Shown: piece by piece, positions 1-64,000 of the stretch | Numbering within the stretch: the stretch's first letter is position 1 | Layout: every line of letters begins with the position of its first letter | NCBI GenBank assembly: GCA_023666835.1 | Contig: JAMPBJ010000001.1 | Coordinates: 1,095,741 to 1,159,740, forward strand | Direction: 5' to 3' | Source of the DNA: Bacteroides sp. | Lineage (GTDB): Bacteria; Bacteroidota; Bacteroidia; Bacteroidales; Muribaculaceae | Length of the DNA stretch: 64,000 nucleotides | Position numbers and translations under genes: made by a program | The notes under the pieces: model-generated | Database searches by the model: none | The model's input: the letters and a program-made list of their open reading frames with translations, nothing else | Told to the model about the DNA's origin: nothing

Positions 1-2
1 TG

Positions 3-1133
3 GTCATCACCCACTACAACGGCCAGATGAGCGCCGACGCATTCCGCCGGCGCCTCGAACGCCTCGGCATCACCACCTACTATCACTACACCATCGAAGG
101 CTACCCCAACAACGTGAGCCTCATCGCCTCCGACAAGGGATTCGGCAACAATGACTATATCGAAACGACGCGTCCGCTTGTCATCGTCACCGCCCCCGGC
201 CCGGGCAGCGGCAAGATGGCCGTGTGTCTGAGTCAGCTCTACAACGAACACAAGCGCGGCATCGAGGCCGGATATGCCAAGTTCGAAACCTTCCCCGTGT
301 GGAGCCTGCCGTTGAAACACCCCGTCAACATCGCTTACGAAGCCGCCACGGCCGATCTCAACGACGTTAACATGATCGACCCGTTCCATCTCGAGGCCTA
401 CGGCAAAATTGCTATCAACTACAACCGCGACATCGAGATCTTCCCGGTGCTCAACGCTCTGTTTGAGGGCATCTACGGCGAGAACCCCTACAAGTCGCCC
501 ACCGACATGGGCGTCAACATGGTGGGATTCTGCATCAGCGACGACCAGGTGTGCTGCGACGCCTCCAAAAACGAGATCATACGCCGCTACTACACCGCTC
601 TCAATCGCCTCGCCCAAGGCTACGGCACCGACAGCGAAGTCAACAAGATAGCCCTCAACATGAAGCAGGCCAATATCGACACCTCCTACCGCCGGTGCGT
701 ATCGGCCGCCAAAGAGCGTGCAGCCGAAAGCGGAAAGCACTGCTCGGCAATCGAGCTCGAGGACGGCACCATCATAACAGCCGAATCGGGCGACCTGCTC
801 GGTCCAAGCGCTGCGCTCATTCTCAACACGCTCAAGCATCTTGCCTGCATCGACCACAAGATAAAACTCATACCCCAGCAGCTCATCGAACCGATACAGC
901 ACACCAAGACCACCTATCTGCGCAGCCGCAACAAGCGCCTGCACACCGATGAAGTGCTCGTGGCTCTTTCAGTGCTGAGCCCACACGACGAAAACTGCCG
1001 TCGCGCCCTCGAATGTCTGCCTCAGATGCGCGGCTGTCAGATGCACTCCACCGTGATGCTTGGCGAAGTTGACCACAAGATTTTCAATAAGCTCGGCGTC
1101 GGTCTCACCTGCGAACCAATCCGCAAAAAATAA
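3..1133 (+). CDS. DUF1846 family protein, 5' end outside the window
   Basis: The reading frame is open from the left edge (VITHYNGQ before the first internal Met at 27), so the true start lies upstream and this is the C-terminal 376 residues of a protein that is usually about 500 residues long. The text resembles DUF1846 proteins, with APGPGSGKMAVCLSQL near the start and a DMGVNMVGFCISDD segment. The biochemical role of the family is not settled as far as I know. The stop codon overlaps the start of the next gene (TAATG), so it is probably translationally coupled to tex. Family call fairly sure; function unknown. Confidence 0.8.
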   Translation, partial: VITHYNGQMSADAFRRRLERLGITTYYHYTIEGYPNNVSLIASDKGFGNNDYIETTRPLVIVTAPGPGSGKMAVCLSQLYNEHKRGIEAGYAKFETFPVWSLPLKHPVNIAYEAATADLNDVNMIDPFHLEAYGKIAINYNRDIEIFPVLNALFEGIYGENPYKSPTDMGVNMVGFCISDDQVCCDASKNEIIRRYYTALNRLAQGYGTDSEVNKIALNMKQANIDTSYRRCVSAAKERAAESGKHCSAIELEDGTIITAESGDLLGPSAALILNTLKHLACIDHKIKLIPQQLIEPIQHTKTTYLRSRNKRLHTDEVLVALSVLSPHDENCRRALECLPQMRGCQMHSTVMLGEVDHKIFNKLGVGLTCEPIRKK

Positions 1134-3226
1134 TGGACATCATCGAGTCGGTGGTTTCACGCACCGGACTGCCGGCAGCCGGCGTTCGGGCCGTTGTCGA
1201 ACTGCTCGACGATGGTGCTACAGTGCCGTTCATCAGCCGTTATCGCAAGGAGCGCACCGGATCACTCGACGAAGTGGCCGTGCGCAGCATCGAGGAGTCG
1301 TTGCATCAGGTTCGCGAGCTCCGGGCACGCCAGCAGACTGTGATCCACGCCATCGAAGAAGCCGGCAAACTCACCGACCAGCTCCGCGACCGCATACTCT
1401 CGGCTACCACTATGACTCAGGTGGAGGATCTCTACGCACCGTTTCGACGGAGCAAACGCACACGTGCTGCCATAGCGCGCGAAAAAGGCCTCGAACCATT
1501 GGCCCGCAAAATCATGTCGGGTCATCTGCCTGCATCGGCATCTGACGATGACGTGGCAGGTGCATCCGACATTATAGCCGAATGGGCCTCGGAGTCAACG
1601 CGACTGCGCAATGCCGTGCGTCGGTCTTTGCGTCGCGATGCCTCACTTGTATGCACTCCGGCCAAAGGCATGGACGATACTCTTGCCCGCTCGGCCCTCG
1701 CTCAATACGGCTCGTTTTCAAAACCGGTCCGGCATGTTGCATCGCATCAGTATCTGGCTTTGCGCAGAGCCGAACGCGAAGGATTGATAAAGGTGAAATA
1801 CAATCTTGACAAGGGCGACGACCGACTCATCGAATCGCTTCAGCATCTGTTCGTACCACAAAGATGCTCGGGCGAGTGCGCCCGAGTGATCGCCGCGGCC
1901 GTCGACGACGCCTATCGCCGGCTGCTGCGTCCATCGGTCGAAAACGAAATTTCAGCCGAGCTGAAAGCCGAAGCCGACCGCGTTGCCATCGACATCTTTT
2001 CAACCAATCTGCGTCAGTTATTGTTGGCTGCACCTCTTAAGGGCCGGCGCATCCTGGCCATCGATCCGGGCTATCGCACCGGATGCAAAGTGGTGGCTCT
2101 CGACAGTTCCGGCACACTTCTCGACGAAGCAGTCATCTACCCGGCTCCTCCCCGAAGCGACTTCGAAGGAGCCGAAGCCACATTGTGCCGCCTCATCACC
2201 CGTCATCGGCTCGACACCATAGCCCTGGGCAGCGGCACAGCCTCACGCGACACCGAGCAATTCCTTCTTCGTCGAGACATCATGCCCCGCCAGGCGATTT
2301 TTGTGGTCAGCGAGGACGGAGCGTCGGTCTACTCCGCCTCCGAAACGGCCCGGCGCGAATTTCCCGACCACGACGTGACGGTACGTGGCGCCGTATCCAT
2401 AGGCCGGCGACTGATCGACCCACTGGCCGAACTGGTCAAGATCGATCCCAAAGCGATCGGAGTGGGTCAGTATCAACACGATGTTGACCAGGCAGCTCTG
2501 AAGGACGCGCTGGATTTCACCGTGCTATCGTGTGTCAATGCAGTCGGGGTGGAACTCAACACAGCATCTGAGCAATTGCTCGCCTACGTTTCCGGCATAG
2601 GCCCCACGCTTGCAGCCAACATCGTCCAATACCGCACCGATAACGGACCGTTCCGCTCGCGAACCGACCTTTTCAAAGTGTCCCGCCTCGGGCCCAAGGC
2701 TTTCGAGCAGAGCGCCGGATTCCTGCGCATTGCCGACGGTCGGGAGCCGCTCGACAACACCGGCATCCACCCCGAAAGCTACTCGGCCGTGACTGCCATG
2801 GCCGAGAGTCTCAATGTCGGCGTCGACCGACTGATTGCCAACGATGAGTTGCTCGACCGTGTCGACATTGACGCACTTGCTGCCTCAGGTGTAGCAGGTC
2901 AACAGACTCTTGCCGACATCGTGGCCGAACTTCGCAAACCCGGGCGCGATCCGCGTGGCGACGCGTCAAAGGCATTTACGCCGGCCGTGAGCGCCTACGA
3001 ACAGCTATCAGTCGGCATGACGGTTCCATGCATCGTCACCAACATCACGGCTTTCGGGGCGTTTGTCAACCTCGGCATCAAGGAGCAAGGACTCATCCAC
3101 ATCTCGCGTATGGCCACACGGCGCATCGATTCGGCCACCGACATTCTCTCCCTGGGCCAGCAGATCGAGGCACGCATCATAGCTCTCGACCCCGATCGCC
3201 GTCGCATTTCCCTGTCGCTCATCTGA
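1133..3226 (+). CDS. tex: Tex family S1 RNA-binding protein
   Basis: 697 residues, close to the usual size of Tex, a cytoplasmic nucleic-acid-binding protein linked to transcription. The order of parts fits: an N-terminal helical region, a YqgF/RNase-H-like core starting near residue 303 (ILAIDPGYRTGCKVVALD), a helix-hairpin-helix region (YVSGIGPTLAANIVQYR) and a C-terminal S1 domain over about the last 75 residues (GMTVPCIVTNITAFGAFVNL). The ATG shares one base with the stop of the DUF1846 gene. Nothing in the sequence is odd. Family assignment is secure; the cellular role is known mainly from other bacteria. Confidence 0.95.
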   Translation: MDIIESVVSRTGLPAAGVRAVVELLDDGATVPFISRYRKERTGSLDEVAVRSIEESLHQVRELRARQQTVIHAIEEAGKLTDQLRDRILSATTMTQVEDLYAPFRRSKRTRAAIAREKGLEPLARKIMSGHLPASASDDDVAGASDIIAEWASESTRLRNAVRRSLRRDASLVCTPAKGMDDTLARSALAQYGSFSKPVRHVASHQYLALRRAEREGLIKVKYNLDKGDDRLIESLQHLFVPQRCSGECARVIAAAVDDAYRRLLRPSVENEISAELKAEADRVAIDIFSTNLRQLLLAAPLKGRRILAIDPGYRTGCKVVALDSSGTLLDEAVIYPAPPRSDFEGAEATLCRLITRHRLDTIALGSGTASRDTEQFLLRRDIMPRQAIFVVSEDGASVYSASETARREFPDHDVTVRGAVSIGRRLIDPLAELVKIDPKAIGVGQYQHDVDQAALKDALDFTVLSCVNAVGVELNTASEQLLAYVSGIGPTLAANIVQYRTDNGPFRSRTDLFKVSRLGPKAFEQSAGFLRIADGREPLDNTGIHPESYSAVTAMAESLNVGVDRLIANDELLDRVDIDALAASGVAGQQTLADIVAELRKPGRDPRGDASKAFTPAVSAYEQLSVGMTVPCIVTNITAFGAFVNLGIKEQGLIHISRMATRRIDSATDILSLGQQIEARIIALDPDRRRISLSLI

Positions 3227-3251
3227 ATTTCACAATCTTTAAAGAGATTGA

Positions 3252-6408
<3,157 letters not shown>

Positions 6409-6427
6409 GACCCCATCTCATATAACA

Positions 6428-6467
6428 GGGCGGCGCAAGGCACACACCACCGCGCCGCCCCTTTTTT
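6428..6467 (+). terminator. Intrinsic terminator after the beta-galactosidase gene
   Basis: Perfect 9-bp stem GGGCGGCGC (6428-6436) with GCGCCGCCC (6452-6460), followed by CTTTTTT. Confidence 0.9.
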
Positions 6468-6488
6468 CGATACTATTCACAAAACCAG

Positions 6489-7739
6489 ATGCAAAGATCA
6501 GATTTTGAAATAATGGCCCCCGTGGGCAGCTATGAGTCGCTTCAGGCAGCCATCAATGCCGGAGCCGATGCAGTGTATTTCGGCGTCGAAGGCCTCAACA
6601 TGCGCGCCCGTTCGTCGGTCAACTTCACACTCGACGACCTCCACCGCATAGCCGCCATATGTTCGGCCAGCAACGTCAAGAGCTACCTGACGGTCAACAC
6701 AGTGATCTACGATTCGGACATTGCCACATGCCACTCGATCATCGACGCCGTGAAGCAGGCAGGCATTTCGGCCATCATTGCCAGCGACATCGCCGCCATC
6801 ACCTACGCCCGCAGCATCGGTGTCGAAGTCCACATATCCACCCAGGTCAATATCACCAATATCGAGGCAGTGGAATTCTACTCGCAGTTTGCCGACGTGG
6901 TGGTTCTGGCGCGTGAACTTAACCTCGACCAGGTCGCTGCAATCCACCGGGCAATCATCGACCGCGACATCCGCGGTCCGCACGGACGCCTTGTGCGCAT
7001 TGAGATGTTCTGCCACGGAGCACTGTGCATGGCTGTGTCGGGCAAATGCTATCTGAGCCTCCACGAGATGAATTCGAGCGCCAACCGCGGCGCATGCACG
7101 CAGATCTGCCGACGGGGCTACACGGTGCGCGATCGCGAGACCGGCGACGAGCTCGACATCGAAAACAAATACATCATGTCGCCAAAGGACTTGAAGACCA
7201 TCCACTTCCTTAACAAAATGATCGACGCCGGAGTGTCGGTGTTCAAGATCGAAGGCCGCGCACGCGGACCGGAATATGTCGGAGTGGCAGTGCAGGCCTA
7301 TAGCGAAGCCATCGAGGCGATATGCAACGGCACCTATACCGACGAGGCCATCGCACGCTGGGACGACCGGTTGCGCAAGATCTTCAACCGCGGCTTCTGG
7401 AATGGCTACTACCTGGGGCAGCGTCTGGGCGAATGGTCGTCGAAATACGGATCGAGCGCCACACGCGTCAAACGCTATGCAGCCAAGGGCGTGCGCTACT
7501 TCTCCAATATCGGAGTAGCCGAATTCTACGTCGAAAGCGGCGAAGTCAAAGTGGGCGATGAGATCGTAGTGACCGGTCCCACCACCGGAGCGCTGATCAT
7601 GACCGTCGAAGAGATTCGAGTCGACCTGAAACCTGTCGACAAAGCCGTCAAAGGCCAAAGTTTCTCAATCAAAGTGCCCTCGAAAATCCGTCCGTCCGAC
7701 CGCCTGTACGTGTGGGACGAAACCAACTTAGCCAAATAA
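6489..7739 (+). CDS. Peptidase U32 family protein (TrhP/YegQ-like)
   Basis: 416 residues. The start MQRSDFEIMAPVGSYESLQAAINAGADAVYFG is the TIM-barrel opening typical of U32 proteins, and the conserved cysteine signature is present (MFCHGALCMAVSGKCYLS followed by ANRGACTQICRRGY). Members of this family include TrhP, which acts with prephenate-derived cofactor in 5-hydroxyuridine formation in tRNA, and proteins once annotated as collagenases. The conserved Cys cluster and compact C-terminal beta domain favour the tRNA-hydroxylation type, but this is inference. It stands alone between two terminators. Confidence 0.88.
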   Translation: MQRSDFEIMAPVGSYESLQAAINAGADAVYFGVEGLNMRARSSVNFTLDDLHRIAAICSASNVKSYLTVNTVIYDSDIATCHSIIDAVKQAGISAIIASDIAAITYARSIGVEVHISTQVNITNIEAVEFYSQFADVVVLARELNLDQVAAIHRAIIDRDIRGPHGRLVRIEMFCHGALCMAVSGKCYLSLHEMNSSANRGACTQICRRGYTVRDRETGDELDIENKYIMSPKDLKTIHFLNKMIDAGVSVFKIEGRARGPEYVGVAVQAYSEAIEAICNGTYTDEAIARWDDRLRKIFNRGFWNGYYLGQRLGEWSSKYGSSATRVKRYAAKGVRYFSNIGVAEFYVESGEVKVGDEIVVTGPTTGALIMTVEEIRVDLKPVDKAVKGQSFSIKVPSKIRPSDRLYVWDETNLAK

Positions 7740-7759
7740 CGAATCGCCATGCATCACAA

Positions 7760-7801
7760 AAAAACGGGAGGACGCCACGATGAGCATCCCCCCCGTTTTT
7801 A
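7760..7801 (+). terminator. Intrinsic terminator after the U32 gene
   Basis: AAAACGGG at 7761-7768 pairs with CCCGTTTT at the 3' side (about 7792-7799) and runs into a T tract. Confidence 0.75.
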
Positions 7802-7814
7802 TTTCTACTTAGAC

Positions 7815-7984
7815 CTAAGAGCCTGTTCCATAATATTTATTAACGATGGGGCGGCCAGTCATTGAGCAGATTTGGCAGTGCTCATCAGTCACAATGGAGC
7901 CCCATTGCTCCTTAGCGTCAATCCCAAAATCACTCCACGATATGCGACCCCATCGTTAACAAATATTATGGAACAGGCTCTTAG
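7815..7984 (+). repeat. Inverted-repeat element, copy 1 (MITE-like, about 170 bp)
   Basis: The left arm (7815-7851) and right arm (7948-7984) are inverted copies of about 36 bases beginning CTAAGAGCCTGTTCCATAA, with one internal mismatch. About 96 bases of non-coding DNA lie between them. The right arm contains the stop codon of cydB (TTA at 7981-7983 on the + strand). The same sequence, shortened, is found at 12084-12157 and a half copy at 37361-37380. No transposase is encoded, so this is a non-autonomous element or a deletion derivative of an insertion sequence. Confidence 0.85.
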
Positions 7985-9123
7985 TATTTGTGGTCGGTGG
8001 ATTTGATCTCGGCCGGAGTGATGGGCTTTGATGTCATCTTATACCACACATAGGCTATGTAGGCAAGTACTAAAGGTGCGATGACTGAAACCCAACTCAT
8101 CACTTTGAGAGTGAACAGCGACGAGCTGCTGTTAGCTATTGTCAGCGACGAATTGATGTCGAGCTCCGAAGGATAGTAGGCTGTATTGTTGTAGCCTGCG
8201 ATACAGAAGAGCACAGTCACCACAAGAAATGTTCCGATGCCGGCCGGAAAGATACCGTTGACATATTTGGGCATGATCGCCGTGGCCAGAACCCCCCAGA
8301 GCACAAGCACTACACCAACGAGGAATATTATGCCGGCCACCCAAAGGTCGATGAGATTGTATAGATACTTGTTGGTCACCTCCTTCATGCCGGTCGGTGT
8401 GTATTCAACTCCCGTAGCTGTCAACAGCAAATAGAGGAACACCAGGAAGAACAGCACGAATATGACACCATTGACCAGCACCGACCGACGCTGCCTACGC
8501 AGAAATTTTGCATCACCGGCAATGGTCTTGAGAAAATAAAGCGAACCGAGTGTGCGAGCAAGGAAAAGCACAGCCACTCCGAGCACGAGATTGCGCCATT
8601 GCACTATAGCTTCGAGTCCATGGGTGGGCACCCAAGTGGAGATCACCGGGGCCGATGCATCGAGTAGATTTGTTTTGGTCACCTGAAACTCAGCTCCAAA
8701 GAAAAACATTGCCACAGCAACGCCCAGCAGCAGACAGCCTACGCAGCCGTTGATGAAGAGCAAAGTGTCGTAGAACCGGCGTCCGAAGATATTGCCGGGT
8801 TTGGAGCGGAATTCGTAGCTGACCGCCTGTATGATAAAGCTGAACAATATCAGCATCCAAAGCCAATAGGCTCCTCCGAAACTTGTGGAATAGAACAGTG
8901 GGAACGAAGCAAAAAACGCTCCGCCGAACACCACCAACGTGGTGAACGTCAGCTCCCACTTGCGGCCCAGCACATTGACCATCATCGATTGCTCCAGTTC
9001 ACTGTTGGAGCGACACAACAGCATGGTCTGTCCGCCCTGCACGAAAAGCAGAAACACAAGAAGACCACCAAACACTGAAATCAGAAGCCACCAATAGGCT
9101 TGCAAACATTCTAAAGTTGCCAT
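7981..9123 (-). CDS. cydB: Cytochrome bd ubiquinol oxidase subunit II
   Basis: 380 residues with eight or more membrane segments, beginning MATLECLQAYWWLLISVFGGLLVFLLFVQGG, the usual CydB opening. It forms the inner-membrane quinol oxidase with CydA, reducing O2 at very low oxygen. The gene starts 8 bases after cydA and is the last gene of the DUF4492-cydA-cydB operon. The stop codon lies in the outer edge of an inverted-repeat element, so the element sits exactly at the 3' end of the gene and may have replaced its original terminator. Confidence 0.95.
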   Translation of the reverse strand: MATLECLQAYWWLLISVFGGLLVFLLFVQGGQTMLLCRSNSELEQSMMVNVLGRKWELTFTTLVVFGGAFFASFPLFYSTSFGGAYWLWMLILFSFIIQAVSYEFRSKPGNIFGRRFYDTLLFINGCVGCLLLGVAVAMFFFGAEFQVTKTNLLDASAPVISTWVPTHGLEAIVQWRNLVLGVAVLFLARTLGSLYFLKTIAGDAKFLRRQRRSVLVNGVIFVLFFLVFLYLLLTATGVEYTPTGMKEVTNKYLYNLIDLWVAGIIFLVGVVLVLWGVLATAIMPKYVNGIFPAGIGTFLVVTVLFCIAGYNNTAYYPSELDINSSLTIANSSSSLFTLKVMSWVSVIAPLVLAYIAYVWYKMTSKPITPAEIKSTDHKY

Positions 9124-9131
9124 ATCTTATC

Positions 9132-10706
9132 TTAGAGTGTGTCTTTAAGTGATTCATAATCAGTTTTCGATCCCTTTGAAATCTGGCGAAGCATGATGCC
9201 CACTTCAGCGGCAAGGAAGCCGGTGAACATCAGAGCGAACAGCCAGAACGTAAGTATGACGGTCGATGCCGGGATGTCGGAAATAGCGGCCTGCACCGGC
9301 ATCAGATCCTGAATGATCCAGGGCTGGCGACCGACTTCGGCGGTGACCCAACCGGCCTGACTGCAGACGTAGACGATGGGTATAGTCAGCATCCCATCGA
9401 CTTGCAGCCATCGCTTTTCGAGCCAACTGCGACGGCGATAGACTGCCCACAGCACCACCACAAAGAACAGCAGCAGATAGCCACCCAAGAGCACCATGGT
9501 GTGGAACGAATAGAACGTCGTTGCCACCGGAGGCACAGCTTGATACGGTGAATCGAGATATCCGTAGCCAAAATATTTATAGTTGGTGCGCAGATCGCCG
9601 ACGGCTGCATTCATAGCCGCAGTGTCGCCTTTGGCCGATGCCTCGTCAAACCGCCGCAGAGCTTCATGAGCATCGCGACCCATGGCAATGCGTTCGGAGT
9701 AGGAGTCATGGCGTATGGTGTCGCCTTCCTGGGTCAGTTCAATGCCATTGATCAGATCGTTGACTCCGGGCACGAAAGCATTGAAATCGTGAGTTGCCAA
9801 AAACGACAGACCTTTGGGGATGGAAATATCGAAAAGATACGGGTCGGCGTCATTGTCTGCCATCTTGTCGGGATTGAGAATGCCAAAAGCCACGATCTCC
9901 TGTCCGCATTTGCCTTCGTAGAGACCTTCCATGGCAGCAAGTTTCATGGGCTGCACGCGAGCCACGTCGAGAGCCGAACCATCACCGCTCCAAAGTGTCA
10001 GCAGCATACCGGCCATGCCAATGACGCCTCCAACCTTGATCGAACGCATGGCCATGTCGGCATTGCGTTTCTTCCATAGAAACCAGCAGCTGACACCCAC
10101 AACAAACACTCCGGCAAGAGCCCAGCCACTGAACACGGCATGGAAAAACTTGTGGATAGCTACAGGCGACAGTGCAACGGCCCAAAAGTTGTCCATCACG
10201 TTGCGCATCTGTGCCGGATCAAACTCCATGCCCACAGGATACTGCATCCATCCGTTGGCCACAAGAATCCACAATGCCGACAGTGAGGCGCCGATAGCCG
10301 TGAGCCATGTGGCCGTCAGATGGAATCCACGACTCACTTTTTTCCAGCCGAAGAACATCACAGCGATAAACGTCGACTCCATGAAGAAGGCCAGTAAGCC
10401 CTCGATGGCCAAAGGCGCTCCGAAGATATCGCCCACAAACCAGCTGTAGTTCGACCAATTGGATCCGAATTCAAATTCGAGGATGATGCCGGTGGCCACC
10501 CCAATCGCAAAATTGACTCCAAACAGCGTCATCCAAAACTTGGTAATGGCAAGCCATTTTTGGCTGCCGGTGCGATAATAGATCGTCTCCATCACCGCCA
10601 CGATAATCGACAGGCCCAACGTCAAAGGGACGAAGAGCCAATGGTACATGGCTGTCAGTGCAAACTGCGCCCTTGACCAGTCGACCACACTCATTAAATC
10701 TTCCAT
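9132..10706 (-). CDS. cydA: Cytochrome bd ubiquinol oxidase subunit I
   Basis: 524 residues. The N-terminal FALTAMYHWLFVPLTLG carries the conserved heme-ligand His, the quinol-binding Q-loop starts at QPMKLAAMEG, and GRQPW lies near residue 457. A long insertion in the Q-loop region (about residues 265-375) makes it of the long-loop type seen in E. coli CydA. Translation may begin at the first ATG or at the Met four codons later (MSVVDW), which matches other CydA proteins slightly better. It is second in the operon, 71 bases after the DUF4492 gene. Confidence 0.96.
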   Translation of the reverse strand: MEDLMSVVDWSRAQFALTAMYHWLFVPLTLGLSIIVAVMETIYYRTGSQKWLAITKFWMTLFGVNFAIGVATGIILEFEFGSNWSNYSWFVGDIFGAPLAIEGLLAFFMESTFIAVMFFGWKKVSRGFHLTATWLTAIGASLSALWILVANGWMQYPVGMEFDPAQMRNVMDNFWAVALSPVAIHKFFHAVFSGWALAGVFVVGVSCWFLWKKRNADMAMRSIKVGGVIGMAGMLLTLWSGDGSALDVARVQPMKLAAMEGLYEGKCGQEIVAFGILNPDKMADNDADPYLFDISIPKGLSFLATHDFNAFVPGVNDLINGIELTQEGDTIRHDSYSERIAMGRDAHEALRRFDEASAKGDTAAMNAAVGDLRTNYKYFGYGYLDSPYQAVPPVATTFYSFHTMVLLGGYLLLFFVVVLWAVYRRRSWLEKRWLQVDGMLTIPIVYVCSQAGWVTAEVGRQPWIIQDLMPVQAAISDIPASTVILTFWLFALMFTGFLAAEVGIMLRQISKGSKTDYESLKDTL

Positions 10707-10777
10707 ATTATGCGCTTGTTAGTTGATATAAATATGTGTATATAAGTTACAGAATCTGCGGTTCTCAGAAAGCAACA

Positions 10778-11008
10778 TCAATCTCCCTGACGATCGGTCA
10801 ACGCCGTGCGCACGGCCTGAGCGCGCTCCGCGTCGGTCGCGTAATCACGTTGAAGAATGTCGGGGAAAAATATCAGTTTGAACACCAGCAGCAACAGAGC
10901 AACTTTTAGCAGTATCAGCATCCATAGTGTCCGCCCCACAGTCATGTGGCGGAAACCGTCGACATACAGGTCGATGACCTGGCTGAAAAAATTGCTTTTG
11001 GCTGGCAT
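10778..11008 (-). CDS. DUF4492 small membrane protein, first gene of the cyd operon
   Basis: 76 residues with one strong membrane segment (TLWMLILLKVALLLLVFKLIFFP) after a short amphipathic start and followed by a charged tail. DUF4492 proteins are found next to cydA in Bacteroidetes. The position and single-span topology recall the small accessory subunits CydX/CydH of proteobacterial bd oxidases, so I infer a role in assembly or stability of the oxidase; there is no visible sequence relation to CydX. Confidence 0.8.
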   Translation of the reverse strand: MPAKSNFFSQVIDLYVDGFRHMTVGRTLWMLILLKVALLLLVFKLIFFPDILQRDYATDAERAQAVRTALTDRQGD

Positions 11009-11033
11009 AGGTTATGAGGTAAGAAGCGTTGCG

Positions 11034-11064
11034 TAAAACTAAAACATTGCTCAACAATTCACAA
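11034..11064 (-). promoter_or_regulatory. Probable promoter of the DUF4492-cydAB operon
   Basis: On the minus strand a -7 element TAGTTTTA (11034-11041, one base off TAnnTTTG) is preceded by TTG (11062-11064) with a 20-base spacer. The start would fall roughly 20 bases upstream of the DUF4492 ATG. Confidence 0.45.
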
Positions 11065-11132
11065 CTTTATAAACAAAAAAAAGCCCGAAATGATCATTTT
11101 TTTCATCGGCATCAAAAAAAATCGCTCTTTTT

Positions 11133-11163
11133 TTTGCCAGTTTAAAAATAATGCCTACCTTTG
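11133..11163 (+). promoter_or_regulatory. Promoter of the tRNA-Val pair
   Basis: Textbook Bacteroidetes promoter: -33 TTTG at 11133-11136, 19-base spacer, -7 TACCTTTG at 11156-11163. The tRNA starts 24 bases later. Confidence 0.85.
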
Positions 11164-11187
11164 CAACGCTTTCGAAGCGAACCACAC

Positions 11188-11262
11188 GGGTGCTTAGCTC
11201 AGCTGGTTCAGAGCATCTGCCTTACAAGCAGAGGGTCGGGGGTTCGAATCCCTCAGCACCCA
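11188..11262 (+). tRNA. tRNA-Val (anticodon TAC)
   Basis: 75 bases fold as a cloverleaf: acceptor GGGTGCT pairs with AGCACCC, the anticodon loop is CTTACAA (anticodon TAC) and the T arm contains GGTTCGAATCC. A full CCA is not encoded. It is the first of two identical copies and is driven by the promoter at 11133. Confidence 0.97.
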
Positions 11263-11337
11263 CCCAAGCAAAAGAGAACGTTGACAAACGGTTCGCCTGC
11301 GAAAGACACCGACGATGGCTCAGGCCATCATCAACAC

Positions 11338-11412
11338 GGGTGCTTAGCTCAGCTGGTTCAGAGCATCTGCCTTACAAGCAGAGGGTCGGGGGTTCGAATC
11401 CCTCAGCACCCA
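11338..11412 (+). tRNA. tRNA-Val (anticodon TAC), second copy
   Basis: Identical in sequence to the tRNA at 11188, separated by a 75-base spacer without a promoter of its own, so the two are probably processed from one transcript that ends at the hairpin just downstream. Confidence 0.97.
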
Positions 11413-11430
11413 CCCAAGTAGAAATTTCCA

Positions 11431-11458
11431 AAGCTTGCCCAACCGGCAAGCTTTTTTT
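11431..11458 (+). terminator. Terminator of the tRNA-Val pair
   Basis: Perfect 9-bp stem AAGCTTGCC (11431-11439) with GGCAAGCTT (11445-11453), loop CAACC, then a T run to 11458. Confidence 0.92.
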
Positions 11459-11624
11459 GTTTCCAGCTCCCCGCAATTTTCCCTGACAGACACTCAATTG
11501 GAGCCTTGTCGATCTAAAGGATAGTGTTGAGTTATAGGAGTGTCGGCGCATGGCAAAAAACGGCACAACGCGTTCTTCCGGTGCATATGTTAAAATGATG
11601 ATAGGTGAAGTGTTAAAATTTCAG

Positions 11625-12350
11625 GCGTAAAGTTTGGCAAGTTGGCGCACTTTCTCATACCAATCGTTCATTTTCCTCATCGTCTTTGTAGGGATGTTTT
11701 AGTGTTGAAATTTTTACGCAATTCCATGGCCAAATCATAAGCGGCTTTCAAAATCGGGTAATGCCTGAATAGGATATTGACACGATGTCGTTGGATATCA
11801 GCCCATTTGTTTGAAGACATCATCAATGCGTGTTTGCTGCGGGCAAGTATCTGGCGCATTGTCTCGCCATTGGAATATGTTGTGGGTGGAATGGATTTGT
11901 CCCGTTCGTTTTCTTCGGCAATCAGTTTGCGACGAATATCGATTCGTATCTCATCAACTGCCTCATTGTACACTTGCTGGACATGGAATCGGTCGTTGAC
12001 CACGTAGGCGTTGTGGAACACTTCCTGCGCAATAAGCATCATTGACGGAGACAAGTCACATGTGACTTCTTTCACCTTGCGTCTTAGAGCCTGTTCCATA
12101 ACATTTGTTAACGATATGCGACCCCATCGTTAACAAATATTATGGAACAGGCTCTTAAGACGAAGTGGCGAGAAATGTCGCAAGTGAGGGCGTTGCTGAC
12201 GGTATCAGCAAGGTCTTTGCCGAGGTTGTCGGCAAAAAACTCGCGGATATTCATGACCGAAGCGAAGTATTTGCGAGAACCACCGTTTTCCCTTTCGGGC
12301 GTTGGCACGGCCAATATCCTTTTGAAGTGATGGGATGAGTCCTCTTTTTG
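11625..12350 (-). pseudogene. Decayed ISL3-type transposase (ISAon1-like)
   Basis: Minus-strand text matches the DDE core of ISL3 transposases: ADTVSNALTCDISRHFV, then RRKVKEVTCDLSPSMMLI, NAYVVNDRFHVQQVYNEAVDEI, and a C-terminal MNDWYEKVRQLAKLYA in another frame. Visible lesions are a missing N-terminal half, an inserted 68-bp element at 12087-12154, a frameshift near 11690 and a stop after KLYA near 11627. The 140-residue reading frame that begins MEQAL at 12099 starts inside the inserted element and is not a real gene start. No clear outer ends of the original insertion sequence can be seen. It is a relic, inactive on the evidence of the lesions. Confidence 0.82.
12084..12157 (+). repeat. 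Inverted-repeat element, copy 2, inserted in the transposase relic
   Basis: A 68-bp body (12087-12154) begins GAGCCTGTTCCATAA and ends with its inverse, flanked on both sides by TTA (12084-12086 and 12155-12157), read as a 3-bp target duplication. Removing the body and one TTA rejoins the transposase as SRHFVL-RRKVKEV in frame, and recreates a palindromic target CGTCTTAAGACG. It is a shortened form of the 7815 copy, sharing the internal stretch TATGCGACCCCATCGTTAAC. Confidence 0.88.
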
Positions 12351-12394
12351 TCAACTTTTTTGGGGAAATACTTTCTTTTTTGATGCAATCTTGA

Positions 12395-12402
12395 TAACTT
12401 TG
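12395..12402 (+). promoter_or_regulatory. Probable -7 element of glnN
   Basis: TAACTTTG fits TAnnTTTG. No good -33 element is seen at the right distance. Use of this promoter would give a leader of about 210 bases before the glnN ATG, containing the hairpin at 12538. Confidence 0.5.
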
Positions 12403-12537
12403 TGGCCATAAAGACAATTCGGAAGGGAAAAAGATGTACCGACTCAGAAGTTCAGCCTCAGGGTTTTTCTGCAGTTGCCACAGCCGCAAGGCCTCAGGCA
12501 AGGTTATTTCACCCTCTCTACCGACACTTTGTCAGCC

Positions 12538-12585
12538 GTCCGCATCGACCGCTTCACAACCGGAAGATGGCGGACTTCTTTTTTT
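12538..12585 (+). terminator. Terminator-like hairpin in the glnN leader (possible attenuator)
   Basis: GTCCGCATC (12538-12546) pairs with GATGGCGGAC (12566-12575, one bulged base), followed directly by TTCTTTTTTT. It lies between the probable promoter at 12395 and the glnN start at 12622. It either ends an upstream transcript or attenuates glnN; upstream the direct repeat CCTCAGG (two copies between 12440 and 12500) could form part of an alternative fold. Confidence 0.65.
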
Positions 12586-12621
12586 ACCCATCACTCAATA
12601 GATAATCACACAATCCTCCCA

Positions 12622-14814
12622 ATGTCAAGCTCACTCCGATTCAAAGTTGTAGAAGAAGCCTTCGACCGCAAGGCAGTAGCCGTCGACACTCCAAAAGAGC
12701 GTCCGGAAAACTACTATGGCAAAGCCGTGTTCAACCGCGCCACCATGTTTCGCTACCTTCCCAAAGCCACCTACGATGCCTTGGTCAGCGCCATCGAGAA
12801 CAAGCAACCGATAGCGCGCGATATAGCCGACTCCGTGGCCGACGGCATGAAGCGATGGGCCATTGACAACGGTGCTCGCCACTACACCCACTGGTTCCAC
12901 CCGCTGACTGACGGCACGGCCGAGAAACACGATGCTTTCATCGAACACGATGGAAAGGGCGGAGTGATGGAAGAATTCACCGGCAAACTGCTCGTGCAGC
13001 AGGAGCCTGACGCATCATCGTTTCCCAACGGAGGTATCCGCAACACGTTCGAAGCCCGCGGCTACTCTGCATGGGACATATCGTCGCCGGCTTTCATTCT
13101 GGGCGAGACCCTCTGCATACCGACCATTTTCATATCTTACACCGGCGAGAGCCTCGACTACAAAACTCCACTGCTTCGCGCCCTCAATGCCGTTGACAAA
13201 GCGGCTACGGCCGTGGCCCGCTATTTTGATCCGGAGGTGAAACATGTGCGTTCGTTTTTGGGTTGGGAGCAGGAATACTTCCTGGTCGACGAATCGCTAT
13301 ACAGCGCCCGACCCGACCTAGTGATGACCGGACGCACCCTCATGGGCCATGAAAGTCCCAAGAACCAGCAGCTTGAAGACCACTATTTCGGAGCGATACC
13401 CTCGCGTGTCGAAGCTTTCATGCTTGATCTCGAAATCCAGGCCCACTGCCTCGGCATCCCGGCCAAGACATGCCACAACGAAGTGGCACCCAATCAGTTT
13501 GAGCTGGCACCGGTGTATGAAGAAACCAACCTTTCCAACGATCACAACCTACTGGTAATGACCCTGATGGCCGAAGTGGCACGCAAACATAACTTCCGTG
13601 TGTTGCTCCACGAAAAGCCCTTCGCCGGCATCAACGGCTCCGGCAAGCACAACAACTGGAGCCTGGGCACCGATCGCGGCACCCTGCTGTTTGCTCCAGG
13701 CAAAACTCCTGAAGCCAACCTGCAGTTCATCACCTTTGTGGTCAATGTGATGGCGGCGGTCCACACCCACAACGCTCTGCTCAAAGCCTCGATCATGAGC
13801 GCCACCAACGCCCACCGTCTGGGAGCCAACGAAGCACCGCCCGCCATCATATCCATATTCACCGGCAGCCAGCTGGCCAAAGTGCTCGAAGTGCTCGAGA
13901 CGAGCACACCCGAAGATCTCATGGCGCTGTCGAACAAGGCCGGCTATTCGCTCGGTCTGGCGCAGATTCCCGAACTACTCATCGACAACACCGACCGCAA
14001 CCGCACATCGCCCTTCGCATTCACCGGCAACCGCTTCGAATTCCGCGCTGTGGGCTCGTCGGCCAACTGTGCATCGGCCATGATAGCGCTCAACGCTGCC
14101 GTAGCCGACCAGCTCAACCGCTTCCACGAAGCCGTGGAAAAACGCATAGCCGGCGGCGAAAAGCCCAAGGAAGCCATCATTGCCGAAGTGCGCGAACTAA
14201 TCATCAAAACCAAACCTATCCACTTCGATGGCAACGGCTACAGCGAGGAGTGGCAGAAAGAAGCCACCCGCCGAGGCCTCGACTGCGAGACCTGTCCCCC
14301 CAAAATATTCGACGCCTACCTGCGCCCCGAATCGGTCGAGATGTTTGCCCGCACGGGCGTCTTCTCCAAGGTCGAACTTGAAGCCCGCAACGAAGTGAAG
14401 TGGGTGATGTATACAAAGAAAGTGCAGATCGAAGCCCGCGTGCTCGGCGACCTTGCCATCAACCACATCATCCCCGTTGCCACGCGCTATCAGAGCATGT
14501 TGGTCGACAACGTGGTGAAACTCAAGACACTGTTCAGCGAAAGCAAAGGAGCCGAAATTGTGGCTCACGATCTCGAAACGATAGAAAAAATCTCACGCCA
14601 CATGACTGTGATCAAGGCCAAAACCGACGAAATGGTCGAAGCCCGCAAGAAAGCCAACGCCATGGAGAGCGAACGCGAAAAAGCTATAGCCTACTATACC
14701 AGCGTCATCCCCCCGATGGAAGAGATTCGCTATCACATCGACAAACTCGAGCTGATAGTAGACAACGAAATGTGGCCCCTCCCCAAATACCGCGAACTCC
14801 TCTTCATCCGCTAA
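12622..14814 (+). CDS. glnN: Type III glutamine synthetase
   Basis: 730 residues from the ATG at 12622, the standard length of GSIII. The frame is open further upstream, but that part crosses the leader hairpin and is unlike GSIII, so MSSSLRFKVVEEAFDRKAV is the better start. The enzyme forms glutamine from glutamate, ammonia and ATP in the cytoplasm. Family signatures include NYYGKAVFNR near the N terminus, HNEVAPNQFELAPVYEE, and INGSGKHNNWSLGTD. It has the long C-terminal helical region of the type III class. The leader structure suggests expression is controlled after initiation. Confidence 0.96.
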   Translation: MSSSLRFKVVEEAFDRKAVAVDTPKERPENYYGKAVFNRATMFRYLPKATYDALVSAIENKQPIARDIADSVADGMKRWAIDNGARHYTHWFHPLTDGTAEKHDAFIEHDGKGGVMEEFTGKLLVQQEPDASSFPNGGIRNTFEARGYSAWDISSPAFILGETLCIPTIFISYTGESLDYKTPLLRALNAVDKAATAVARYFDPEVKHVRSFLGWEQEYFLVDESLYSARPDLVMTGRTLMGHESPKNQQLEDHYFGAIPSRVEAFMLDLEIQAHCLGIPAKTCHNEVAPNQFELAPVYEETNLSNDHNLLVMTLMAEVARKHNFRVLLHEKPFAGINGSGKHNNWSLGTDRGTLLFAPGKTPEANLQFITFVVNVMAAVHTHNALLKASIMSATNAHRLGANEAPPAIISIFTGSQLAKVLEVLETSTPEDLMALSNKAGYSLGLAQIPELLIDNTDRNRTSPFAFTGNRFEFRAVGSSANCASAMIALNAAVADQLNRFHEAVEKRIAGGEKPKEAIIAEVRELIIKTKPIHFDGNGYSEEWQKEATRRGLDCETCPPKIFDAYLRPESVEMFARTGVFSKVELEARNEVKWVMYTKKVQIEARVLGDLAINHIIPVATRYQSMLVDNVVKLKTLFSESKGAEIVAHDLETIEKISRHMTVIKAKTDEMVEARKKANAMESEREKAIAYYTSVIPPMEEIRYHIDKLELIVDNEMWPLPKYRELLFIR

Positions 14815-14898
14815 ACAATATGCAAAAAGCTCAAGCAATCGTTTGATATATCTTTCTATCATTTCCACTCACAAACCGCATCCATATTTTTTCTTACA

Positions 14899-17472
14899 AT
14901 GTCGTCCTCTCGATTTTTAATATTTGTTTTGGTGGTGTGCGGGGTGAGTATGACGGCCTCCGCAAGTAGTTCGGCTCGCAGTGATGGCGATGGCGTGGTT
15001 GTGCTCAGTGGGGATGCTTTGGGGGTGGATCCCGTTGGTTTGGTTGATAGTCTTGAGGGCGGGGCGCGGGTTTGGGATTTTTCCGATTTGTCGCGATTGG
15101 AGGATGTTTCGCTTCGGTATGTCGGCAGGGGTGATACTGCTGTGATGGAGCTTTCGCGTGATTGCCGGTTTGACTTCGCCCGTTGCAACGATGTCCATCG
15201 GCTGACATGCATAGAGGGGCGGCGCTGGCGTTTCGATATCGACTCCATTGCGGTCGATGGTCATTCGTCAAGGTTTGATACAATACGCGTCAGCGTGGAT
15301 CTCTCCAAATCTGTTTCGCTTGCCGGACTTGTCGAACAACACTATTACGGCGGCATTACCATAATACCTGTCGCAGGCGACACCATCCGCAATGCAAGCC
15401 TGTTGCTGTTGTCGTTCACAGGCAATGATCTTACTGATCCATTAAATCCGAAAAAGATCAGAGCTCTGCGGGCTTATTGGCTTGATCCGGGCTCTGCATG
15501 GCCCCTGGCAATTGCCACAGTTGTCAGCGACAGCTACTGCACACTGGCACTGTTTCCGCCATCCGAAGTATCCGGCGATCGCTTTATCGGTCTATGGCGA
15601 CAGCGAGGCTGTGATGCGTTCGACTTATTACGGGATCGCTTCATCGCTGCCGGCTACAGCTATGACTCGCATGGACGTGTCGTTCGTTCTTCACTGGCTT
15701 TCGGCGATATGTTGCCGATGCCTTTGTGTGGCAACAGTTATGATGCCTTGGGTCGTTTGGCTTTGACCAATACGGCCGGGCAGGTTGACCGCTGCCATGC
15801 CTACGATCTACACGGTTGGATCACTTCTTGGTCCACGCCTTGGATCTCCCAGCAGTTGCAGTATGCCGACGGTGCTTTGCCTTCTTACACCGGACGGATC
15901 TCTTCGAAGATAACCAATTTTGATGGCGAGTCGCGGCGCTATGACTACTCCTACGACCGCATGGGGCGATTGACCGATGCCCATTTCAGCGGAGCGTTTG
16001 GCGGGCAATCCACAAGCGAGGATTTTTCGACGTCATACACATACGATATGCAGGGAAATATCCGAACCCTGACGCGTCAGGGACTGATCGCTCCCAACTT
16101 GTTTGGATGTATCGATGACATGACCGCGACGTTCCGCGGCAATCAACTCGTGGGGCTGCGCGATGATGCCGACGATGTATTGCTCGAATCGTCGTTGGAT
16201 CTTCGATCAGGCACATACGGCTCGGACGCGTTCGACTACGACGCCAACGGCAACCAGACGCGCGACATGAGTCGCGGCGTGGCCGAAGTGGTCTACAACG
16301 CTCTCAACCTGCCGCAATCTGTCACGATGGAGGATGGCTCGACCATCAGCTATCTCTACTCTGCCGATGGAACAAAACTTGCTGAAATTGTTTGTGACGC
16401 ACAGGGAGATACAATCTCGCGTCGCGATTTTGTCGGCTCTCTCGAGTATGTCAACGGAATGCCCGATCGACTGAGCGTCGAGGGCGGCTATATTACCATT
16501 GCCGACACAACATTCCACGCCTGCATCCCCGACTATCAGGGCAACATCGTGGCGGTATACAACACAGCAACGCAAACTCTCGAGCAGACAACAGACTACT
16601 ATCCCTACGGTCTGCCACACGCCACATCGACAAATCCCGCAACCAACCGTCACAAATACGGCGCCAAAGAGCTCCAGACCGACCTCGGCCTCAACCTCTA
16701 CGACTTCGAAGCCCGCTACCAAAACCCCGTCTTACCCCACTTCACCACACCCGATCCCCTCGCCACCGACTACCACCCCATCTCACCCTACACCTACTGC
16801 GCCGCAGACCCAATAAACCTCATCGATCCCTCCGGCATGAAATTCGACCTATCGTTTTTAAATGTTACTCAATCAAAACAATGGCAAGCAACTGTCGAGA
16901 GTATGTGCAATAGCTCTAGTTTGATGAAAGTGCTCTACGATTTTCTAAATGAGTCGGATAATGTATATACTATATATGGTGTTGTCTCAACACAATCTTC
17001 AAATAGTGAGTCTCAGGCATGTTTTATAGCAGGGGAGGTAGGAGGAGTCATAGAGATAAGGAATGAAAAATTAGCCGAAGAGGCGTTGCCCAGGAATTCG
17101 ATTGCAGAAGAATTATTTCATGCATTCCAATCAGAGGTGACATACGAAAACGAAGCAAACCGCGAATTTGAGGCAAAAATTTTTCTTAGCGCATATGATA
17201 CAGAAGTAGGGATTGGAGCTTTGGGAGATGCTGACTGTATCTCTATAAGTTATTATAGAGATTTAATACAAGCTTCATTCCAAGATGGTACAAATCCCCT
17301 TCTAAGCTTGGGGAATATGGAATCCGAACCCTTTAAAACAACATACTTTTACAATGCGATACTGTATATAGAATATTGCAAAGAGAAAAATAATTTTTCT
17401 CCAAATTATACTTTAATGACAAAAGATTTGCCAAGAGCATTAATCAGATTAAATCAGATTTATAATCAATGA
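14899..17472 (+). CDS. Short RHS/YD-repeat protein with a zincin-like C-terminal tip (candidate polymorphic toxin)
   Basis: 857 residues. A signal peptide covers about residues 1-23. The middle (about 250-600) contains YD-type repeats (YSYDSHGRVV, YDYSYDRMGRLTDA, YTYDMQGNIRTL, DYDANGNQTRD) and the RHS core ends with HKYGAKELQTDLGLNLYDF-ARYQNP-FTTPDPL and DPSGM at 643-647. The remaining 210 residues are a separate domain, encoded by clearly AT-richer DNA from about 16850. It carries IAEELFHAFQ at 735-744, followed by NREFEAKIF, resembling the EExxH/HExxH helix of zinc metallopeptidase toxins. RHS proteins often end in variable toxin tips cut off after the core. The gene overlaps the next by 4 bases (ATGA). 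Toxic activity is inference; the core is much shorter than classic RHS effectors. Confidence 0.82.
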   Translation: MSSSRFLIFVLVVCGVSMTASASSSARSDGDGVVVLSGDALGVDPVGLVDSLEGGARVWDFSDLSRLEDVSLRYVGRGDTAVMELSRDCRFDFARCNDVHRLTCIEGRRWRFDIDSIAVDGHSSRFDTIRVSVDLSKSVSLAGLVEQHYYGGITIIPVAGDTIRNASLLLLSFTGNDLTDPLNPKKIRALRAYWLDPGSAWPLAIATVVSDSYCTLALFPPSEVSGDRFIGLWRQRGCDAFDLLRDRFIAAGYSYDSHGRVVRSSLAFGDMLPMPLCGNSYDALGRLALTNTAGQVDRCHAYDLHGWITSWSTPWISQQLQYADGALPSYTGRISSKITNFDGESRRYDYSYDRMGRLTDAHFSGAFGGQSTSEDFSTSYTYDMQGNIRTLTRQGLIAPNLFGCIDDMTATFRGNQLVGLRDDADDVLLESSLDLRSGTYGSDAFDYDANGNQTRDMSRGVAEVVYNALNLPQSVTMEDGSTISYLYSADGTKLAEIVCDAQGDTISRRDFVGSLEYVNGMPDRLSVEGGYITIADTTFHACIPDYQGNIVAVYNTATQTLEQTTDYYPYGLPHATSTNPATNRHKYGAKELQTDLGLNLYDFEARYQNPVLPHFTTPDPLATDYHPISPYTYCAADPINLIDPSGMKFDLSFLNVTQSKQWQATVESMCNSSSLMKVLYDFLNESDNVYTIYGVVSTQSSNSESQACFIAGEVGGVIEIRNEKLAEEALPRNSIAEELFHAFQSEVTYENEANREFEAKIFLSAYDTEVGIGALGDADCISISYYRDLIQASFQDGTNPLLSLGNMESEPFKTTYFYNAILYIEYCKEKNNFSPNYTLMTKDLPRALIRLNQIYNQ

Positions 17473-18443
17473 AACTGACTAAAATACGAGCAGCAATCAT
17501 AGTGATTTTCGCATCTATTATTTTCATGTCACTGTCCTCATTTGTCCGCGTGAGTGTTGATCCAAAAGCTTATCGACGAAATAACATAATATTTGGGAAA
17601 GCGCTTATCGACTGTTTTGGGCAAGATACGATTCTCAAATATTTAAATCAAGGAATGGGATTTTACACAAGAGCAATAATCGATACATGTGGTAATATTA
17701 GAACTTCAAAATTAAGCCTTAGATCCGGATACAATCATCGCAGAGAGCTACCCAATCATATGGTTGAAAAATTTTCGAACTATTGTGATACAACCAAACT
17801 TTCCCTAACGTGGATCTATGATCCCCTTATTTATGATGTATGTTTGTACACAGATAGCCTTGAAAGAGAGATCTTCAAACCAAAAAGATCCAAATCCGGT
17901 TGTTTTCTTAACTGGCCTACTGAATATATTTTAAATGAAAGTACTAACAAAACGCCACTTGAGATTATATATTCAACCGTTAATACTCTTAATAGTTTTA
18001 TAGATGATAAAACCAGGACAGCAATTAAAGACACTATTGATATAAATCTTGTAACACCTGAAAACTACAATACGGCGAATTTAATTATATCAATGATGTA
18101 CGCATTAGGCGAATGCCACGTCAGTAAGATGCTTGATGGAAATGATTTTACAATTATATTCATGCTCGATAGCCATGGCTATGTTCTTGATTATGAATCT
18201 ATTTATAATGCGAGTCCTATATTTGACTCTGGCATGAAGCTTGAATTACTTAAATCCTTAAAACAAAACAAAGTAAAATTTTTAGCAAGTGAAGGTAGTA
18301 CAGTTACTGTAATATTTCCAGGCAAAAACCATATCTTGCCAGAGTGCATATTTTTCGAAGGCTATTCCCATCGTTCACAAAGAGAATATTTAATTTATTC
18401 AGCAATAATTGACTTATGGAATGAGGGCAAACGAAAGAATTAA
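17469..18443 (+). CDS. AT-rich protein coupled to the RHS gene, candidate immunity protein
   Basis: 324 residues, not recognised as a known family. One N-terminal hydrophobic segment (AAIIVIFASIIFMSLSSFV) suggests a signal or membrane anchor with the rest outside the cytoplasm. The start ATG overlaps the RHS stop codon as ATGA, so translation is probably coupled. Base composition matches the RHS tip, not the neighbouring genes, suggesting that tip and gene arrived together. This arrangement is what is expected for a toxin tip and its immunity protein, but a second effector or accessory protein is also possible. The 188 bases that follow (18444-18631) hold only an imperfect hairpin at 18526-18548 without a T run. 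Confidence 0.6.
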   Translation: MKLTKIRAAIIVIFASIIFMSLSSFVRVSVDPKAYRRNNIIFGKALIDCFGQDTILKYLNQGMGFYTRAIIDTCGNIRTSKLSLRSGYNHRRELPNHMVEKFSNYCDTTKLSLTWIYDPLIYDVCLYTDSLEREIFKPKRSKSGCFLNWPTEYILNESTNKTPLEIIYSTVNTLNSFIDDKTRTAIKDTIDINLVTPENYNTANLIISMMYALGECHVSKMLDGNDFTIIFMLDSHGYVLDYESIYNASPIFDSGMKLELLKSLKQNKVKFLASEGSTVTVIFPGKNHILPECIFFEGYSHRSQREYLIYSAIIDLWNEGKRKN

Positions 18444-18631
18444 AGAAATAAACATTAAGGCTCCATCTCATATGATGAATATGAACAAGTAGTCGGAATA
18501 TAAATTTTACATAAGTTTTGTAGTTGCGGACATCATTGTATGTCCCGCATATTACAATTAATGGATTTTTCAAAGAATACAACATCTTCTAAGACAGAAT
18601 ATTCCAGCAACTTACTTTAAGGAAATGCCTG

Positions 18632-19114
18632 TCAGCCGATATGGAGGTCGGGGCGACCTTCGAAGGCGGCCACTGTGGCCGTCAGAACAGGATCGAGGTC
18701 GGCTCCTTTGGCCGTGGCCGGGTTGAAACCGGCCAGCGTGGTGCGACCGATGCATTTTGTGTGTCCGGTGGATGAATTGATGATGCGCTGCTCGATGACA
18801 AAACTGCGGGTGCCGACGTGGGTCACGGCAGTCCAAACCTGCAAAGGCTCGTCGAAATAGGCCGGTTCGAAGAAGTCGCAATTGACATTGACCACCACCG
18901 AACGGATGTCGCGCACGGTCATCGTGCCTTTCGATATCGTCTTGATGTAATCGAGTTTACCCAAATCCATCATTGAGAGATACACGTTGTTGTTGACATG
19001 GCCGAGCAGGTCGATGTCGGTGAATCGTGTCTGCAGGTCGAGACAATGGTGGAATGGATGCTCCGCAGCCGGAACGCGAGGATTGGAGGAAGGCAGATAT
19101 GATGATGGTTTCAT
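18632..19114 (-). CDS. Acyl-CoA thioesterase, 4HBT hot-dog fold
   Basis: 160 residues. TRFTDIDLLGHVNNNVYLSMMD is the YbgC/FcbC-type hot-dog signature with the catalytic Asp after the FTD and the HVNN turn. Such enzymes hydrolyse acyl-CoA or acyl-ACP thioesters in the cytoplasm; the substrate cannot be predicted. It is the last gene of the recF operon, 19 bases after the DUF721 gene. Confidence 0.85.
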   Translation of the reverse strand: MKPSSYLPSSNPRVPAAEHPFHHCLDLQTRFTDIDLLGHVNNNVYLSMMDLGKLDYIKTISKGTMTVRDIRSVVVNVNCDFFEPAYFDEPLQVWTAVTHVGTRSFVIEQRIINSSTGHTKCIGRTTLAGFNPATAKGADLDPVLTATVAAFEGRPDLHIG

Positions 19115-19133
19115 GATTCAGTGATTGCAGCAG

Positions 19134-19424
19134 TTAATGAAATTGGATATCTGTGAGTGCTTCACTTCCCACGGCATCGTTGAGCCGACGGATGAGCTGC
19201 TCGCGGTAGAACGACAGTTCGTGGCGGAGCGAAGCCGATGAGATGTAGACGTGAAGTACCCCGGCATCCACATATCGGCGATAGGTATAACGGTTTACGC
19301 CGGGACCTACCACCTCCGACCACAAAAAGCAGGCGCGCTGCTGTGCGAGCGTGTCGGTGGCGCCGGCACGAGCCATTGCTTCATCAAATATCGAGGCAAA
19401 CGATTTGGGTTCGGTGCGTTTCAT
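19134..19424 (-). CDS. DUF721 (DciA-like) protein
   Basis: 96 residues from the Met at 19424 (MKRTEPKSFASIFDEAM). An upstream Met at 19469 would overlap recF by 35 bases and adds residues that do not look like the family. The text ACFLWSEVVGPGVNRYTYRRYVDAGVLHVYISSASLRHELSF is the DUF721 fold (KH-like) found in DciA, the widespread loader of replicative helicase. Position directly after recF is common in Bacteroidetes and supports a role in replication. Whether this short form loads helicase is not known to me. Confidence 0.8.
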   Translation of the reverse strand: MKRTEPKSFASIFDEAMARAGATDTLAQQRACFLWSEVVGPGVNRYTYRRYVDAGVLHVYISSASLRHELSFYREQLIRRLNDAVGSEALTDIQFH

Positions 19425-19434
19425 GCGGAGTGGT

Positions 19435-20544
19435 TCAGGGATTAGCCGGTGTGAATTGACCGTCGGCAACAGTCCATAGACTGAAATTGCCGGGCATGCG
19501 GCTGATGATGTCGTCGAGATGCTTGCGGTTGGTGTCGGTGATGAAAATCTGACCGAACTGACCGTCGGTGGTCACGATATTCATGATGCGCTCCACGCGG
19601 TCGGCATCGAGCTTGTCGAAAATGTCGTCGAGAAGCAGCAACGGTTTCAGACCGGTGGCTTTGTGCAGAAAATCGTACTGTGCGAGTCGCAGGGCGATGG
19701 TGAAGGTCTTGCACTGGCCCTGTGACCCACTCCGACGCAAAGGCATATCATTGAGAGTCATGGTAATATCATCGCGATGAGGGCCAACAGTGGTGTGGTG
19801 CAGGATTTCGTCGCGACGTCGCGAAGCCTCCAGTGCATCAGAGAGCGATGCGTGGCCATCGACAGCTATGGAGTTGAGGTAGCCGATTTCGACTTTCTCG
19901 GTCGACGAAGCTATCAGGCTGTAGTAGCGTGCAAACAGACCGGTGAGGGTGTCGACCCATGCCGAGCGGCGCGAAGTGATGATGGCGGCGGCCATCTCCA
20001 TGCCCGCTTCCAGGGCTTCGTAGAGTGTGCCGTCAGTGGCGCCGTCGCGCAAAAGTCGGTTGCGTTGATCGAGAAGCATGGTGTAGCGTATCACCGCGTC
20101 GAGATATATGTGGTCGCTTTGCGAGATGACCATGTCCATCCACCGTCGGCGCTGTTCGCCACTGCCCTGTATCAGGTCGATATCCTGCGGCGAGGCCATC
20201 ACCAACGGATACCGGCCGATATGTTCACTCAATCGCTGATATTCCTTGCCGCCACGGCGAAGGCTCTTGCGCCGTCCGCGCTGCATACCCAGTGTCAGCT
20301 GTTCGGGAGCGTCTCGGCGCACATAGTCGGCCTTGGCGGTGAGGAAATCCTCGCCCATGCGGATGAGCATGGCGTCGGTCATTCCCGAGAAACTTTTGCA
20401 GAAACTCAGATAGTGAATGGCGTCGAGAAGATTGCTCTTACCCATGCCGTTGTTGCCCAAAAAGCAGTTGATCTTTTCGGAGAAGTCGAGCGAGGCCTCG
20501 GCAATGTTTTTAAAATTGGTGAGCGAAAGATGTACAATTTGCAT
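19435..20544 (-). CDS. recF: DNA replication and repair protein RecF
   Basis: 369 residues, normal length. MQIVHLSLTNFKNIAEASLDF opening, Walker A GNNGMGKSNLLDAIHYL and the ABC-type end LLLLDDIFDKLDADRV are all present. RecF loads RecA at gapped DNA together with RecO and RecR. It leads a leftward operon with DUF721 and a thioesterase. The start is 31 bases from its -7 element. Confidence 0.96.
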   Translation of the reverse strand: MQIVHLSLTNFKNIAEASLDFSEKINCFLGNNGMGKSNLLDAIHYLSFCKSFSGMTDAMLIRMGEDFLTAKADYVRRDAPEQLTLGMQRGRRKSLRRGGKEYQRLSEHIGRYPLVMASPQDIDLIQGSGEQRRRWMDMVISQSDHIYLDAVIRYTMLLDQRNRLLRDGATDGTLYEALEAGMEMAAAIITSRRSAWVDTLTGLFARYYSLIASSTEKVEIGYLNSIAVDGHASLSDALEASRRRDEILHHTTVGPHRDDITMTLNDMPLRRSGSQGQCKTFTIALRLAQYDFLHKATGLKPLLLLDDIFDKLDADRVERIMNIVTTDGQFGQIFITDTNRKHLDDIISRMPGNFSLWTVADGQFTPANP

Positions 20545-20552
20545 ATCAGTTA

Positions 20553-20582
20553 CAAAAGTACAAAAAAATTCAACTATATTTG
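20553..20582. promoter_or_regulatory. Divergent promoters between recF and the kinase gene
   Basis: Rightward -7 TATATTTG at 20575-20582 serves the kinase gene. Leftward -7 TACTTTTG (minus strand, 20553-20560) serves recF. Good -33 elements are not seen for either, so the two may compete for one short region. Confidence 0.55.
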
Positions 20583-20643
20583 CGATAGGAATCCATGTTT
20601 AACCATGTTTTCCCTCAACCGCATCAATCACAAATCACAAGCA

Positions 20644-22473
20644 ATGAGCAATCCAGTTTTTGCAATGCCAATCGGCTCGGTTCTTCGGTCGCCCTACTCC
20701 ACCTACGAAGTGCTTCAAGTGCTCGGGTCGGGAGGATTCGGCATCACATATCTGGCCCAATCGCAGACAACGGTGGGCAACATCCCCGTGACCTTCAAAG
20801 TGGCCATAAAAGAGCACTTTTTGCGTTCCGACTGCAGCCGTGATGCATCCGGCACGGGCATCAGCTACCCGACCAGCTCGCGCCAAAAGGTCGAAGCCGC
20901 CTGTCGCGACTTCGTGCGCGAAGCATGCAATCTGCGCTCCATTGCCGGACAGTGCGAAAACATCGTGCGCGTCAACGAAGTGTTTGAGGCCAACGGCACG
21001 GCCTATTATGTGATGGAATATCTCGGCGGCATGAGTCTGCGCGACTATATCCGCACCAACGGTCCGGTGACGGTGGATCGCGCTCTTGAGATCATGATGC
21101 CGGTAATCAACGCCGTGGGCGTGCTCCACTCGCTCTACATCAACCACCTCGACATAAAGCCGGCCAACATAATGCTGGAAAAAAACGAGCGCGGAACTGA
21201 ACGGCCGGTACTCATCGACTTCGGTCTTTCGCGCCATTACAACACCGACGGAGCTCCCACAACGTCGATAGGTATGACAGGCGTGACCGATGGTTTTTCG
21301 CCCATCGAGCAATATTCGGGCATAACCGAATTCTCGCCCGCCAGCGACGTCTACTCACTTGCAGCCACTCTCGTCTACTGCCTGACAGGAAACACACTTC
21401 CTCCGGCTTTGGAGACCAATCGACAGAGTATCGAAGCAATTCTGCCGGCATCGGTGCCTGCAGGACTACGTCAGGTGTTGGAGCGTGCTTTGTCGCTTGC
21501 GCTGGTCAACCGTCAGCCCAACGCTTCGGTATTGGCACAAGAACTTGCTCCTTATGCAGCATCTGCGGCAACTTCTTCAACAGACACCACGACTACCTCT
21601 GTCGCCGGCGATTTCACCAGACCTGTCACTCCAGCCGTCACTCCGATAATATCCGACAATGACCGCAACGACACAGTGATCTCCACCCCTCCCCCTCCAT
21701 CGTCACCTACCCCCGGCTACGGCGCTCCCTCCCCTGTTGAACCGATCCGTTTCGGTGGCAAAAAGAAAAAGAGCGGTGGCTCAGCGGCCTGGATCTATGT
21801 GCTCATCGGTCTGCTCGTGGCTGCAGTGGCCGGAATAGTGGTGTATATGCTGGTCAGCTCCGGCGGCAAGACCGTGGTGCGCGACGACGATGATTTCGAA
21901 TTCACCGATGAAAGCTGGGAAGAACAGACCTCCAGTCCTGCAATGACCGACAACTCCAACCGACCGGTTGAAGCCACAGAAGTCGTTGAAGTAGAGGAAG
22001 TAGCACCCGAATCGACTTACTCATCACTTCAGGGCGATTACGACTTCCTGTTCCAGCAACTCAAACCGGGCACACACGTGAAGTCGCTGAAATGGTCAGG
22101 CAACGTGTTCACTTTCGCACCCAACGGTGAGTGGACCAATCCCTACTACGAAGACTCGCTCACCGACCGCGACTGGAACATATCCAACAGCCGGCGTACG
22201 TCGGAGTACTATACATACAACGGCGACCGCGGCGTGATGGAGTATTACTGGAACGGCGACAACATATCTTCGATCGTCGACAATACCCGTGGATTCACCG
22301 TGTATCGCTACTACAATTCAGACGGCACACTGTCGTCGTCGGTGACTTCCTACCACGATGGCCGTCCCAGCAAGGAGTACACATACACCAACTACAAGTT
22401 TGACAGCAACGGCAACTGGACGTCGCGCAAAGTCAACGGCAACACGGAATCACGAACCATTACATACTATTAG
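20644..22473 (+). CDS. Membrane-anchored eukaryotic-like Ser/Thr protein kinase
   Basis: 609 residues from MSNPVFAMPIG at 20644; an in-frame ATG at 20605 is an alternative, only about 15 bases after the likely transcription start. The N-terminal kinase domain (about 15-300) has the P-loop GSGGFGITYLA, the VAIKE lysine, catalytic HLDIKPANIML with Asp170, DFGLSRH and the ASDVYSLAATLVYCLTG helix. A Pro-rich linker, a KKKKS stop signal and one membrane span (about 382-406) follow. The outer C-terminal part (about 450-609) has short Tyr/Asp/Gly-rich repeats such as YYNSDGTLSSSVTSYHDGR and YKFDSNGNWTSR, resembling YD-type beta repeats. Together they suggest a receptor kinase sensing envelope ligands. 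A lipoprotein gene follows 32 bases downstream. Confidence 0.88.
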   Translation: MSNPVFAMPIGSVLRSPYSTYEVLQVLGSGGFGITYLAQSQTTVGNIPVTFKVAIKEHFLRSDCSRDASGTGISYPTSSRQKVEAACRDFVREACNLRSIAGQCENIVRVNEVFEANGTAYYVMEYLGGMSLRDYIRTNGPVTVDRALEIMMPVINAVGVLHSLYINHLDIKPANIMLEKNERGTERPVLIDFGLSRHYNTDGAPTTSIGMTGVTDGFSPIEQYSGITEFSPASDVYSLAATLVYCLTGNTLPPALETNRQSIEAILPASVPAGLRQVLERALSLALVNRQPNASVLAQELAPYAASAATSSTDTTTTSVAGDFTRPVTPAVTPIISDNDRNDTVISTPPPPSSPTPGYGAPSPVEPIRFGGKKKKSGGSAAWIYVLIGLLVAAVAGIVVYMLVSSGGKTVVRDDDDFEFTDESWEEQTSSPAMTDNSNRPVEATEVVEVEEVAPESTYSSLQGDYDFLFQQLKPGTHVKSLKWSGNVFTFAPNGEWTNPYYEDSLTDRDWNISNSRRTSEYYTYNGDRGVMEYYWNGDNISSIVDNTRGFTVYRYYNSDGTLSSSVTSYHDGRPSKEYTYTNYKFDSNGNWTSRKVNGNTESRTITYY

Positions 22474-22505
22474 ACAAACTCTTAATCAATTTATAAGTCA
22501 AAGCA

Positions 22506-23177
22506 ATGAAAAAACTGTTGTTAATCCTTTCGGTCGTGGCACTCGTTGGCATGACATCGTGTAAGAAATCACATAAACCGATCTACGACGACGAAGCCGA
22601 TGAGGTGGAAGCCGTGGATGAAGAGCCAGAACCGGTGGTCGAAGAAGCCACACCGATGGAAATGAAATTTGAAATATCGGGCGTGGTAGGCAAATACCCC
22701 ATCGACATGCTTCTGGTGATGCACTCCAATGGTGAGATCAGCGGCAAATACCGCTACACCAAAAGCGGCAACGGCGACTGGCTGCTGATATCGGGAGTCA
22801 TGAACTCAGACCACACTAAAATGCAGATCGTGGAGAAATACGACGGAAAGATCACCGGCGACTGGCAACTCGACATCAACTCGCTTGAGCCCAATGTCAA
22901 CATCTCCGGAAAAATGACCAACTACAAAGGCAAAGACTTCCCCGTGCAGCTTACAGGCAAGCAGGGTGTAGCCTCCGAGGGCACCTACAGCATTGACGAC
23001 GAATGGGGCTCGCTCCTTGAAATCCTTCAATCCACCGACGTCAACGAAGCTGTCGATGCCATCAACTCTGCCATCGAAGAGGTCAGCGATGAGGACGTGG
23101 AAGCGGCTCTCGACATTCTCGACAAAAGCGTCAAAACCGCTCGGGCCATCAACACTGCATCCAAAATGTTTTACTGA
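22506..23177 (+). CDS. Lipoprotein of unknown function, downstream of the kinase
   Basis: 223 residues. Signal peptide MKKLLLILSVVALVGMTSC ends in a lipobox with the acylated Cys19. A very acidic linker (DDEADEVEAVDEEPEP) leads to a beta-rich domain (about 50-160: FEISGVVGKYPIDMLL, GEISGKYRYTKSGNGDW, NISGKMTNYKGKDFPV) and a helical tail. The strands are spaced like a small barrel. It is 32 bases after the kinase gene and shares its terminator, so it may be a partner or substrate of the kinase; this is only inferred from the order. Confidence 0.7.
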   Translation: MKKLLLILSVVALVGMTSCKKSHKPIYDDEADEVEAVDEEPEPVVEEATPMEMKFEISGVVGKYPIDMLLVMHSNGEISGKYRYTKSGNGDWLLISGVMNSDHTKMQIVEKYDGKITGDWQLDINSLEPNVNISGKMTNYKGKDFPVQLTGKQGVASEGTYSIDDEWGSLLEILQSTDVNEAVDAINSAIEEVSDEDVEAALDILDKSVKTARAINTASKMFY

Positions 23178-23200
23178 TTCACGTTTTTAACCAACAAACA

Positions 23201-23236
23201 ATCGGCCCCGCAACGATCGCGGGGTCGATTTTTTTT
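23201..23236 (+). terminator. Terminator of the kinase-lipoprotein unit
   Basis: ATCGGCCCCGC (23201-23211) pairs with GCGGGGTCGAT (23219-23229, one G-T pair) and is followed by a run of T. Confidence 0.9.
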
Positions 23237-23269
23237 ATATTAAGCAACAGATGGAATGAAGAAATTGTG

Positions 23270-23277
23270 TAATTTTG
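23270..23277 (+). promoter_or_regulatory. -7 element of the CobW-family gene
   Basis: TAATTTTG fits TAnnTTTG, 28 bases before the ATG at 23306. No clear -33 element. No palindromic zinc-regulator site was recognised. Confidence 0.5.
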
Positions 23278-23305
23278 GTATTGAAATTACATTTTACCAG
23301 AGACT

Positions 23306-24556
23306 ATGACAAACAAAGAAATACCCGTACTGCTGCTGACCGGATATCTCGGTAGCGGCAAGACCACACTGCTCAACTACATACTCGGCAATCGCCAAGG
23401 CATCAAGGCCGCAGTGATAGTCAATGACATAGGCGAAGTCAACATCGACGCATCACTCATCCAGAAGGGGGGTGTTGTGGGTCAGGACCAAAGTCAGGAC
23501 GACCTGGTGGCATTGCAGAATGGATGCATCTGCTGCACTCTGAAGATGGATCTGGTGGAACAGATAGCCGACCTGGCAGCCACCGGCAAGTTTGACTACA
23601 TAGTGATCGAGGCAAGCGGCATCTGCGAGCCCGGTCCTATAGCCCAGACCATCTGCTCCATACCACTGATGGACGAGAAATACAACCGCGGCGCCACTCC
23701 CAAGCTCGACTGCATAGCTACAGTGGTCGACGCGCTTCGTCTTCGCGACGAATTCGGTTGCGGCGAAGCCTTGCAAAACAAAGATCTGACCGACGACGAT
23801 ATCGAAAATCTGATCATCGAACAAATAGAATTTTGCAACGTGATCATCATCAACAAGGCATCAGAAGTGACGCCCGACGAACTCCGTCGCGTCACGGCTA
23901 TCATCAGAGCCATTCAGCCGTTGGCCAAAATCATTACCACCGACTACTGTCGGGTGGATCTCGACGAAATCGTAGGCACCGGTGCGTTCAATTTTGAAAA
24001 GGTGGCCACTTCCGCAGCATGGGTCCGCGAACTTGAAGGACACCACGACGAGGAAGAGGAGCATGAGCATGAACATCATCACGACCACCACCACGAACAT
24101 GACCATGAGCATGAGCATGAGCACCATCATGAGCATGGCGAGAACTGCACTTGCGGCCACTGCCACCACCATCACGGCGAGGAGGGCGAGGCCGAGGAAT
24201 ATGGCATACAGACGTTCGTCTACTATCGCCGCCGCGGATTTGACCTCAACCGCTTTGACTATTTCGTGGGCAAGCAATGGCCGTCCGAAGTGATCCGCAC
24301 AAAAGGCATACTCTACTTCACGAGCAACGACGACATGTCGTATCTCTTCGAACAGGCCGGACGTCAGAAGAAACTGACCCAGGCAGGACTATGGTATGCA
24401 ACAGCTCCTGAAGAAGAGCTCGAACGACTGATGGCAACCGAGCCGGGGCTGATGAACGACTGGGATCCGAAGTATGGCGACCGCATGGTGAAACTCGTAT
24501 TCATCGGCCGCAACATGGATCGCAAAGCCATTGAAGACGCACTCGACATGTGCTGA
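23306..24556 (+). CDS. CobW/COG0523 family GTPase with a His-rich metal-binding loop
   Basis: 416 residues. The N-terminal GTPase half has the P-loop GYLGSGKTTLLN, the CxCC metal site GCICC at 74-77 and the N/TKxD-like INKASE. The C-terminal CobW domain is present (ILYFTSNDDMSYLFEQAGRQ). Between them, residues about 246-292 are nearly all His, Glu and Asp with CTCGHCHHHH, a loop for holding several metal ions. Family members deliver zinc or other metals to client proteins in the cytoplasm, often during metal shortage. Neighbours give no hint of the client. Confidence 0.9.
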   Translation: MTNKEIPVLLLTGYLGSGKTTLLNYILGNRQGIKAAVIVNDIGEVNIDASLIQKGGVVGQDQSQDDLVALQNGCICCTLKMDLVEQIADLAATGKFDYIVIEASGICEPGPIAQTICSIPLMDEKYNRGATPKLDCIATVVDALRLRDEFGCGEALQNKDLTDDDIENLIIEQIEFCNVIIINKASEVTPDELRRVTAIIRAIQPLAKIITTDYCRVDLDEIVGTGAFNFEKVATSAAWVRELEGHHDEEEEHEHEHHHDHHHEHDHEHEHEHHHEHGENCTCGHCHHHHGEEGEAEEYGIQTFVYYRRRGFDLNRFDYFVGKQWPSEVIRTKGILYFTSNDDMSYLFEQAGRQKKLTQAGLWYATAPEEELERLMATEPGLMNDWDPKYGDRMVKLVFIGRNMDRKAIEDALDMC

Positions 24557-24563
24557 CGCAGCA

Positions 24564-24950
24564 CTATTTCGAAGGCGATGACGGAAGGAAAGCGAAGTAG
24601 ACGGCGGCCACGAGCAGAAGGAAAGCCACAAGGTGGTTCCAGCGCAGATGCTCGCCACGAAACACCAAGGTGACAATCGTGGTAAACACCACCAGAGTAA
24701 TGGCTTCCTGAACTACCTTGAGCTGCATGAGCGTGAAAGGTCCGCCGTTGCCGGCATAGCCGATTCGGTTGGCCGGAATCATGAAACTGTATTCGGCAAG
24801 CGCTATAAGCCACGAAAACAATATGACAGCATAGAGAGGCCAGTTGGCCGACACACCGCTTTCCTGAAGTTTCAGATGCCCATACCAGGCGAAGGTCATG
24901 AAGATGTTTGACACGATCAGAAGTAAAAGGGTTGTCAGTGCGGCGCTCAT
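24564..24950 (-). CDS. DMT-superfamily membrane protein (DUF486)
   Basis: 128 residues with four membrane helices and the conserved DUF486 text NIFMTFAWYGHLK, NRIGYAGNGGPFTLMQLKVVQEAITLVVF. The family belongs to the drug/metabolite transporter group of small half-transporters; no substrate is known. It converges on the CobW gene with 7 bases between stop codons, and has its own promoter on the other side. Confidence 0.88.
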   Translation of the reverse strand: MSAALTTLLLLIVSNIFMTFAWYGHLKLQESGVSANWPLYAVILFSWLIALAEYSFMIPANRIGYAGNGGPFTLMQLKVVQEAITLVVFTTIVTLVFRGEHLRWNHLVAFLLLVAAVYFAFLPSSPSK

Positions 24951-24993
24951 GATTGCAGGATGTGTAGAAGATGATGGTTCACAAAAAACTGTG

Positions 24994-25025
24994 CAAAATT
25001 AGAAACTGTTTGGAAATAATACAAA
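24994..25025 (-). promoter_or_regulatory. Promoter of the DUF486 gene
   Basis: Minus strand: -33 TTTG (25022-25025), 20-base spacer, -7 TAATTTTG (24994-25001). The spacing is ideal. The -33 touches the likely start codon of the divergent lipoprotein gene at 25028. Confidence 0.7.
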
Positions 25026-25027
25026 TG

Positions 25028-25666
25028 ATGCAACGCAAACCTGTATATTTGATAATAGCCGCACTGACAGCGGCCATGGCAGCCGGTGGTTGTGGCGGCT
25101 CAGACGACACTGCATCGGAGGCCGATTCGCTACGTAGTGATTCGCTACGTCGGGTCGAGGAAATGGCCCGCATGGCGGCTCGGTGCGATTCGCTTCGGGC
25201 CGACTCTCTTCGATCCGATTCACTTCGCCGCGACTCGCTGTTCGCCGCTTCGGCTCTTACCTACTCCGACTTCTTCCTTGCAGGATCGCCGATAAGGTTT
25301 GTGGGCGAATCGCACCTGATTGCCAATCTTGAAGCGAAAGGCTACGAAGTGGTAGGCCGACAGACGCACAATGTGGCTTCCAACAATGGCGAGGGCACGA
25401 CATCGGCCACCGATTATCGGTTGCTCTGGGGTGGCGACTCAGCGTCAACAAGCATCACGATTCGCTACAGCGAAACCTATCACCCGATCGCCATCGACTA
25501 CACCAACGACCGACACCCGGCCATGCTCATCGAATCGCTGCGCAACAACGGCTTTGCCGACGATGCCACCGGCAATCTCGCGCATCAGTCAAACACGGAC
25601 TATTCCGGCGCCACCGTCACCCGCTCAGGCCGCCGCATAGTGATCGAGCGAGTCTTCAGCTTCTGA
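25028..25666 (+). CDS. Lipoprotein with a DSLR repeat linker
   Basis: 212 residues from the Met at 25028 (MQRKPVYLIIAAL); the frame is open 57 bases further up without a signal-like start. The signal ends in MAAGGC, a plausible lipobox. Residues about 30-72 repeat the unit DSLR/DSLRR five times with only Ser, Leu, Arg and Asp between (ADSLRSDSLRR, CDSLRADSLRSDSLRRDSL), predicted as a long charged helix. The C-terminal domain (about 75-212) has no family I recognise. Helical linkers of this kind could span the periplasm. The repeat is also visible in DNA as GATTCGCTACGT-type units. Confidence 0.68.
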   Translation: MQRKPVYLIIAALTAAMAAGGCGGSDDTASEADSLRSDSLRRVEEMARMAARCDSLRADSLRSDSLRRDSLFAASALTYSDFFLAGSPIRFVGESHLIANLEAKGYEVVGRQTHNVASNNGEGTTSATDYRLLWGGDSASTSITIRYSETYHPIAIDYTNDRHPAMLIESLRNNGFADDATGNLAHQSNTDYSGATVTRSGRRIVIERVFSF

Positions 25667-25737
25667 TCACCCGGCCAACTGCATCTACATTTTATAAGAC
25701 GTAAAATCACCGTCTCGTTTTTGCCCATCCTAAACAC

Positions 25738-25773
25738 AGCAGCTCCCCCGGCCGATGGCCGGAGGAGCTGTGT
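25738..25773. terminator. Hairpin between converging lipoprotein and gapA genes
   Basis: AGCTCCCCCGGCC (25741-25753) pairs with GGCCGGAGGAGCT with one mismatch, loop GAT. On the + strand it is followed by a weak GTGTGTTTTG, so it may end both genes. No long T run on either side. Confidence 0.55.
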
Positions 25774-25805
25774 GTTTTGAAGTTAAATTATTGGAGTCGG
25801 ACTGA

Positions 25806-26837
<1,032 letters not shown>

Positions 26838-26900
26838 TTATAAGTGTCTTGGTGTTTAGTGTTTTGTCTTTGATTATGAACAAGGGTGCTTTTAGCGACA

Positions 26901-26908
26901 CAAAAGTA
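26901..26908 (-). promoter_or_regulatory. -7 element of gapA
   Basis: TACTTTTG on the minus strand, giving a leader of about 75 bases. The region upstream is A/T-rich and shared with the divergent mscL promoter; no clear -33 element at 19-21 bases. Confidence 0.55.
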
Positions 26909-26960
26909 ATCATAATTTTTTTGTTTTGCAATTGATTATTACACCCATTAGGCAATTTTT

Positions 26961-26991
26961 TTTGCAGAGAACCATTTTTTGTATATTTTTG
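26961..26991 (+). promoter_or_regulatory. Promoter of mscL
   Basis: -33 TTTG at 26961-26964, 19-base spacer, -7 TATTTTTG at 26984-26991. It falls between the upstream in-frame Met and the real start, which supports starting mscL at 27046. Confidence 0.75.
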
Positions 26992-27045
26992 TTGAATGTT
27001 AGAGCGTTAGTAAAACAAAATCATAACCTAAAAATACTCATCTAT

Positions 27046-27474
27046 ATGTCGTTTTTAAAAGATTTTAAGGAGTTTGCCATGAAAGGCAACGTGATCGACA
27101 TGGCTGTCGGTGTTATCGTGGGCGGTGCTTTCGGTAAGATTGTCAGCTCTTTGGTCGACGACATCATCATGCCGTGTGTCACCGTGATGACCGGCGGCGA
27201 TGGATTCAAAAACATGAAATATGTGATCACTCCCGCCAAGGAAGCGCTTGTCGAGGGTCAGGCAGCCGTAGAAGAAGTGGCTATCAACTATGGCATGTTT
27301 ATCCAAAACATCGTCGATTTCTTCATCATAGCGCTGAGCATTTTTGTTGCTCTCAAAGTGGTGATGAAATTCAAGAAGAAGGAAGAGGAAGTGGCCGCCG
27401 AGCCCGAAGCACCCTCTAAGGAAGAAGTTCTGCTGACCGAAATCCGCGACATCCTCAAAAACCAGCAGAAATAA
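27046..27474 (+). CDS. mscL: Large-conductance mechanosensitive channel
   Basis: 142 residues from ATG 27046 ([43 protein letters not shown] contains the family signature). Longer frames upstream would start before the promoter. TM1 is about 18-45, TM2 about 82-105, with the amphipathic N-terminal helix and a charged C-terminal bundle (KKKEEEV). It opens on hypo-osmotic shock to release solutes from the cell. Single-gene unit with terminator. Confidence 0.95.
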
Positions 27475-27496
27475 TCCCACCTCATTCAAATCATAA

Positions 27497-27540
27497 GCGA
27501 GGGGCTGTGTCACCATTGACGCAGCTCCTCGTTTTTTTTT
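27497..27540 (+). terminator. Terminator of mscL
   Basis: CGAGGGGCTGTGTC (27498-27511) pairs with GACGCAGCTCCTCG (to 27531) with wobble pairs, followed by nine T. Confidence 0.88.
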
Positions 27541-27556
27541 GAAATTCCCAGTAACT

Positions 27557-27815
27557 TTTGTATGGCGCGAATTGTAGGAGTGTCGGCACTTTTATTTGAA
27601 ATTGCCGAGTATTGAACTTCGATTGATTTGACGCATAGCTGACAAAGTAGCTTTGTATGGCGCGAGTTGTAGGAGTGTCGGCGTCCTCGCCGACACGCGT
27701 CGGAATATGAATGTTGTCCAATAATGGCAATCTGCATTATAGGCTGCATGTAGGTGTCCCCCGATGGTAATCTACGTTAGAGGCTGCGTGTCGGCGAGGA
27801 CGCCAACACTCCTAC
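27557..27815. repeat. Cluster of REP-like palindromic repeats
   Basis: The block 27541-27979 holds no gene. Two 31-bp direct copies beginning TTTGTATGGCGCGA(A/G)TTG lie at 27557-27587 and 27652-27682. The second continues as a perfect palindrome GTGTCGGCG-TCCT-CGCCGACAC (27675-27696). An inverted copy of the core is at 27787-27815 (GTGTCGGCGAGGACGCCAACACTCC). Between them are two diverged copies of an ATGG(C/T)AATCT unit (about 27724 and 27764). A fragment of the same core, TAGGAGTGTCGGCG, also occurs at 11535-11548. Confidence 0.8.
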
Positions 27816-27911
27816 CGGTCAAGCCTCTTCTTTAAAATTACTTACGCAACGTACACAATATTTGATCACCAATACAAAAACATACTGCAATTAACATTTT
27901 TTTACAACAAA

Positions 27912-27942
27912 TTTGCATTTTTATTAATTTTTATTAAACTTG
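27912..27942 (+). promoter_or_regulatory. Promoter of the lipoprotein gene at 27980
   Basis: -33 TTTG at 27912-27915, 19-base spacer, -7 TAAACTTG at 27935-27942 (one base off consensus). Confidence 0.65.
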
Positions 27943-27979
27943 CAACGATCACATTTCTCTCAACCAAAAACTCCCTCCC

Positions 27980-28810
27980 ATGAAAAAATTTTATCTATTA
28001 AAACTCCTCTCTACTGTTTTTTGCGTGTTCTGTTTGATGGCTTGTGGCACAGACACAGTTGATGATCCTCAAGTCGATGATCCTATCACTTCAAACGGAG
28101 ATCCATACACCAGTGGGGATGATTCTGAAAGCGAGGTGAAAGAGCCGGAACCATTAAATCCCGAGATTCGGCCGATAATATCTGCCGGGAAGAAATGGGT
28201 TACTGAGACGGTCACCGTCTATGGGTCTGTAGTTCAAACTTCTTCCTCCATTTGCACTGAAATGATAGTTGGCGACACTATCATTGATGGCATTAAAGCT
28301 AAAACTACATACAGAATATATAATGATGAACTTACCACTAAATGGACTCCGATATATGAGCAAGATGGTGTAGTGTATCGTTATTTCTTCACTACAAATT
28401 GCGACGCAAAAGGATGGACTCCTGTCTATAGCATAAGTTCAAAAAATGAAGAGCAATATGGCGTAGAATACGACAATGTGATTGCCGTAAGTCGAGGAAC
28501 CATAGAAGTTATGGGCAAACTGCGACGTGCGGTGAAATACAAAACGACATGCGAGAATTATTGCTTAAAACATTACAGGAATGACTACGCCATCGAAGGA
28601 ATAGGATTCGTTTATGGCTCTCAGCCAGAATTTTATCGTGGATCTACCGTTAAGCCAACCGGCTTCTACGGCAAGTGGAAAGTTCATCTTTTGTATTGCT
28701 ACGACGGCGATGAGCTGATATTTGACCACGAAACCTTTGACCCCTCTACATATAAGGAGATCGAGGTGTATTCCGAGTGCGGCCCGGACACATACACAGA
28801 ATATTATTAA
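27980..28810 (+). CDS. Lipoprotein of unknown function
   Basis: 276 residues. The signal peptide ends CLMACG, a good lipobox (Cys22). An acidic low-complexity linker (about 25-60) precedes a beta-rich domain with a KKWVTETVTVYG start, conserved-looking Tyr/Trp positions and four Cys in the second half (two in TTCENYCLKHY). This resembles the repeated small secreted proteins of gut Bacteroidales but I cannot name a family. The gene is AT-richer than its neighbours, has its own promoter and lies next to a repeat cluster, so it may be recently acquired. Confidence 0.65.
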   Translation: MKKFYLLKLLSTVFCVFCLMACGTDTVDDPQVDDPITSNGDPYTSGDDSESEVKEPEPLNPEIRPIISAGKKWVTETVTVYGSVVQTSSSICTEMIVGDTIIDGIKAKTTYRIYNDELTTKWTPIYEQDGVVYRYFFTTNCDAKGWTPVYSISSKNEEQYGVEYDNVIAVSRGTIEVMGKLRRAVKYKTTCENYCLKHYRNDYAIEGIGFVYGSQPEFYRGSTVKPTGFYGKWKVHLLYCYDGDELIFDHETFDPSTYKEIEVYSECGPDTYTEYY

Positions 28811-28842
28811 GACCCTGAAATTTTTTGATATGGGGACTTAGT

Positions 28843-29487
28843 TTATTTGCGACCAAAGTCGGCTGGGATTTCGCCCCAGTTTTCGGTGTCCCATTTCAGC
28901 ACTCGGTTGGCGGGTGTGTGGGTCTGCAACCAGTTTTCGGCGCGCGCTATCAGTTGGCGGATCTTCAGATTCGACTCTGTTGGTGTGATTGAGGTCTTGG
29001 CATGGCGGTTGCGCACCCAGGCCATGGCCGTGCGCGAATCGGAATAGATGGTGATATCGGGGCGATGGATCTTGTCGAACCAAGCGAGGGCATGCACGAT
29101 GGCCAGAAACTCGCCTATATTGTTGGTGCCGTCGGCCAGCGGCCCAACGTGGAAGAGCTGCGCACCGGTGGAGATGTCGACACCACGGTATTCCACCGGA
29201 CCGGGATTGCGTGAACAGGCGGCATCGACGGCTATCGAACCGGGCACAATTTCGGGTATGGCATCGTAGTTGACTATCTTGGTTTTGCGAGCGGCGAGTC
29301 CGCGAAACAATCCGAGATGCTCATTGGGATCGCCGCGGTAGGCCTCGATAGCAGCCTCACGGTTGGTGAACGATTTGAACCGCGCTCCGGGGAAGTTTTC
29401 GGTCTGCAGCTTGCACTCCTCCCAGGAATCGAACACACCGGTGTCGTGTCCGGCCCACACCACATAATATTTCTTTGATGGCGCCAT
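28843..29487 (-). CDS. Ribonuclease HI with N-terminal hybrid-binding (viroplasmin-like) domain
   Basis: 214 residues from MAPSKKYYVVWAGHD at 29487; longer frames run into the preceding gene. The first 50 residues are the RNA/DNA-hybrid-binding domain (YYVVWAGHDTGVFDSWEECK, FKSFTNREAAIEAY). The RNase H fold follows with the acidic residues in AVDAACSRNPG, NNIGEFLAIVHAL, IYSDSRTAMAWV and the final KWDTENWGEIPADFGRK. It removes RNA from hybrids in the cytoplasm. It starts 2 bases after the stop of the upstream dehydrogenase homologue, so both are one unit. Confidence 0.93.
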   Translation of the reverse strand: MAPSKKYYVVWAGHDTGVFDSWEECKLQTENFPGARFKSFTNREAAIEAYRGDPNEHLGLFRGLAARKTKIVNYDAIPEIVPGSIAVDAACSRNPGPVEYRGVDISTGAQLFHVGPLADGTNNIGEFLAIVHALAWFDKIHRPDITIYSDSRTAMAWVRNRHAKTSITPTESNLKIRQLIARAENWLQTHTPANRVLKWDTENWGEIPADFGRK

Positions 29488-29489
29488 GA

Positions 29490-30686
29490 TCAGGACAGTG
29501 ATAGAAACAGGTTGATGTCGACATGCCGGCAGCCGGCTATGGCAGCAGCCTCGGCATTGACCGCTTTGCCCAGAAATGTCAGAGCCGCGCATTGCATGCC
29601 GGGAAGCAGCTTGAGAGCATTTGACAGGCCTTCGCAATCAACCAAATCGCGCATCATGGTATTGAAAGTGTTGCTCAGAGCCATGGCTGCGGTGCGTGCC
29701 GCAGCCGATCCGGCGTTGATGTAACAGGCTCGTGAAGGTTCGGTGAGCGATATATCGAGCGGCGAGGCAAGAGCCAAGTCGATTGTGGGCACCGACGGAA
29801 ACGCCTTTCCGCAATCAGCCGTAAGATCGAAAATGATGACACCACGTTTCATCTGCCGCACATCATCGGCATCGATCACCGGCAGCGGTTTGACTCCGGT
29901 GTAGACAACCACGTCGGCTGTGCGAAGAGCATTGAGAAGAACCCTTGGATGCAACGCAGAAGTGACCACTCCTCCGCTCTGCAGCATTCGCTCGGCATGG
30001 CGCAGACGGTAGACATCGTGGTCAAACATGCGCACCAGTGCACCGGCGCCCTGTGACGACCGGGCTGCAGCACATGCAGCGATCCCCGACCCTATGATGG
30101 TGACTTCGCAGGGCACAATGCCGGCTACACCTCCGAGCAGTATACCCTTGCCATGAATTGAATCGGCAAGGAGCGACATGGCGCGGGCTATGGCCGCACG
30201 GCCGTCGATCTCCGACAGGATGTCGGCAAACGGCATATAACCGCGCTCGTCGCGGATCAGGTCGATGGCTATGGTGATGATCGAGCGGTCGAGCAAAGCA
30301 TTGACCGTGGCATGTGTCAACCGGCAGAGCGACGACAGCGTCAGAAGCATCGCACCGCGGCGCATCTTGGCAATGTCGGCCGTAGACAACGGGGCCAGGT
30401 GCATCACTATATCGGCACGAAGCGTCTGCTCACGAGGGCATATTCTCACTCCGGCATTGGCATACTGGGCGTCGGTGTAGTGAATCGTGGACGCAGCTCC
30501 CGATTCCATCCACACGTTGAATCCCTGATCCACAAGCATGGCCGCGCCTTCTGGCGTCAGCGGAAAACGACGCTCAGCGGCATCGTGACACACCGGCAGC
30601 CCGATACTGAAAAGTCGGCGACTGCGAGCCGTGGCCACGGGTTGCTCCTGAGTGTCATATACTTCTGAGTAGTTTGGCATTTGCAA
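29490..30686 (-). CDS. Alanine dehydrogenase/PNT-type protein, divergent
   Basis: 398 residues with the two-domain fold of alanine dehydrogenase: ERRFPLTPEGAAML in the N-terminal part, GGVAGIVPCEVTIIGSG at the Rossmann entry. The nucleotide-binding loop reads GSGIAACAA where relatives have GxGxxG, and the segment ADIVMHLAPLS has His where the family has the pyruvate-binding Lys of LKVAPP. Both changes suggest altered cofactor or substrate use or loss of classical activity. Its own promoter is at 30713-30743; RNase HI is downstream. I would call it an Ald homologue, not a proven alanine dehydrogenase. Confidence 0.8.
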   Translation of the reverse strand: MQMPNYSEVYDTQEQPVATARSRRLFSIGLPVCHDAAERRFPLTPEGAAMLVDQGFNVWMESGAASTIHYTDAQYANAGVRICPREQTLRADIVMHLAPLSTADIAKMRRGAMLLTLSSLCRLTHATVNALLDRSIITIAIDLIRDERGYMPFADILSEIDGRAAIARAMSLLADSIHGKGILLGGVAGIVPCEVTIIGSGIAACAAARSSQGAGALVRMFDHDVYRLRHAERMLQSGGVVTSALHPRVLLNALRTADVVVYTGVKPLPVIDADDVRQMKRGVIIFDLTADCGKAFPSVPTIDLALASPLDISLTEPSRACYINAGSAAARTAAMALSNTFNTMMRDLVDCEGLSNALKLLPGMQCAALTFLGKAVNAEAAAIAGCRHVDINLFLSLS

Positions 30687-30712
30687 TCCTGTAAGTGGTT
30701 TTGACTGTCCAC

Positions 30713-30743
30713 AAATTTAGCAATAATTCCCACGCACGCCAAT
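30713..30743 (-). promoter_or_regulatory. Promoter of the Ald-homologue/RNase HI unit
   Basis: Minus strand: -33 TTG (30741-30743), 20-base spacer, -7 TAAATTTG (30713-30720), ending 27 bases before the ATG. Confidence 0.7.
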
Positions 30744-30759
30744 TGCAGAGAGATTTTTT

Positions 30760-31302
30760 TCATCGCCTTTCGGGCATGAAGCGCTTGAGGAACTGGCCTA
30801 CTGACTTGTCGATCATTTCGCGCGTGTCGAGCCAGTCGGCACAGAAGCGGGCCGAGGCCTTTTCATAGTGAGGTCGGCGATCATCAAGCGCTCGCGCTAT
30901 ATAGTCAGACAGATCATCGTCGGTCATTCCGGCAATCAGCGGCCGTCGAGTGCGCCCGAGTTTCAGCCGCTGGAACAACCGCTCGTGCGATGCTTCGAGG
31001 AGAACCGTCAGTCCTGCCCGGTTCATAAGCTCAATATTGTCGAAAAAACAAGGCGTGCCCCCGCCACAAGCCACAATCACATCCTGAAACTGACCGACCT
31101 CCTCGAGCATACGTCGCTCCATATCGCGAAACCCGGCCTCGCCGTCGCGCGCAAAGATGTCGCGCACATTGGCATGATAGCGCGCCTCTATGTAGTTGTC
31201 GAGATCAATGAAATCGAGTCCGGTCACCTTAGCGAGCGCATGGCCAAGCGTCGACTTGCCGCTGCCCATAAATCCTATGAGAAATATCGGTTGCACGCAC
31301 AA
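30760..31302 (-). CDS. aroK: Shikimate kinase
   Basis: 180 residues. IFLIGFMGSGKSTLGHALA is the Walker A, DLDNYIEARYHANVRDIF the shikimate-binding part, FRDMERRML the conserved Arg region and VACGGGTPC the GGGxP loop; RRPLIAGM is in the lid. It makes shikimate 3-phosphate in aromatic amino acid synthesis. No other shikimate pathway gene is in the window. Confidence 0.95.
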   Translation of the reverse strand: MCVQPIFLIGFMGSGKSTLGHALAKVTGLDFIDLDNYIEARYHANVRDIFARDGEAGFRDMERRMLEEVGQFQDVIVACGGGTPCFFDNIELMNRAGLTVLLEASHERLFQRLKLGRTRRPLIAGMTDDDLSDYIARALDDRRPHYEKASARFCADWLDTREMIDKSVGQFLKRFMPERR

Positions 31303-31323
31303 AGATAAGAAATTCCAGCCAAA

Positions 31324-31494
31324 CTATATCATAATCACACCGGCCATGATCAGACACACCGACAGAATGGCTATAAACAAGATCACACTTCTTCTAAATG
31401 CCGGATTCCGCTCCAACACACTGTTTTCACCCCGTTTAGCTTTAACAACATATGGAATCCCTATCAGCAACAACAGTGCTGCCAATACGAACAT
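31324..31494 (-). CDS. Second half of a frameshifted membrane protein
   Basis: 56 residues from an ATG at 31494: two membrane segments (MFVLAALLLLIGIPYVV and SVILFIAILSVCLIMAGVIM) joined by KAKRGENSVLERNPAFRR, a typical short loop. It overlaps by 31 bases the end of the 31464-31784 frame, whose last residues SYWQHCCC are not membrane-like. The two read naturally as one protein of about 160 residues with five spans if one base is missing near 31490. Either a frameshift mutation or sequencing error, or two separate overlapping small proteins. Confidence 0.55.
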   Translation of the reverse strand: MFVLAALLLLIGIPYVVKAKRGENSVLERNPAFRRSVILFIAILSVCLIMAGVIMI

Positions 31495-31784
31495 GCAATG
31501 GACAAATACGTATTGGAAGATAAACTACCTAAGCCATTCATGGCAAAGCACATAATGATATCCGCTGCCAGTATGGCGCCAAACACATAAACCGAATATA
31601 GAAATTGTCTTCTCCTCAGTAGGATGACAGCTATTCCTATAGCGATAAGCGACACGATACACAATCCGGTATACTGCATCCATGGATAGCCAAAGCCCGG
31701 ATCTCCGCCAAATAGCAACATGAACATCCCGACACCAAAAAGTACAATTAAAGGCGTGGAGTGAACTATCTTAAGATCATCCAT
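31464..31784 (-). CDS. Small membrane protein, first half, likely frameshifted
   Basis: 106 residues from MDDLKIVHSTP at 31784; the longer frame upstream to 31859 has no membrane-like or conserved start. Three membrane segments: TPLIVLFGVGMFMLLFG, GLCIVSLIAIGIAVILL and YVFGAILAADIIMCFAM. The end (YWQHCCC) looks random, and the neighbouring frame continues with two more hydrophobic helices. No family recognised. AT-rich compared with its neighbours, and alone between aroK and a polyprenyl synthase. Confidence 0.55.
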   Translation of the reverse strand: MDDLKIVHSTPLIVLFGVGMFMLLFGGDPGFGYPWMQYTGLCIVSLIAIGIAVILLRRRQFLYSVYVFGAILAADIIMCFAMNGLGSLSSNTYLSIACSYWQHCCC

Positions 31785-31875
31785 ACACGAATATTTTAAC
31801 AATACTATATTGTAAACTTTTTTATTGATAAAAAGTTCACATCCATCACAACTGAACAAAGTATGAAAGTCGGGG

Positions 31876-32850
31876 TTACTTATCGCGCGCTATGACGTAG
31901 TCAAAAATAGCTGCAAACGAGCGCGTTGTCTCATTTTCGGGATATTGAGCAAGCACCTGCATGGCCTCGGCGCGCAGATGCTCCATTCTCTTGCAGGCAT
32001 ACTCAATGCCGCCGGCTCGACGGGCATAGTCGATGAGCGTGGCGATGTCGTCGGCCCCGAGTTGTTCTTTGCGCGAGAGCTCGAGCATGGCCGGCTGTTC
32101 GGGTAGATCAGTGCGCGAAAGGGCGTAAAGCAGCGGAAGGGTGATTTTGCCTTCGCGCAGGTCGTTGCCGGTGGGCTTGCCTATGGTCTCATCGTCGAAA
32201 TAGTCGAATATGTCGTCCTTGATCTGGAAACAGAGGCCCAAAAGTTCGGCATAGCGAAGCATAGGAGCCATCACAGCCTCATCGGTGTCGGTGGAATAGG
32301 CACCCATTTTGATACACGACACGAATAGTGATGCCGTCTTGCGGGAAATGATTTCAAAATAAGCCTTTTCGTCGAGCGTGTGGAAGCGGGCGTTGTAGAT
32401 CTGGTCGAGCTCACCCACCGAGAGCAGTTTGCCCAGATCAGCGAGCACTTTGACCACGCGGATATCACCGGTCGAGATGCCCTGGCGAAGCGCATTGGCC
32501 ACAAAAAAGTCGCCCACGAGGACGGCTATATGATTGCCCCACACCTTGTTGACCGTGGGCATCGAACGGCGCGAATCGGATTCGTCGACCACATCGTCGT
32601 GGATCAGCGAAGCATTGTGGAGCATCTCCACTGCGGCTGCCGATGCTATCACGCGGTCGTTGACCGTACCGAAAAGTTTGGCGGTGAGAATGACCAGTAT
32701 AGGCCTGATGAGCTTGCCTTTCGATTTAAGATAACCCTCGATCACCTGATTCATAAGTGCATTCGATGAATCGAGCGAGTCGTGAATGCGCTTGCCAAGC
32801 ATGTCGATTTCGGGAGCTATCGCCTTTTGAATTTCTTGAAAACCGGTCAT
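31876..32850 (-). CDS. Polyprenyl (isoprenoid) diphosphate synthase
   Basis: 324 residues. First Asp-rich motif in LIHDDVVDESDSRRSMP and second in FQIKDDIFDYFDD, with KTASLFVSC and GNDLREGKITLPLLY, as in octaprenyl/heptaprenyl synthases of the IspB type. The enzyme extends allylic diphosphates with isopentenyl diphosphate to make quinone or undecaprenyl-like chains. In this organism it may supply menaquinone used by the cytochrome bd oxidase. Divergent from polA. Confidence 0.92.
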   Translation of the reverse strand: MTGFQEIQKAIAPEIDMLGKRIHDSLDSSNALMNQVIEGYLKSKGKLIRPILVILTAKLFGTVNDRVIASAAAVEMLHNASLIHDDVVDESDSRRSMPTVNKVWGNHIAVLVGDFFVANALRQGISTGDIRVVKVLADLGKLLSVGELDQIYNARFHTLDEKAYFEIISRKTASLFVSCIKMGAYSTDTDEAVMAPMLRYAELLGLCFQIKDDIFDYFDDETIGKPTGNDLREGKITLPLLYALSRTDLPEQPAMLELSRKEQLGADDIATLIDYARRAGGIEYACKRMEHLRAEAMQVLAQYPENETTRSFAAIFDYVIARDK

Positions 32851-32880
32851 TGACTATGAGCTTGTCTGAAAAATATGGCG

Positions 32881-32938
32881 CAAATTTACAAAAAATTTCA
32901 CATGATGATATGGGAAATTGTTTTTATTAGTAATTTTG
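32881..32938. promoter_or_regulatory. Divergent promoter region of the polyprenyl synthase and polA
   Basis: Minus-strand -7 TAAATTTG at 32881-32888 (31 bases from the synthase ATG) and plus-strand -7 TAATTTTG at 32931-32938 (22 bases from the polA ATG). The 42 bases between contain no clear -33 element for either. Confidence 0.55.
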
Positions 32939-32959
32939 AAAATAAAAAAGCACCGACAC

Positions 32960-35725
32960 ATGTCATCAAGCACTGAAAAACGTCTGTTTCTGCTCGACGC
33001 TTATGCGCTGATCTACCGCGCCTACTACGCCTTGATCCGCGCACCGCGCGTCACGTCGAAAGGCCTCAACACATCGGCCATTTTCGGATTTTGCAACACC
33101 CTCGAGGAGATACTCCGCAAGGAGAATCCGACCCATATCGCCGTGTGCTTCGACCCTGTGGGAGGCCACACGTTCCGCCACGAGATGTATGCCGACTACA
33201 AGGCTCAGCGCGACAAGCAGCCTGAAGACATCACCCTTTCGGTGCCCTACATCAAGCAGATACTCGACGCCTACCGCATACCGGTGATTGAAATTGAAGG
33301 CTATGAGGCCGACGATGTGATCGGCACCATTTCGCGCCGGGCCGAAAATGCAGGTTTCGACACCTACATGATGACGCCCGACAAAGACTACAGCCAGCTG
33401 GTCACCGACCACGTGCTGATGTATCGCCCGGCGCTCCGAGGCGAAGGCTTCGAGATCCGAGGGCCGCAACAGGTGTGCGACCGCTACGGCATTTCTTCGC
33501 CCCGACAGGTCATAGACCTTCTGGCTCTCGAAGGCGACGCCAGCGACAACATTCCCGGATGCCCAGGTGTGGGCGAAAAGACAGCTGCAAAACTCATAGC
33601 CGAATGGGGTTCGGTGGAAAATCTGCTCGACAATGTCGGCTCGCTCAAGGGAGCGCTCCAACGCAAAATCATCGACAACGCCGACAAGATCCGCTTCTCC
33701 AAAGTACTGGCCACGATCCGTACCGACGTGCCGATGGAGGGTTTCTCACTCGATGAAATGGTTCGCAAGGAGATCGACGTCGATCGGCTCAAGGAGATAT
33801 ACCGCGAATTGGAATTCCGCACCTTCCTCACGCGCCTCAACGCATCGGTGGGCGCTGCGTCATCCCGGCCACAGGAAGGCCCGGTGCAAGGCTCGCTATT
33901 CGATCTGCCCGAGGCCGGACAGCCGACTGATGCTCCGGCCACAGTGGCCTCACTTTCGATAGCGGCCCGCGATCACCAATACAGCGTGGCCGATACTCTC
34001 GACAAGATTGCCGCCGCCGTAGAAAACGCCTCCCGCTGCGACAGAATAGGCATCAGCATCGCATCCGTGGGCGACGACGCCATGACCGCCCGAACGCTCG
34101 CCCTCGCCATCGCCGACTGCGAAGGCCGCGCCGTATACATGGATCTGACAGGCGAGAGTCGCAACGACATTCTTGCCATCGTGGCGCCGCTTTTCGCCGC
34201 AAAAACACCTCAGGTGGTAAGCCACGATATCAAACGTGACATACTGCTGCTCAAACGGTTGGGTGTGGAAATGGCCAATGAATATTTCGACACCTCGGTG
34301 GCTCACTATCTCATCGAGCCCGAAATGAAGCATCAGCTGTCGATGCTCTCGCTGAAATATCTCGACTACGACATGATGCCGGCCGCCGACAAAAAGATGG
34401 CGAAAACCGACGTCCAACGTGCCGACCGCACATGCGAAACGGCCGAAACCGTGCTCCGCCTCGTCGCACCCCTGATGGCTGAGATCGAGCAAAACGGCCT
34501 CGGAAAACTGCTCGAGGAGATCGAACTTCCCCTCATCCGCGTGTTGGCCGAGATGGAATGGACCGGTGTGCGCGTCGATGTGGCCGAACTCGACGCCCTC
34601 TCGCAACGCTACTCCAAGCGGCTCAACGAAATGGAGGAAGAAGTGTATCGCCTGGCCGGTATACGCTTCAACATCGGATCGCCGATGCAGGTTGGCGAGA
34701 TTCTTTTCGACCGCCTCAAGCTCGATCAGTCGGCAAAGAAAACCAAACGCGGATTCTATTCTACCACCGAGGAGATCCTCGAAAAGCATCGCGCCGACCA
34801 TCCCATCGTGGGTCTCATTCTCGACATACGCGCCCTGCGCAAACTGCTTGCCACCTACATCAACGCCCTGCCCGCTCTGGTCAACCCACTCACGGGCAAG
34901 ATCCACACATCCTACAACCAGACCGTCACGGCCACAGGACGCATCTCATCGACCAATCCCAACCTGCAAAACATACCGGTGCGTACCGACGACGGCCGCG
35001 AAATTCGCAAAGCCTTCATAGCCGACCCGGGCGACACATTGCTGGCGGCCGACTATTCGCAGATCGAACTCCGACTCATGGCCGACATGAGCGGCGACCC
35101 CGACATGCTCGAGGCCTTCCACTCCGGTGAAGACATACACCGTGCCACGGCTGCTAAAATCTATCACACTCCGCTTGCCGATGTCACGTCAACTCAACGA
35201 CGCAACGCCAAGACAGCCAATTTCGGCATCATCTACGGCATATCGGCCTTCGGACTCTCGGAACGCCTCGGCATATCGCGCTCTGAGGCCAAGGATCTGA
35301 TCACAGGCTATTTCAAAACCTATCCCGGCGTCAAGGAATATATGGATCGCAGCATTGCCACAGCTCGCGACCAAGGCTACGTAACCACCATCGAGGGGCG
35401 CCGCCGCATGCTCCCCGACATCCATTCGCGCAACTCCGTGGTGCGCAGCTATGCCGAACGCAATGCCATCAACGCTCCGCTTCAGGGCTCGGCCGCCGAC
35501 ATCATCAAGATAGCCATGGTGCGGATCTACGACGAGATGACACGCCGCTCCATGCGTTCGCGCATGATCATGCAAGTGCACGACGAACTGGTGTTCAACG
35601 TTGCCCCCGACGAGGTCGAACAGCTTCGCGAGCTCGTTGTTAGAAATATGGAACACGCCTATTCAGGCCGCGTGGCCATGGAGGTGTCCGTGGGCACAGG
35701 CGACAACTGGCTTCAGGCTCATTGA
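32960..35725 (+). CDS. polA: DNA polymerase I
   Basis: 921 residues from MSSSTEKRLFLLDAYALIYRAYYAL; the 14 codons upstream would start inside the promoter. The 5' nuclease domain covers about 1-300 (YEADDVIGT, DASDNIPGCPGVGEKTA), the exonuclease-like domain about 335-520, and polymerase about 540-921 with motif A ADYSQIELR, motif B RRNAKTANFGIIYG and motif C QVHDELVF. The first exonuclease motif DxE is missing: that position reads IGISIASVGDD, so proofreading is probably lost while HDIKRD and YFDTSVAHYL remain. Repair and Okazaki fragment processing. Followed 2 bases later by a TPM gene. Confidence 0.96.
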   Translation: MSSSTEKRLFLLDAYALIYRAYYALIRAPRVTSKGLNTSAIFGFCNTLEEILRKENPTHIAVCFDPVGGHTFRHEMYADYKAQRDKQPEDITLSVPYIKQILDAYRIPVIEIEGYEADDVIGTISRRAENAGFDTYMMTPDKDYSQLVTDHVLMYRPALRGEGFEIRGPQQVCDRYGISSPRQVIDLLALEGDASDNIPGCPGVGEKTAAKLIAEWGSVENLLDNVGSLKGALQRKIIDNADKIRFSKVLATIRTDVPMEGFSLDEMVRKEIDVDRLKEIYRELEFRTFLTRLNASVGAASSRPQEGPVQGSLFDLPEAGQPTDAPATVASLSIAARDHQYSVADTLDKIAAAVENASRCDRIGISIASVGDDAMTARTLALAIADCEGRAVYMDLTGESRNDILAIVAPLFAAKTPQVVSHDIKRDILLLKRLGVEMANEYFDTSVAHYLIEPEMKHQLSMLSLKYLDYDMMPAADKKMAKTDVQRADRTCETAETVLRLVAPLMAEIEQNGLGKLLEEIELPLIRVLAEMEWTGVRVDVAELDALSQRYSKRLNEMEEEVYRLAGIRFNIGSPMQVGEILFDRLKLDQSAKKTKRGFYSTTEEILEKHRADHPIVGLILDIRALRKLLATYINALPALVNPLTGKIHTSYNQTVTATGRISSTNPNLQNIPVRTDDGREIRKAFIADPGDTLLAADYSQIELRLMADMSGDPDMLEAFHSGEDIHRATAAKIYHTPLADVTSTQRRNAKTANFGIIYGISAFGLSERLGISRSEAKDLITGYFKTYPGVKEYMDRSIATARDQGYVTTIEGRRRMLPDIHSRNSVVRSYAERNAINAPLQGSAADIIKIAMVRIYDEMTRRSMRSRMIMQVHDELVFNVAPDEVEQLRELVVRNMEHAYSGRVAMEVSVGTGDNWLQAH

Positions 35726-35727
35726 CG

Positions 35728-36984
35728 ATGAAACGACTGACACTCATACTGATAATACTGATCTCCGCCCTGACTGCACGTGGCGGCGTCTATACTCCCG
35801 AGCAGGTGCCCAACGTGCAGGTGGCCGACCGCACCCAATATGTCAGCAACCCCGACGGCATTCTCCGCCAGGCTACGGTCGACTCGCTCAACACGATGCT
35901 TGCCGCCGTGCGTCAGGCCACATCGGCCGAAGTGGTCGTGGTGGCCATCGACGATATTGCCGAGGGCTACACACCCGACAATTTCGCCACAAAACTTTTC
36001 GAGCAGTGGGGATTAGGAAAGGAGGACACCGACAACGGTATGCTTCTGCTGCTGGTCAAAAACCGAAACCGATTCATCAGCCGCACCGGACGCGGCCTCG
36101 GTGGCATTCTCCCCGACGTGGTGTGCTCGCGCATTCTGCGCCACCAGTCGCTTCCTTCCTTCAAAGCCGGCGACATGGACACCGGCGTGCTCAATGCCGT
36201 CAAACAATTCTCAACTGCCATCACCGACCCTGACGCAGCGGCCGAAATTCGCTCGAAATTTGCCGACAATTATGGCGGTGACAAGGATGGTGGCAGCGAC
36301 TTCTTCTCTTTCGTGCTCATATGCGGTGCTGTAGCCGGTGTCGGATCTCTGGTCTGGGTCATCTGGATCATCGCATCGAGCCGTGGCAAGGACGATCAGA
36401 CGTGCTACCGCGCGCTCAACAACGGTCGCCCGGTGATCATGTTCCTGGCCTTTCTGAGTCTGGGCATGGCCCTGCCGGCCTTCCTGCTGTGTCAGTGGAA
36501 GATGAACCGCCTGCGCAACCACACTCGTTCGTGTCCCAACTGCTCCCACACCATGCGGAAGCTCGACGAGGCCACCGACAACGACTACCTCACTCCGGCC
36601 CAGGACCTTGAGGAGCAACTCAATTCGGTGGACTACGACGTGTGGCTGTGCGATAATTGCGGCGAGAAGGACGTGATTCCCTACGTCAACCGCCAGTCGG
36701 CCTACACCACATGCCAACACTGCGGAGCGCGCACCTGCTACATGTCGGGCAACCGCATCATGCGCCAGCCCACCACTGCGGCCGAGGGCATCGGCGAGCG
36801 CATCTACACTTGCCGCAACTGCAAAAACGTGTATTCCAAACCATATAAAATAGCAAAACTCGCGGCGGCGCCCGTTGTCATCTTCCCCGGAGGGGGGGGC
36901 GGCGGCTTCGGTGGCGGAGGTGGTTTTGGCGGCGGCTTCGGCGGCGGCAGCACCTCGGGCGGCGGAGCTTCAGTGGGCTGGTAG
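35728..36984 (+). CDS. TPM-domain membrane protein with zinc-ribbon-like and Gly-rich C terminus
   Basis: 418 residues from ATG 35728 (MKRLTLILIILISAL); a TTG six bases upstream overlaps polA and is less likely. Signal peptide, then a TPM domain (about 30-165: TQYVSNPDGILRQATVDSLNTM, TDNGMLLLLVKNRN, GRGLGGILPD). Two membrane segments (about 190-215 and 238-258) flank a cytoplasmic loop; then three CxxC pairs (CPNC, CDNC, CQHC, CRNC) form one or two zinc ribbons, ending in a GGGGGGFGGGGGFGGGFGGG tail. TPM proteins occur in envelope and chloroplast photosystem repair; the function here is unknown. Probably cotranscribed with polA and DUF4491. Confidence 0.85.
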   Translation: MKRLTLILIILISALTARGGVYTPEQVPNVQVADRTQYVSNPDGILRQATVDSLNTMLAAVRQATSAEVVVVAIDDIAEGYTPDNFATKLFEQWGLGKEDTDNGMLLLLVKNRNRFISRTGRGLGGILPDVVCSRILRHQSLPSFKAGDMDTGVLNAVKQFSTAITDPDAAAEIRSKFADNYGGDKDGGSDFFSFVLICGAVAGVGSLVWVIWIIASSRGKDDQTCYRALNNGRPVIMFLAFLSLGMALPAFLLCQWKMNRLRNHTRSCPNCSHTMRKLDEATDNDYLTPAQDLEEQLNSVDYDVWLCDNCGEKDVIPYVNRQSAYTTCQHCGARTCYMSGNRIMRQPTTAAEGIGERIYTCRNCKNVYSKPYKIAKLAAAPVVIFPGGGGGGFGGGGGFGGGFGGGSTSGGGASVGW

Positions 36985-37006
36985 ACATTATATTATAACG
37001 ATTTTT

Positions 37007-37348
37007 ATGACAGACTTTCTAAGCCAATACCATCTGCTGGGCCTCGTGATCGGCCTATGCACTTTTCTGATAATCGGACTGTTCCACCCGCTGGTGATCA
37101 AATGCCACTACTATTTCGGCACGCGGTGCTGGTGGTGGTTTCTAATATTGGGCATCGTGGGGCTCGCGGCATCGGTGAGCGTCGACAGTGTGCTCTACTC
37201 CTCGCTGTTGGGCGTCTTTTCGTTCAGCTCGTTCTGGACCATAGGCGAGGTGTTCCAGCAACATAAGCGCGTCGACCGCGGCTGGTTCCCCGCCAACCCC
37301 AAGCATAAGCGCGAGATCTCACCCGAGCAATCGGAAAGGCAATTGTAG
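37007..37348 (+). CDS. DUF4491 membrane protein
   Basis: 113 residues. TDFLSQYHLLGLVIGLCTFLIIGLFHPLVIKCHYYFGTR and SLLGVFSFSSFWTIGEVFQQHKRVDRGWFPANPK match DUF4491, a small Bacteroidetes-enriched family with three membrane spans and no known function. It follows the TPM gene by 22 bases in the same direction and is the last gene before an inverted-repeat half site. Confidence 0.86.
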   Translation: MTDFLSQYHLLGLVIGLCTFLIIGLFHPLVIKCHYYFGTRCWWWFLILGIVGLAASVSVDSVLYSSLLGVFSFSSFWTIGEVFQQHKRVDRGWFPANPKHKREISPEQSERQL

Positions 37349-37360
37349 GCCAATCCTTTT

Positions 37361-37380
37361 CTAAGAGCCTGTTCCATAAG
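37361..37380 (+). repeat. Half copy of the AAGAGCCTGTTCC inverted-repeat element
   Basis: CTAAGAGCCTGTTCCATAAG (37361-37380) is identical in its first 19 bases to the left arm of the element at 7815. No right arm is present. It ends 4 bases before the stop codon of the GT2 gene (37385). Confidence 0.8.
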
Positions 37381-37384
37381 TTCT

Positions 37385-38353
37385 TTATGTCTTGGGATCT
37401 AAATCCACAAGCCATTGGGCCATACCTTCGGGCAAATGCGCCACGAGCCAGAAGAGCAATCGATAGCGAAGGGGCACATGCCGCAGGCTCATAATGCGGC
37501 TGTTGATCTCGGGATAGCAGCGTTTCCACGCCATCACATCCTTTTCCGGGCCACGAAGCATCTTCACTTTGGCGCTGAATTTCATGTGGTTGAGAAATTC
37601 CTCATACTTCATATCGATGTGGTGGTCGACAAACCACTGTTCGAGCAATATGGCTGTGTGCAAGCGGTCGTCGAGCACCCGGCGCTGATTACTTCGCGAC
37701 AGCGATGCCTCGCCGGTATTGCGCACGTAGTGATACACCGGCTTGTCAATTGCCTTCATGCCCCGGGCCAACACCACAGCGCGACTCACCACACTCAAAT
37801 CTTCCCATAGATCGATCCCTTCGTAGGGCAGTAGATCGTTGTCGAGTATCAGTTCGGTTCTGATGATCTTGTTGCATAGCGAAAAGTGGAGCGTGTCGAT
37901 GGGGAAGTCGTTGAGACTCTTTTCATTGCGCCCGAATCGCAACGTTTTGCTTTTGCCGTCGGTCTCCACCACCATCGGCGCCATGACGATGTCGGTTTCA
38001 GTGGCCCGGGCAGCCTCGAGCAGATTTTGCAACGCGTCGGGTTCGAGGTAGTCGTCGGCATCGCATCGCATCACGTAGCGTCCCTTGGCATTCTTTATAC
38101 CCTCAACAGTGCCGTACGACACTCCTCGACGCATCCCGAGGGGTAGCAGCCGGTGGCGCCCGGCATAGTCGGGATGAAGGGCAAGAAAGCTTTCTATCAC
38201 TTTGACCGTCAGATCAGTGCTGCCGTCGTCGACAAACAGATACTCGACCGATTTGAGCGTCTGTGCCTCAAGCGAGGCAAGCGTGCGCTCAATGGTCGCT
38301 TCAGCGTTGTGAAACACCACAATCAAACTTATGTCGGGCCGCTGGTCTGTCAT
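37385..38353 (-). CDS. Family 2 glycosyltransferase
   Basis: 322 residues. DISLIVVFHNAEATIERTLASL, EYLFVDDGSTD and YVMRCDADDYLEP give the GT-A fold nucleotide-sugar site with the DxD-type DAD. Such enzymes add sugars to surface polysaccharide or other glycans from the cytoplasmic side. The C terminus is hydrophobic-aromatic (LLFWLVAHLPEGMAQWL). It lies alone between DUF4491 and glgB, not in a polysaccharide locus, so the acceptor is unknown. A half inverted-repeat element abuts its stop codon. Confidence 0.9.
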   Translation of the reverse strand: MTDQRPDISLIVVFHNAEATIERTLASLEAQTLKSVEYLFVDDGSTDLTVKVIESFLALHPDYAGRHRLLPLGMRRGVSYGTVEGIKNAKGRYVMRCDADDYLEPDALQNLLEAARATETDIVMAPMVVETDGKSKTLRFGRNEKSLNDFPIDTLHFSLCNKIIRTELILDNDLLPYEGIDLWEDLSVVSRAVVLARGMKAIDKPVYHYVRNTGEASLSRSNQRRVLDDRLHTAILLEQWFVDHHIDMKYEEFLNHMKFSAKVKMLRGPEKDVMAWKRCYPEINSRIMSLRHVPLRYRLLFWLVAHLPEGMAQWLVDLDPKT

Positions 38354-38408
38354 ATCAATATCCTGGGGGATGGTTTACACCTTATACTATTAACAATTCA
38401 TAACGCAA

Positions 38409-38462
38409 CATGGCTTACGGGCATGTTCCGATCCACATCGTCGCACTGCCGCATAAGCCATG
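38409..38462. repeat. Intergenic stem-loop between the GT2 gene and glgB
   Basis: CATGGCTTA (38409-38417) pairs with TAAGCCATG (38454-38462); the stem extends inwards with GGGCA/TGCC after a bulge. No T run on either side, so it is not a plain terminator. The stretch 38354-38581 has no other feature I can support. Confidence 0.5.
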
Positions 38463-38581
38463 GTAAGAGTAGTTGTTTTAAGAAATTATGTACTTCTAAT
38501 AGTAATAAGTATGATAGGTTGCCACAAACCTACGAACTTAATTCCATATTTCCAAACCTTTTCCTCTTTTTATGCGGTCTG

Positions 38582-40702
38582 TCAGCGTTTTTTCGCGTTT
38601 TTTCGCGTTTCGTGACAGAGTCGGAGCACCTGGGCCGAGCGGGCGGGCAGATATAGCTTGAGCCATTCCACTCCGTGGGGGGCATAGAGCTTGTCGTTAA
38701 CTGTCAGATGGCTGACGGAGTGATCCACATTGCCATAGCCTCCGAATTCGGGATCGTCGGTCGACATCACCTCCTCATATTTGCCCGGTGGGGTTAGTAT
38801 GCCATAGTCGGCAAACGATTTCGACGGATTGAAATTGAACACAAACACCAGATCGCCGCGGCTGAAGGCCAGCACCTGGTCGTCGTCCTTCTCCCAGAGC
38901 TTGCGGATGGGCAGCGCCTGGAAGTTGTAGGTATCGGCCAGCAGTTGGATCATGGCATTGTCGAAGTTGTTGAGATACTCATACTTGAGCTCTTTGCGAT
39001 CAACCAGATCCCACTGTCGGCGGGCATATTTGTAGCTCCAGCCATTGCCTTCGCGGGGGAAGTCGATCCACTCGGGATGGCCGAATTCGTTGCCCATGAA
39101 GTTGAGATAGCCGCCATTGATGGTTGAAGCCGTCACGAGGCGTATCATCTTGTGCAGGGCTATGCCACGGGCCACGGTCATGTCATCGTCGCCCTTCATC
39201 ATGTGCCAGTACATCTTCTCGTCGATCAGGCGGAATATCACCGTCTTGTCGCCCACGAGTGCCTGGTCGTGACTCTCTACATACGAGATGGTCTTTTCAT
39301 CGGCGCGGCGGTTGGTCAGCTCCCAGAATATCGAAGTCGGATGCCAGTCCTCGTCTTTTTTCTCCTTGAGCAGCTTGATCCAATAGTCGGGTATGCCCAT
39401 GGCCATGCGGTAGTCGAAGCCGATGCCGCCGTCCTTGACCGGCACGGCCAGACCCGGCATGCCGCTCATCTCCTCGGCTATGGTGATGGCCTGCGGGTTG
39501 ATCTCATGGATCAACTTGTTGGCAAGCGTCAGATATGTGATAGCGTTCAAGTCCTGATTGCCGTTGTAGTAATCTTCATAGCCGCCGAAGTCCTGGCCAA
39601 GTCCGTGGTTGAGATATAGCATCGAAGTGACGCCGTCGAAGCGGAATCCGTCGAAGCGGTATTCTTCGAGCCAAAACTTGCAGTTGCTCAGCAGGAAATG
39701 GATCACCTCGTTTTTGCCGTAGTCGAAGCAAAGCGAGTCCCATGCCGGATGCTCGCGGCGGCCGTCGCCGTAGAAGTACAGATCGGGCGTGCCGTCAAAG
39801 CGACCCAGGCCCTCCACTTCGTTTTTCACTGCGTGGCTGTGGACTATATCCATGATCACGGCTATACCCATCTGATGGGCGCGGTCGATGAGCGACTTCA
39901 GGTCGTCGGGAGTGCCGAAGCGGCTCGAGGCTGCATAGAAACTCGACACGTGATAGCCAAACGAGCCATAGTAGGGATGCTCCTGTATGGCCATGATCTG
40001 TATGGCATTATAGCCGTCGGCGGCGATGCGGGGCAATATCAGGTCGCGGAATTCGGCATAAGTGCCCACACCTTCGCGCTCCTGGGCCATGCCGATGTGG
40101 CATTCGTAGATCAGCAGTGGCTTGGTGTCGGGCTTGAACTTGTCGACCTTCCACTGATAGGCATCCTCCGGATCCCACACCTGGGCCGAGAACATCGTCG
40201 ACTCCGGATCCTGCACCACGCGGGTGGCATAGGCCGGGATGCGCTCTCCTTCTCCACCGGGCCACTGTATCATCAGCTTGTAGTACTGGCCGTGGCGCAA
40301 TGCATTGTGGGGCAACTGCAGCTCCCACACGCCGCCGTCGAGCCGGTGAAGCTCATAGCCGGCCATGCGGTGCCAGCCCGAAAAGTCGCCAATCAGAGTG
40401 ACGGCCGTGGCATTGGGCGCCCATTCGCGAAACACCCATCCGCCGCTTTCGGTGCGGTGCAATCCAAAATAATTGTGAGCATTGGCAAACTCATCCAGAC
40501 TGCGGCGACCGCCATCGGTCAGCTCAGCCTCCTTCTTTATGGCATCGGCATGGCGCCCCTCGATGGCCGGAGCAAACGGCTCAAGCCACGGATCATTCTT
40601 GATAAGAGCAAGATTTGACACAGGTTTGCGACGCGTCGACGTCTTTGACGACTTGCCGGCAGAAGCCGGCTTTTTAGCCGCTGATTTTGTTGACTTGGTC
40701 AT
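38582..40702 (-). CDS. glgB: 1,4-alpha-glucan branching enzyme
   Basis: 706 residues with GH13 branching-enzyme order: CBM48-like N domain (FREWAPNATAVTLIGDFSGW), catalytic barrel with IMDIVHSHAV, nucleophile Asp in FRFDGVTSMLY, acid Glu in ITIAEEMSG and YVESHDQAL, then the all-beta end. The eukaryotic-like spelling suggests the GH13_8 type. It forms alpha-1,6 branches in glycogen. An unusual 27-residue Lys/Ser/Ala start (KSTKSAAKKPASAGKSSKTS) precedes the enzyme. Other glg genes are not in the window. The last codons (KNAKKR) correspond to tandem GTTTTTTCGC units. Confidence 0.95.
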   Translation of the reverse strand: MTKSTKSAAKKPASAGKSSKTSTRRKPVSNLALIKNDPWLEPFAPAIEGRHADAIKKEAELTDGGRRSLDEFANAHNYFGLHRTESGGWVFREWAPNATAVTLIGDFSGWHRMAGYELHRLDGGVWELQLPHNALRHGQYYKLMIQWPGGEGERIPAYATRVVQDPESTMFSAQVWDPEDAYQWKVDKFKPDTKPLLIYECHIGMAQEREGVGTYAEFRDLILPRIAADGYNAIQIMAIQEHPYYGSFGYHVSSFYAASSRFGTPDDLKSLIDRAHQMGIAVIMDIVHSHAVKNEVEGLGRFDGTPDLYFYGDGRREHPAWDSLCFDYGKNEVIHFLLSNCKFWLEEYRFDGFRFDGVTSMLYLNHGLGQDFGGYEDYYNGNQDLNAITYLTLANKLIHEINPQAITIAEEMSGMPGLAVPVKDGGIGFDYRMAMGIPDYWIKLLKEKKDEDWHPTSIFWELTNRRADEKTISYVESHDQALVGDKTVIFRLIDEKMYWHMMKGDDDMTVARGIALHKMIRLVTASTINGGYLNFMGNEFGHPEWIDFPREGNGWSYKYARRQWDLVDRKELKYEYLNNFDNAMIQLLADTYNFQALPIRKLWEKDDDQVLAFSRGDLVFVFNFNPSKSFADYGILTPPGKYEEVMSTDDPEFGGYGNVDHSVSHLTVNDKLYAPHGVEWLKLYLPARSAQVLRLCHETRKNAKKR

Positions 40703-40727
40703 GAGATACGTTGAAATATATACATCA

Positions 40728-40759
40728 CAAACTTACGCAACTAAACTGACTCTTCCAAA
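40728..40759 (-). promoter_or_regulatory. Promoter of glgB
   Basis: Minus strand: -33 TTTG (40756-40759), 20-base spacer, -7 TAAGTTTG (40728-40735), 25 bases before the ATG. Confidence 0.72.
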
Positions 40760-40973
40760 TATCCCACCCATTTTAAAACAAATTTGCGCCCCACAACAAA
40801 TTTTCACCCCCCTAATCCCTAGCCCCCGAAAGTTCCTAAGGTCCTTAAAGACCTTAAGATCCAAATTCTCCCAACCCTCCCAATTCTCCCACAAATCCCA
40901 CAAGAAGCCCCCCCCGCCTGCCTAATTCCTCACTCCTAATTCCTAATTCCAAAATCACTTTTTCCAAAAACCT

Positions 40974-41005
40974 ATTGTAAGAATCGAAAACAATCCGTAA
41001 CTTTG
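40974..41005 (+). promoter_or_regulatory. Promoter of tRNA-Leu
   Basis: -33 ATTG at 40974-40977, 20-base spacer, -7 TAACTTTG at 40998-41005; the tRNA starts 12 bases later. Confidence 0.7.
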
Positions 41006-41016
41006 CCCACACAAAT

Positions 41017-41098
41017 GCCCAGATGGCGGAATCGGTAGACGCGCTGGTCTCAAACACCAGTGGAGCAATCCATCCCGGTTCGATCCCGGGTCTGGGTA
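41017..41098 (+). tRNA. tRNA-Leu (anticodon CAA)
   Basis: 82 bases: acceptor GCCCAGA pairs with TCTGGGT (a first G-T pair), anticodon loop CTCAAAC with CAA, a long variable arm (TGGAGCAATCCAT) typical of leucine tRNA, and the T arm with GGTTCGATCCC. CCA is not encoded. Confidence 0.95.
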
Positions 41099-41103
41099 CT
41101 GCA

Positions 41104-41140
41104 AAAAAAGAGGAGATTTCCCATAAGTCTCCTCTTTTTT
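41104..41140 (+). terminator. Terminator of tRNA-Leu
   Basis: AAAGAGGAGA pairs with TCTCCTCTTT (inner loop TTTCCCATAAG) and continues into a T run. Confidence 0.9.
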
Positions 41141-41170
41141 ATTTCACCTCATCCACCCCTACCCGACCTG

Positions 41171-41193
41171 TAGGGATGCTCCCCGGAGCATCC
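41171..41193 (+). repeat. REP-like hairpin (TAGGGATGCTCC type)
   Basis: GGATGCTCC (41174-41182), CC, GGAGCATCC (41185-41193): a perfect 9-bp stem with a 2-base centre, preceded by TGTAGG as in the 27.6 kb repeats (TGTAGGAGTGTCGGCG). No T run follows. The rest of 41141-41311 shows nothing else. Confidence 0.6.
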
Positions 41194-41311
41194 TCCCCAT
41201 CCCCCATCCACCCCACCCTGTAAATCAACCACGCGCGCCATCAACCACCCGAAGCCTCCACACGGTATCATCCAAAAGCCCGAATTACCATAATCACATT
41301 AATTACAATCA

Positions 41312-42607
41312 ATGAATTATTCTTTAGCTCTTTTTCTTGCTGGTCTTTATATCTTTTCGAATCATCATGCACTCGCCAATTCGGATCATTTCCAAGTAAC
41401 AACTCCATACGACACATGCTTAACGCAAGATATAAAGATCACACCTGAATTCTCCGAACGAATCTCTAATTACGCTTCTGTATCTTGGTTTGAAAATGGA
41501 TACGCAAACGTATCACAGATTCGCGGGAACAAAGTTGGTACAGGATTGATAGACCGCAGCGGCAATTTGGTCATTCCTTGTGAATATTTCACTATAAAAG
41601 TTTGTGACGACGGCTTCATTATAGCATCAAAATTTATTAATAACAACGTCATATGCGGAGTGCTGGACTATGAAGGGAATGTAATAATCCCTTTCATTTA
41701 TAGCGGCATATCATATGATAAAGATGGTGTGTTTTGTGTCTGGGACATGAACAACAAGATGGCCATTCTTAAAGACAATGTCTTGCTGACTCCGTGGGCT
41801 GACTCATTCAGACATGTGTCTACTCAATTTACCGATATGGTGATTGGCGACAAACATTATGTATGCTCTAAGAATTTAATAGAATTCAAAAAACTTTCCC
41901 CATTCGCTTTTGAGGATATAACCGGATGCGATGAGATTCTTGACTATTGTTTGGTTCAACGCAATGGCGCCATGTATTCCTTTGACAAATTTGGAAATCT
42001 TCATGATGAATCAGTGTACAAAAAACTCCTACCGGAAGAAAACGGACAAATCCAATCTACTGATTTTGAGCAATTCCAACTCGGGCTGAAATTTGGAATA
42101 AAAAATTATTTGGGTGAAACTATTGTTGATCCTGTCTACGACTATGCCTGTCCATTTAATTTCGGAGACAGTCTATTTCTCGTTTGCAAACATGATAAAC
42201 AGAATACAAACATAATGATGAAGGGTCTGCTTGACAATACAGGGCACCAGGTTTTGCCCATTCAATACGAATCAATAGAAGAAGGCAACTCTGCAAGCTC
42301 CAATAACATAATTTCCCCTAATTTTACCGGGATAGCATTTATCATTAAAAAAAATGGCAAATACGGCCTTTATTCTCGTTATGGTCTGATCGAACCTAAT
42401 TTCGACTCTATCAATCTTGAAGACGATGGATATGCTATTGTCAAAAAGGACAAGAAGTATGAAATTTATAGAATTGATGGATGTCGCATAACCAAAGAAG
42501 GATATGATTACATCTCTTCATTTCACGAAGGACTTGCAGCAGCTTCGAAAGGAGGACGATATGGTTATATAGATAAATTGGGAAATGACACATTCTCAAT
42601 CCAATAA
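41312..42607 (+). CDS. WG-repeat protein, secreted
   Basis: 431 residues with a signal peptide (about 1-22, ending ALA). At least five WG-type repeats are visible: GLIDRSGNLVIPCEYF, GVLDYEGNVIIPFIYSGI, GLLDNTGHQVLPIQYES, GKYGLYSRYGLIEPNF and GRYGYIDKLGN, each about 40-60 residues apart. WG repeats form beta structures thought to bind other proteins or peptides; the role of this protein is unknown. The gene is AT-rich compared with both neighbours and has no clear promoter. Confidence 0.78.
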   Translation: MNYSLALFLAGLYIFSNHHALANSDHFQVTTPYDTCLTQDIKITPEFSERISNYASVSWFENGYANVSQIRGNKVGTGLIDRSGNLVIPCEYFTIKVCDDGFIIASKFINNNVICGVLDYEGNVIIPFIYSGISYDKDGVFCVWDMNNKMAILKDNVLLTPWADSFRHVSTQFTDMVIGDKHYVCSKNLIEFKKLSPFAFEDITGCDEILDYCLVQRNGAMYSFDKFGNLHDESVYKKLLPEENGQIQSTDFEQFQLGLKFGIKNYLGETIVDPVYDYACPFNFGDSLFLVCKHDKQNTNIMMKGLLDNTGHQVLPIQYESIEEGNSASSNNIISPNFTGIAFIIKKNGKYGLYSRYGLIEPNFDSINLEDDGYAIVKKDKKYEIYRIDGCRITKEGYDYISSFHEGLAAASKGGRYGYIDKLGNDTFSIQ

Positions 42608-42959
42608 ACAAAACCATACCAAATCTTTCCACCGACCACTTAAGTTCATACCACACAAAAAAATCGAAATACCGAAGTTGCCCCACCTAAAAGTTTTTTT
42701 ATCGGCAGCTTGAGACAAGTTGCCGATTCTTATGAAGGCATTATTGATATTTCACAATTTAAGAGCCGCCAACCAATAAACACTTTACCATAGATTTGGT
42801 GGGGTGAGATTTTTGGTGTAACTTAGCTGACGAAAGTTGCGGGCTGTGGGGATATCTGTGGCACCGGGCTTTCAACTGCTGCTTTCAGCGTGGGCGCTAT
42901 ACCTCGCCGAAAGCCGCTTGCTGGTACTGATTATTAACTCAATAGATATATCTGAATAG
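42608..42959 (+). other. Intergenic leader region upstream of the carboxynorspermidine dehydrogenase gene
   Basis: No coding region is supported. A near-perfect hairpin ATCGGCA-CTTG-AGA-CAAG-TGCCGAT lies at 42701-42727. CCCCACC (about 42681) and GGTGGGG (about 42797) are inverted. A -7 match TAGATTTG at 42791-42798, without a -33, would give a 155-base leader. That leader contains a CGGGCTTTC/GAAAGCCG stem (about 42865-42924). I recognise no known riboswitch. Confidence 0.45.
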
Positions 42960-44156
42960 ATGGCAAAAGTTATCATTATCGGGGCCGGAGGTGTCGGCAC
43001 TGTCGTGGCCCACAAGTGTGCACAAAATCCGGAAGTGTTCAACGAAATAGTGCTTGCTTCGCGCACTCGTAGCAAGTGTGAGACTATAGCCCGCAAAATC
43101 GGCGACGGCCGCATCACCACCGACAGCGTCGATGCCGACAGTGTGGACCAGCTCGTGGAGCTGTTCAACCGCCATAAACCCGACATGGTCATAAACGTGG
43201 CTCTCCCCTATCAGGACCTGACCATCATGGAAGCTTGCCTGAAGTGCGGCGTCAACTATCTGGACACGGCCAACTATGAGCCGAAGGATGAAGCCCACTT
43301 CGAATACTCCTGGCAGTGGGCCTACCGCGAACGCTTCGAAAAGGCCGGTCTGACGGCAATTCTGGGCTGTGGTTTCGACCCGGGCGTGTCGGGCGTTTTC
43401 ACCGCCTATGCCGCCAAGCACTACTTCTCGCAGATGGACTATCTGGACATCGTGGACTGCAATGCCGGCGACCATGGCAAAGCATTCGCCACCAATTTCA
43501 ACCCCGAAATCAACATACGCGAAATCACTCAGAACGGCCGCTACTATCAGGACGGCAAATGGGTGACCACCGGTCCGCTCGAAATCCACAAACCGCTGAC
43601 CTACCCCAACATCGGCGTGCGAGAAAGCTACCTACTCTACCATGAGGAGCTCGAAAGCCTGGTGCAGAACTATCCGTCGATCAAGCGCGCACGCTTCTGG
43701 ATGACCTTCGGCCAGGAATATCTGACCCACCTGCGTGTAATCCAAAACATCGGCATGGCCCGCATCGACGAAGTAGACTACAATGGTATGAAGATCGTGC
43801 CCCTGCAGTTCCTCAAAGCCGTGCTGCCCAACCCGCAGGATCTCGGCGAAAACTACCACGGCGAGACCTCGATCGGCTGCCGCATCGAAGGCCGTGACAA
43901 AGAGGGCAAACATCTGACCTACTACATCTACAACAACTGCAGCCACGAAGAAGCCTACCGCGAAACCGGCATGCAGGCCGTCAGCTACACCACCGGCGTG
44001 CCCGCCATGATCGGCGCCATGATGTTCCTGACCGGAAAATGGAACAAGCCGGGGGTGCACAACGTAGAGGAATTCGATCCCGATCCGTTCATGGCCCAGC
44101 TCAAAGTACAGGGTCTGCCCTGGCATGAGCAGTTCGATCTCGACCTTGAAGTATAA
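42960..44156 (+). CDS. Saccharopine-dehydrogenase family protein, carboxynorspermidine dehydrogenase type
   Basis: 398 residues, the length of carboxynorspermidine dehydrogenases. The Rossmann entry is KVIIIGAGGVGTVVAHKCAQN; NVALPYQDLTIMEACLKCGVNYLDTANYEP and GFDPGVSGVFTAYA are typical. The enzyme reductively condenses aspartate semialdehyde with a diamine to form carboxy(nor)spermidine in polyamine synthesis. The decarboxylase partner is not in the window. The gene leads a rightward run through 48936, with 37 bases to the lipoprotein gene. Confidence 0.9.
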   Translation: MAKVIIIGAGGVGTVVAHKCAQNPEVFNEIVLASRTRSKCETIARKIGDGRITTDSVDADSVDQLVELFNRHKPDMVINVALPYQDLTIMEACLKCGVNYLDTANYEPKDEAHFEYSWQWAYRERFEKAGLTAILGCGFDPGVSGVFTAYAAKHYFSQMDYLDIVDCNAGDHGKAFATNFNPEINIREITQNGRYYQDGKWVTTGPLEIHKPLTYPNIGVRESYLLYHEELESLVQNYPSIKRARFWMTFGQEYLTHLRVIQNIGMARIDEVDYNGMKIVPLQFLKAVLPNPQDLGENYHGETSIGCRIEGRDKEGKHLTYYIYNNCSHEEAYRETGMQAVSYTTGVPAMIGAMMFLTGKWNKPGVHNVEEFDPDPFMAQLKVQGLPWHEQFDLDLEV

Positions 44157-44193
44157 GAGTGTGTCTAATAACAGCCAATATATTATTCCAATC

Positions 44194-45774
44194 ATGAAAA
44201 AACTACATCTTCTCACCCTTGCCGCGTGCTCACTGCTGATGCTGGCCATCAGCTCGTGCTCGTCGAAAGACATGCTCGACATGGTTCCCGACGACGTTGA
44301 CTACGTGGCCACGTTCAACATTGAAAAAATGGTGAAAAACGCCGGATTCACCATCACCGAAAACGATATCAAAGGTCCGGACGACCTGAAATCGGAGCTC
44401 AACTCCATGCCTGAGGATCAGCGCGCCATGATCAGCGACATCTACACAAGCATCGATCCGGCCCGCGTGCTCGTGTTCGGCTACATCTCAGCCGACGATC
44501 CAATGACCTTCGGCGTGGCCAAGATCACCGACAAGGACAAACTCGAAGATATACTCTCCGATCAGGACTATGAGGACAACAACGAAGGCGGATTCGACGT
44601 CTACAGCAAATACAAGATGCACTGCGTGATCGACAAAGATTATGCATGGGTCCTGCAGGCTGATGACGCATCGGATGCTGCCACTCTGGTGAAACGCATG
44701 AAATCGCGTGCCGACGACAAGGACATCACATCGGTCGACGGTGTGGTCGACTACCTGGCATCGGACAACGCCATCAACTGCGTGGCCAACCTGACCCCGA
44801 TCGCCGACCTGTCGTCGAAATACGGTTACCGCTTCCTCGACCGTCAGACAGCTGTGGCGCTCTCCACACTTGCACCCTACATCAAGGACAAATGGGCAGC
44901 CGCATCGCTCGACTTCACCGGCAATGCATTCAACTTCACAGCCAGCGTGTTCAACCCTGAAACAGGCGAACGCCTCGAAGTGCCCGGAGCAAAAGAGATC
45001 GACACCAACCTGCTCGCCTACCTGCCCGAAAACACCAAGGCAGCCTATGCAGTGGGCATCGACAACCAGCAGCTCCGCGAAATGCTGACCTCACTGCAGC
45101 CCATGGTGCAGAACGATCCGTTGGCCACCAAGGCGCTCAAACAGCTTGGCAACATCGACGGCACGATCGTGGCCGGCTTCGGATTCGACAATCTCAGCAC
45201 TCTGCTCGACGGTAAAAGCATACCCGACTTCGCGCTCGTGGTTCAATTACGCCCCGGCAAAGCAGCCACAGCTAAAGACGTGATCGTCGAAGCAGCGCAG
45301 AAATTCGGTGCAACAGCTGAAACGAAAGGCAACAGCTCCACCATCAGCGTATATGGCATGCCTAATTTCTATGTCACCACTTCGGGCGACTGCCTCGTGC
45401 TGTCAAACAAAGCGACAGTGGCCAAGAAATTCACCGGATTCAAGGAAGTGATGAAAGGAAAATCGACAGCCTTCGCATTCACCATCCCCAACATCAGCAA
45501 GCTCACCGACGGCAAGTCGAAAATGAGCATCGACGGCTCCATCACTTACGCCAAAGGCGTGATCGATGCCACAGTTGAATTCGGCAATTATAAAGGATCG
45601 CTCATCAACGAGTTCATCATCGTGGGCAACGACATCAACGAAAAGCAGAAAAAAATCTACGAAGCCCAGATGGCCTCCTACGACTACAATAGCTACGACT
45701 TCAATGACTACTCCGACGTCTATGCTGTAGACACTGTCATGGTGGAACCGGATGAAGGCTACGATGACTGGTAA
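44194..45774 (+). CDS. DUF4836-like lipoprotein
   Basis: 526 residues from ATG 44194 (MKKLHLLTLAACSLLMLAISSCSS, lipobox Cys22); the longer frame upstream overlaps the dehydrogenase gene and has no signal. The body starts with DMVPDDVDYVATFNIEKMVKNAGF and has two related halves (for example around ARVLVFGYISADDPMTFGVAKI and IPDFALVVQLRPG), as in DUF4836/DUF3352-type proteins of Bacteroidetes. Function unknown; probably outer- or inner-membrane-anchored in the periplasm. Acidic tail YDYNSYDFNDYSDVYAVDTV. Placed between the dehydrogenase and an ABC transporter. Confidence 0.75.
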   Translation: MKKLHLLTLAACSLLMLAISSCSSKDMLDMVPDDVDYVATFNIEKMVKNAGFTITENDIKGPDDLKSELNSMPEDQRAMISDIYTSIDPARVLVFGYISADDPMTFGVAKITDKDKLEDILSDQDYEDNNEGGFDVYSKYKMHCVIDKDYAWVLQADDASDAATLVKRMKSRADDKDITSVDGVVDYLASDNAINCVANLTPIADLSSKYGYRFLDRQTAVALSTLAPYIKDKWAAASLDFTGNAFNFTASVFNPETGERLEVPGAKEIDTNLLAYLPENTKAAYAVGIDNQQLREMLTSLQPMVQNDPLATKALKQLGNIDGTIVAGFGFDNLSTLLDGKSIPDFALVVQLRPGKAATAKDVIVEAAQKFGATAETKGNSSTISVYGMPNFYVTTSGDCLVLSNKATVAKKFTGFKEVMKGKSTAFAFTIPNISKLTDGKSKMSIDGSITYAKGVIDATVEFGNYKGSLINEFIIVGNDINEKQKKIYEAQMASYDYNSYDFNDYSDVYAVDTVMVEPDEGYDDW

Positions 45775-45798
45775 TCAACAGACCCTATCTGACCAACA

Positions 45799-46458
45799 AT
45801 GATCAATGAGATAACAATCGAACGTACACTTCCGCTCGTGTTTGACGGGATGCAGAATGAGCATCCCGTCAGCGTGTCGGAAGTATGGCTGCGGGAAGTG
45901 ACCTTCCGGCGCCCCGACTACTATATGGTGGAGGCCGAATCGGGCACCGGCAAATCGAGCCTGTGCAGCTTCATCTATGGCTCGCGAGGCGACTACAGCG
46001 GACGCATACTGTTCGACGGCCGCGACGTCAAAGAATTCAGCGTGGCCGACTGGTGCCGTCTGCGCACTGCCGCCCTTGCCTATCTGCCCCAGGAGATGCA
46101 GCTCTTCCCCGAGCTGACGGCCTATGAAAACATCGAGATCAAAAACCGCCTGACCGGATGCAAGACCGAGCGGTGGATTCGTCAGGCACTCGAGCGTCTG
46201 GAGATAGGCAACAAAGTGGACACTCCGGCCGGCCGCCTGTCGGTAGGTCAGCAGCAACGTGTGGCCATCATCCGCTCCCTTTGCCAGCCGTTTGACTTTA
46301 TTCTCATTGACGAACCGGTCAGCCACCTCGATGCGCGCAACAATGCCATCGTGGCCTTGTTGATCGAAGAAGAAGCCTCGCGCTACGGAGCTTCGATCAT
46401 TGCCACTTCGGTGGGCAACAAAATCAACATCCCCGTCAACCACACGCTCAAACTATGA
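45799..46458 (+). CDS. ABC transporter ATP-binding protein
   Basis: 219 residues with all ABC motifs: Walker A AESGTGKSSL, Q-loop YLPQEMQLFP, signature LSVGQQQR, Walker B FILIDEPVSHLD. The protein is short at the N terminus and belongs near the LolD/FtsE/MacB-type group. It overlaps the permease gene by 4 bases (ATGA), so both are one transporter. The cargo is unknown; a lipoprotein gene precedes the pair. Confidence 0.9.
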   Translation: MINEITIERTLPLVFDGMQNEHPVSVSEVWLREVTFRRPDYYMVEAESGTGKSSLCSFIYGSRGDYSGRILFDGRDVKEFSVADWCRLRTAALAYLPQEMQLFPELTAYENIEIKNRLTGCKTERWIRQALERLEIGNKVDTPAGRLSVGQQQRVAIIRSLCQPFDFILIDEPVSHLDARNNAIVALLIEEEASRYGASIIATSVGNKINIPVNHTLKL

Positions 46459-47684
46459 AACGATCGATCGTATGGCGTCTGATGCGCCGCAACATATCCG
46501 TAGGCCAGCTTGTGGGCTATGCCGTTGCCAATCTTGTGGGACTGGCGATAGTGGTCAGCGCTCTGCAACTATACCGCGACGTGACAGCCGTGTGGGAATC
46601 TGACGACTCGTTTATATCGCGCGACTATCTCATCATATCCAAAACCGTGGAGGGCGTGCAGCTCGGGCCGAAGCACAACGAGTTCACAGCTGAAGAGATA
46701 GCTGAAATAGAGCAACAGCCATGGATACGCAAAGTGGGGCAATTCTCAGTGGCCGGCTTCAATGTCAGCGCTTCGCTCGACATGTGGGGCCGCGGCATGT
46801 CGACAGCACTTTTTCTCGAAGCTATCCCCGATGAATTTTTCGACGTGAAGCCATACGGATGGGAATGGAATCCGACACCCGGCCCCAACGGACTGCCCGA
46901 AGTGCCGATCATCATCAGCAAAGACTATCTGACGCTCTACAACTTCGGATTTGCCACCTCGCGCGGCTATCCCCAACTGTCGGAAGCCACCATCGGTCAA
47001 CTTCCGCTCCGGCTCTCGGTGGCAGGCAACGGACGGCAGATGACAATGACCGGGCGCATCGTCGGATTTTCGTCGCGTCTGAACACCTTTGCCGTGCCCC
47101 AGACATTTCTCGACTGGGCCAACGGTCAACTCGCCGAGCCCGGATCCGATACCAACCCATCGAGGCTGATACTCGAAGTGAACACGCCCGGCGATCCGGC
47201 CATCGGCCGCTTTCTGGCCGAAAAAGGCTATGAGAGCGCCGGTGACAAAGCCGACAATGGTCGAGCAGCCTACTTCCTGCAGATCATCACTGCCATCGTG
47301 GTGGCCGTGGGCATTGTCATATCGCTGTTGGCCTTCTTCATACTGCTGCTGAGCATCCACCTGCTCATCCAGAAAAACCGCCGTCAGCTCCACATGCTGA
47401 TGATGCTTGGTTATACTCCCGGAGCCGTGGCCCGCTACTACTACATAATAATCTGTGTGCTCAACACATGCGTGCTTGTGGGCGCCTGGATCTCCATGCT
47501 CATAGCCCGGCACCTGTGGTCGGGACCGCTGTCAGAAATCGGAGTCGAGGGCACCGGCCCGTGGATGTCGATGGGCATTGGATTGCTGATCATGGCCCTT
47601 ATTACCGTGGGCAACATCACCGCCATTCGCCGCAATATAGGCCGCACATTCCCGGGGCCTCACCGCTCGAGTCAAACATTTTAG
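46455..47684 (+). CDS. FtsX-like ABC permease
   Basis: 409 residues with four membrane spans in the FtsX/MacB layout: one near 20-42, a large periplasmic domain (about 45-270), and three near 278-310, 330-352 and 372-392 (AVGIVISLLAFFILLLSIHLL, YYIIICVLNTCVLVGAWISM, GIGLLIMALITVGNI). No full MacB membrane-fusion partner is adjacent. Such permeases act as mechanotransmitters or extract lipoproteins and peptides. Translationally coupled to the upstream ATPase. Confidence 0.85.
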   Translation: MKRSIVWRLMRRNISVGQLVGYAVANLVGLAIVVSALQLYRDVTAVWESDDSFISRDYLIISKTVEGVQLGPKHNEFTAEEIAEIEQQPWIRKVGQFSVAGFNVSASLDMWGRGMSTALFLEAIPDEFFDVKPYGWEWNPTPGPNGLPEVPIIISKDYLTLYNFGFATSRGYPQLSEATIGQLPLRLSVAGNGRQMTMTGRIVGFSSRLNTFAVPQTFLDWANGQLAEPGSDTNPSRLILEVNTPGDPAIGRFLAEKGYESAGDKADNGRAAYFLQIITAIVVAVGIVISLLAFFILLLSIHLLIQKNRRQLHMLMMLGYTPGAVARYYYIIICVLNTCVLVGAWISMLIARHLWSGPLSEIGVEGTGPWMSMGIGLLIMALITVGNITAIRRNIGRTFPGPHRSSQTF

Positions 47685-47706
47685 GATTCTGTTCGTTACG
47701 AATTAT

Positions 47707-48936
47707 ATGAAAGATCTGATCATAGAAAAGGAATCATCCGAACGCGCCATACTTGTGGGCTTGATCACACCGACACAAAACGAGATCAAGGCCAATGAAT
47801 ATCTCGACGAACTTGCGTTTCTGGCCGACACGGCCGGAGCCGTCACTGAGAAACGCTTCCTTCAACGACTCAATTATCCCGACCAACGCACATTTGTGGG
47901 CAAGGGAAAACTTGAGGAGATACGCCAATATGTCGAAGACAACGACATAGGCATGGCCATATTCGACGACGATCTGACATCGAAGCAGGTGGCCAACATA
48001 GAGCGCGAACTGAAAATCAAAATTCTCGACCGCACAAGCCTTATCCTTGACATCTTTGCCAAGCGCGCACAGACAGCCAACGCCAAGACGCAGGTCGAGC
48101 TGGCCCAATATCAGTATCTGCTTCCTCGACTCACCCGCATGTGGACTCACCTCGAACGCCAACGCGGAGGTATCGGCATGCGCGGCCCCGGCGAAACACA
48201 GATAGAGACCGACCGCCGAATCATCCTCGACAAGATTTCGCGACTGAAAAACGAGCTGAAAGACATCGACCGCCAGAAATCGATGCAGCGCAAAAACCGC
48301 GGGAAGTTGACCCGAGTAGCACTCGTCGGTTATACCAACGTGGGCAAATCGACGTTGATGAACCTCTTGAGCAAGAGCGACGTGTTTGCCGAAAACAAAC
48401 TGTTTGCCACGCTCGACACGACCGTTCGCAAAGTGATCATCGACAATCTGCCGTTTTTGCTTACCGACACCGTGGGATTCATCCGCAAACTCCCCACACA
48501 TCTGGTAGAATCGTTCAAATCGACTCTCGATGAGGTGCGCGACGCTGATATCCTGGTGCATGTGGTCGACATCAGCCATCCTAACTTTGAAGAGCAGATC
48601 GAGGTTGTGAACCGCACGCTCAACGAAGTGTGCGATGGTGCCGACAAACCAATGATAATGGTATTCAACAAGATCGATGCCTTCAAATATGTGCCCAAGG
48701 ACGATGATGATCTGACACCACGTTCGCGCGAAAACATACCGCTCGAAGAACTTGAGGCTACCTGGATGAGCCGCATGGGCGACGACGCAGTGTTCATCTC
48801 TGCCAAAAAGGGCATCAATATCGATCAGCTCAAAGAGAAGATCTATGAGAAGGCCAAGCAGGTGCACATGACCCGCTTCCCATATAACGACTTCCTGTTT
48901 CAAAAATACGACGACATCGACCCGGAGCAGCTATGA
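47707..48936 (+). CDS. hflX: GTPase HflX
   Basis: 409 residues. The N-terminal nucleotide-binding domain ends in ERQRGGIGMRGPGETQIETDRR, the HflX signature, followed by a coiled coil and the G domain (LVGYTNVGKSTLMN, DTVGFIRKLPTHLVESF, NKIDA). HflX splits stalled or heat-damaged ribosomes. It is last in the rightward run; its stop is 3 bases from the stop of the convergent helicase gene. Confidence 0.95.
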   Translation: MKDLIIEKESSERAILVGLITPTQNEIKANEYLDELAFLADTAGAVTEKRFLQRLNYPDQRTFVGKGKLEEIRQYVEDNDIGMAIFDDDLTSKQVANIERELKIKILDRTSLILDIFAKRAQTANAKTQVELAQYQYLLPRLTRMWTHLERQRGGIGMRGPGETQIETDRRIILDKISRLKNELKDIDRQKSMQRKNRGKLTRVALVGYTNVGKSTLMNLLSKSDVFAENKLFATLDTTVRKVIIDNLPFLLTDTVGFIRKLPTHLVESFKSTLDEVRDADILVHVVDISHPNFEEQIEVVNRTLNEVCDGADKPMIMVFNKIDAFKYVPKDDDDLTPRSRENIPLEELEATWMSRMGDDAVFISAKKGINIDQLKEKIYEKAKQVHMTRFPYNDFLFQKYDDIDPEQL

Positions 48937-48939
48937 CAG

Positions 48940-51900
48940 CTACGATAAGGCAGTCGCTGACTCGCTGACAGGGACTACTTCGCCGGTGTCGACATACCAG
49001 AGGAAGCCACGAACGTTTTCGTAGCCCATTGATCGGAGCGATTCCATGTAACCACGCACTTGCTTTTTGTATTCGTTGCGTACTTTCAGGTGGTCGTCTT
49101 TGTCCTTTTCGGCCCGGGCGAACTTGTAGTCGACGACGTCGACATGACCGTCGGCAGTCCACACTATGCGGTCGGCACGACCGGCCTCGCCCGACGACAT
49201 GTGCATGGGGCGCTCCAGTTTCAGTTTCTTGAAATCATCGAACCACCCCTTCACTTCAGGCTCCGACAGACGCCGGCGCAGGAATGCCTCAACTTTTTCG
49301 GCCTCATCCTCGGGTAGCTGCCCTCGGGAAACACTGCGCGCTACGGCCTCCGACAGATCATCAGCCCGGCGAACCATTGCGAGAACGTCGTGGAGTATGA
49401 TGCCACGCTGACGCCGACTGTTGTAGTCATGGTCGTCCTCCAACTTGATTTTCGACCATAGATCCTGACGCATCCCCGACGTATACGGCACCATAGACAT
49501 CGAATCGACCGGATCAAGAGCGCTGTGCTTCTTTTGCGACTTATCCGACGATGTTGATTCAGGTTTAGTCGGCGCACCGCGACTTACGAGCATGCATGAT
49601 GCCTCCATAGTTTCGTCCGAGGCATCGACCGGAGGCACGAACACACTTTGCACGTCGGTTCTCATTTCAGGGAGCCCCGGAGCCAACTCGTTGATAAAGT
49701 CAGAGACCTTGCTATATTCTTTACCAGGCTTCGGACATGAAATGATCAGCTCGTTGATGGCACGTGTCATAGCCACATACAGCACATTGATTTCGTCAAG
49801 CATCTGCTCGCTGTAGCGACGCCGATACTGATCGCGGAACACGGTGTTTTCCATATACTTGCCCGGAGCGAGAGGAAGCATGGCCGGAATTTCGACGGAG
49901 CTGTCGATGCCATCGAGCGAACCATCGGTGACAAACCACTCACTGTCGCGAAAATCGATCATTCGCCAGGCGGCAAACGGTATGTGCACGCATTTGAACT
50001 CCAAACCTTTCGATTTGTGGATCGACATTACGCGAATTGCATTTTCATCGTGAGGAGCAGAAATCTTCGATTTATAGCCGGTGTCGTCCCACCACTGGAG
50101 GAAAGAATTTAGATCCGTCACTCCCCGGCTACAAAACTCCGTTACAACGTCGACAAACGCCGTGATATACATGTTTTGCTCCTCCACCATTTCCGGGGAA
50201 AGATATTCAGCTATGATGTTTTCGACCAGCGAAGGCAGATTGAAACATGCCATGGCCGAATCAGCCATAAGACGGTCGAAGTCTTCAGCCTTATCGGTAT
50301 TGTCGGCCACAGCCTGCAATGCAGTAGTGAGTGAAATGTCGGGATCGTCGGTGACACACATCATCTGCTCATACTTGTTGATGACCCTTCCAACATCGCG
50401 CGCGAACACCGAACGATGGCCATCTGAGTCGACAGCGCCAACGGCATTGTCGACGCCCGGCATGGCAGCGAAACGAAGATGGCTCAGTATAAGTTTGACT
50501 GCGGGCGACGACTTGAGTTCCATTGCGTCGTCGGACATGATGCGCACATTTTTCAGTTCCGGGATTTTTTCGGTCATCTTCATGATGTGGTCGATGACAA
50601 GCGTCCCTTCGGTGTTGAATCGAGTGAGAATGGTGATGTCGGAAGGCAAATAACCGGCGCGCAACTGCCTCACGATTTCGTTTGTCATATGTGCCAGGGC
50701 AAACGACATATAACTCTTGGATTTCGCAGTATTGGATGCCGGCTTGTCAAACAAAGCCACGCTTACAAAACCGAGCTTCTCAAGATTGCCGTTGCAAACC
50801 TTCTGTCGCACATTGGCGTAGAAGTCTTTGATGCCGTCCACATCGCCCTCCACTGTCTGCACCAGCGAATCAAACAGATCATTGTTGAACTCGACCACAT
50901 CGCACGAGCTGCGCCAGTTGGTGTTGCCCTTCTCGTCGGTGCCCTCCGGATTGTACCATGAATTGAACTGACCGCGCACCTTGCTTTGCAAAAGCGACGG
51001 ATCAGAGAAACGGAAGCGGTAGATGCATTGCTTCTCATCGCCGATGATAAGACTTTCCTCATCCTTCGAGAGACCTTCGAGAAGAAGCGGTGCAAGGTTT
51101 TCCCACTGAATGGTAGATGTGTCCTGGAACTCATCTATCAGGTAGTGGTCGAGCCGTACGCCGATACGCTCATAAATAAACGGAGCACATCGGTCGGTGT
51201 CGTCGCCAATGATGCGTCGGAGAAAAGTGTTTGTGTCCGACAGCAATATCATGTTGTTCTCCTTGCGATAGTCCTCTATTTTATCGAACACTCCCTTGAG
51301 AAGACCGAGCACAAAAAGATTGCGACGCACTTCACGGTAGAGTTTGATGCGGTCGGTGTCGTGATCGATCAGGAAGCACGCACGCATGATTGCGCTTTCA
51401 AGATCGGGATCCGGCTCCTTTTTCAATTTATCGGCAAGGTTCTTCTTGCATGCAAAAAGGTAGCCGGTCTTATGATAGAGGACACCGGACGCCGACTTCT
51501 TGTCGGTCAAACCCTTTTCGGCCGTATCTTTGAGCTGGTTGAAAAGATTGTCCTTAACGGTAGGGGTTTCGGGTGATTCAGTCGTTGGGTCGTATCCGCG
51601 GATGAAGATAAGCTCAACAGCCTTTTGACAAGCCTCACGCATGTCCTTGATCAGAGACTGCTCTTTGGAGCCTATCTCCTCTGCCAACTTACGAAGCTTT
51701 TGTTCATCCTGAAGATATTGCATCAGTTCATCGTAGCGGGCGAAAAAGTCGTCGTTGCATATATTCTTAATCAGTCCGAGAAACTCATTGTGAATGCGAC
51801 TACTACGATTGAAGAGGTTGACCGACTTGCCGCGGTCGAACTCACCCATCAGATAATTAGATATCCAATCGACGAGCGGCAGATCGCCGGAGGCATGACC

Positions 51901-52422
51901 CTTGACCTGAAGCGAGTCGAAGAGCTCCTTGACTCCCTGCCCGATGGCCATGTCGGACTCAAGATCCACATCATAGTTGCCGGGTATGTCAACCTCGCGG
52001 GCAAAGGTGCGCAGTATCGACTGAAAGAAAGAGTCGATGGTGCTGACCTGAAAGAAATTAAAATCGAAAAGCAACTGGCGCAGGGCTTTCGCTGCCGCAG
52101 TTTTCAGTTCGGCCGGATTGCAATGCAGTTCTTTGCAAAGATCCCCCTCGTAGCTGCTCTTCTTTGTCCAACCCGGCTCCATGCCACCGAGCACGGCAAG
52201 TTCGTGAATGATACGGCGCTTCATCTCGTCGGTGGCCTTATTGGTAAAGGTCACGGCGAGGATATGACGGTGGCGGTTGCGCATCGAGGCATCATCGGCA
52301 AAGCCGTTGAGCCGGTATTGACCACTTTCATGATCCTTGACTCCGAGCAAAAGCTTTATGTATTTGTAGGTCAGGCGATAAGTTTTACCCGAGCCTGCCG
52401 ATGCCTTATAGACCGATAGCAT
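48940..52422 (-). CDS. AddA-like UvrD helicase with C-terminal nuclease
   Basis: 1160 residues. SF1 helicase motifs run from the Walker A KASAGSGKTYRLTYK, through LIDEFQDTSTIQWENL, EESLIIGDEKQCIYRFR and VMSIHKSKGLEFKCVHIPF to LYVAMTRAINELII. The C terminus (about 1070-1140) has a PD-(D/E)xK nuclease pattern: GRADRIVWTADGHVDVVDYKFA and QVRGYM. This is the Bacteroidetes form of RecB/AddA, which processes double-strand breaks. The AddB partner is not in the window. The gene ends the dnaX operon, 13 bases after SUI1. Confidence 0.9.
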   Translation of the reverse strand: MLSVYKASAGSGKTYRLTYKYIKLLLGVKDHESGQYRLNGFADDASMRNRHRHILAVTFTNKATDEMKRRIIHELAVLGGMEPGWTKKSSYEGDLCKELHCNPAELKTAAAKALRQLLFDFNFFQVSTIDSFFQSILRTFAREVDIPGNYDVDLESDMAIGQGVKELFDSLQVKGHASGDLPLVDWISNYLMGEFDRGKSVNLFNRSSRIHNEFLGLIKNICNDDFFARYDELMQYLQDEQKLRKLAEEIGSKEQSLIKDMREACQKAVELIFIRGYDPTTESPETPTVKDNLFNQLKDTAEKGLTDKKSASGVLYHKTGYLFACKKNLADKLKKEPDPDLESAIMRACFLIDHDTDRIKLYREVRRNLFVLGLLKGVFDKIEDYRKENNMILLSDTNTFLRRIIGDDTDRCAPFIYERIGVRLDHYLIDEFQDTSTIQWENLAPLLLEGLSKDEESLIIGDEKQCIYRFRFSDPSLLQSKVRGQFNSWYNPEGTDEKGNTNWRSSCDVVEFNNDLFDSLVQTVEGDVDGIKDFYANVRQKVCNGNLEKLGFVSVALFDKPASNTAKSKSYMSFALAHMTNEIVRQLRAGYLPSDITILTRFNTEGTLVIDHIMKMTEKIPELKNVRIMSDDAMELKSSPAVKLILSHLRFAAMPGVDNAVGAVDSDGHRSVFARDVGRVINKYEQMMCVTDDPDISLTTALQAVADNTDKAEDFDRLMADSAMACFNLPSLVENIIAEYLSPEMVEEQNMYITAFVDVVTEFCSRGVTDLNSFLQWWDDTGYKSKISAPHDENAIRVMSIHKSKGLEFKCVHIPFAAWRMIDFRDSEWFVTDGSLDGIDSSVEIPAMLPLAPGKYMENTVFRDQYRRRYSEQMLDEINVLYVAMTRAINELIISCPKPGKEYSKVSDFINELAPGLPEMRTDVQSVFVPPVDASDETMEASCMLVSRGAPTKPESTSSDKSQKKHSALDPVDSMSMVPYTSGMRQDLWSKIKLEDDHDYNSRRQRGIILHDVLAMVRRADDLSEAVARSVSRGQLPEDEAEKVEAFLRRRLSEPEVKGWFDDFKKLKLERPMHMSSGEAGRADRIVWTADGHVDVVDYKFARAEKDKDDHLKVRNEYKKQVRGYMESLRSMGYENVRGFLWYVDTGEVVPVSESATALS

Positions 52423-52435
52423 GTTAGAAACACTC

Positions 52436-52774
52436 TTAGATTTTACGAGATTTATATCCGTAGGAATTGAGCAACCTGACGCAATCGTCGCGACGATCGC
52501 CCTGAATCAAGATATCGCCACCGCGAGCCGAGCCACCGGTGCCAAGAGTCTGCTTTAGACGGCGCGCTATGTCGAGCAACTCGTCGTCGGGGAGCTGCCA
52601 GCCGGTGATCAGCGTAGCAGTCTTTCCACCGCGACCTTTGCGTTCGATGCCCACGTCGACGCGCGGATGAGCCGAAGGAAGGGGGCGGTCGTCGGCCGAT
52701 TCAACAGTTTCCGGACCATCCGGAAGATCGGGGTTCTGACGGCGGAAAGCCTCAAGTTGTTGTTGCCAGTCCAT
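52436..52774 (-). CDS. SUI1/eIF1-like translation factor (YciH type)
   Basis: 112 residues from MDWQQQLEAFRR at 52774; an upstream Met at 52804 would overlap the preceding gene by 26 bases. The SUI1 domain is clear (RVDVGIERKGRGGKTATLITGWQL, LGTGGSARGGDILIQGD, LNSYGYKSRKI). Family members can influence start-codon selection. Sits between a lipoprotein and the helicase gene in an operon. Confidence 0.9.
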   Translation of the reverse strand: MDWQQQLEAFRRQNPDLPDGPETVESADDRPLPSAHPRVDVGIERKGRGGKTATLITGWQLPDDELLDIARRLKQTLGTGGSARGGDILIQGDRRDDCVRLLNSYGYKSRKI

Positions 52775-52778
52775 AGAG

Positions 52779-53258
52779 TCAATTCGATGTGTGCAATGAG
52801 TCAAGGGCTTCCATTTCGTCGGGAAGGTTCGACATGTCGGTAGGATTGGCGCGGTTGGCTACATGATTTGACAGCGTCTCGACATATTGCAGACGACCCG
52901 GATCAACGTTTCGGTAGAATGCTTCGGCGCTGTCGGCATCTGTCCGGTAGGCCATATCATACAGATCGCTTGCACGGTTGGTATACAGCTCGGGATCTTT
53001 ATCGCTGTCAGCCACATACATATACACCATCGACAGGCGAGCCATCTGCTGTGAAGTCAGCGATTGTTTTACCACAGTATCGTCAAAAAGATACGAAGCA
53101 GCGCTCACAGCGGCCTCAACATCGCCAAGAGCAACAGCACCTTCGGCATTACGCAGAGTCTCTTCGACCGATTCCGAGGACATATGTCCGCGACACGACA
53201 TTGATACAGCCAACGTCAGCAGCAGAACCGGAAGAAGAAATATATATTTTCTATTCAT
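52779..53258 (-). CDS. Small lipoprotein of unknown function in the dnaX operon
   Basis: 159 residues. Signal ends in AVSMSC, the lipobox. The rest is helical and acidic, with a TPR-like pattern (EETLRNAEGAVALGDVEAAVSAASYLFD, QQMARLSMVYMYVADS). Possibly a small tetratricopeptide-type protein; no family recognised. Gaps are 23 bases to dnaX and 4 bases to SUI1, so it is cotranscribed with replication and repair genes. Confidence 0.72.
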   Translation of the reverse strand: MNRKYIFLLPVLLLTLAVSMSCRGHMSSESVEETLRNAEGAVALGDVEAAVSAASYLFDDTVVKQSLTSQQMARLSMVYMYVADSDKDPELYTNRASDLYDMAYRTDADSAEAFYRNVDPGRLQYVETLSNHVANRANPTDMSNLPDEMEALDSLHTSN

Positions 53259-53281
53259 ATGATTGTTTGTGTTTTGAGAAT

Positions 53282-55045
53282 TTATGAGAGTCGGAGTTTG
53301 AACGACCGGATGAGATGTTCGAGCGGGGGATAGTCATTGACCATGCGCTTGAGCAGCTCGGCATCGTTGAGCGTGTAGCGCGGCAATGACGACTCGTCGA
53401 TTTCCACATTGAAATCCACACTGTCGTTCATCAGTTTGTCGCGCAGGAAGCGCAGAAGATCCTGTTTGCTGTTGAGCATCGTCTCCGACTGCTTCTGATT
53501 GCGCACGAGTACCGTGAACTGCGTATCGTTAAGCATCTTGATAGGAGCGGCACGCATGGTGTTGGTCAATATTCTCGCCGTGGGATTGGTGGAGATATAT
53601 GTGTTCCATGCGGTCATGAGTGCATCGGTCGAGAACCGGTGCGACCGGTTTTGCGACACCGGAGCCGCCTCGGCAGGCTTGTCGGCCTGCGACTCCACAC
53701 CGTGGCGAATGGAGATTCGCGGCCCTGATACGCCGACAAGTCGACGAGGTGGAGCTGCCGGAGCCGGGCTTGCAGTTGTCGGTTGAGCGGGTCGTACCGT
53801 GGTCGATGCCGGCTTAGGCGTTGGTGTGGCCGGTTGAGGAGAAGGCGCCGGGGATTTGGCGGCACTCGGCTGAGCGGCCGGCGATGTAGCGCGGCCTCTG
53901 ACGGCGATAGGTTTCAACCGCCCCTCTCCTTCGCCGTCGTTACTGGGGGAGGGGCCGAATGGTTGGCATATTTTAGCGAGCGTCAGCTCTATCAGGAACT
54001 GCTTGTTGGAAGCCACGCGATAGTTCAGGTCGGCATCGTTGAGCAGCGACATGGCACGATAGAGGAACTCCGGCTTGCATCGCGGGGCTATTTCGGCCAT
54101 TTCGCGACGGGCATCGTCGCCGGCCTCGATGAGCGCCAGAGTGGCAGGATTGGCAGCCACCATCAGATCGCGCATATATGAAGCCAGTCCGTTGATGAAA
54201 AACTGAGAGTCGAAGCCATTGTCGCGAATCTCCTTGTAGATTGCCCACGAACCGAGTATGTCGCCCTGAAGCAGAGCCTCGAGTATGCGGTGATAGTAGA
54301 CATGGTCAAGCACATTGAGATTGTCGATGGCCGACTGATAGGTGATGACACCTCCCGACGATGCAGCCACCTGGTCGAATATCGAAAGCGCATCGCGCAT
54401 AGCACCGTCGGCTTTCTGGGCTATGACGTTGAGAGCTGCCGGCTCCACCTGAATTCCTTCCTGTGAGGCCACATAGGTCAGATGGTCGATCATGTCCTGG
54501 ATGGTGATTCGATGGAAATCGTAGATCTGGCATCGCGACAGGATGGTGGGTATGATTTTGTGCTTCTCGGTGGTGGCGAGAATAAAAATCACATACGACG
54601 GCGGCTCCTCGAGAGTCTTGAGGAAGGCATTGAAAGCGGCCGGCGAGAGCATGTGGACCTCATCGACGATAAACACGCGGTAGCGCCCCGACGATGGGGG
54701 AACCTGCACCTGCTCTATGAGCTGGCGCATATCGTCGACGCCATTGTTTGACGCGGCGTCGAGCTCTATGATGTTCATCGACGTCGACTCGTTGAATGCA
54801 CGACACGATTCGCATTCGTTGCACGCCTCACCATCGGGCGTCAGGTTCGAGCAGTTGATGGTTTTGGCAAATATGCGTGCACACGACGTCTTGCCCACAC
54901 CCCTCGACCCACAAAACAGGTAGGCATGAGCCAGGCGGTTGGTTTTCACCGCATTTTTCAGAGTGACTGTCAGCGCCTTCTGTCCGACCACCGAAGCGAA
55001 CGTCGACGGGCGGTATTTTCGGGCGGAAACTAAATATTTCTCCAT
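53282..55045 (-). CDS. dnaX: DNA polymerase III subunit gamma/tau
   Basis: 587 residues. AAA+ domain with Walker A FCGSRGVGKTSCARIF, the zinc module CSNLTPDGEACNECESC, DEVHMLSPAAFNAFLKTLEEPP and SRCQIYDF. Domain III and a Pro/Ala/Thr-rich linker (about 375-440) follow, then a tau-type C-terminal domain. It is the clamp-loader motor. Head of a leftward operon with lipoprotein, SUI1 and AddA-like genes. Confidence 0.96.
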   Translation of the reverse strand: MEKYLVSARKYRPSTFASVVGQKALTVTLKNAVKTNRLAHAYLFCGSRGVGKTSCARIFAKTINCSNLTPDGEACNECESCRAFNESTSMNIIELDAASNNGVDDMRQLIEQVQVPPSSGRYRVFIVDEVHMLSPAAFNAFLKTLEEPPSYVIFILATTEKHKIIPTILSRCQIYDFHRITIQDMIDHLTYVASQEGIQVEPAALNVIAQKADGAMRDALSIFDQVAASSGGVITYQSAIDNLNVLDHVYYHRILEALLQGDILGSWAIYKEIRDNGFDSQFFINGLASYMRDLMVAANPATLALIEAGDDARREMAEIAPRCKPEFLYRAMSLLNDADLNYRVASNKQFLIELTLAKICQPFGPSPSNDGEGEGRLKPIAVRGRATSPAAQPSAAKSPAPSPQPATPTPKPASTTVRPAQPTTASPAPAAPPRRLVGVSGPRISIRHGVESQADKPAEAAPVSQNRSHRFSTDALMTAWNTYISTNPTARILTNTMRAAPIKMLNDTQFTVLVRNQKQSETMLNSKQDLLRFLRDKLMNDSVDFNVEIDESSLPRYTLNDAELLKRMVNDYPPLEHLIRSFKLRLS

Positions 55046-55068
55046 TGATCAGATGCTATAACTTTTTT

Positions 55069-55099
55069 CAAATTTACTACATTTTTTCCGATTTTGCAA
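55069..55099 (-). promoter_or_regulatory. Promoter of the dnaX operon
   Basis: Minus strand: -33 TTG (55097-55099), 20-base spacer, -7 TAAATTTG (55069-55076), 24 bases before the dnaX ATG. Confidence 0.72.
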
Positions 55100-55222
55100 C
55101 TATGATTATCTACAATACTACACACAAAATTCACACACCTGCAAAGATAGCGCGTCGTTGAGCCGTCTGATCCCAAAATAGCAAAATTATCTTTGAAATT
55201 ACCCGGATTCGCTGATGGCTTT

Positions 55223-56143
55223 TTAGGTTTTCAACAACGTGGAGAGTTTGCCAATATATTCCGGAGTGGTGCCGCAACAACCGCCTGCCATGGCGACCGG
55301 ATACTGACTGAGCGTGCCCCACATGGCGGTTGCGAATTCATCGGCACTGATATTGTAGACACCCCGGCTATCAGGGAGCCCGGCGCTCGGATAGAACATC
55401 ACCGGGCGGCCGTCGGAGATCAGCGAGGGTAGCGACGACGCAAGCGCTCCAACACCATCCGAACAGTTGAGTCCGATAATATCGATTCGGTCCGAGGAAA
55501 CCTCATCATAAAATTGCATTGGAGTTTGGCCGGAATACAAGCGACCGGTGTCGCCATAGAGAGCCACCGACACGGCCAGCGGCACCGGCGAGGAAGTATG
55601 GGCTGAAAGAGCGCAGCGTATACCCCTAAGAGCCGCCTTGGCTGTATCTGCATCATAGACCGATTCAAGAAGCATCATATCGACACCTTCGGAAATCAAC
55701 ATATCGGCCTGCACGCAGCAGGCCATGGTCACATCTAAGGCGCGGAGGGCCAATTCCCTGCCGGTCAGTTGCGAAAGCATTACCGCCGAGGGGCCCATGG
55801 TGCCAACCACAAATACCCTCCTGCCACGCAACATTGCCGCATCGGCCTCATGTCGGGCCAGACGAACCGCAGCCCGATTGATCTCTTTGAAGGAATGGCC
55901 ACCAAGCATGGCAGGTCCGGTCAGAGGCGAAGCATTGAACGTGTTGGTCCTGAGCAGGTCGGCTCCTGCTTCTATGTATTGACGGTGGAGCGAAGCTACC
56001 ATATCCGGACGTGTCAGAGAAAGCACATCGCAGCACATGCCTTCACAAGCACCTGAGGCAATGAGCATTGAACCCGTTGCTCCATCGAGCATCAACGGGG
56101 CGCACTCTGCGATCGCTTCAAGTATTCCAACACAGTCGTTCAT
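55223..56143 (-). CDS. Homocysteine S-methyltransferase family protein
   Basis: 306 residues. Zinc ligands are Cys in GLNCSDG and the pair in MAGGCCGTTPEYI; MLDGATGSML and LLRTNTFNASP are family text. It is the size of a single-domain Hcy-methyltransferase, as in BhmT, MmuM or the N-terminal module of MetH. The methyl donor is not clear. It may make methionine alone or with a partner domain elsewhere. The gene has its own promoter and stands alone. Confidence 0.88.
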   Translation of the reverse strand: MNDCVGILEAIAECAPLMLDGATGSMLIASGACEGMCCDVLSLTRPDMVASLHRQYIEAGADLLRTNTFNASPLTGPAMLGGHSFKEINRAAVRLARHEADAAMLRGRRVFVVGTMGPSAVMLSQLTGRELALRALDVTMACCVQADMLISEGVDMMLLESVYDADTAKAALRGIRCALSAHTSSPVPLAVSVALYGDTGRLYSGQTPMQFYDEVSSDRIDIIGLNCSDGVGALASSLPSLISDGRPVMFYPSAGLPDSRGVYNISADEFATAMWGTLSQYPVAMAGGCCGTTPEYIGKLSTLLKT

Positions 56144-56152
56144 GATTTACCG

Positions 56153-56160
56153 CAAAGATA
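56153..56160 (-). promoter_or_regulatory. -7 element of the homocysteine methyltransferase gene
   Basis: TATCTTTG on the minus strand, 9 bases before the ATG at 56143. The nearest -33-like triplet is too far, so strength is uncertain. Confidence 0.5.
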
Positions 56161-56216
56161 CAAAACAACACAATATATATTAAGAAATGGCGTTATTGTT
56201 ATGGAATTATTTCATC

Positions 56217-59200
56217 ATGCGATCCAATATGACAAGATTCTACTCTAATCTAACCAATATATTTCTTGCGTTGACGGCGTTTCTGATCGGAACCGCCACA
56301 TCAAACGCTTTTCCCACCGACATCTACGCCAAAAGTTCGCAATTGAGTTCCGGCAAATGGGTGAAAATATCCGTGTCGGAGACCGGTGTGCATTTCATAC
56401 CCGCCGCCACGCTGCGTTCGTGGGGCTTCAGCGACATATCCAAAGTGAAAATCCACGGCTACGGCGGACGTCAGATCCCCGACCAATTGACGCAGGCCAA
56501 TTACAAGGACGATCTGCCCGAACTTTCGACAATCCGCAACGCCTCCGGCATCTACTTCTACGGGGTGGCCACCGAAACATGGGCCGTCAGCGCACGCCAA
56601 TATGCGCAGACGATCAACCCCTACAGCACCAATGGCTACTACTTCGTCAGCCAAAGCGATGAAGCGCCCTCGGCAGTTGAAACGCAATCGAGCACCATCG
56701 TCCCCGAAGACTATGCCACCACCTTCACTTCGCTGATATATCACGAAGTCGACAAATATTCGCTGTCGAGCTCGGGCACAATGTTTTTCGGCGAAGATTT
56801 CCGCTCCAACCGTTCGCAGACTTTCAATCTAAAGCTCCACGACCTGGTGGAAGACCAGAATGCATGGATCAGGATCGCATTCGTCACCAATACGACTTCA
56901 GCATCGACCGTGGCCTACGATCTGGGCAACTCGGTCAACGGCACCATATCGATGAATTCGGCCGACGACAACTTTGGTGTGCGCAAGCTCACGAGCCGCA
57001 CCTTCAAGCCGGCGGGCGAAAACCTTGACGTCAAACTGACGTTCCAGCCCTCGGGCATGGTGACGGCGGCACATCTCGACGCTTTAACCGTCAACTATCC
57101 CCGCTATCTGCGTCTATACAACGGCCGACTTGAATTCTCGCTGTCAAAAACATCTGCCGCACTGTCAGGCTCAACGGCCAAAACCCATGTGTGGGACGTG
57201 ACCGATAGCGAGACTCCCATCGAAATGGGACTGACACTCAACGGCGATCAAGCCACTTGGGTCAACCCCTACTATGGCACTCGCAGATATTATGCCTGGA
57301 ACGAGGACGCTTCGCTGCCCACGCCCAAACTGGTGTCGAGCGTGGCCAACCAAGACATCCACGCCACTACGATGCTCCCCGACATGATCATCATCACAGT
57401 CAAGGACTTTGCCGGTGAGGCCGAACGCATAGCCAACCTACACCGCAATGCGCCCGACAACTTTAACGTGCTCGTAGTGAACCAGGAAGAGGTGTTCAAC
57501 GAATTTTCATCCGGCACACGCGATCCGGGTGCTTTCCGCCGCATGCTAAAGATGTTCTACGACCGTGGCAGAGAGGCGGGACGGATTCCGCGCTACTGCC
57601 TGCTGCTGGGACGTGCATTCTACGATGTGCGTGGCGTCACAACCGAATCGAAGAGCTACACCGATCCCATGCTCCCCACATGGCAGTCGTCGGAATCGTT
57701 GGCTGAAAGCTCAACCTATTGCAGCGACGACGTGATGGTGATGCTTGAGGACAACTCCGGCAACTCGCTGCTCTACGACCGCCTGTCGATGTCGATAGGC
57801 CGCATACCGGCACGCACTCTCTCCCAGGCCAAAGCCTACGTCGACAAGCTCTACGCCTACAACGAAAACAAGCAGCTTTCGCCATGGAAGCAGTCAATCA
57901 TACTCGAAGCCGACAACGGCAACTCGGGCATGTTTATGGCCGGCGACGGCAAATCGGCACTGACCACCGGACTTGAAGGTCTTTACAACGGCATGATGGC
58001 CGACGAGGATGCATCACAATTTCTCTTCACCAAGGTGTACTACGACGCATTCCCCATCCAGAACGGCTATTGCGCCAAAGCCGATGAGCGATTCACGCGT
58101 TCGCTCAACGAAGGCTCGATGCTTTGGATCTACAACGGCCACGGTGCTCTCGAAACGCTTGGTGGCGAAGGCCTTCACTCGAAGACGAAGATCAACAGCA
58201 TGTACAACAAGCATTGGCCTGTACTGTTTGCCATGACTTGCTCTTTCGGCCAGTGGGACGGCCTGCCGACAAGCGGAGTCGAGACAGTGTCGTTCAACCC
58301 CGACGGAGGTGCCATAGCCACCCTTTCGGCCACACGTAAGGCGCCCATACCGGGCAACGACGATGTGGTGATGGCACTCGGCCGATCGTTGATGCGCCGC
58401 GATGCCGAAGGTTCATATCTGCGTCTGGGCGACATGATCTACAATGCAAAAAACACTCTTATCACCACCAAACAGCCCGGCGGTGCGCTGACAAAACTAC
58501 GCATGGCTCTCCTTGGCGACCCGGCCATGCGGATGCTGATACCCGACGCCACAATCACACTCGATGAGATCAACGGCGAGGAAGTCACCGCCGACAATCA
58601 GACCACCATCATGGCCCGTCAGAGAGTCAAAATGTCGGGATCGCTGCGCGACGTTTCAGGCAACGTCATCGACGACTTCAACGGCACCCTGGCTCTGACA
58701 CTTTTCGACGCCGAAACCACCACTACATCTGCCGGTCTTGCCGTCGACGAGACCGGCGGACGCGCCGTCAACTTCGACGAAGCCGGCAGCAAGCTGTTCA
58801 CCGGCCGATCCAAAGTTGAAGGTGGGCGTTTTGAAATCGAATTTGCAATGCCGGCCGAGATCGCCGACAATTTCCGACCGGCCACCGTTGGCATGTATGC
58901 ATATACTGTCGACGGGCGAGAAGCCGCCGGAGTCAACCGCGACATATTCGTCTATGGTTTTGACGATATGGCCGAAAGCGACTCCCTGCCTCCGGTCATC
59001 GATTATGCCTATCTCAACCACCCGTCGTTTACCAACGGAGGCACCACCAACGAGCAGCCGACGTTTATGGCCGGTGTGTCGGACGATATCGGCATCAACC
59101 TTTCGATGGCAGGCATCGGCCACCAGATGATGCTTAAAGTCGACGACAGCCAGACGTTTAACGATGTGTCGCTCTACTACACTCCGGCCTCCGACGGATC

Positions 59201-59645
59201 GGCATCAGGCACCATCGCCTATCCGATGAGCGAACTGGAGGACGGCGCCCACACCCTGACATTCCGCGTATGGGACACCTCGGGCAACTCTACGACCCAT
59301 GCCATCAACTTCTTCGTTGAACATGGAGCCGCACCGACTCTACTCGACATATTTACCGATGTGAACCCGGCCACCACGCACGCCAATTTCTATCTGAGCC
59401 ACAACCGCCCGGATGCGATGGCCACGGTGACGCTCGACATCTACAGCATATCGGGTCGCAGAATATGGACCACGACATCGTCGGGTCGCAGCGATCTGTT
59501 CCTGAGCGCACCGATCCAGTGGGATCTTCGCGACATGGGTGGCCAGCGCGTGATCCGCGGCATCTATATCTACCGCGCAACGCTCACCATCGATGGCTAC
59601 ACGCTGACATCGCCGGCACGCCGCATAGCGGTCACCGGCAACTGA
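56217..59645 (+). CDS. porU: Type IX secretion system protease PorU (C25 gingipain-like)
   Basis: 1142 residues from ATG 56217. The Met at 56229 (MTRFYSNLTNIFLAL) is an equally good start and 56187 is possible; the signal peptide ends near SNAFP. The catalytic pair of the C25 fold is visible: His642 in WIYNGHGALE and Cys675 in FAMTCSFGQWD. PorU removes the C-terminal signal of T9SS cargo and attaches it to the cell surface. Its own C terminus (about 1050-1142, VTLDIYSISGRRIW, IRGIYIYRATLTIDGY) is a T9SS-type beta domain. No porV or other T9SS gene is adjacent. Its end overlaps the convergent DUF1810 gene by 14 bases. Confidence 0.93.
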   Translation: MRSNMTRFYSNLTNIFLALTAFLIGTATSNAFPTDIYAKSSQLSSGKWVKISVSETGVHFIPAATLRSWGFSDISKVKIHGYGGRQIPDQLTQANYKDDLPELSTIRNASGIYFYGVATETWAVSARQYAQTINPYSTNGYYFVSQSDEAPSAVETQSSTIVPEDYATTFTSLIYHEVDKYSLSSSGTMFFGEDFRSNRSQTFNLKLHDLVEDQNAWIRIAFVTNTTSASTVAYDLGNSVNGTISMNSADDNFGVRKLTSRTFKPAGENLDVKLTFQPSGMVTAAHLDALTVNYPRYLRLYNGRLEFSLSKTSAALSGSTAKTHVWDVTDSETPIEMGLTLNGDQATWVNPYYGTRRYYAWNEDASLPTPKLVSSVANQDIHATTMLPDMIIITVKDFAGEAERIANLHRNAPDNFNVLVVNQEEVFNEFSSGTRDPGAFRRMLKMFYDRGREAGRIPRYCLLLGRAFYDVRGVTTESKSYTDPMLPTWQSSESLAESSTYCSDDVMVMLEDNSGNSLLYDRLSMSIGRIPARTLSQAKAYVDKLYAYNENKQLSPWKQSIILEADNGNSGMFMAGDGKSALTTGLEGLYNGMMADEDASQFLFTKVYYDAFPIQNGYCAKADERFTRSLNEGSMLWIYNGHGALETLGGEGLHSKTKINSMYNKHWPVLFAMTCSFGQWDGLPTSGVETVSFNPDGGAIATLSATRKAPIPGNDDVVMALGRSLMRRDAEGSYLRLGDMIYNAKNTLITTKQPGGALTKLRMALLGDPAMRMLIPDATITLDEINGEEVTADNQTTIMARQRVKMSGSLRDVSGNVIDDFNGTLALTLFDAETTTTSAGLAVDETGGRAVNFDEAGSKLFTGRSKVEGGRFEIEFAMPAEIADNFRPATVGMYAYTVDGREAAGVNRDIFVYGFDDMAESDSLPPVIDYAYLNHPSFTNGGTTNEQPTFMAGVSDDIGINLSMAGIGHQMMLKVDDSQTFNDVSLYYTPASDGSASGTIAYPMSELEDGAHTLTFRVWDTSGNSTTHAINFFVEHGAAPTLLDIFTDVNPATTHANFYLSHNRPDAMATVTLDIYSISGRRIWTTTSSGRSDLFLSAPIQWDLRDMGGQRVIRGIYIYRATLTIDGYTLTSPARRIAVTGN

Positions 59646-60057
59646 TGATGCCGAGGGTGCGAGGATCTCTTCTTCCCATATAGAATTTGTCGAGAACCTG
59701 CGAGAAAATGTCGTTGGGAGCCACGGCGTCAAACAGAGTCATTGACGACTTGAGTTTGTGGCTGTCGATGCCGCCCATCACGGTGCGTGCATCGTTGGTG
59801 TCAAGCGCAAGCAATGCTGAGCACACCGCTCTCAGCCGCTCGTTGAGCAAGGGATGACGAAGATACACGGCCGCTTCGTCTGCGCCCGTCAGTCCATAGA
59901 ATTTCGACATATTGGATCGGCCCAAATGCTTGAGTTGTGGGAATATATACCACATCCAGTGCGACGTTTTCCGTCCGGCACGGAGTTCGCTCAACGCTGA
60001 TTCGTAGGAACGCGACTGCGCATCGACAAACCGTTGCAGGTTATATGCATCCTCCAT
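59632..60057 (-). CDS. DUF1810 family protein
   Basis: 141 residues. NLQRFVDAQSRSYESALSELRAGRKTSHWMWYIFPQL is the DUF1810 signature, with RHPLLNERLRAVCSALL and DSHKLKSSMTLFDAVA. The family is linked to NADAR/ADP-ribose-type proteins in some genomes, and here it lies next to two ADP-ribose genes, so a role in that metabolism is a reasonable guess. It overlaps the end of porU by 14 bases. Confidence 0.88.
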   Translation of the reverse strand: MEDAYNLQRFVDAQSRSYESALSELRAGRKTSHWMWYIFPQLKHLGRSNMSKFYGLTGADEAAVYLRHPLLNERLRAVCSALLALDTNDARTVMGGIDSHKLKSSMTLFDAVAPNDIFSQVLDKFYMGRRDPRTLGIISCR

Positions 60058-60063
60058 GACGTG

Positions 60064-60750
60064 TCAGAATTCGAGGCGGAAGCCGCGTTGTTTCAGCTCA
60101 CGGTATTTGTCGAGATTGAACCGAAAGAGCGTGGCACGGCGTTTTGGTGTGGGGCGCGTCGTCTCGTCGAGCTGCGTAAGCATGTCGAGATGAAACATCT
60201 TTTTAGCGAAATTGCGCCGGTCGAATCTTACCCCGAGCACCGATTCGTAGAGCGTCTGCAGCTCTTTCATGGTGAATTTCTCGGGGAGCAGATCGTAGCC
60301 GATTGGATGGAAATGGATGCGTTCGCGGAGGCGCGACAATGCATCGCGGAGTATCACGTCGTGGTCGAAGGCCAACTGAGGCACTTCTCCGACCGAAAAC
60401 CACTTCGCATCAGCAGCGTCATCGCCACCTTTGACCTCCCGGATCTTCACAAGCGCAAGAAAGGCTATGGTGATCACTCGTCCGCGCGGGTCGCGGTCGG
60501 GTGCGGAGTAAGCGTGGAATTGCTCGATATATGCCGACTGCAAGCCGGTTTCCTCTCGAAGCTCGCGGAGTGCACCTTCCTCGGCCGACTCTTCGGGTTT
60601 GAGAAAGCCGCCCGGAAGCGCCCATTTGCCTTTGTAAGGCTCTATGCCTCTTTCCACTAACAGGATCTTCAGGTCAGCTCCGTCGAAGCCGAATATCACG
60701 CAGTCGGTAGTCACTGCCGGATGGGGATATTTGTAGCAATATTTATTCAT
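60064..60750 (-). CDS. NrtR-like NUDIX protein with winged-helix C terminus
   Basis: 228 residues from MNKYCYKYPHPAVTTDCVIF at 60750; an upstream Met at 60783 lies deeper in the preceding gene. The NUDIX box GGFLKPEESAEEGALRELREETGL is intact, so it may still hydrolyse ADP-ribose-type substrates. The C-terminal 80 residues (FTMKELQTLYESVLGVRFDRRNFAKKMFH) look like the winged-helix DNA-binding part of NrtR regulators of NAD metabolism. It overlaps the ADP-ribosylglycohydrolase gene by 8 bases and precedes DUF1810. NrtR binds ADP-ribose as effector. Confidence 0.85.
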   Translation of the reverse strand: MNKYCYKYPHPAVTTDCVIFGFDGADLKILLVERGIEPYKGKWALPGGFLKPEESAEEGALRELREETGLQSAYIEQFHAYSAPDRDPRGRVITIAFLALVKIREVKGGDDAADAKWFSVGEVPQLAFDHDVILRDALSRLRERIHFHPIGYDLLPEKFTMKELQTLYESVLGVRFDRRNFAKKMFHLDMLTQLDETTRPTPKRRATLFRFNLDKYRELKQRGFRLEF

Positions 60751-61567
60751 TTCGTAATTCAAGCTCCTTGTCAAATTTTTCAATCACATTAATCATTTGT
60801 TCGGGCAACAGCGACATGCAGCCGTCAAGCAGTGTCTGCGGTATCGTACCATAGTAGGCCGCGGCTATGCCACCGGATATGCAGGCCTGCGTGTCGGCAT
60901 CGCCTCCAAGTGCCACGGCCCGGCGTATGGTCGATTCATAGTCGTCGGCTCCCAGAAAGGCGATGATTGCTTCGGGCACAGATTGCTGACAACTCACTCT
61001 GAAGCGATAGTCCGGCTGAATGTCGGCATATCTACGGCTCAGATCATAGCCGAATTGGGTTTCCAGCCGTTGACGTATCTCATCTTTTCTGCATGAATTC
61101 AATGCCATGTATATGGCCAGCGCAGTGGCTTGAGCGCCCTTGATGCCTTCGGGATGATTGTGGGTCACTTCGGCGGTTTTCAGTGCAAGATCGAGAACCT
61201 CATCCTCCGATTTGGCGTAAGCGCCAACGGCACTGACCCGCATTGCCGATCCGTTGCCCCAACTGTCGTATGGTTGAGGATCACGCGCCGTAATCCAATT
61301 GAAAAAACCACGGCCATAGCCGGCATGCAAATACCTCCGACACCAGTCGAGCAGCCTGTCGCGAAAGTCATAGCCCGACATAAGAGCGTCGGTCACAGCG
61401 ATCGTACACACCGTATCGTCGGTGAATCGACTTCTTTTCACCAACAGCTGGAAATTCATTTCTTTGGTGGGGCGGAACTCATAAGCCGACCCCACAATGT
61501 CGCCGCAGACAGCGCCTCGAACCACCATCCTGGCCCGATCGACCCGGGATATTTTTTCATTACTCAT
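60743..61567 (-). CDS. ADP-ribosylglycohydrolase family protein
   Basis: 274 residues. RGAVCGDIVGSAYEF, FTDDTVCTIAVTDAL and GGDADTQACISGGIAAAYYG carry the acidic metal-binding residues of the DraG/ARH family. It releases ADP-ribose from proteins or other acceptors. The gene leads a unit with the NUDIX/NrtR-like gene (8-base overlap) and DUF1810. A good promoter is at 61591-61622. This looks like a compact ADP-ribose recycling unit in which the product may be the effector of the regulator. Confidence 0.92.
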   Translation of the reverse strand: MSNEKISRVDRARMVVRGAVCGDIVGSAYEFRPTKEMNFQLLVKRSRFTDDTVCTIAVTDALMSGYDFRDRLLDWCRRYLHAGYGRGFFNWITARDPQPYDSWGNGSAMRVSAVGAYAKSEDEVLDLALKTAEVTHNHPEGIKGAQATALAIYMALNSCRKDEIRQRLETQFGYDLSRRYADIQPDYRFRVSCQQSVPEAIIAFLGADDYESTIRRAVALGGDADTQACISGGIAAAYYGTIPQTLLDGCMSLLPEQMINVIEKFDKELELRNE

Positions 61568-61590
61568 AAAACAGTGTAATTTCTACACCA

Positions 61591-61622
61591 CAAAAATATT
61601 GCTTTTTCTCTTCCCCTCCAAA
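61591..61622 (-). promoter_or_regulatory. Promoter of the ADP-ribosylglycohydrolase unit
   Basis: Minus strand: -33 TTTG (61619-61622), 20-base spacer, -7 TATTTTTG (61591-61598), 23 bases before the ATG. Confidence 0.75.
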
Positions 61623-61665
61623 TTTCAAAGAGAAAAATTTCTTAGGAACAGTTCTGTGGATAGCT

Positions 61666-62220
61666 CTATCCGAGGATCTCGATGGAGGTGAGGCCCCCCT
61701 GCTTGGCGGCAACGTATGATCCGAGGTGTTGTTTACCTCGTTCCACATCGCTGATTAGCAACTCGAAACCAACGTAGAAACCGGAGATGAGCAGTTTGTC
61801 GCCCTTCTGCAGTTTGCTTCCTCGCGATTCGTTGACCAGATATAGGTTTTGGCCGATATAACTGAGTACCAGCACCCGGTTGGGATGGTAGGTCACTTGG
61901 ATTTGTTCACCTTCCATAAGATCGTCGGAAGTGATGTTTTCCACAAGTCGGAACTCTGAAATCTCCGTATTCTCTCCAAGGTCCTGTGCCAGCAGTTTAT
62001 AATCGGGATAACCAAGGTATTGCGCAAGAATGTCGAGCGACGATGGACGAGATTGAGCCGGCCCGTTGACAAATCCGAGCATACGCTTCAGCGTGGTGGT
62101 GCTCAGAGTCTGTCCCGTCTCCTCCTGAATAGCCATAGCCAAAGCCTCGCACTGCTGCGAATACTGAATCTCTACCTTAAACTTATCCTTGATGAGCTTT
62201 TTAATCTTGTCGTTTATCAT
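61666..62220 (-). CDS. Putative DNA-binding regulatory protein
   Basis: 184 residues. The N-terminal half (NDKIKKLIKDKFKVEIQYSQQCEALAMAIQEETGQTLSTTTLKRMLGFV) looks like a helix-turn-helix of the type seen in Bacteroidales regulators, followed by SSLDILAQYLGYPDYK, a second helical part. The C-terminal half (about 90-184) is beta-rich (QIQVTYHPNRVLVLSYIG, GDKLLISGFYVGFELLISDV) and may be a small sensor or oligomerisation domain. I cannot name the family. A -7 element is at 62268-62275. Confidence 0.6.
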   Translation of the reverse strand: MINDKIKKLIKDKFKVEIQYSQQCEALAMAIQEETGQTLSTTTLKRMLGFVNGPAQSRPSSLDILAQYLGYPDYKLLAQDLGENTEISEFRLVENITSDDLMEGEQIQVTYHPNRVLVLSYIGQNLYLVNESRGSKLQKGDKLLISGFYVGFELLISDVERGKQHLGSYVAAKQGGLTSIEILG

Positions 62221-62267
62221 TGTTTAGTCAGCGTTGCCGAAGGTTGATTAGCTTGATTTGACTATCA

Positions 62268-62275
62268 CAAAGATA
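62268..62275 (-). promoter_or_regulatory. -7 element of the putative regulator gene
   Basis: TATCTTTG on the minus strand, about 48 bases before the ATG at 62220. No convincing -33 element. Confidence 0.5.
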
Positions 62276-62338
62276 TGGGTTTCGGGGGATTGTTGAATAA
62301 AATTTTGTGTTCACTGCGTTCAATTAACGGTATAGTTT

Positions 62339-62708
62339 TCAATTTTCGAAATTGCCGAGTTCTGTTTGAAATCTCTTTTTCAGCCCTATGATAAGACGAG
62401 AAGTGTCAAAGAATTTATTTCTGATAGAGTTCAAATCCGATTCAGACACGTAACCAAGTTCAGATGCTATATCAAGTTGGCAATAACATTCCATAAGAGA
62501 TCCGTATGCAATATCAAGGAAATGAATTCTCTCCTTGTATGAAGTGCGACCGCTCTGCTTTGCAATATTGGACGGCACTGAAATTATTGCCCTGTGAATT
62601 TGGTAACATGATGCATACTTTTCTGCTAATGGAAAGTAGTTCAGTAGTTCATAGACGGCTTTGACAAGTTGTTTGATACACAGTTAGTTTTTCAAAAGAG
62701 TATTTCAT
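62339..62708 (-). pseudogene. Four-helix-bundle protein (23S rRNA IVS type), frameshifted
   Basis: The ATG at 62708 starts MKYSFEKLTVYQ, the usual opening of this family. The next part, KQLVKAVYELLNYFPLAEKYASCYQIHRAIISVPSNIAKQSGRTSYKERIHFLDIAYGSLMECYCQL, is in another frame that carries a stop just before it. The break is near 62672-62678. Together they make about 120 residues, the family length. Members are four-helix bundles found inside 23S rRNA insertions or as free genes, of unclear function. A frameshift mutation is more likely than a short gene with a GTG start at 62578. Confidence 0.75.
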
Positions 62709-62719
62709 GCTTTTTGGCG

Positions 62720-62727
62720 CAAATATA
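62720..62727 (-). promoter_or_regulatory. -7 element of the four-helix-bundle gene
   Basis: TATATTTG on the minus strand, 12 bases before the ATG at 62708. Confidence 0.5.
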
Positions 62728-62744
62728 GTGATATTTTTTGAAGG

Positions 62745-62895
62745 ATTGGATTGGTTAATGGTTGATTGGGTTGATTGTCGCACGACTTAAGCTCAACCTA
62801 ATCAACCTTCGCGTAGCGATACCAACTTAATCAACCTTCGCAAAGCGAAGCCAACCTCCGGCGATGCCGGTTAATGAGCGCAGTGAACGGCTTGA
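62745..62895. repeat. REP-like repeat cluster with TTCGC palindromes
   Basis: Two direct copies of a 24-base unit, TAATCAACCTTCGC followed by (GT/AA)AGCGA, are at about 62798 and 62827. The TTCGC(AA)AGCGAA part is palindromic. CTCCGGCGATGCCGG (about 62857) and GAGCGCAGTGAACGG (about 62876) form further short dyads. Upstream, GGTTGATTGGGTTGATTG repeats the same GATTG theme on the other strand. Confidence 0.65.
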
Positions 62896-63323
62896 AATTT
62901 TGCCCTTCCAAGAAATCATCCGAATTTTGCCTCCGACAACGCAGAGGCCTTGTAATGCAGGTTATTGCATTTATTTGGAGAAACCGAGTTTCATGCGTAT
63001 ATTTCCCTCCTTCTAATTTTAGAAATGACTTAAAGGATAATCTTATCCACCATAGAAGCAAGCCAGTGTTGTTGCTAAAGAATTTACGCCGTTTCCAGTC
63101 AGCAATTATGCCGGATACTGTTTCAAAGGATGGGAAAAGTTACACCATTCCTGATAAATGGAGAGAATAAAGGTAGTTTCCCCATAAAGAAATACTTCGA
63201 GTGCGAAAGCAACGATTTTAGGGGCTGGGGGGCTCCTGGTCGGTAAGAGCAGTCGGAAGATTGCTCTTTTGTCGTTGAGATCACCTGCAATTTCTGCGTT
63301 ATCTGCATTCTTAGCGGGCGTAT
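62896..63323. other. Stretch without a supported gene
   Basis: A 98-codon frame on the + strand (62874-63170) ends MPDTVSKDGKSYTIPDKWRE, which looks protein-like, but its first part crosses the repeat cluster and matches no family I know. It could be the tail of a decayed gene. No promoter, RNA or terminator is convincing here. Confidence 0.4.
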
Positions 63324-64000
63324 TCAGAAATGAACCACGAATTCCACTACCGCTTTACTTTGTTCCGATATTGCGGGGGTGATTTCTTTGGCATAGAAGT
63401 ATTGTTCGTAGTTGACGCGAATGTCGGCTTGCAAAGATTTTTTGCCGAGGCTGAGGGTAACGCCACCCGTTAGTCTGTGACGTTCCGGGTCATCTGTTCC
63501 CAGTTTTCCATCATCATGCACCTTCCCCTTGCTGTGGTCAGACATATAGTCATATCTTCCAAGAAATGATATTGCCGACAATCCTTTTCTCAATGGTAGG
63601 CGATATGCTGCGAACGCATCAACAGCATCAACAGGCTTGAAAGAGGCATTTGCATAATATTTTCTCAGATATTCCGCCTCAACATGCCATCTTGTTGTCT
63701 GGAAATATATACCCGCATCATAGATATATGTGTTCACATCTCCCGCATTGGCTTTCTGCATACTGAGGGTGATATTGAATTTGCCCCACAACATTGTCTG
63801 TGCCTTGAAAGAGAAATTATATTTGTTTGTCCAAAAATCCTTCTGATTCGTCAGGCCTGAGCCGTTGAATATTCCACCTTCGAGGGTAATTGGAACTGAT
63901 TTTCCCAAAGACCATCCGATCGATACGCCAACATCCCGGACATTACCGACCTGTTTGGCTATGAAGGAACGATTTGCGAAGTATTGCAGATGTGGCGAGC
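63324..64000 (-). CDS. Phosphate-selective porin O/P type protein, 5' end outside the window
   Basis: The frame stays open to the right edge (QYFANRSFIAKQVGNVRDVGVSIGWSLGKS), so only the last 225 residues are seen and the gene starts outside. Alternating polar/hydrophobic strands (ITLEGGIFNGSGLTNQ, YNFSFKAQTMLWGKFNITLSMQ, ADIRVNYEQYFY) and the last residue Phe mark an outer-membrane beta barrel of the OprO/OprP group. It likely passes phosphate or other anions. Regulation cannot be judged because the promoter is not in the window. Confidence 0.8.
   Translation of the reverse strand, partial: SPHLQYFANRSFIAKQVGNVRDVGVSIGWSLGKSVPITLEGGIFNGSGLTNQKDFWTNKYNFSFKAQTMLWGKFNITLSMQKANAGDVNTYIYDAGIYFQTTRWHVEAEYLRKYYANASFKPVDAVDAFAAYRLPLRKGLSAISFLGRYDYMSDHSKGKVHDDGKLGTDDPERHRLTGGVTLSLGKKSLQADIRVNYEQYFYAKEITPAISEQSKAVVEFVVHF

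What the first reader, a model, noticed from the sequence alone, without database searches (positions are those of the whole stretch)
16840..18443. RHS core with an AT-rich EExxH tip and an overlapping candidate immunity gene
Base composition drops sharply at the RHS core end (DPSGM, residue 647). The following 210 residues carry IAEELFHAFQ plus NREFEAKIF, like a zincin helix in which the first His is Glu. The next gene overlaps by ATGA, has the same composition and a membrane/signal start. This is the expected layout of a polymorphic toxin with its immunity gene. The tip and the partner are not ones I can name. The RHS part is only about 650 residues and has a signal peptide, so delivery may differ from classic contact-dependent RHS effectors.
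Basis: partly seen in the sequence, partly recalled or inferred. Interest (0 to 1): 0.75.

Follow-up and report, generated by a model that had tools for sequence, protein, structure and literature searches.

The report
RHS toxin with EExxH tip, immunity
A gut bacterium carries a modular secreted weapon whose swappable tip looks like a metal-dependent cutting enzyme with one altered metal-holding residue, next to a gene that probably protects the cell from it.

Summary
An 857-residue RHS protein (14899-17472, +) of a Muribaculaceae draft genome ends its core at DPSGM. A low-GC tip follows (16840-17472); its stop overlaps (ATGA) the start of a 324-residue partner with a signal-like N-terminus (17469-18443). 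Two other places in the genome carry the same core end (90-92% DNA identity, lost at that codon) with different tips and different downstream genes; one tip is Pfam Toxin-JAB1. So this is a polymorphic toxin. The tip is a family that no searched library names: 10 Bacteroidota loci, all with EExxH and N-x-E-x-E-A-K, and all 9 with readable downstream sequence followed by a gene with a hydrophobic N-terminus. Profile comparison, and less firmly the predicted fold, support zincin ancestry with the first zinc His replaced by Glu. The partner family recurs beside five other EE tips. The short RHS part is explained: its N-terminus matches a separate secreted companion gene that precedes RHS genes in relatives, two of which carry a sub-threshold T9SS-tail match. 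The genome encodes the T9SS protein SprA; no T6SS sheath gene was found. Toxicity, metal, substrate and tip-partner binding were not tested.

The parts
14899..15654 (+). Signal peptide (by eye) and N-domain (res 1-252). Homologous to the N-part of a ~350-aa secreted companion gene that precedes RHS genes in relatives; 99% identical over 749 bp to a second locus on contig C10
15655..16839 (+). YD repeats and RHS-associated core (res 253-647), ending DPSGM; Rhs_assc_core at res 567-647 (16597-16839)
16840..17472 (+). C-terminal toxin tip (res 648-857 and stop), EExxH family, GC 0.351
17107..17121 (+). EExxH motif (res 737-741), aligned to HExxH of sister tips
17158..17178 (+). NREFEAK (res 754-760): conserved N-x-E-x-E-A-K helix, presumed to hold the third metal ligand
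17469..17472 (+). ATGA overlap: start of partner and stop of toxin
17469..18443 (+). Putative immunity gene, 324 aa, hydrophobic signal-like N-terminus, GC 0.335
17496..17963 (+). Partner, first half: the stretch hit is res 10-86, the half was taken as ending at res 165; related to single-domain partners
18063..18281 (+). Partner, second and weaker repeat (res 199-271)

Best explanation
This is a polymorphic, probably antibacterial, toxin with its immunity gene. SHOWN: the RHS shell is a repeated module in this genome, and different tip/downstream-gene cassettes are attached at the DPSG(M) codon. The window's tip belongs to a family related by profile to HExxH tips, with the first metal-ligand His replaced by Glu. 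The next gene belongs to a family that recurs beside this tip in other genomes. INFERRED: the protein leaves the cytoplasm by Sec and crosses the outer membrane, most likely by the type IX system. The RHS shell holds the tip until it is released near DPSGM. The tip acts as a metal-dependent hydrolase (most simply a peptidase or amidase) in the periplasm or on the surface of a neighbouring Bacteroidota cell. The exported partner binds the tip in the periplasm of the producer and its siblings.
For: Same genome, same core end, three tips: L084 (C3:931 kb) and L085 (C3:168 kb) match the core at 92% and 90% DNA identity. Identity falls from 39 and 35 of 40 bases to 12 and 9 of 40 within one 40-base step at 16841/16843. 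L072's tip is Toxin-JAB1, E 7e-14; L077's tip has HENAH; both are followed by other genes with a hydrophobic N-terminus. Ten EE-tip loci, with an adjacent or overlapping gene in 9 of 9 readable loci. The partner HMM built from L012, L020 and L022 scores window and L003 N-halves and L007 above all 2000 shuffles each; each of the three training partners is found by the other two (0 of 2000 shuffles each). EE profile against HExxH-tip profile: probability 94.3, E 1e-7, score 54.7; best of 200 column shuffles 19.1. Fold model pLDDT 71.5, pTM 0.71, three strands then two motif helices. Viral-library matches include a lethal-factor-named protein (E 5.7e-4, the only one at E <= 0.001), IrrE, M61 and SprT among the first ten. 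SprA present, VipB not found.
Against: No toxicity, immunity, secretion or metal binding was measured. Foldseek against PDB gave nothing at E <= 0.001, and the tip profile found no PDB chain. The defining HExxH is absent from all 10 tips. The partners of L013, L021 and L024 are not clearly of the same family (30, 24 and 1095 of 2000 shuffles reach their score). The window protein has no T9SS sorting tail of its own. The genome is a draft (79% complete), and other RHS cores coincide with 100-N gaps, so an assembly join inside the gene cannot be fully excluded.
Confidence: 0.72

Rival explanations
1. The tip is a zincin-fold domain that has lost catalysis (pseudo-enzyme) and acts by binding a target; the partner is still its immunity protein.
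For: The first metal ligand of HExxH is Glu in 10 of 10 tips, and Glu is rare at that place in zincins (recalled).
Against: The second Glu, the His and the downstream N-x-E-x-E-A-K stay invariant at 15-30% identity to the window tip, which is unlike a decaying site. EEXXH is described as a variant of the HEXXH metal motif in ZIP8/ZIP14 transporters (one passage read, PMC5661630).
Confidence: 0.2
2. A silent or decaying cassette: an internal deletion left a short RHS remnant that is no longer delivered, kept as a recombination donor, with the immunity gene retained for defence.
For: The C10 copy has about 1.1 kb more YD-repeat DNA at the place where the window gene joins N-domain and core. The seven complete tip-bearing RHS genes seen are 1172-2126 aa, though shorter open frames also occur (312-809 aa). 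L003 has the N-domain fused directly to the tip without a core.
Against: The window ORF is intact with start and signal-like N-terminus, the partner ORF is intact, and two genomes show in-frame fusions of the same N-domain to this tip or its core (independence not tested).
Confidence: 0.2
3. Assembly chimera: the N-domain plus core and this tip belong to different copies of the repeated RHS gene.
For: The shell is repeated at 90-99% identity. The C10 contig end shares exactly 55 bp with the window at the internal junction, as in k-mer assemblies (the k-mer remark is recalled). Other copies have 100-N gaps.
Against: No N run in the window. Core-end-to-tip joins recur in other genomes with the same tip family. 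The partner-tip pair does not depend on the join.
Confidence: 0.1
4. An anti-host (eukaryotic) secreted protease rather than an antibacterial toxin.
For: The sister HExxH tip L017 weakly resembles Peptidase_M91 (E 0.002, below cut-off). HopH1/NleD-like domains act in plant and animal cells (section 17 of PMC3482391); that these are M91 is recalled.
Against: A following gene with a hydrophobic N-terminus is present in 9 of 9 readable loci, as expected if the producer and its kin are at risk.
Confidence: 0.06

Closest known systems
Tox-MPTase1-5 and HopH1-like toxin domains (Zhang et al. 2012, PMC3482391; section 17 and 12 + 12 passages read)
   Same: Small zincin-type tips, typically at the C-terminus of RHS polymorphic toxins
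   Different: In the passages seen all carry HExxH (one as HEELH), and EExxH does not occur in the held text; here EExxH in 10 of 10, and a partner family. No direct sequence comparison with Tox-MPTase1-5 was made beyond the Pfam and NCBIfam scans
Toxin-JAB1 (PF15659) with Imm65 in Bacteroidetes (PMC3482391, table passage seen)
   Same: Toxin-JAB1 sits on the same RHS core in the same genome (L072); Imm65 is also noted as having a signal peptide (that Tox-JAB-1 of the paper is PF15659 is inferred from the name)
   Different: Different tip; Imm65 was not tested as a relative of the window partner
TANFOR polymorphic toxins of Bacteroidetes (PMC7073777; section 5 part 1 and section 9 read)
   Same: Sec signal, variable C-terminal toxin, downstream immunity gene, T9SS cargo genes as neighbours, T9SS export proposed by the authors
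   Different: Different N-terminal head; RHS core; the companion's N-domain is here fused to the toxin
ZIP8/ZIP14 metal transporters (PMC5661630; one passage read)
   Same: EEXXH in place of HEXXH, believed to contribute to broader metal specificity
   Different: Transporter, not a peptidase; no homology claimed

Membership tests
RHS polymorphic toxins | RHS/YD repeats and RHS-associated core ending in DPxG | tested here: met
   RHS_repeat 5.6e-8, Rhs_assc_core 6.5e-14 ending at residue 647
RHS polymorphic toxins | Conserved core with exchangeable C-terminal tips | tested here: met
   three different tips on the same core end in one genome
RHS polymorphic toxins | Cognate immunity gene directly downstream | tested here: met
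   layout only: 9 of 9 readable EE-tip loci have an adjacent gene; one partner family is clear in 6 of 9
RHS polymorphic toxins | Tip is toxic and partner neutralises it | not testable with these tools
   needs expression assays
Zincin metallopeptidases | HExxH motif | tested here: not met
   EExxH in 10 of 10 tips
Zincin metallopeptidases | Homology to an HExxH family | tested here: met
   hhalign probability 94.3, E 1e-7, score 54.7 against three HExxH RHS tips; best of 200 shuffles 19.1
Zincin metallopeptidases | Zincin fold | tested here: inconclusive
   viral library one match at E 5.7e-4 and zincin-named proteins among the first ten; PDB nothing at E <= 0.001
Zincin metallopeptidases | Zinc binding and hydrolysis | not testable with these tools
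   biochemistry needed
T6SS Rhs effectors | PAAR/VgrG head or T6SS in the genome | tested here: not met
   no such domain matched; VipB 0 of 1 in own genome, 79% complete
T9SS cargo | C-terminal sorting tail | tested here: not met
   none in P0001; separate companion in L073/L075 hits TIGR04183 at 17.6 and 17.1 bits, cut-off 23
TANFOR polymorphic toxins | TANFOR N-terminal domain | tested here: inconclusive
   no family matched on window residues 1-252, but I did not check that a TANFOR model is in these libraries

The most novel reading that the evidence does not exclude
A Bacteroidota toxin family has re-tooled the zincin active site by a fixed His-to-Glu change, so that it uses another metal or another reaction. 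It is exported by the type IX system through a companion protein whose N-domain is sometimes fused directly to the toxin, making an RHS toxin that kills without a type VI apparatus.
Probability: 0.3. Interest if true: 0.7.

Novelty: new variant of a known kind. Interest (0 to 1): 0.55.

Why it matters
It gives a defined, testable toxin/immunity family to a common gut lineage. It offers a natural experiment on what an HExxH enzyme does when its first metal ligand is Glu. The companion-RHS-downstream gene order in a genome with SprA gives a concrete handle on the open question, raised for TANFOR toxins (PMC7073777), of whether the type IX system exports antibacterial toxins.

Tried and rejected
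Pfam, NCBIfam and PADLOC for tip and partner: nothing above a cut-off or convincing (tip: Flavodoxin_NdrI 0.036, SAC3 0.043, PRK13779 0.079; partner: PDLC03617 0.038). Pfam on eight other EE tips: nothing above cut-off; L020's tip touches DUF6782, a putative metallopeptidase family, at E 0.094. PHROGs: nothing convincing (best 0.013 for L020's tip). PDB by sequence: none for the tip; a mannanase at E 0.18 for the partner, rejected. Plasmids by tblastn with L020's tip, and viral contigs: no relative. BLASTP of window partner against L003 partner was not significant (E 2.8); homology rests on the profile.

Duplication of the partner is moderate only: window C-half 0 of 2000 shuffles, but L003 C-half 63 of 2000. 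A TonB_C-like hairpin in the partner was tested because L024's partner carries TonB_C (7e-6): score 19.7 over 30 columns, probability 3.3, against a best of 16.2 in 200 shuffles; a hint, not claimed. Partner structure model (pLDDT 43) not used. The 10-row tip profile in 395 phylum genomes, at the stricter limit E 1e-4, found only the own genome, so the family is sparse or the sampling thin. The first control for the companion family left the signal peptides in the real proteins only; with them removed L118 falls to 15 of 1000 shuffles, L087 and L122 stay at 0 of 1000.

Rows dropped from the tip searches: L004 (match on the strand opposite a long unrelated ORF) and L009 (unrelated ORF, by eye); L010 (partial, one stop, not examined); L014 (no motif seen in its ORFs); L015, L016, L018, L019 (partial matches, E 7.7e-4 to 0.0036, not examined); L017 has HExxH and was moved to the sister set. 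Of the sister rows, L108 is L017 again, L110 and L113 are partial, and L111 was left out as too divergent; the profile holds L017, L109 and L112 only. In one search the L007 partner was read in a wrong frame; corrected. One search used too strict a pattern and was replaced.
Full report
WHAT IS THERE. The window lies in a Muribaculaceae draft genome (G000, 1.79 Mb in 11 contigs, 79% complete). The family is inferred: the same-genus locus L003 carries the tip and partner of L023, a named Muribaculaceae contig of the same length, 17,049 bases. ORF 14899-17472 (+, 857 aa) has RHS repeats and an RHS-associated core that ends exactly at DPSGM, residue 647. GC falls from 0.548 to 0.351 in the tip and 0.335 in the partner, and is 0.557 in 18632-20544. 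The partner (17469-18443, 324 aa) starts inside the toxin stop codon (ATGA) and has a hydrophobic N-terminus. All signal peptides were judged by eye; no predictor was available.

POLYMORPHISM IN ONE GENOME. A search with residues 1-647 found the same core end (residues 545-647) at two other places of G000, 96% and 94% identical in protein. DNA identity over about 320 bp is 92% and 90%. It drops within one 40-base step, from 39 and 35 of 40 bases to 12 and 9 of 40, at window 16841/16843, the codon after DPSGM. One of these cores carries Toxin-JAB1 (Pfam PF15659, E 7e-14) followed by a 202-aa gene. The other carries a tip with HENAH followed by a 244-aa gene; both genes have a hydrophobic stretch near the N-terminus. 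A fourth RHS gene of the genome ends in a tip with HEADH and a 164-aa downstream gene. Other RHS genes in the genus show further tips (HExxH types, HNH-like, NlpC-like; types named by eye). This is the core-plus-exchangeable-tip design that defines polymorphic toxins.

THE SITE. A relative of the downstream thioesterase was found in 28 of 34 genus genomes, the own one included. I fetched stretches for 20 of the 27 others. Nineteen keep recF-DUF721-thioesterase; one (L088) shows only the thioesterase. In 0 of 20 is there a tblastn match (E 1e-3) to glnA, RHS, tip or partner; three stretches reach only about 1.8 to 4.2 kb on the relevant side before a contig end. The toxin is therefore not a fixed feature of this place.

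THE TIP FAMILY. Genomes with a match, the own one included: 3 of 101 relatives with the window tip alone, 6 of 397 of the family and 8 of 393 of the order with small profiles, 1 of 395 of the phylum at a stricter limit. In genome contigs 5 loci came from 40 candidate stretches; in viral contigs none of 31. These counts include weak rows that I dropped (see Tried and rejected). Ten loci remain: window, L003 (= L023), L007, L008, L012, L013, L020, L021, L022, L024, among them Muribaculaceae, Prevotellaceae, an unclassified Bacteroidales and Taibaiella. Identity to the window tip is 15-30%, yet E90, E91, H94, N107, E109, E111, A112 and K113 (tip numbering) are invariant in all ten. In L020 a second RHS core copy lies just downstream with another tip and its own following gene.

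ZINCIN ANCESTRY. One dropped row, L017, has the canonical HExxH at the same place in an RHS tip and weakly matches Peptidase_M91 (E 0.002, below cut-off). A search with it matched 6 of 393 genomes, its own source included. A profile of three HExxH tips (L017, L109, L112) aligns to the EE profile with probability 94.3, E 1e-7, score 54.7; the best of 200 column-shuffled controls reached 19.1. EExxH falls on HExxH, and the downstream E-x-E-A falls on E-[LV]-E-A. The AlphaFold2 model of the tip (6 sequences, pLDDT 71.5, pTM 0.71) has helices, three strands, then a helix with EExxH and a helix with NREFEAK. Against viral predicted structures the best match, and the only one at E <= 0.001, is a protein named Lethal factor (E 5.7e-4); IrrE-like, M61 and SprT-like proteins are among the first ten. 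Against PDB nothing reaches E 0.001; the first row, SjiH-Ni (E 0.25), is not a zincin known to me, and about ten of the 50 rows shown are zincins (PPEP-1, LTA4H, ADAMTS4, BepA, ACE2 and others; recognised from memory), all at E 0.3 or worse. The HExxH test for membership is therefore not met, while ancestry is supported by the profile and the fold remains moderate evidence. EEXXH is described for ZIP8/ZIP14 in a passage of PMC5661630.

THE PARTNER FAMILY. Of the ten tip loci nine have readable downstream sequence (L008 ends inside the tip), and 9 of 9 have a gene that starts at or near the tip's stop with a hydrophobic N-terminal stretch. In six of nine (window, L003, L007, L012, L020, L022) the partners are one family. 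An HMM of the mature L012, L020 and L022 proteins scores the N-halves of window and L003, and L007, above all 2000 shuffles each; each of the three training proteins is found by an HMM of the other two, 0 of 2000 shuffles reaching it. L013 (30 of 2000) and L021 (24 of 2000) are borderline; L024 (1095 of 2000) is not related by this test. The L012, L020 and L022 partners are 179-194 aa. The window partner carries a second, weaker copy (0 of 2000; halves aligned by hhalign at E 3e-4, probability 39.9), so it looks duplicated; L003 does not reach this (63 of 2000). Between window and L003 the tip is found at 34% identity, while BLASTP sees no partner match. Fast divergence is expected of immunity proteins (general knowledge).

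WHY THE RHS PART IS SHORT. Residues about 26-222 of the window protein match the N-part of separate ~350-aa genes in G010 and G033 (41% and 34%), which lie directly upstream of full RHS genes with ATGA overlap. These two end in a sub-threshold T9SS sorting tail (TIGR04183, 17.6 and 17.1 bits, cut-off 23; Pfam's model sees it in one of the two, E 0.047). Of nine RHS loci examined, five (own L087, L115, L116, L118, L122) show such an upstream gene; in the other four the stretch begins inside RHS genes. With signal peptides removed, the N-domain profile finds the genes of L087 and L122 (0 of 1000 shuffles each) but L118 only weakly (15 of 1000), and NCBIfam finds no tail in these three. In the window this N-domain is fused to the second half of an RHS protein; in L003 it is fused straight to the tip. 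A second locus of the genome, contig C10, is 99% identical over the first 749 bp but has about 1.1 kb more YD-repeat DNA before rejoining the window sequence for 55 bp at its contig end; its frames are broken. I describe this and mend nothing. The 55-bp end and the 100-N gaps at other cores suggest that repeats disturbed the assembly.

DELIVERY. The genome encodes SprA (2715 bits), and no VipB was found (the genome is incomplete, and one T6SS marker was searched). With the signal peptide, the companion genes and the TANFOR precedent (PMC7073777, section 9), export by the type IX system is the best guess; it is inference. An exported partner suggests that the tip acts outside the cytoplasm.

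LITERATURE SEARCHES. Seven full-text searches (one search listed 20 of 30 papers, 4 of 5) showed, in titles and abstract beginnings, no paper on an EExxH RHS tip or on RHS toxins of Muribaculaceae of this type. I read section 17 and passages of PMC3482391, section 5 part 1 and section 9 of PMC7073777, and one passage of PMC5661630; the others were seen as listings only. Only open PubMed Central papers are covered, so absence from print is not claimed beyond these searches.

VERDICT. A real polymorphic toxin/immunity layout, a tip and partner family unnamed in the searched libraries, an unusual active-site variant, and a plausible but unproven export route.

Noticed in passing
window 11677-12099 (-): Fragment of an ISL3-type transposase (DDE_Tnp_ISL3, E 5e-21), apparently incomplete, a few hundred bases upstream of the glutamine synthetase gene that precedes the RHS gene.
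   Followed up: partly
L115, L116, L122, L087, L118: A ~350-aa secreted gene directly upstream of RHS genes in this genus, in two cases with a sub-threshold T9SS-tail match; it looks like a conserved companion of RHS toxins (family support weak for L118).
   Followed up: partly
L084 5897-5996, L085 5104-5203, L087 11525-11624: Gaps of exactly 100 N at or near RHS genes in the same genome: repeated cores seem to break the assembly.
   Followed up: partly
L020 6620-8220: Second RHS core copy in Prevotellaceae with a different tip (by eye JAB-like) and its own downstream gene with a signal-like start, right behind the EE-tip pair.
   Followed up: no
L024 5601-6851: Partner of an EE tip that carries a TonB_C domain (E 7e-6) instead of the usual partner family.
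   Followed up: partly
L055 and L071: Two genomes share a similar tip with no downstream gene of 80 aa or more starting within -60 to +150 bases of its stop.
   Followed up: no
window 19777-22473 (+): Long ORF whose later two thirds read like a serine/threonine kinase with a transmembrane segment (by eye).
   Followed up: no
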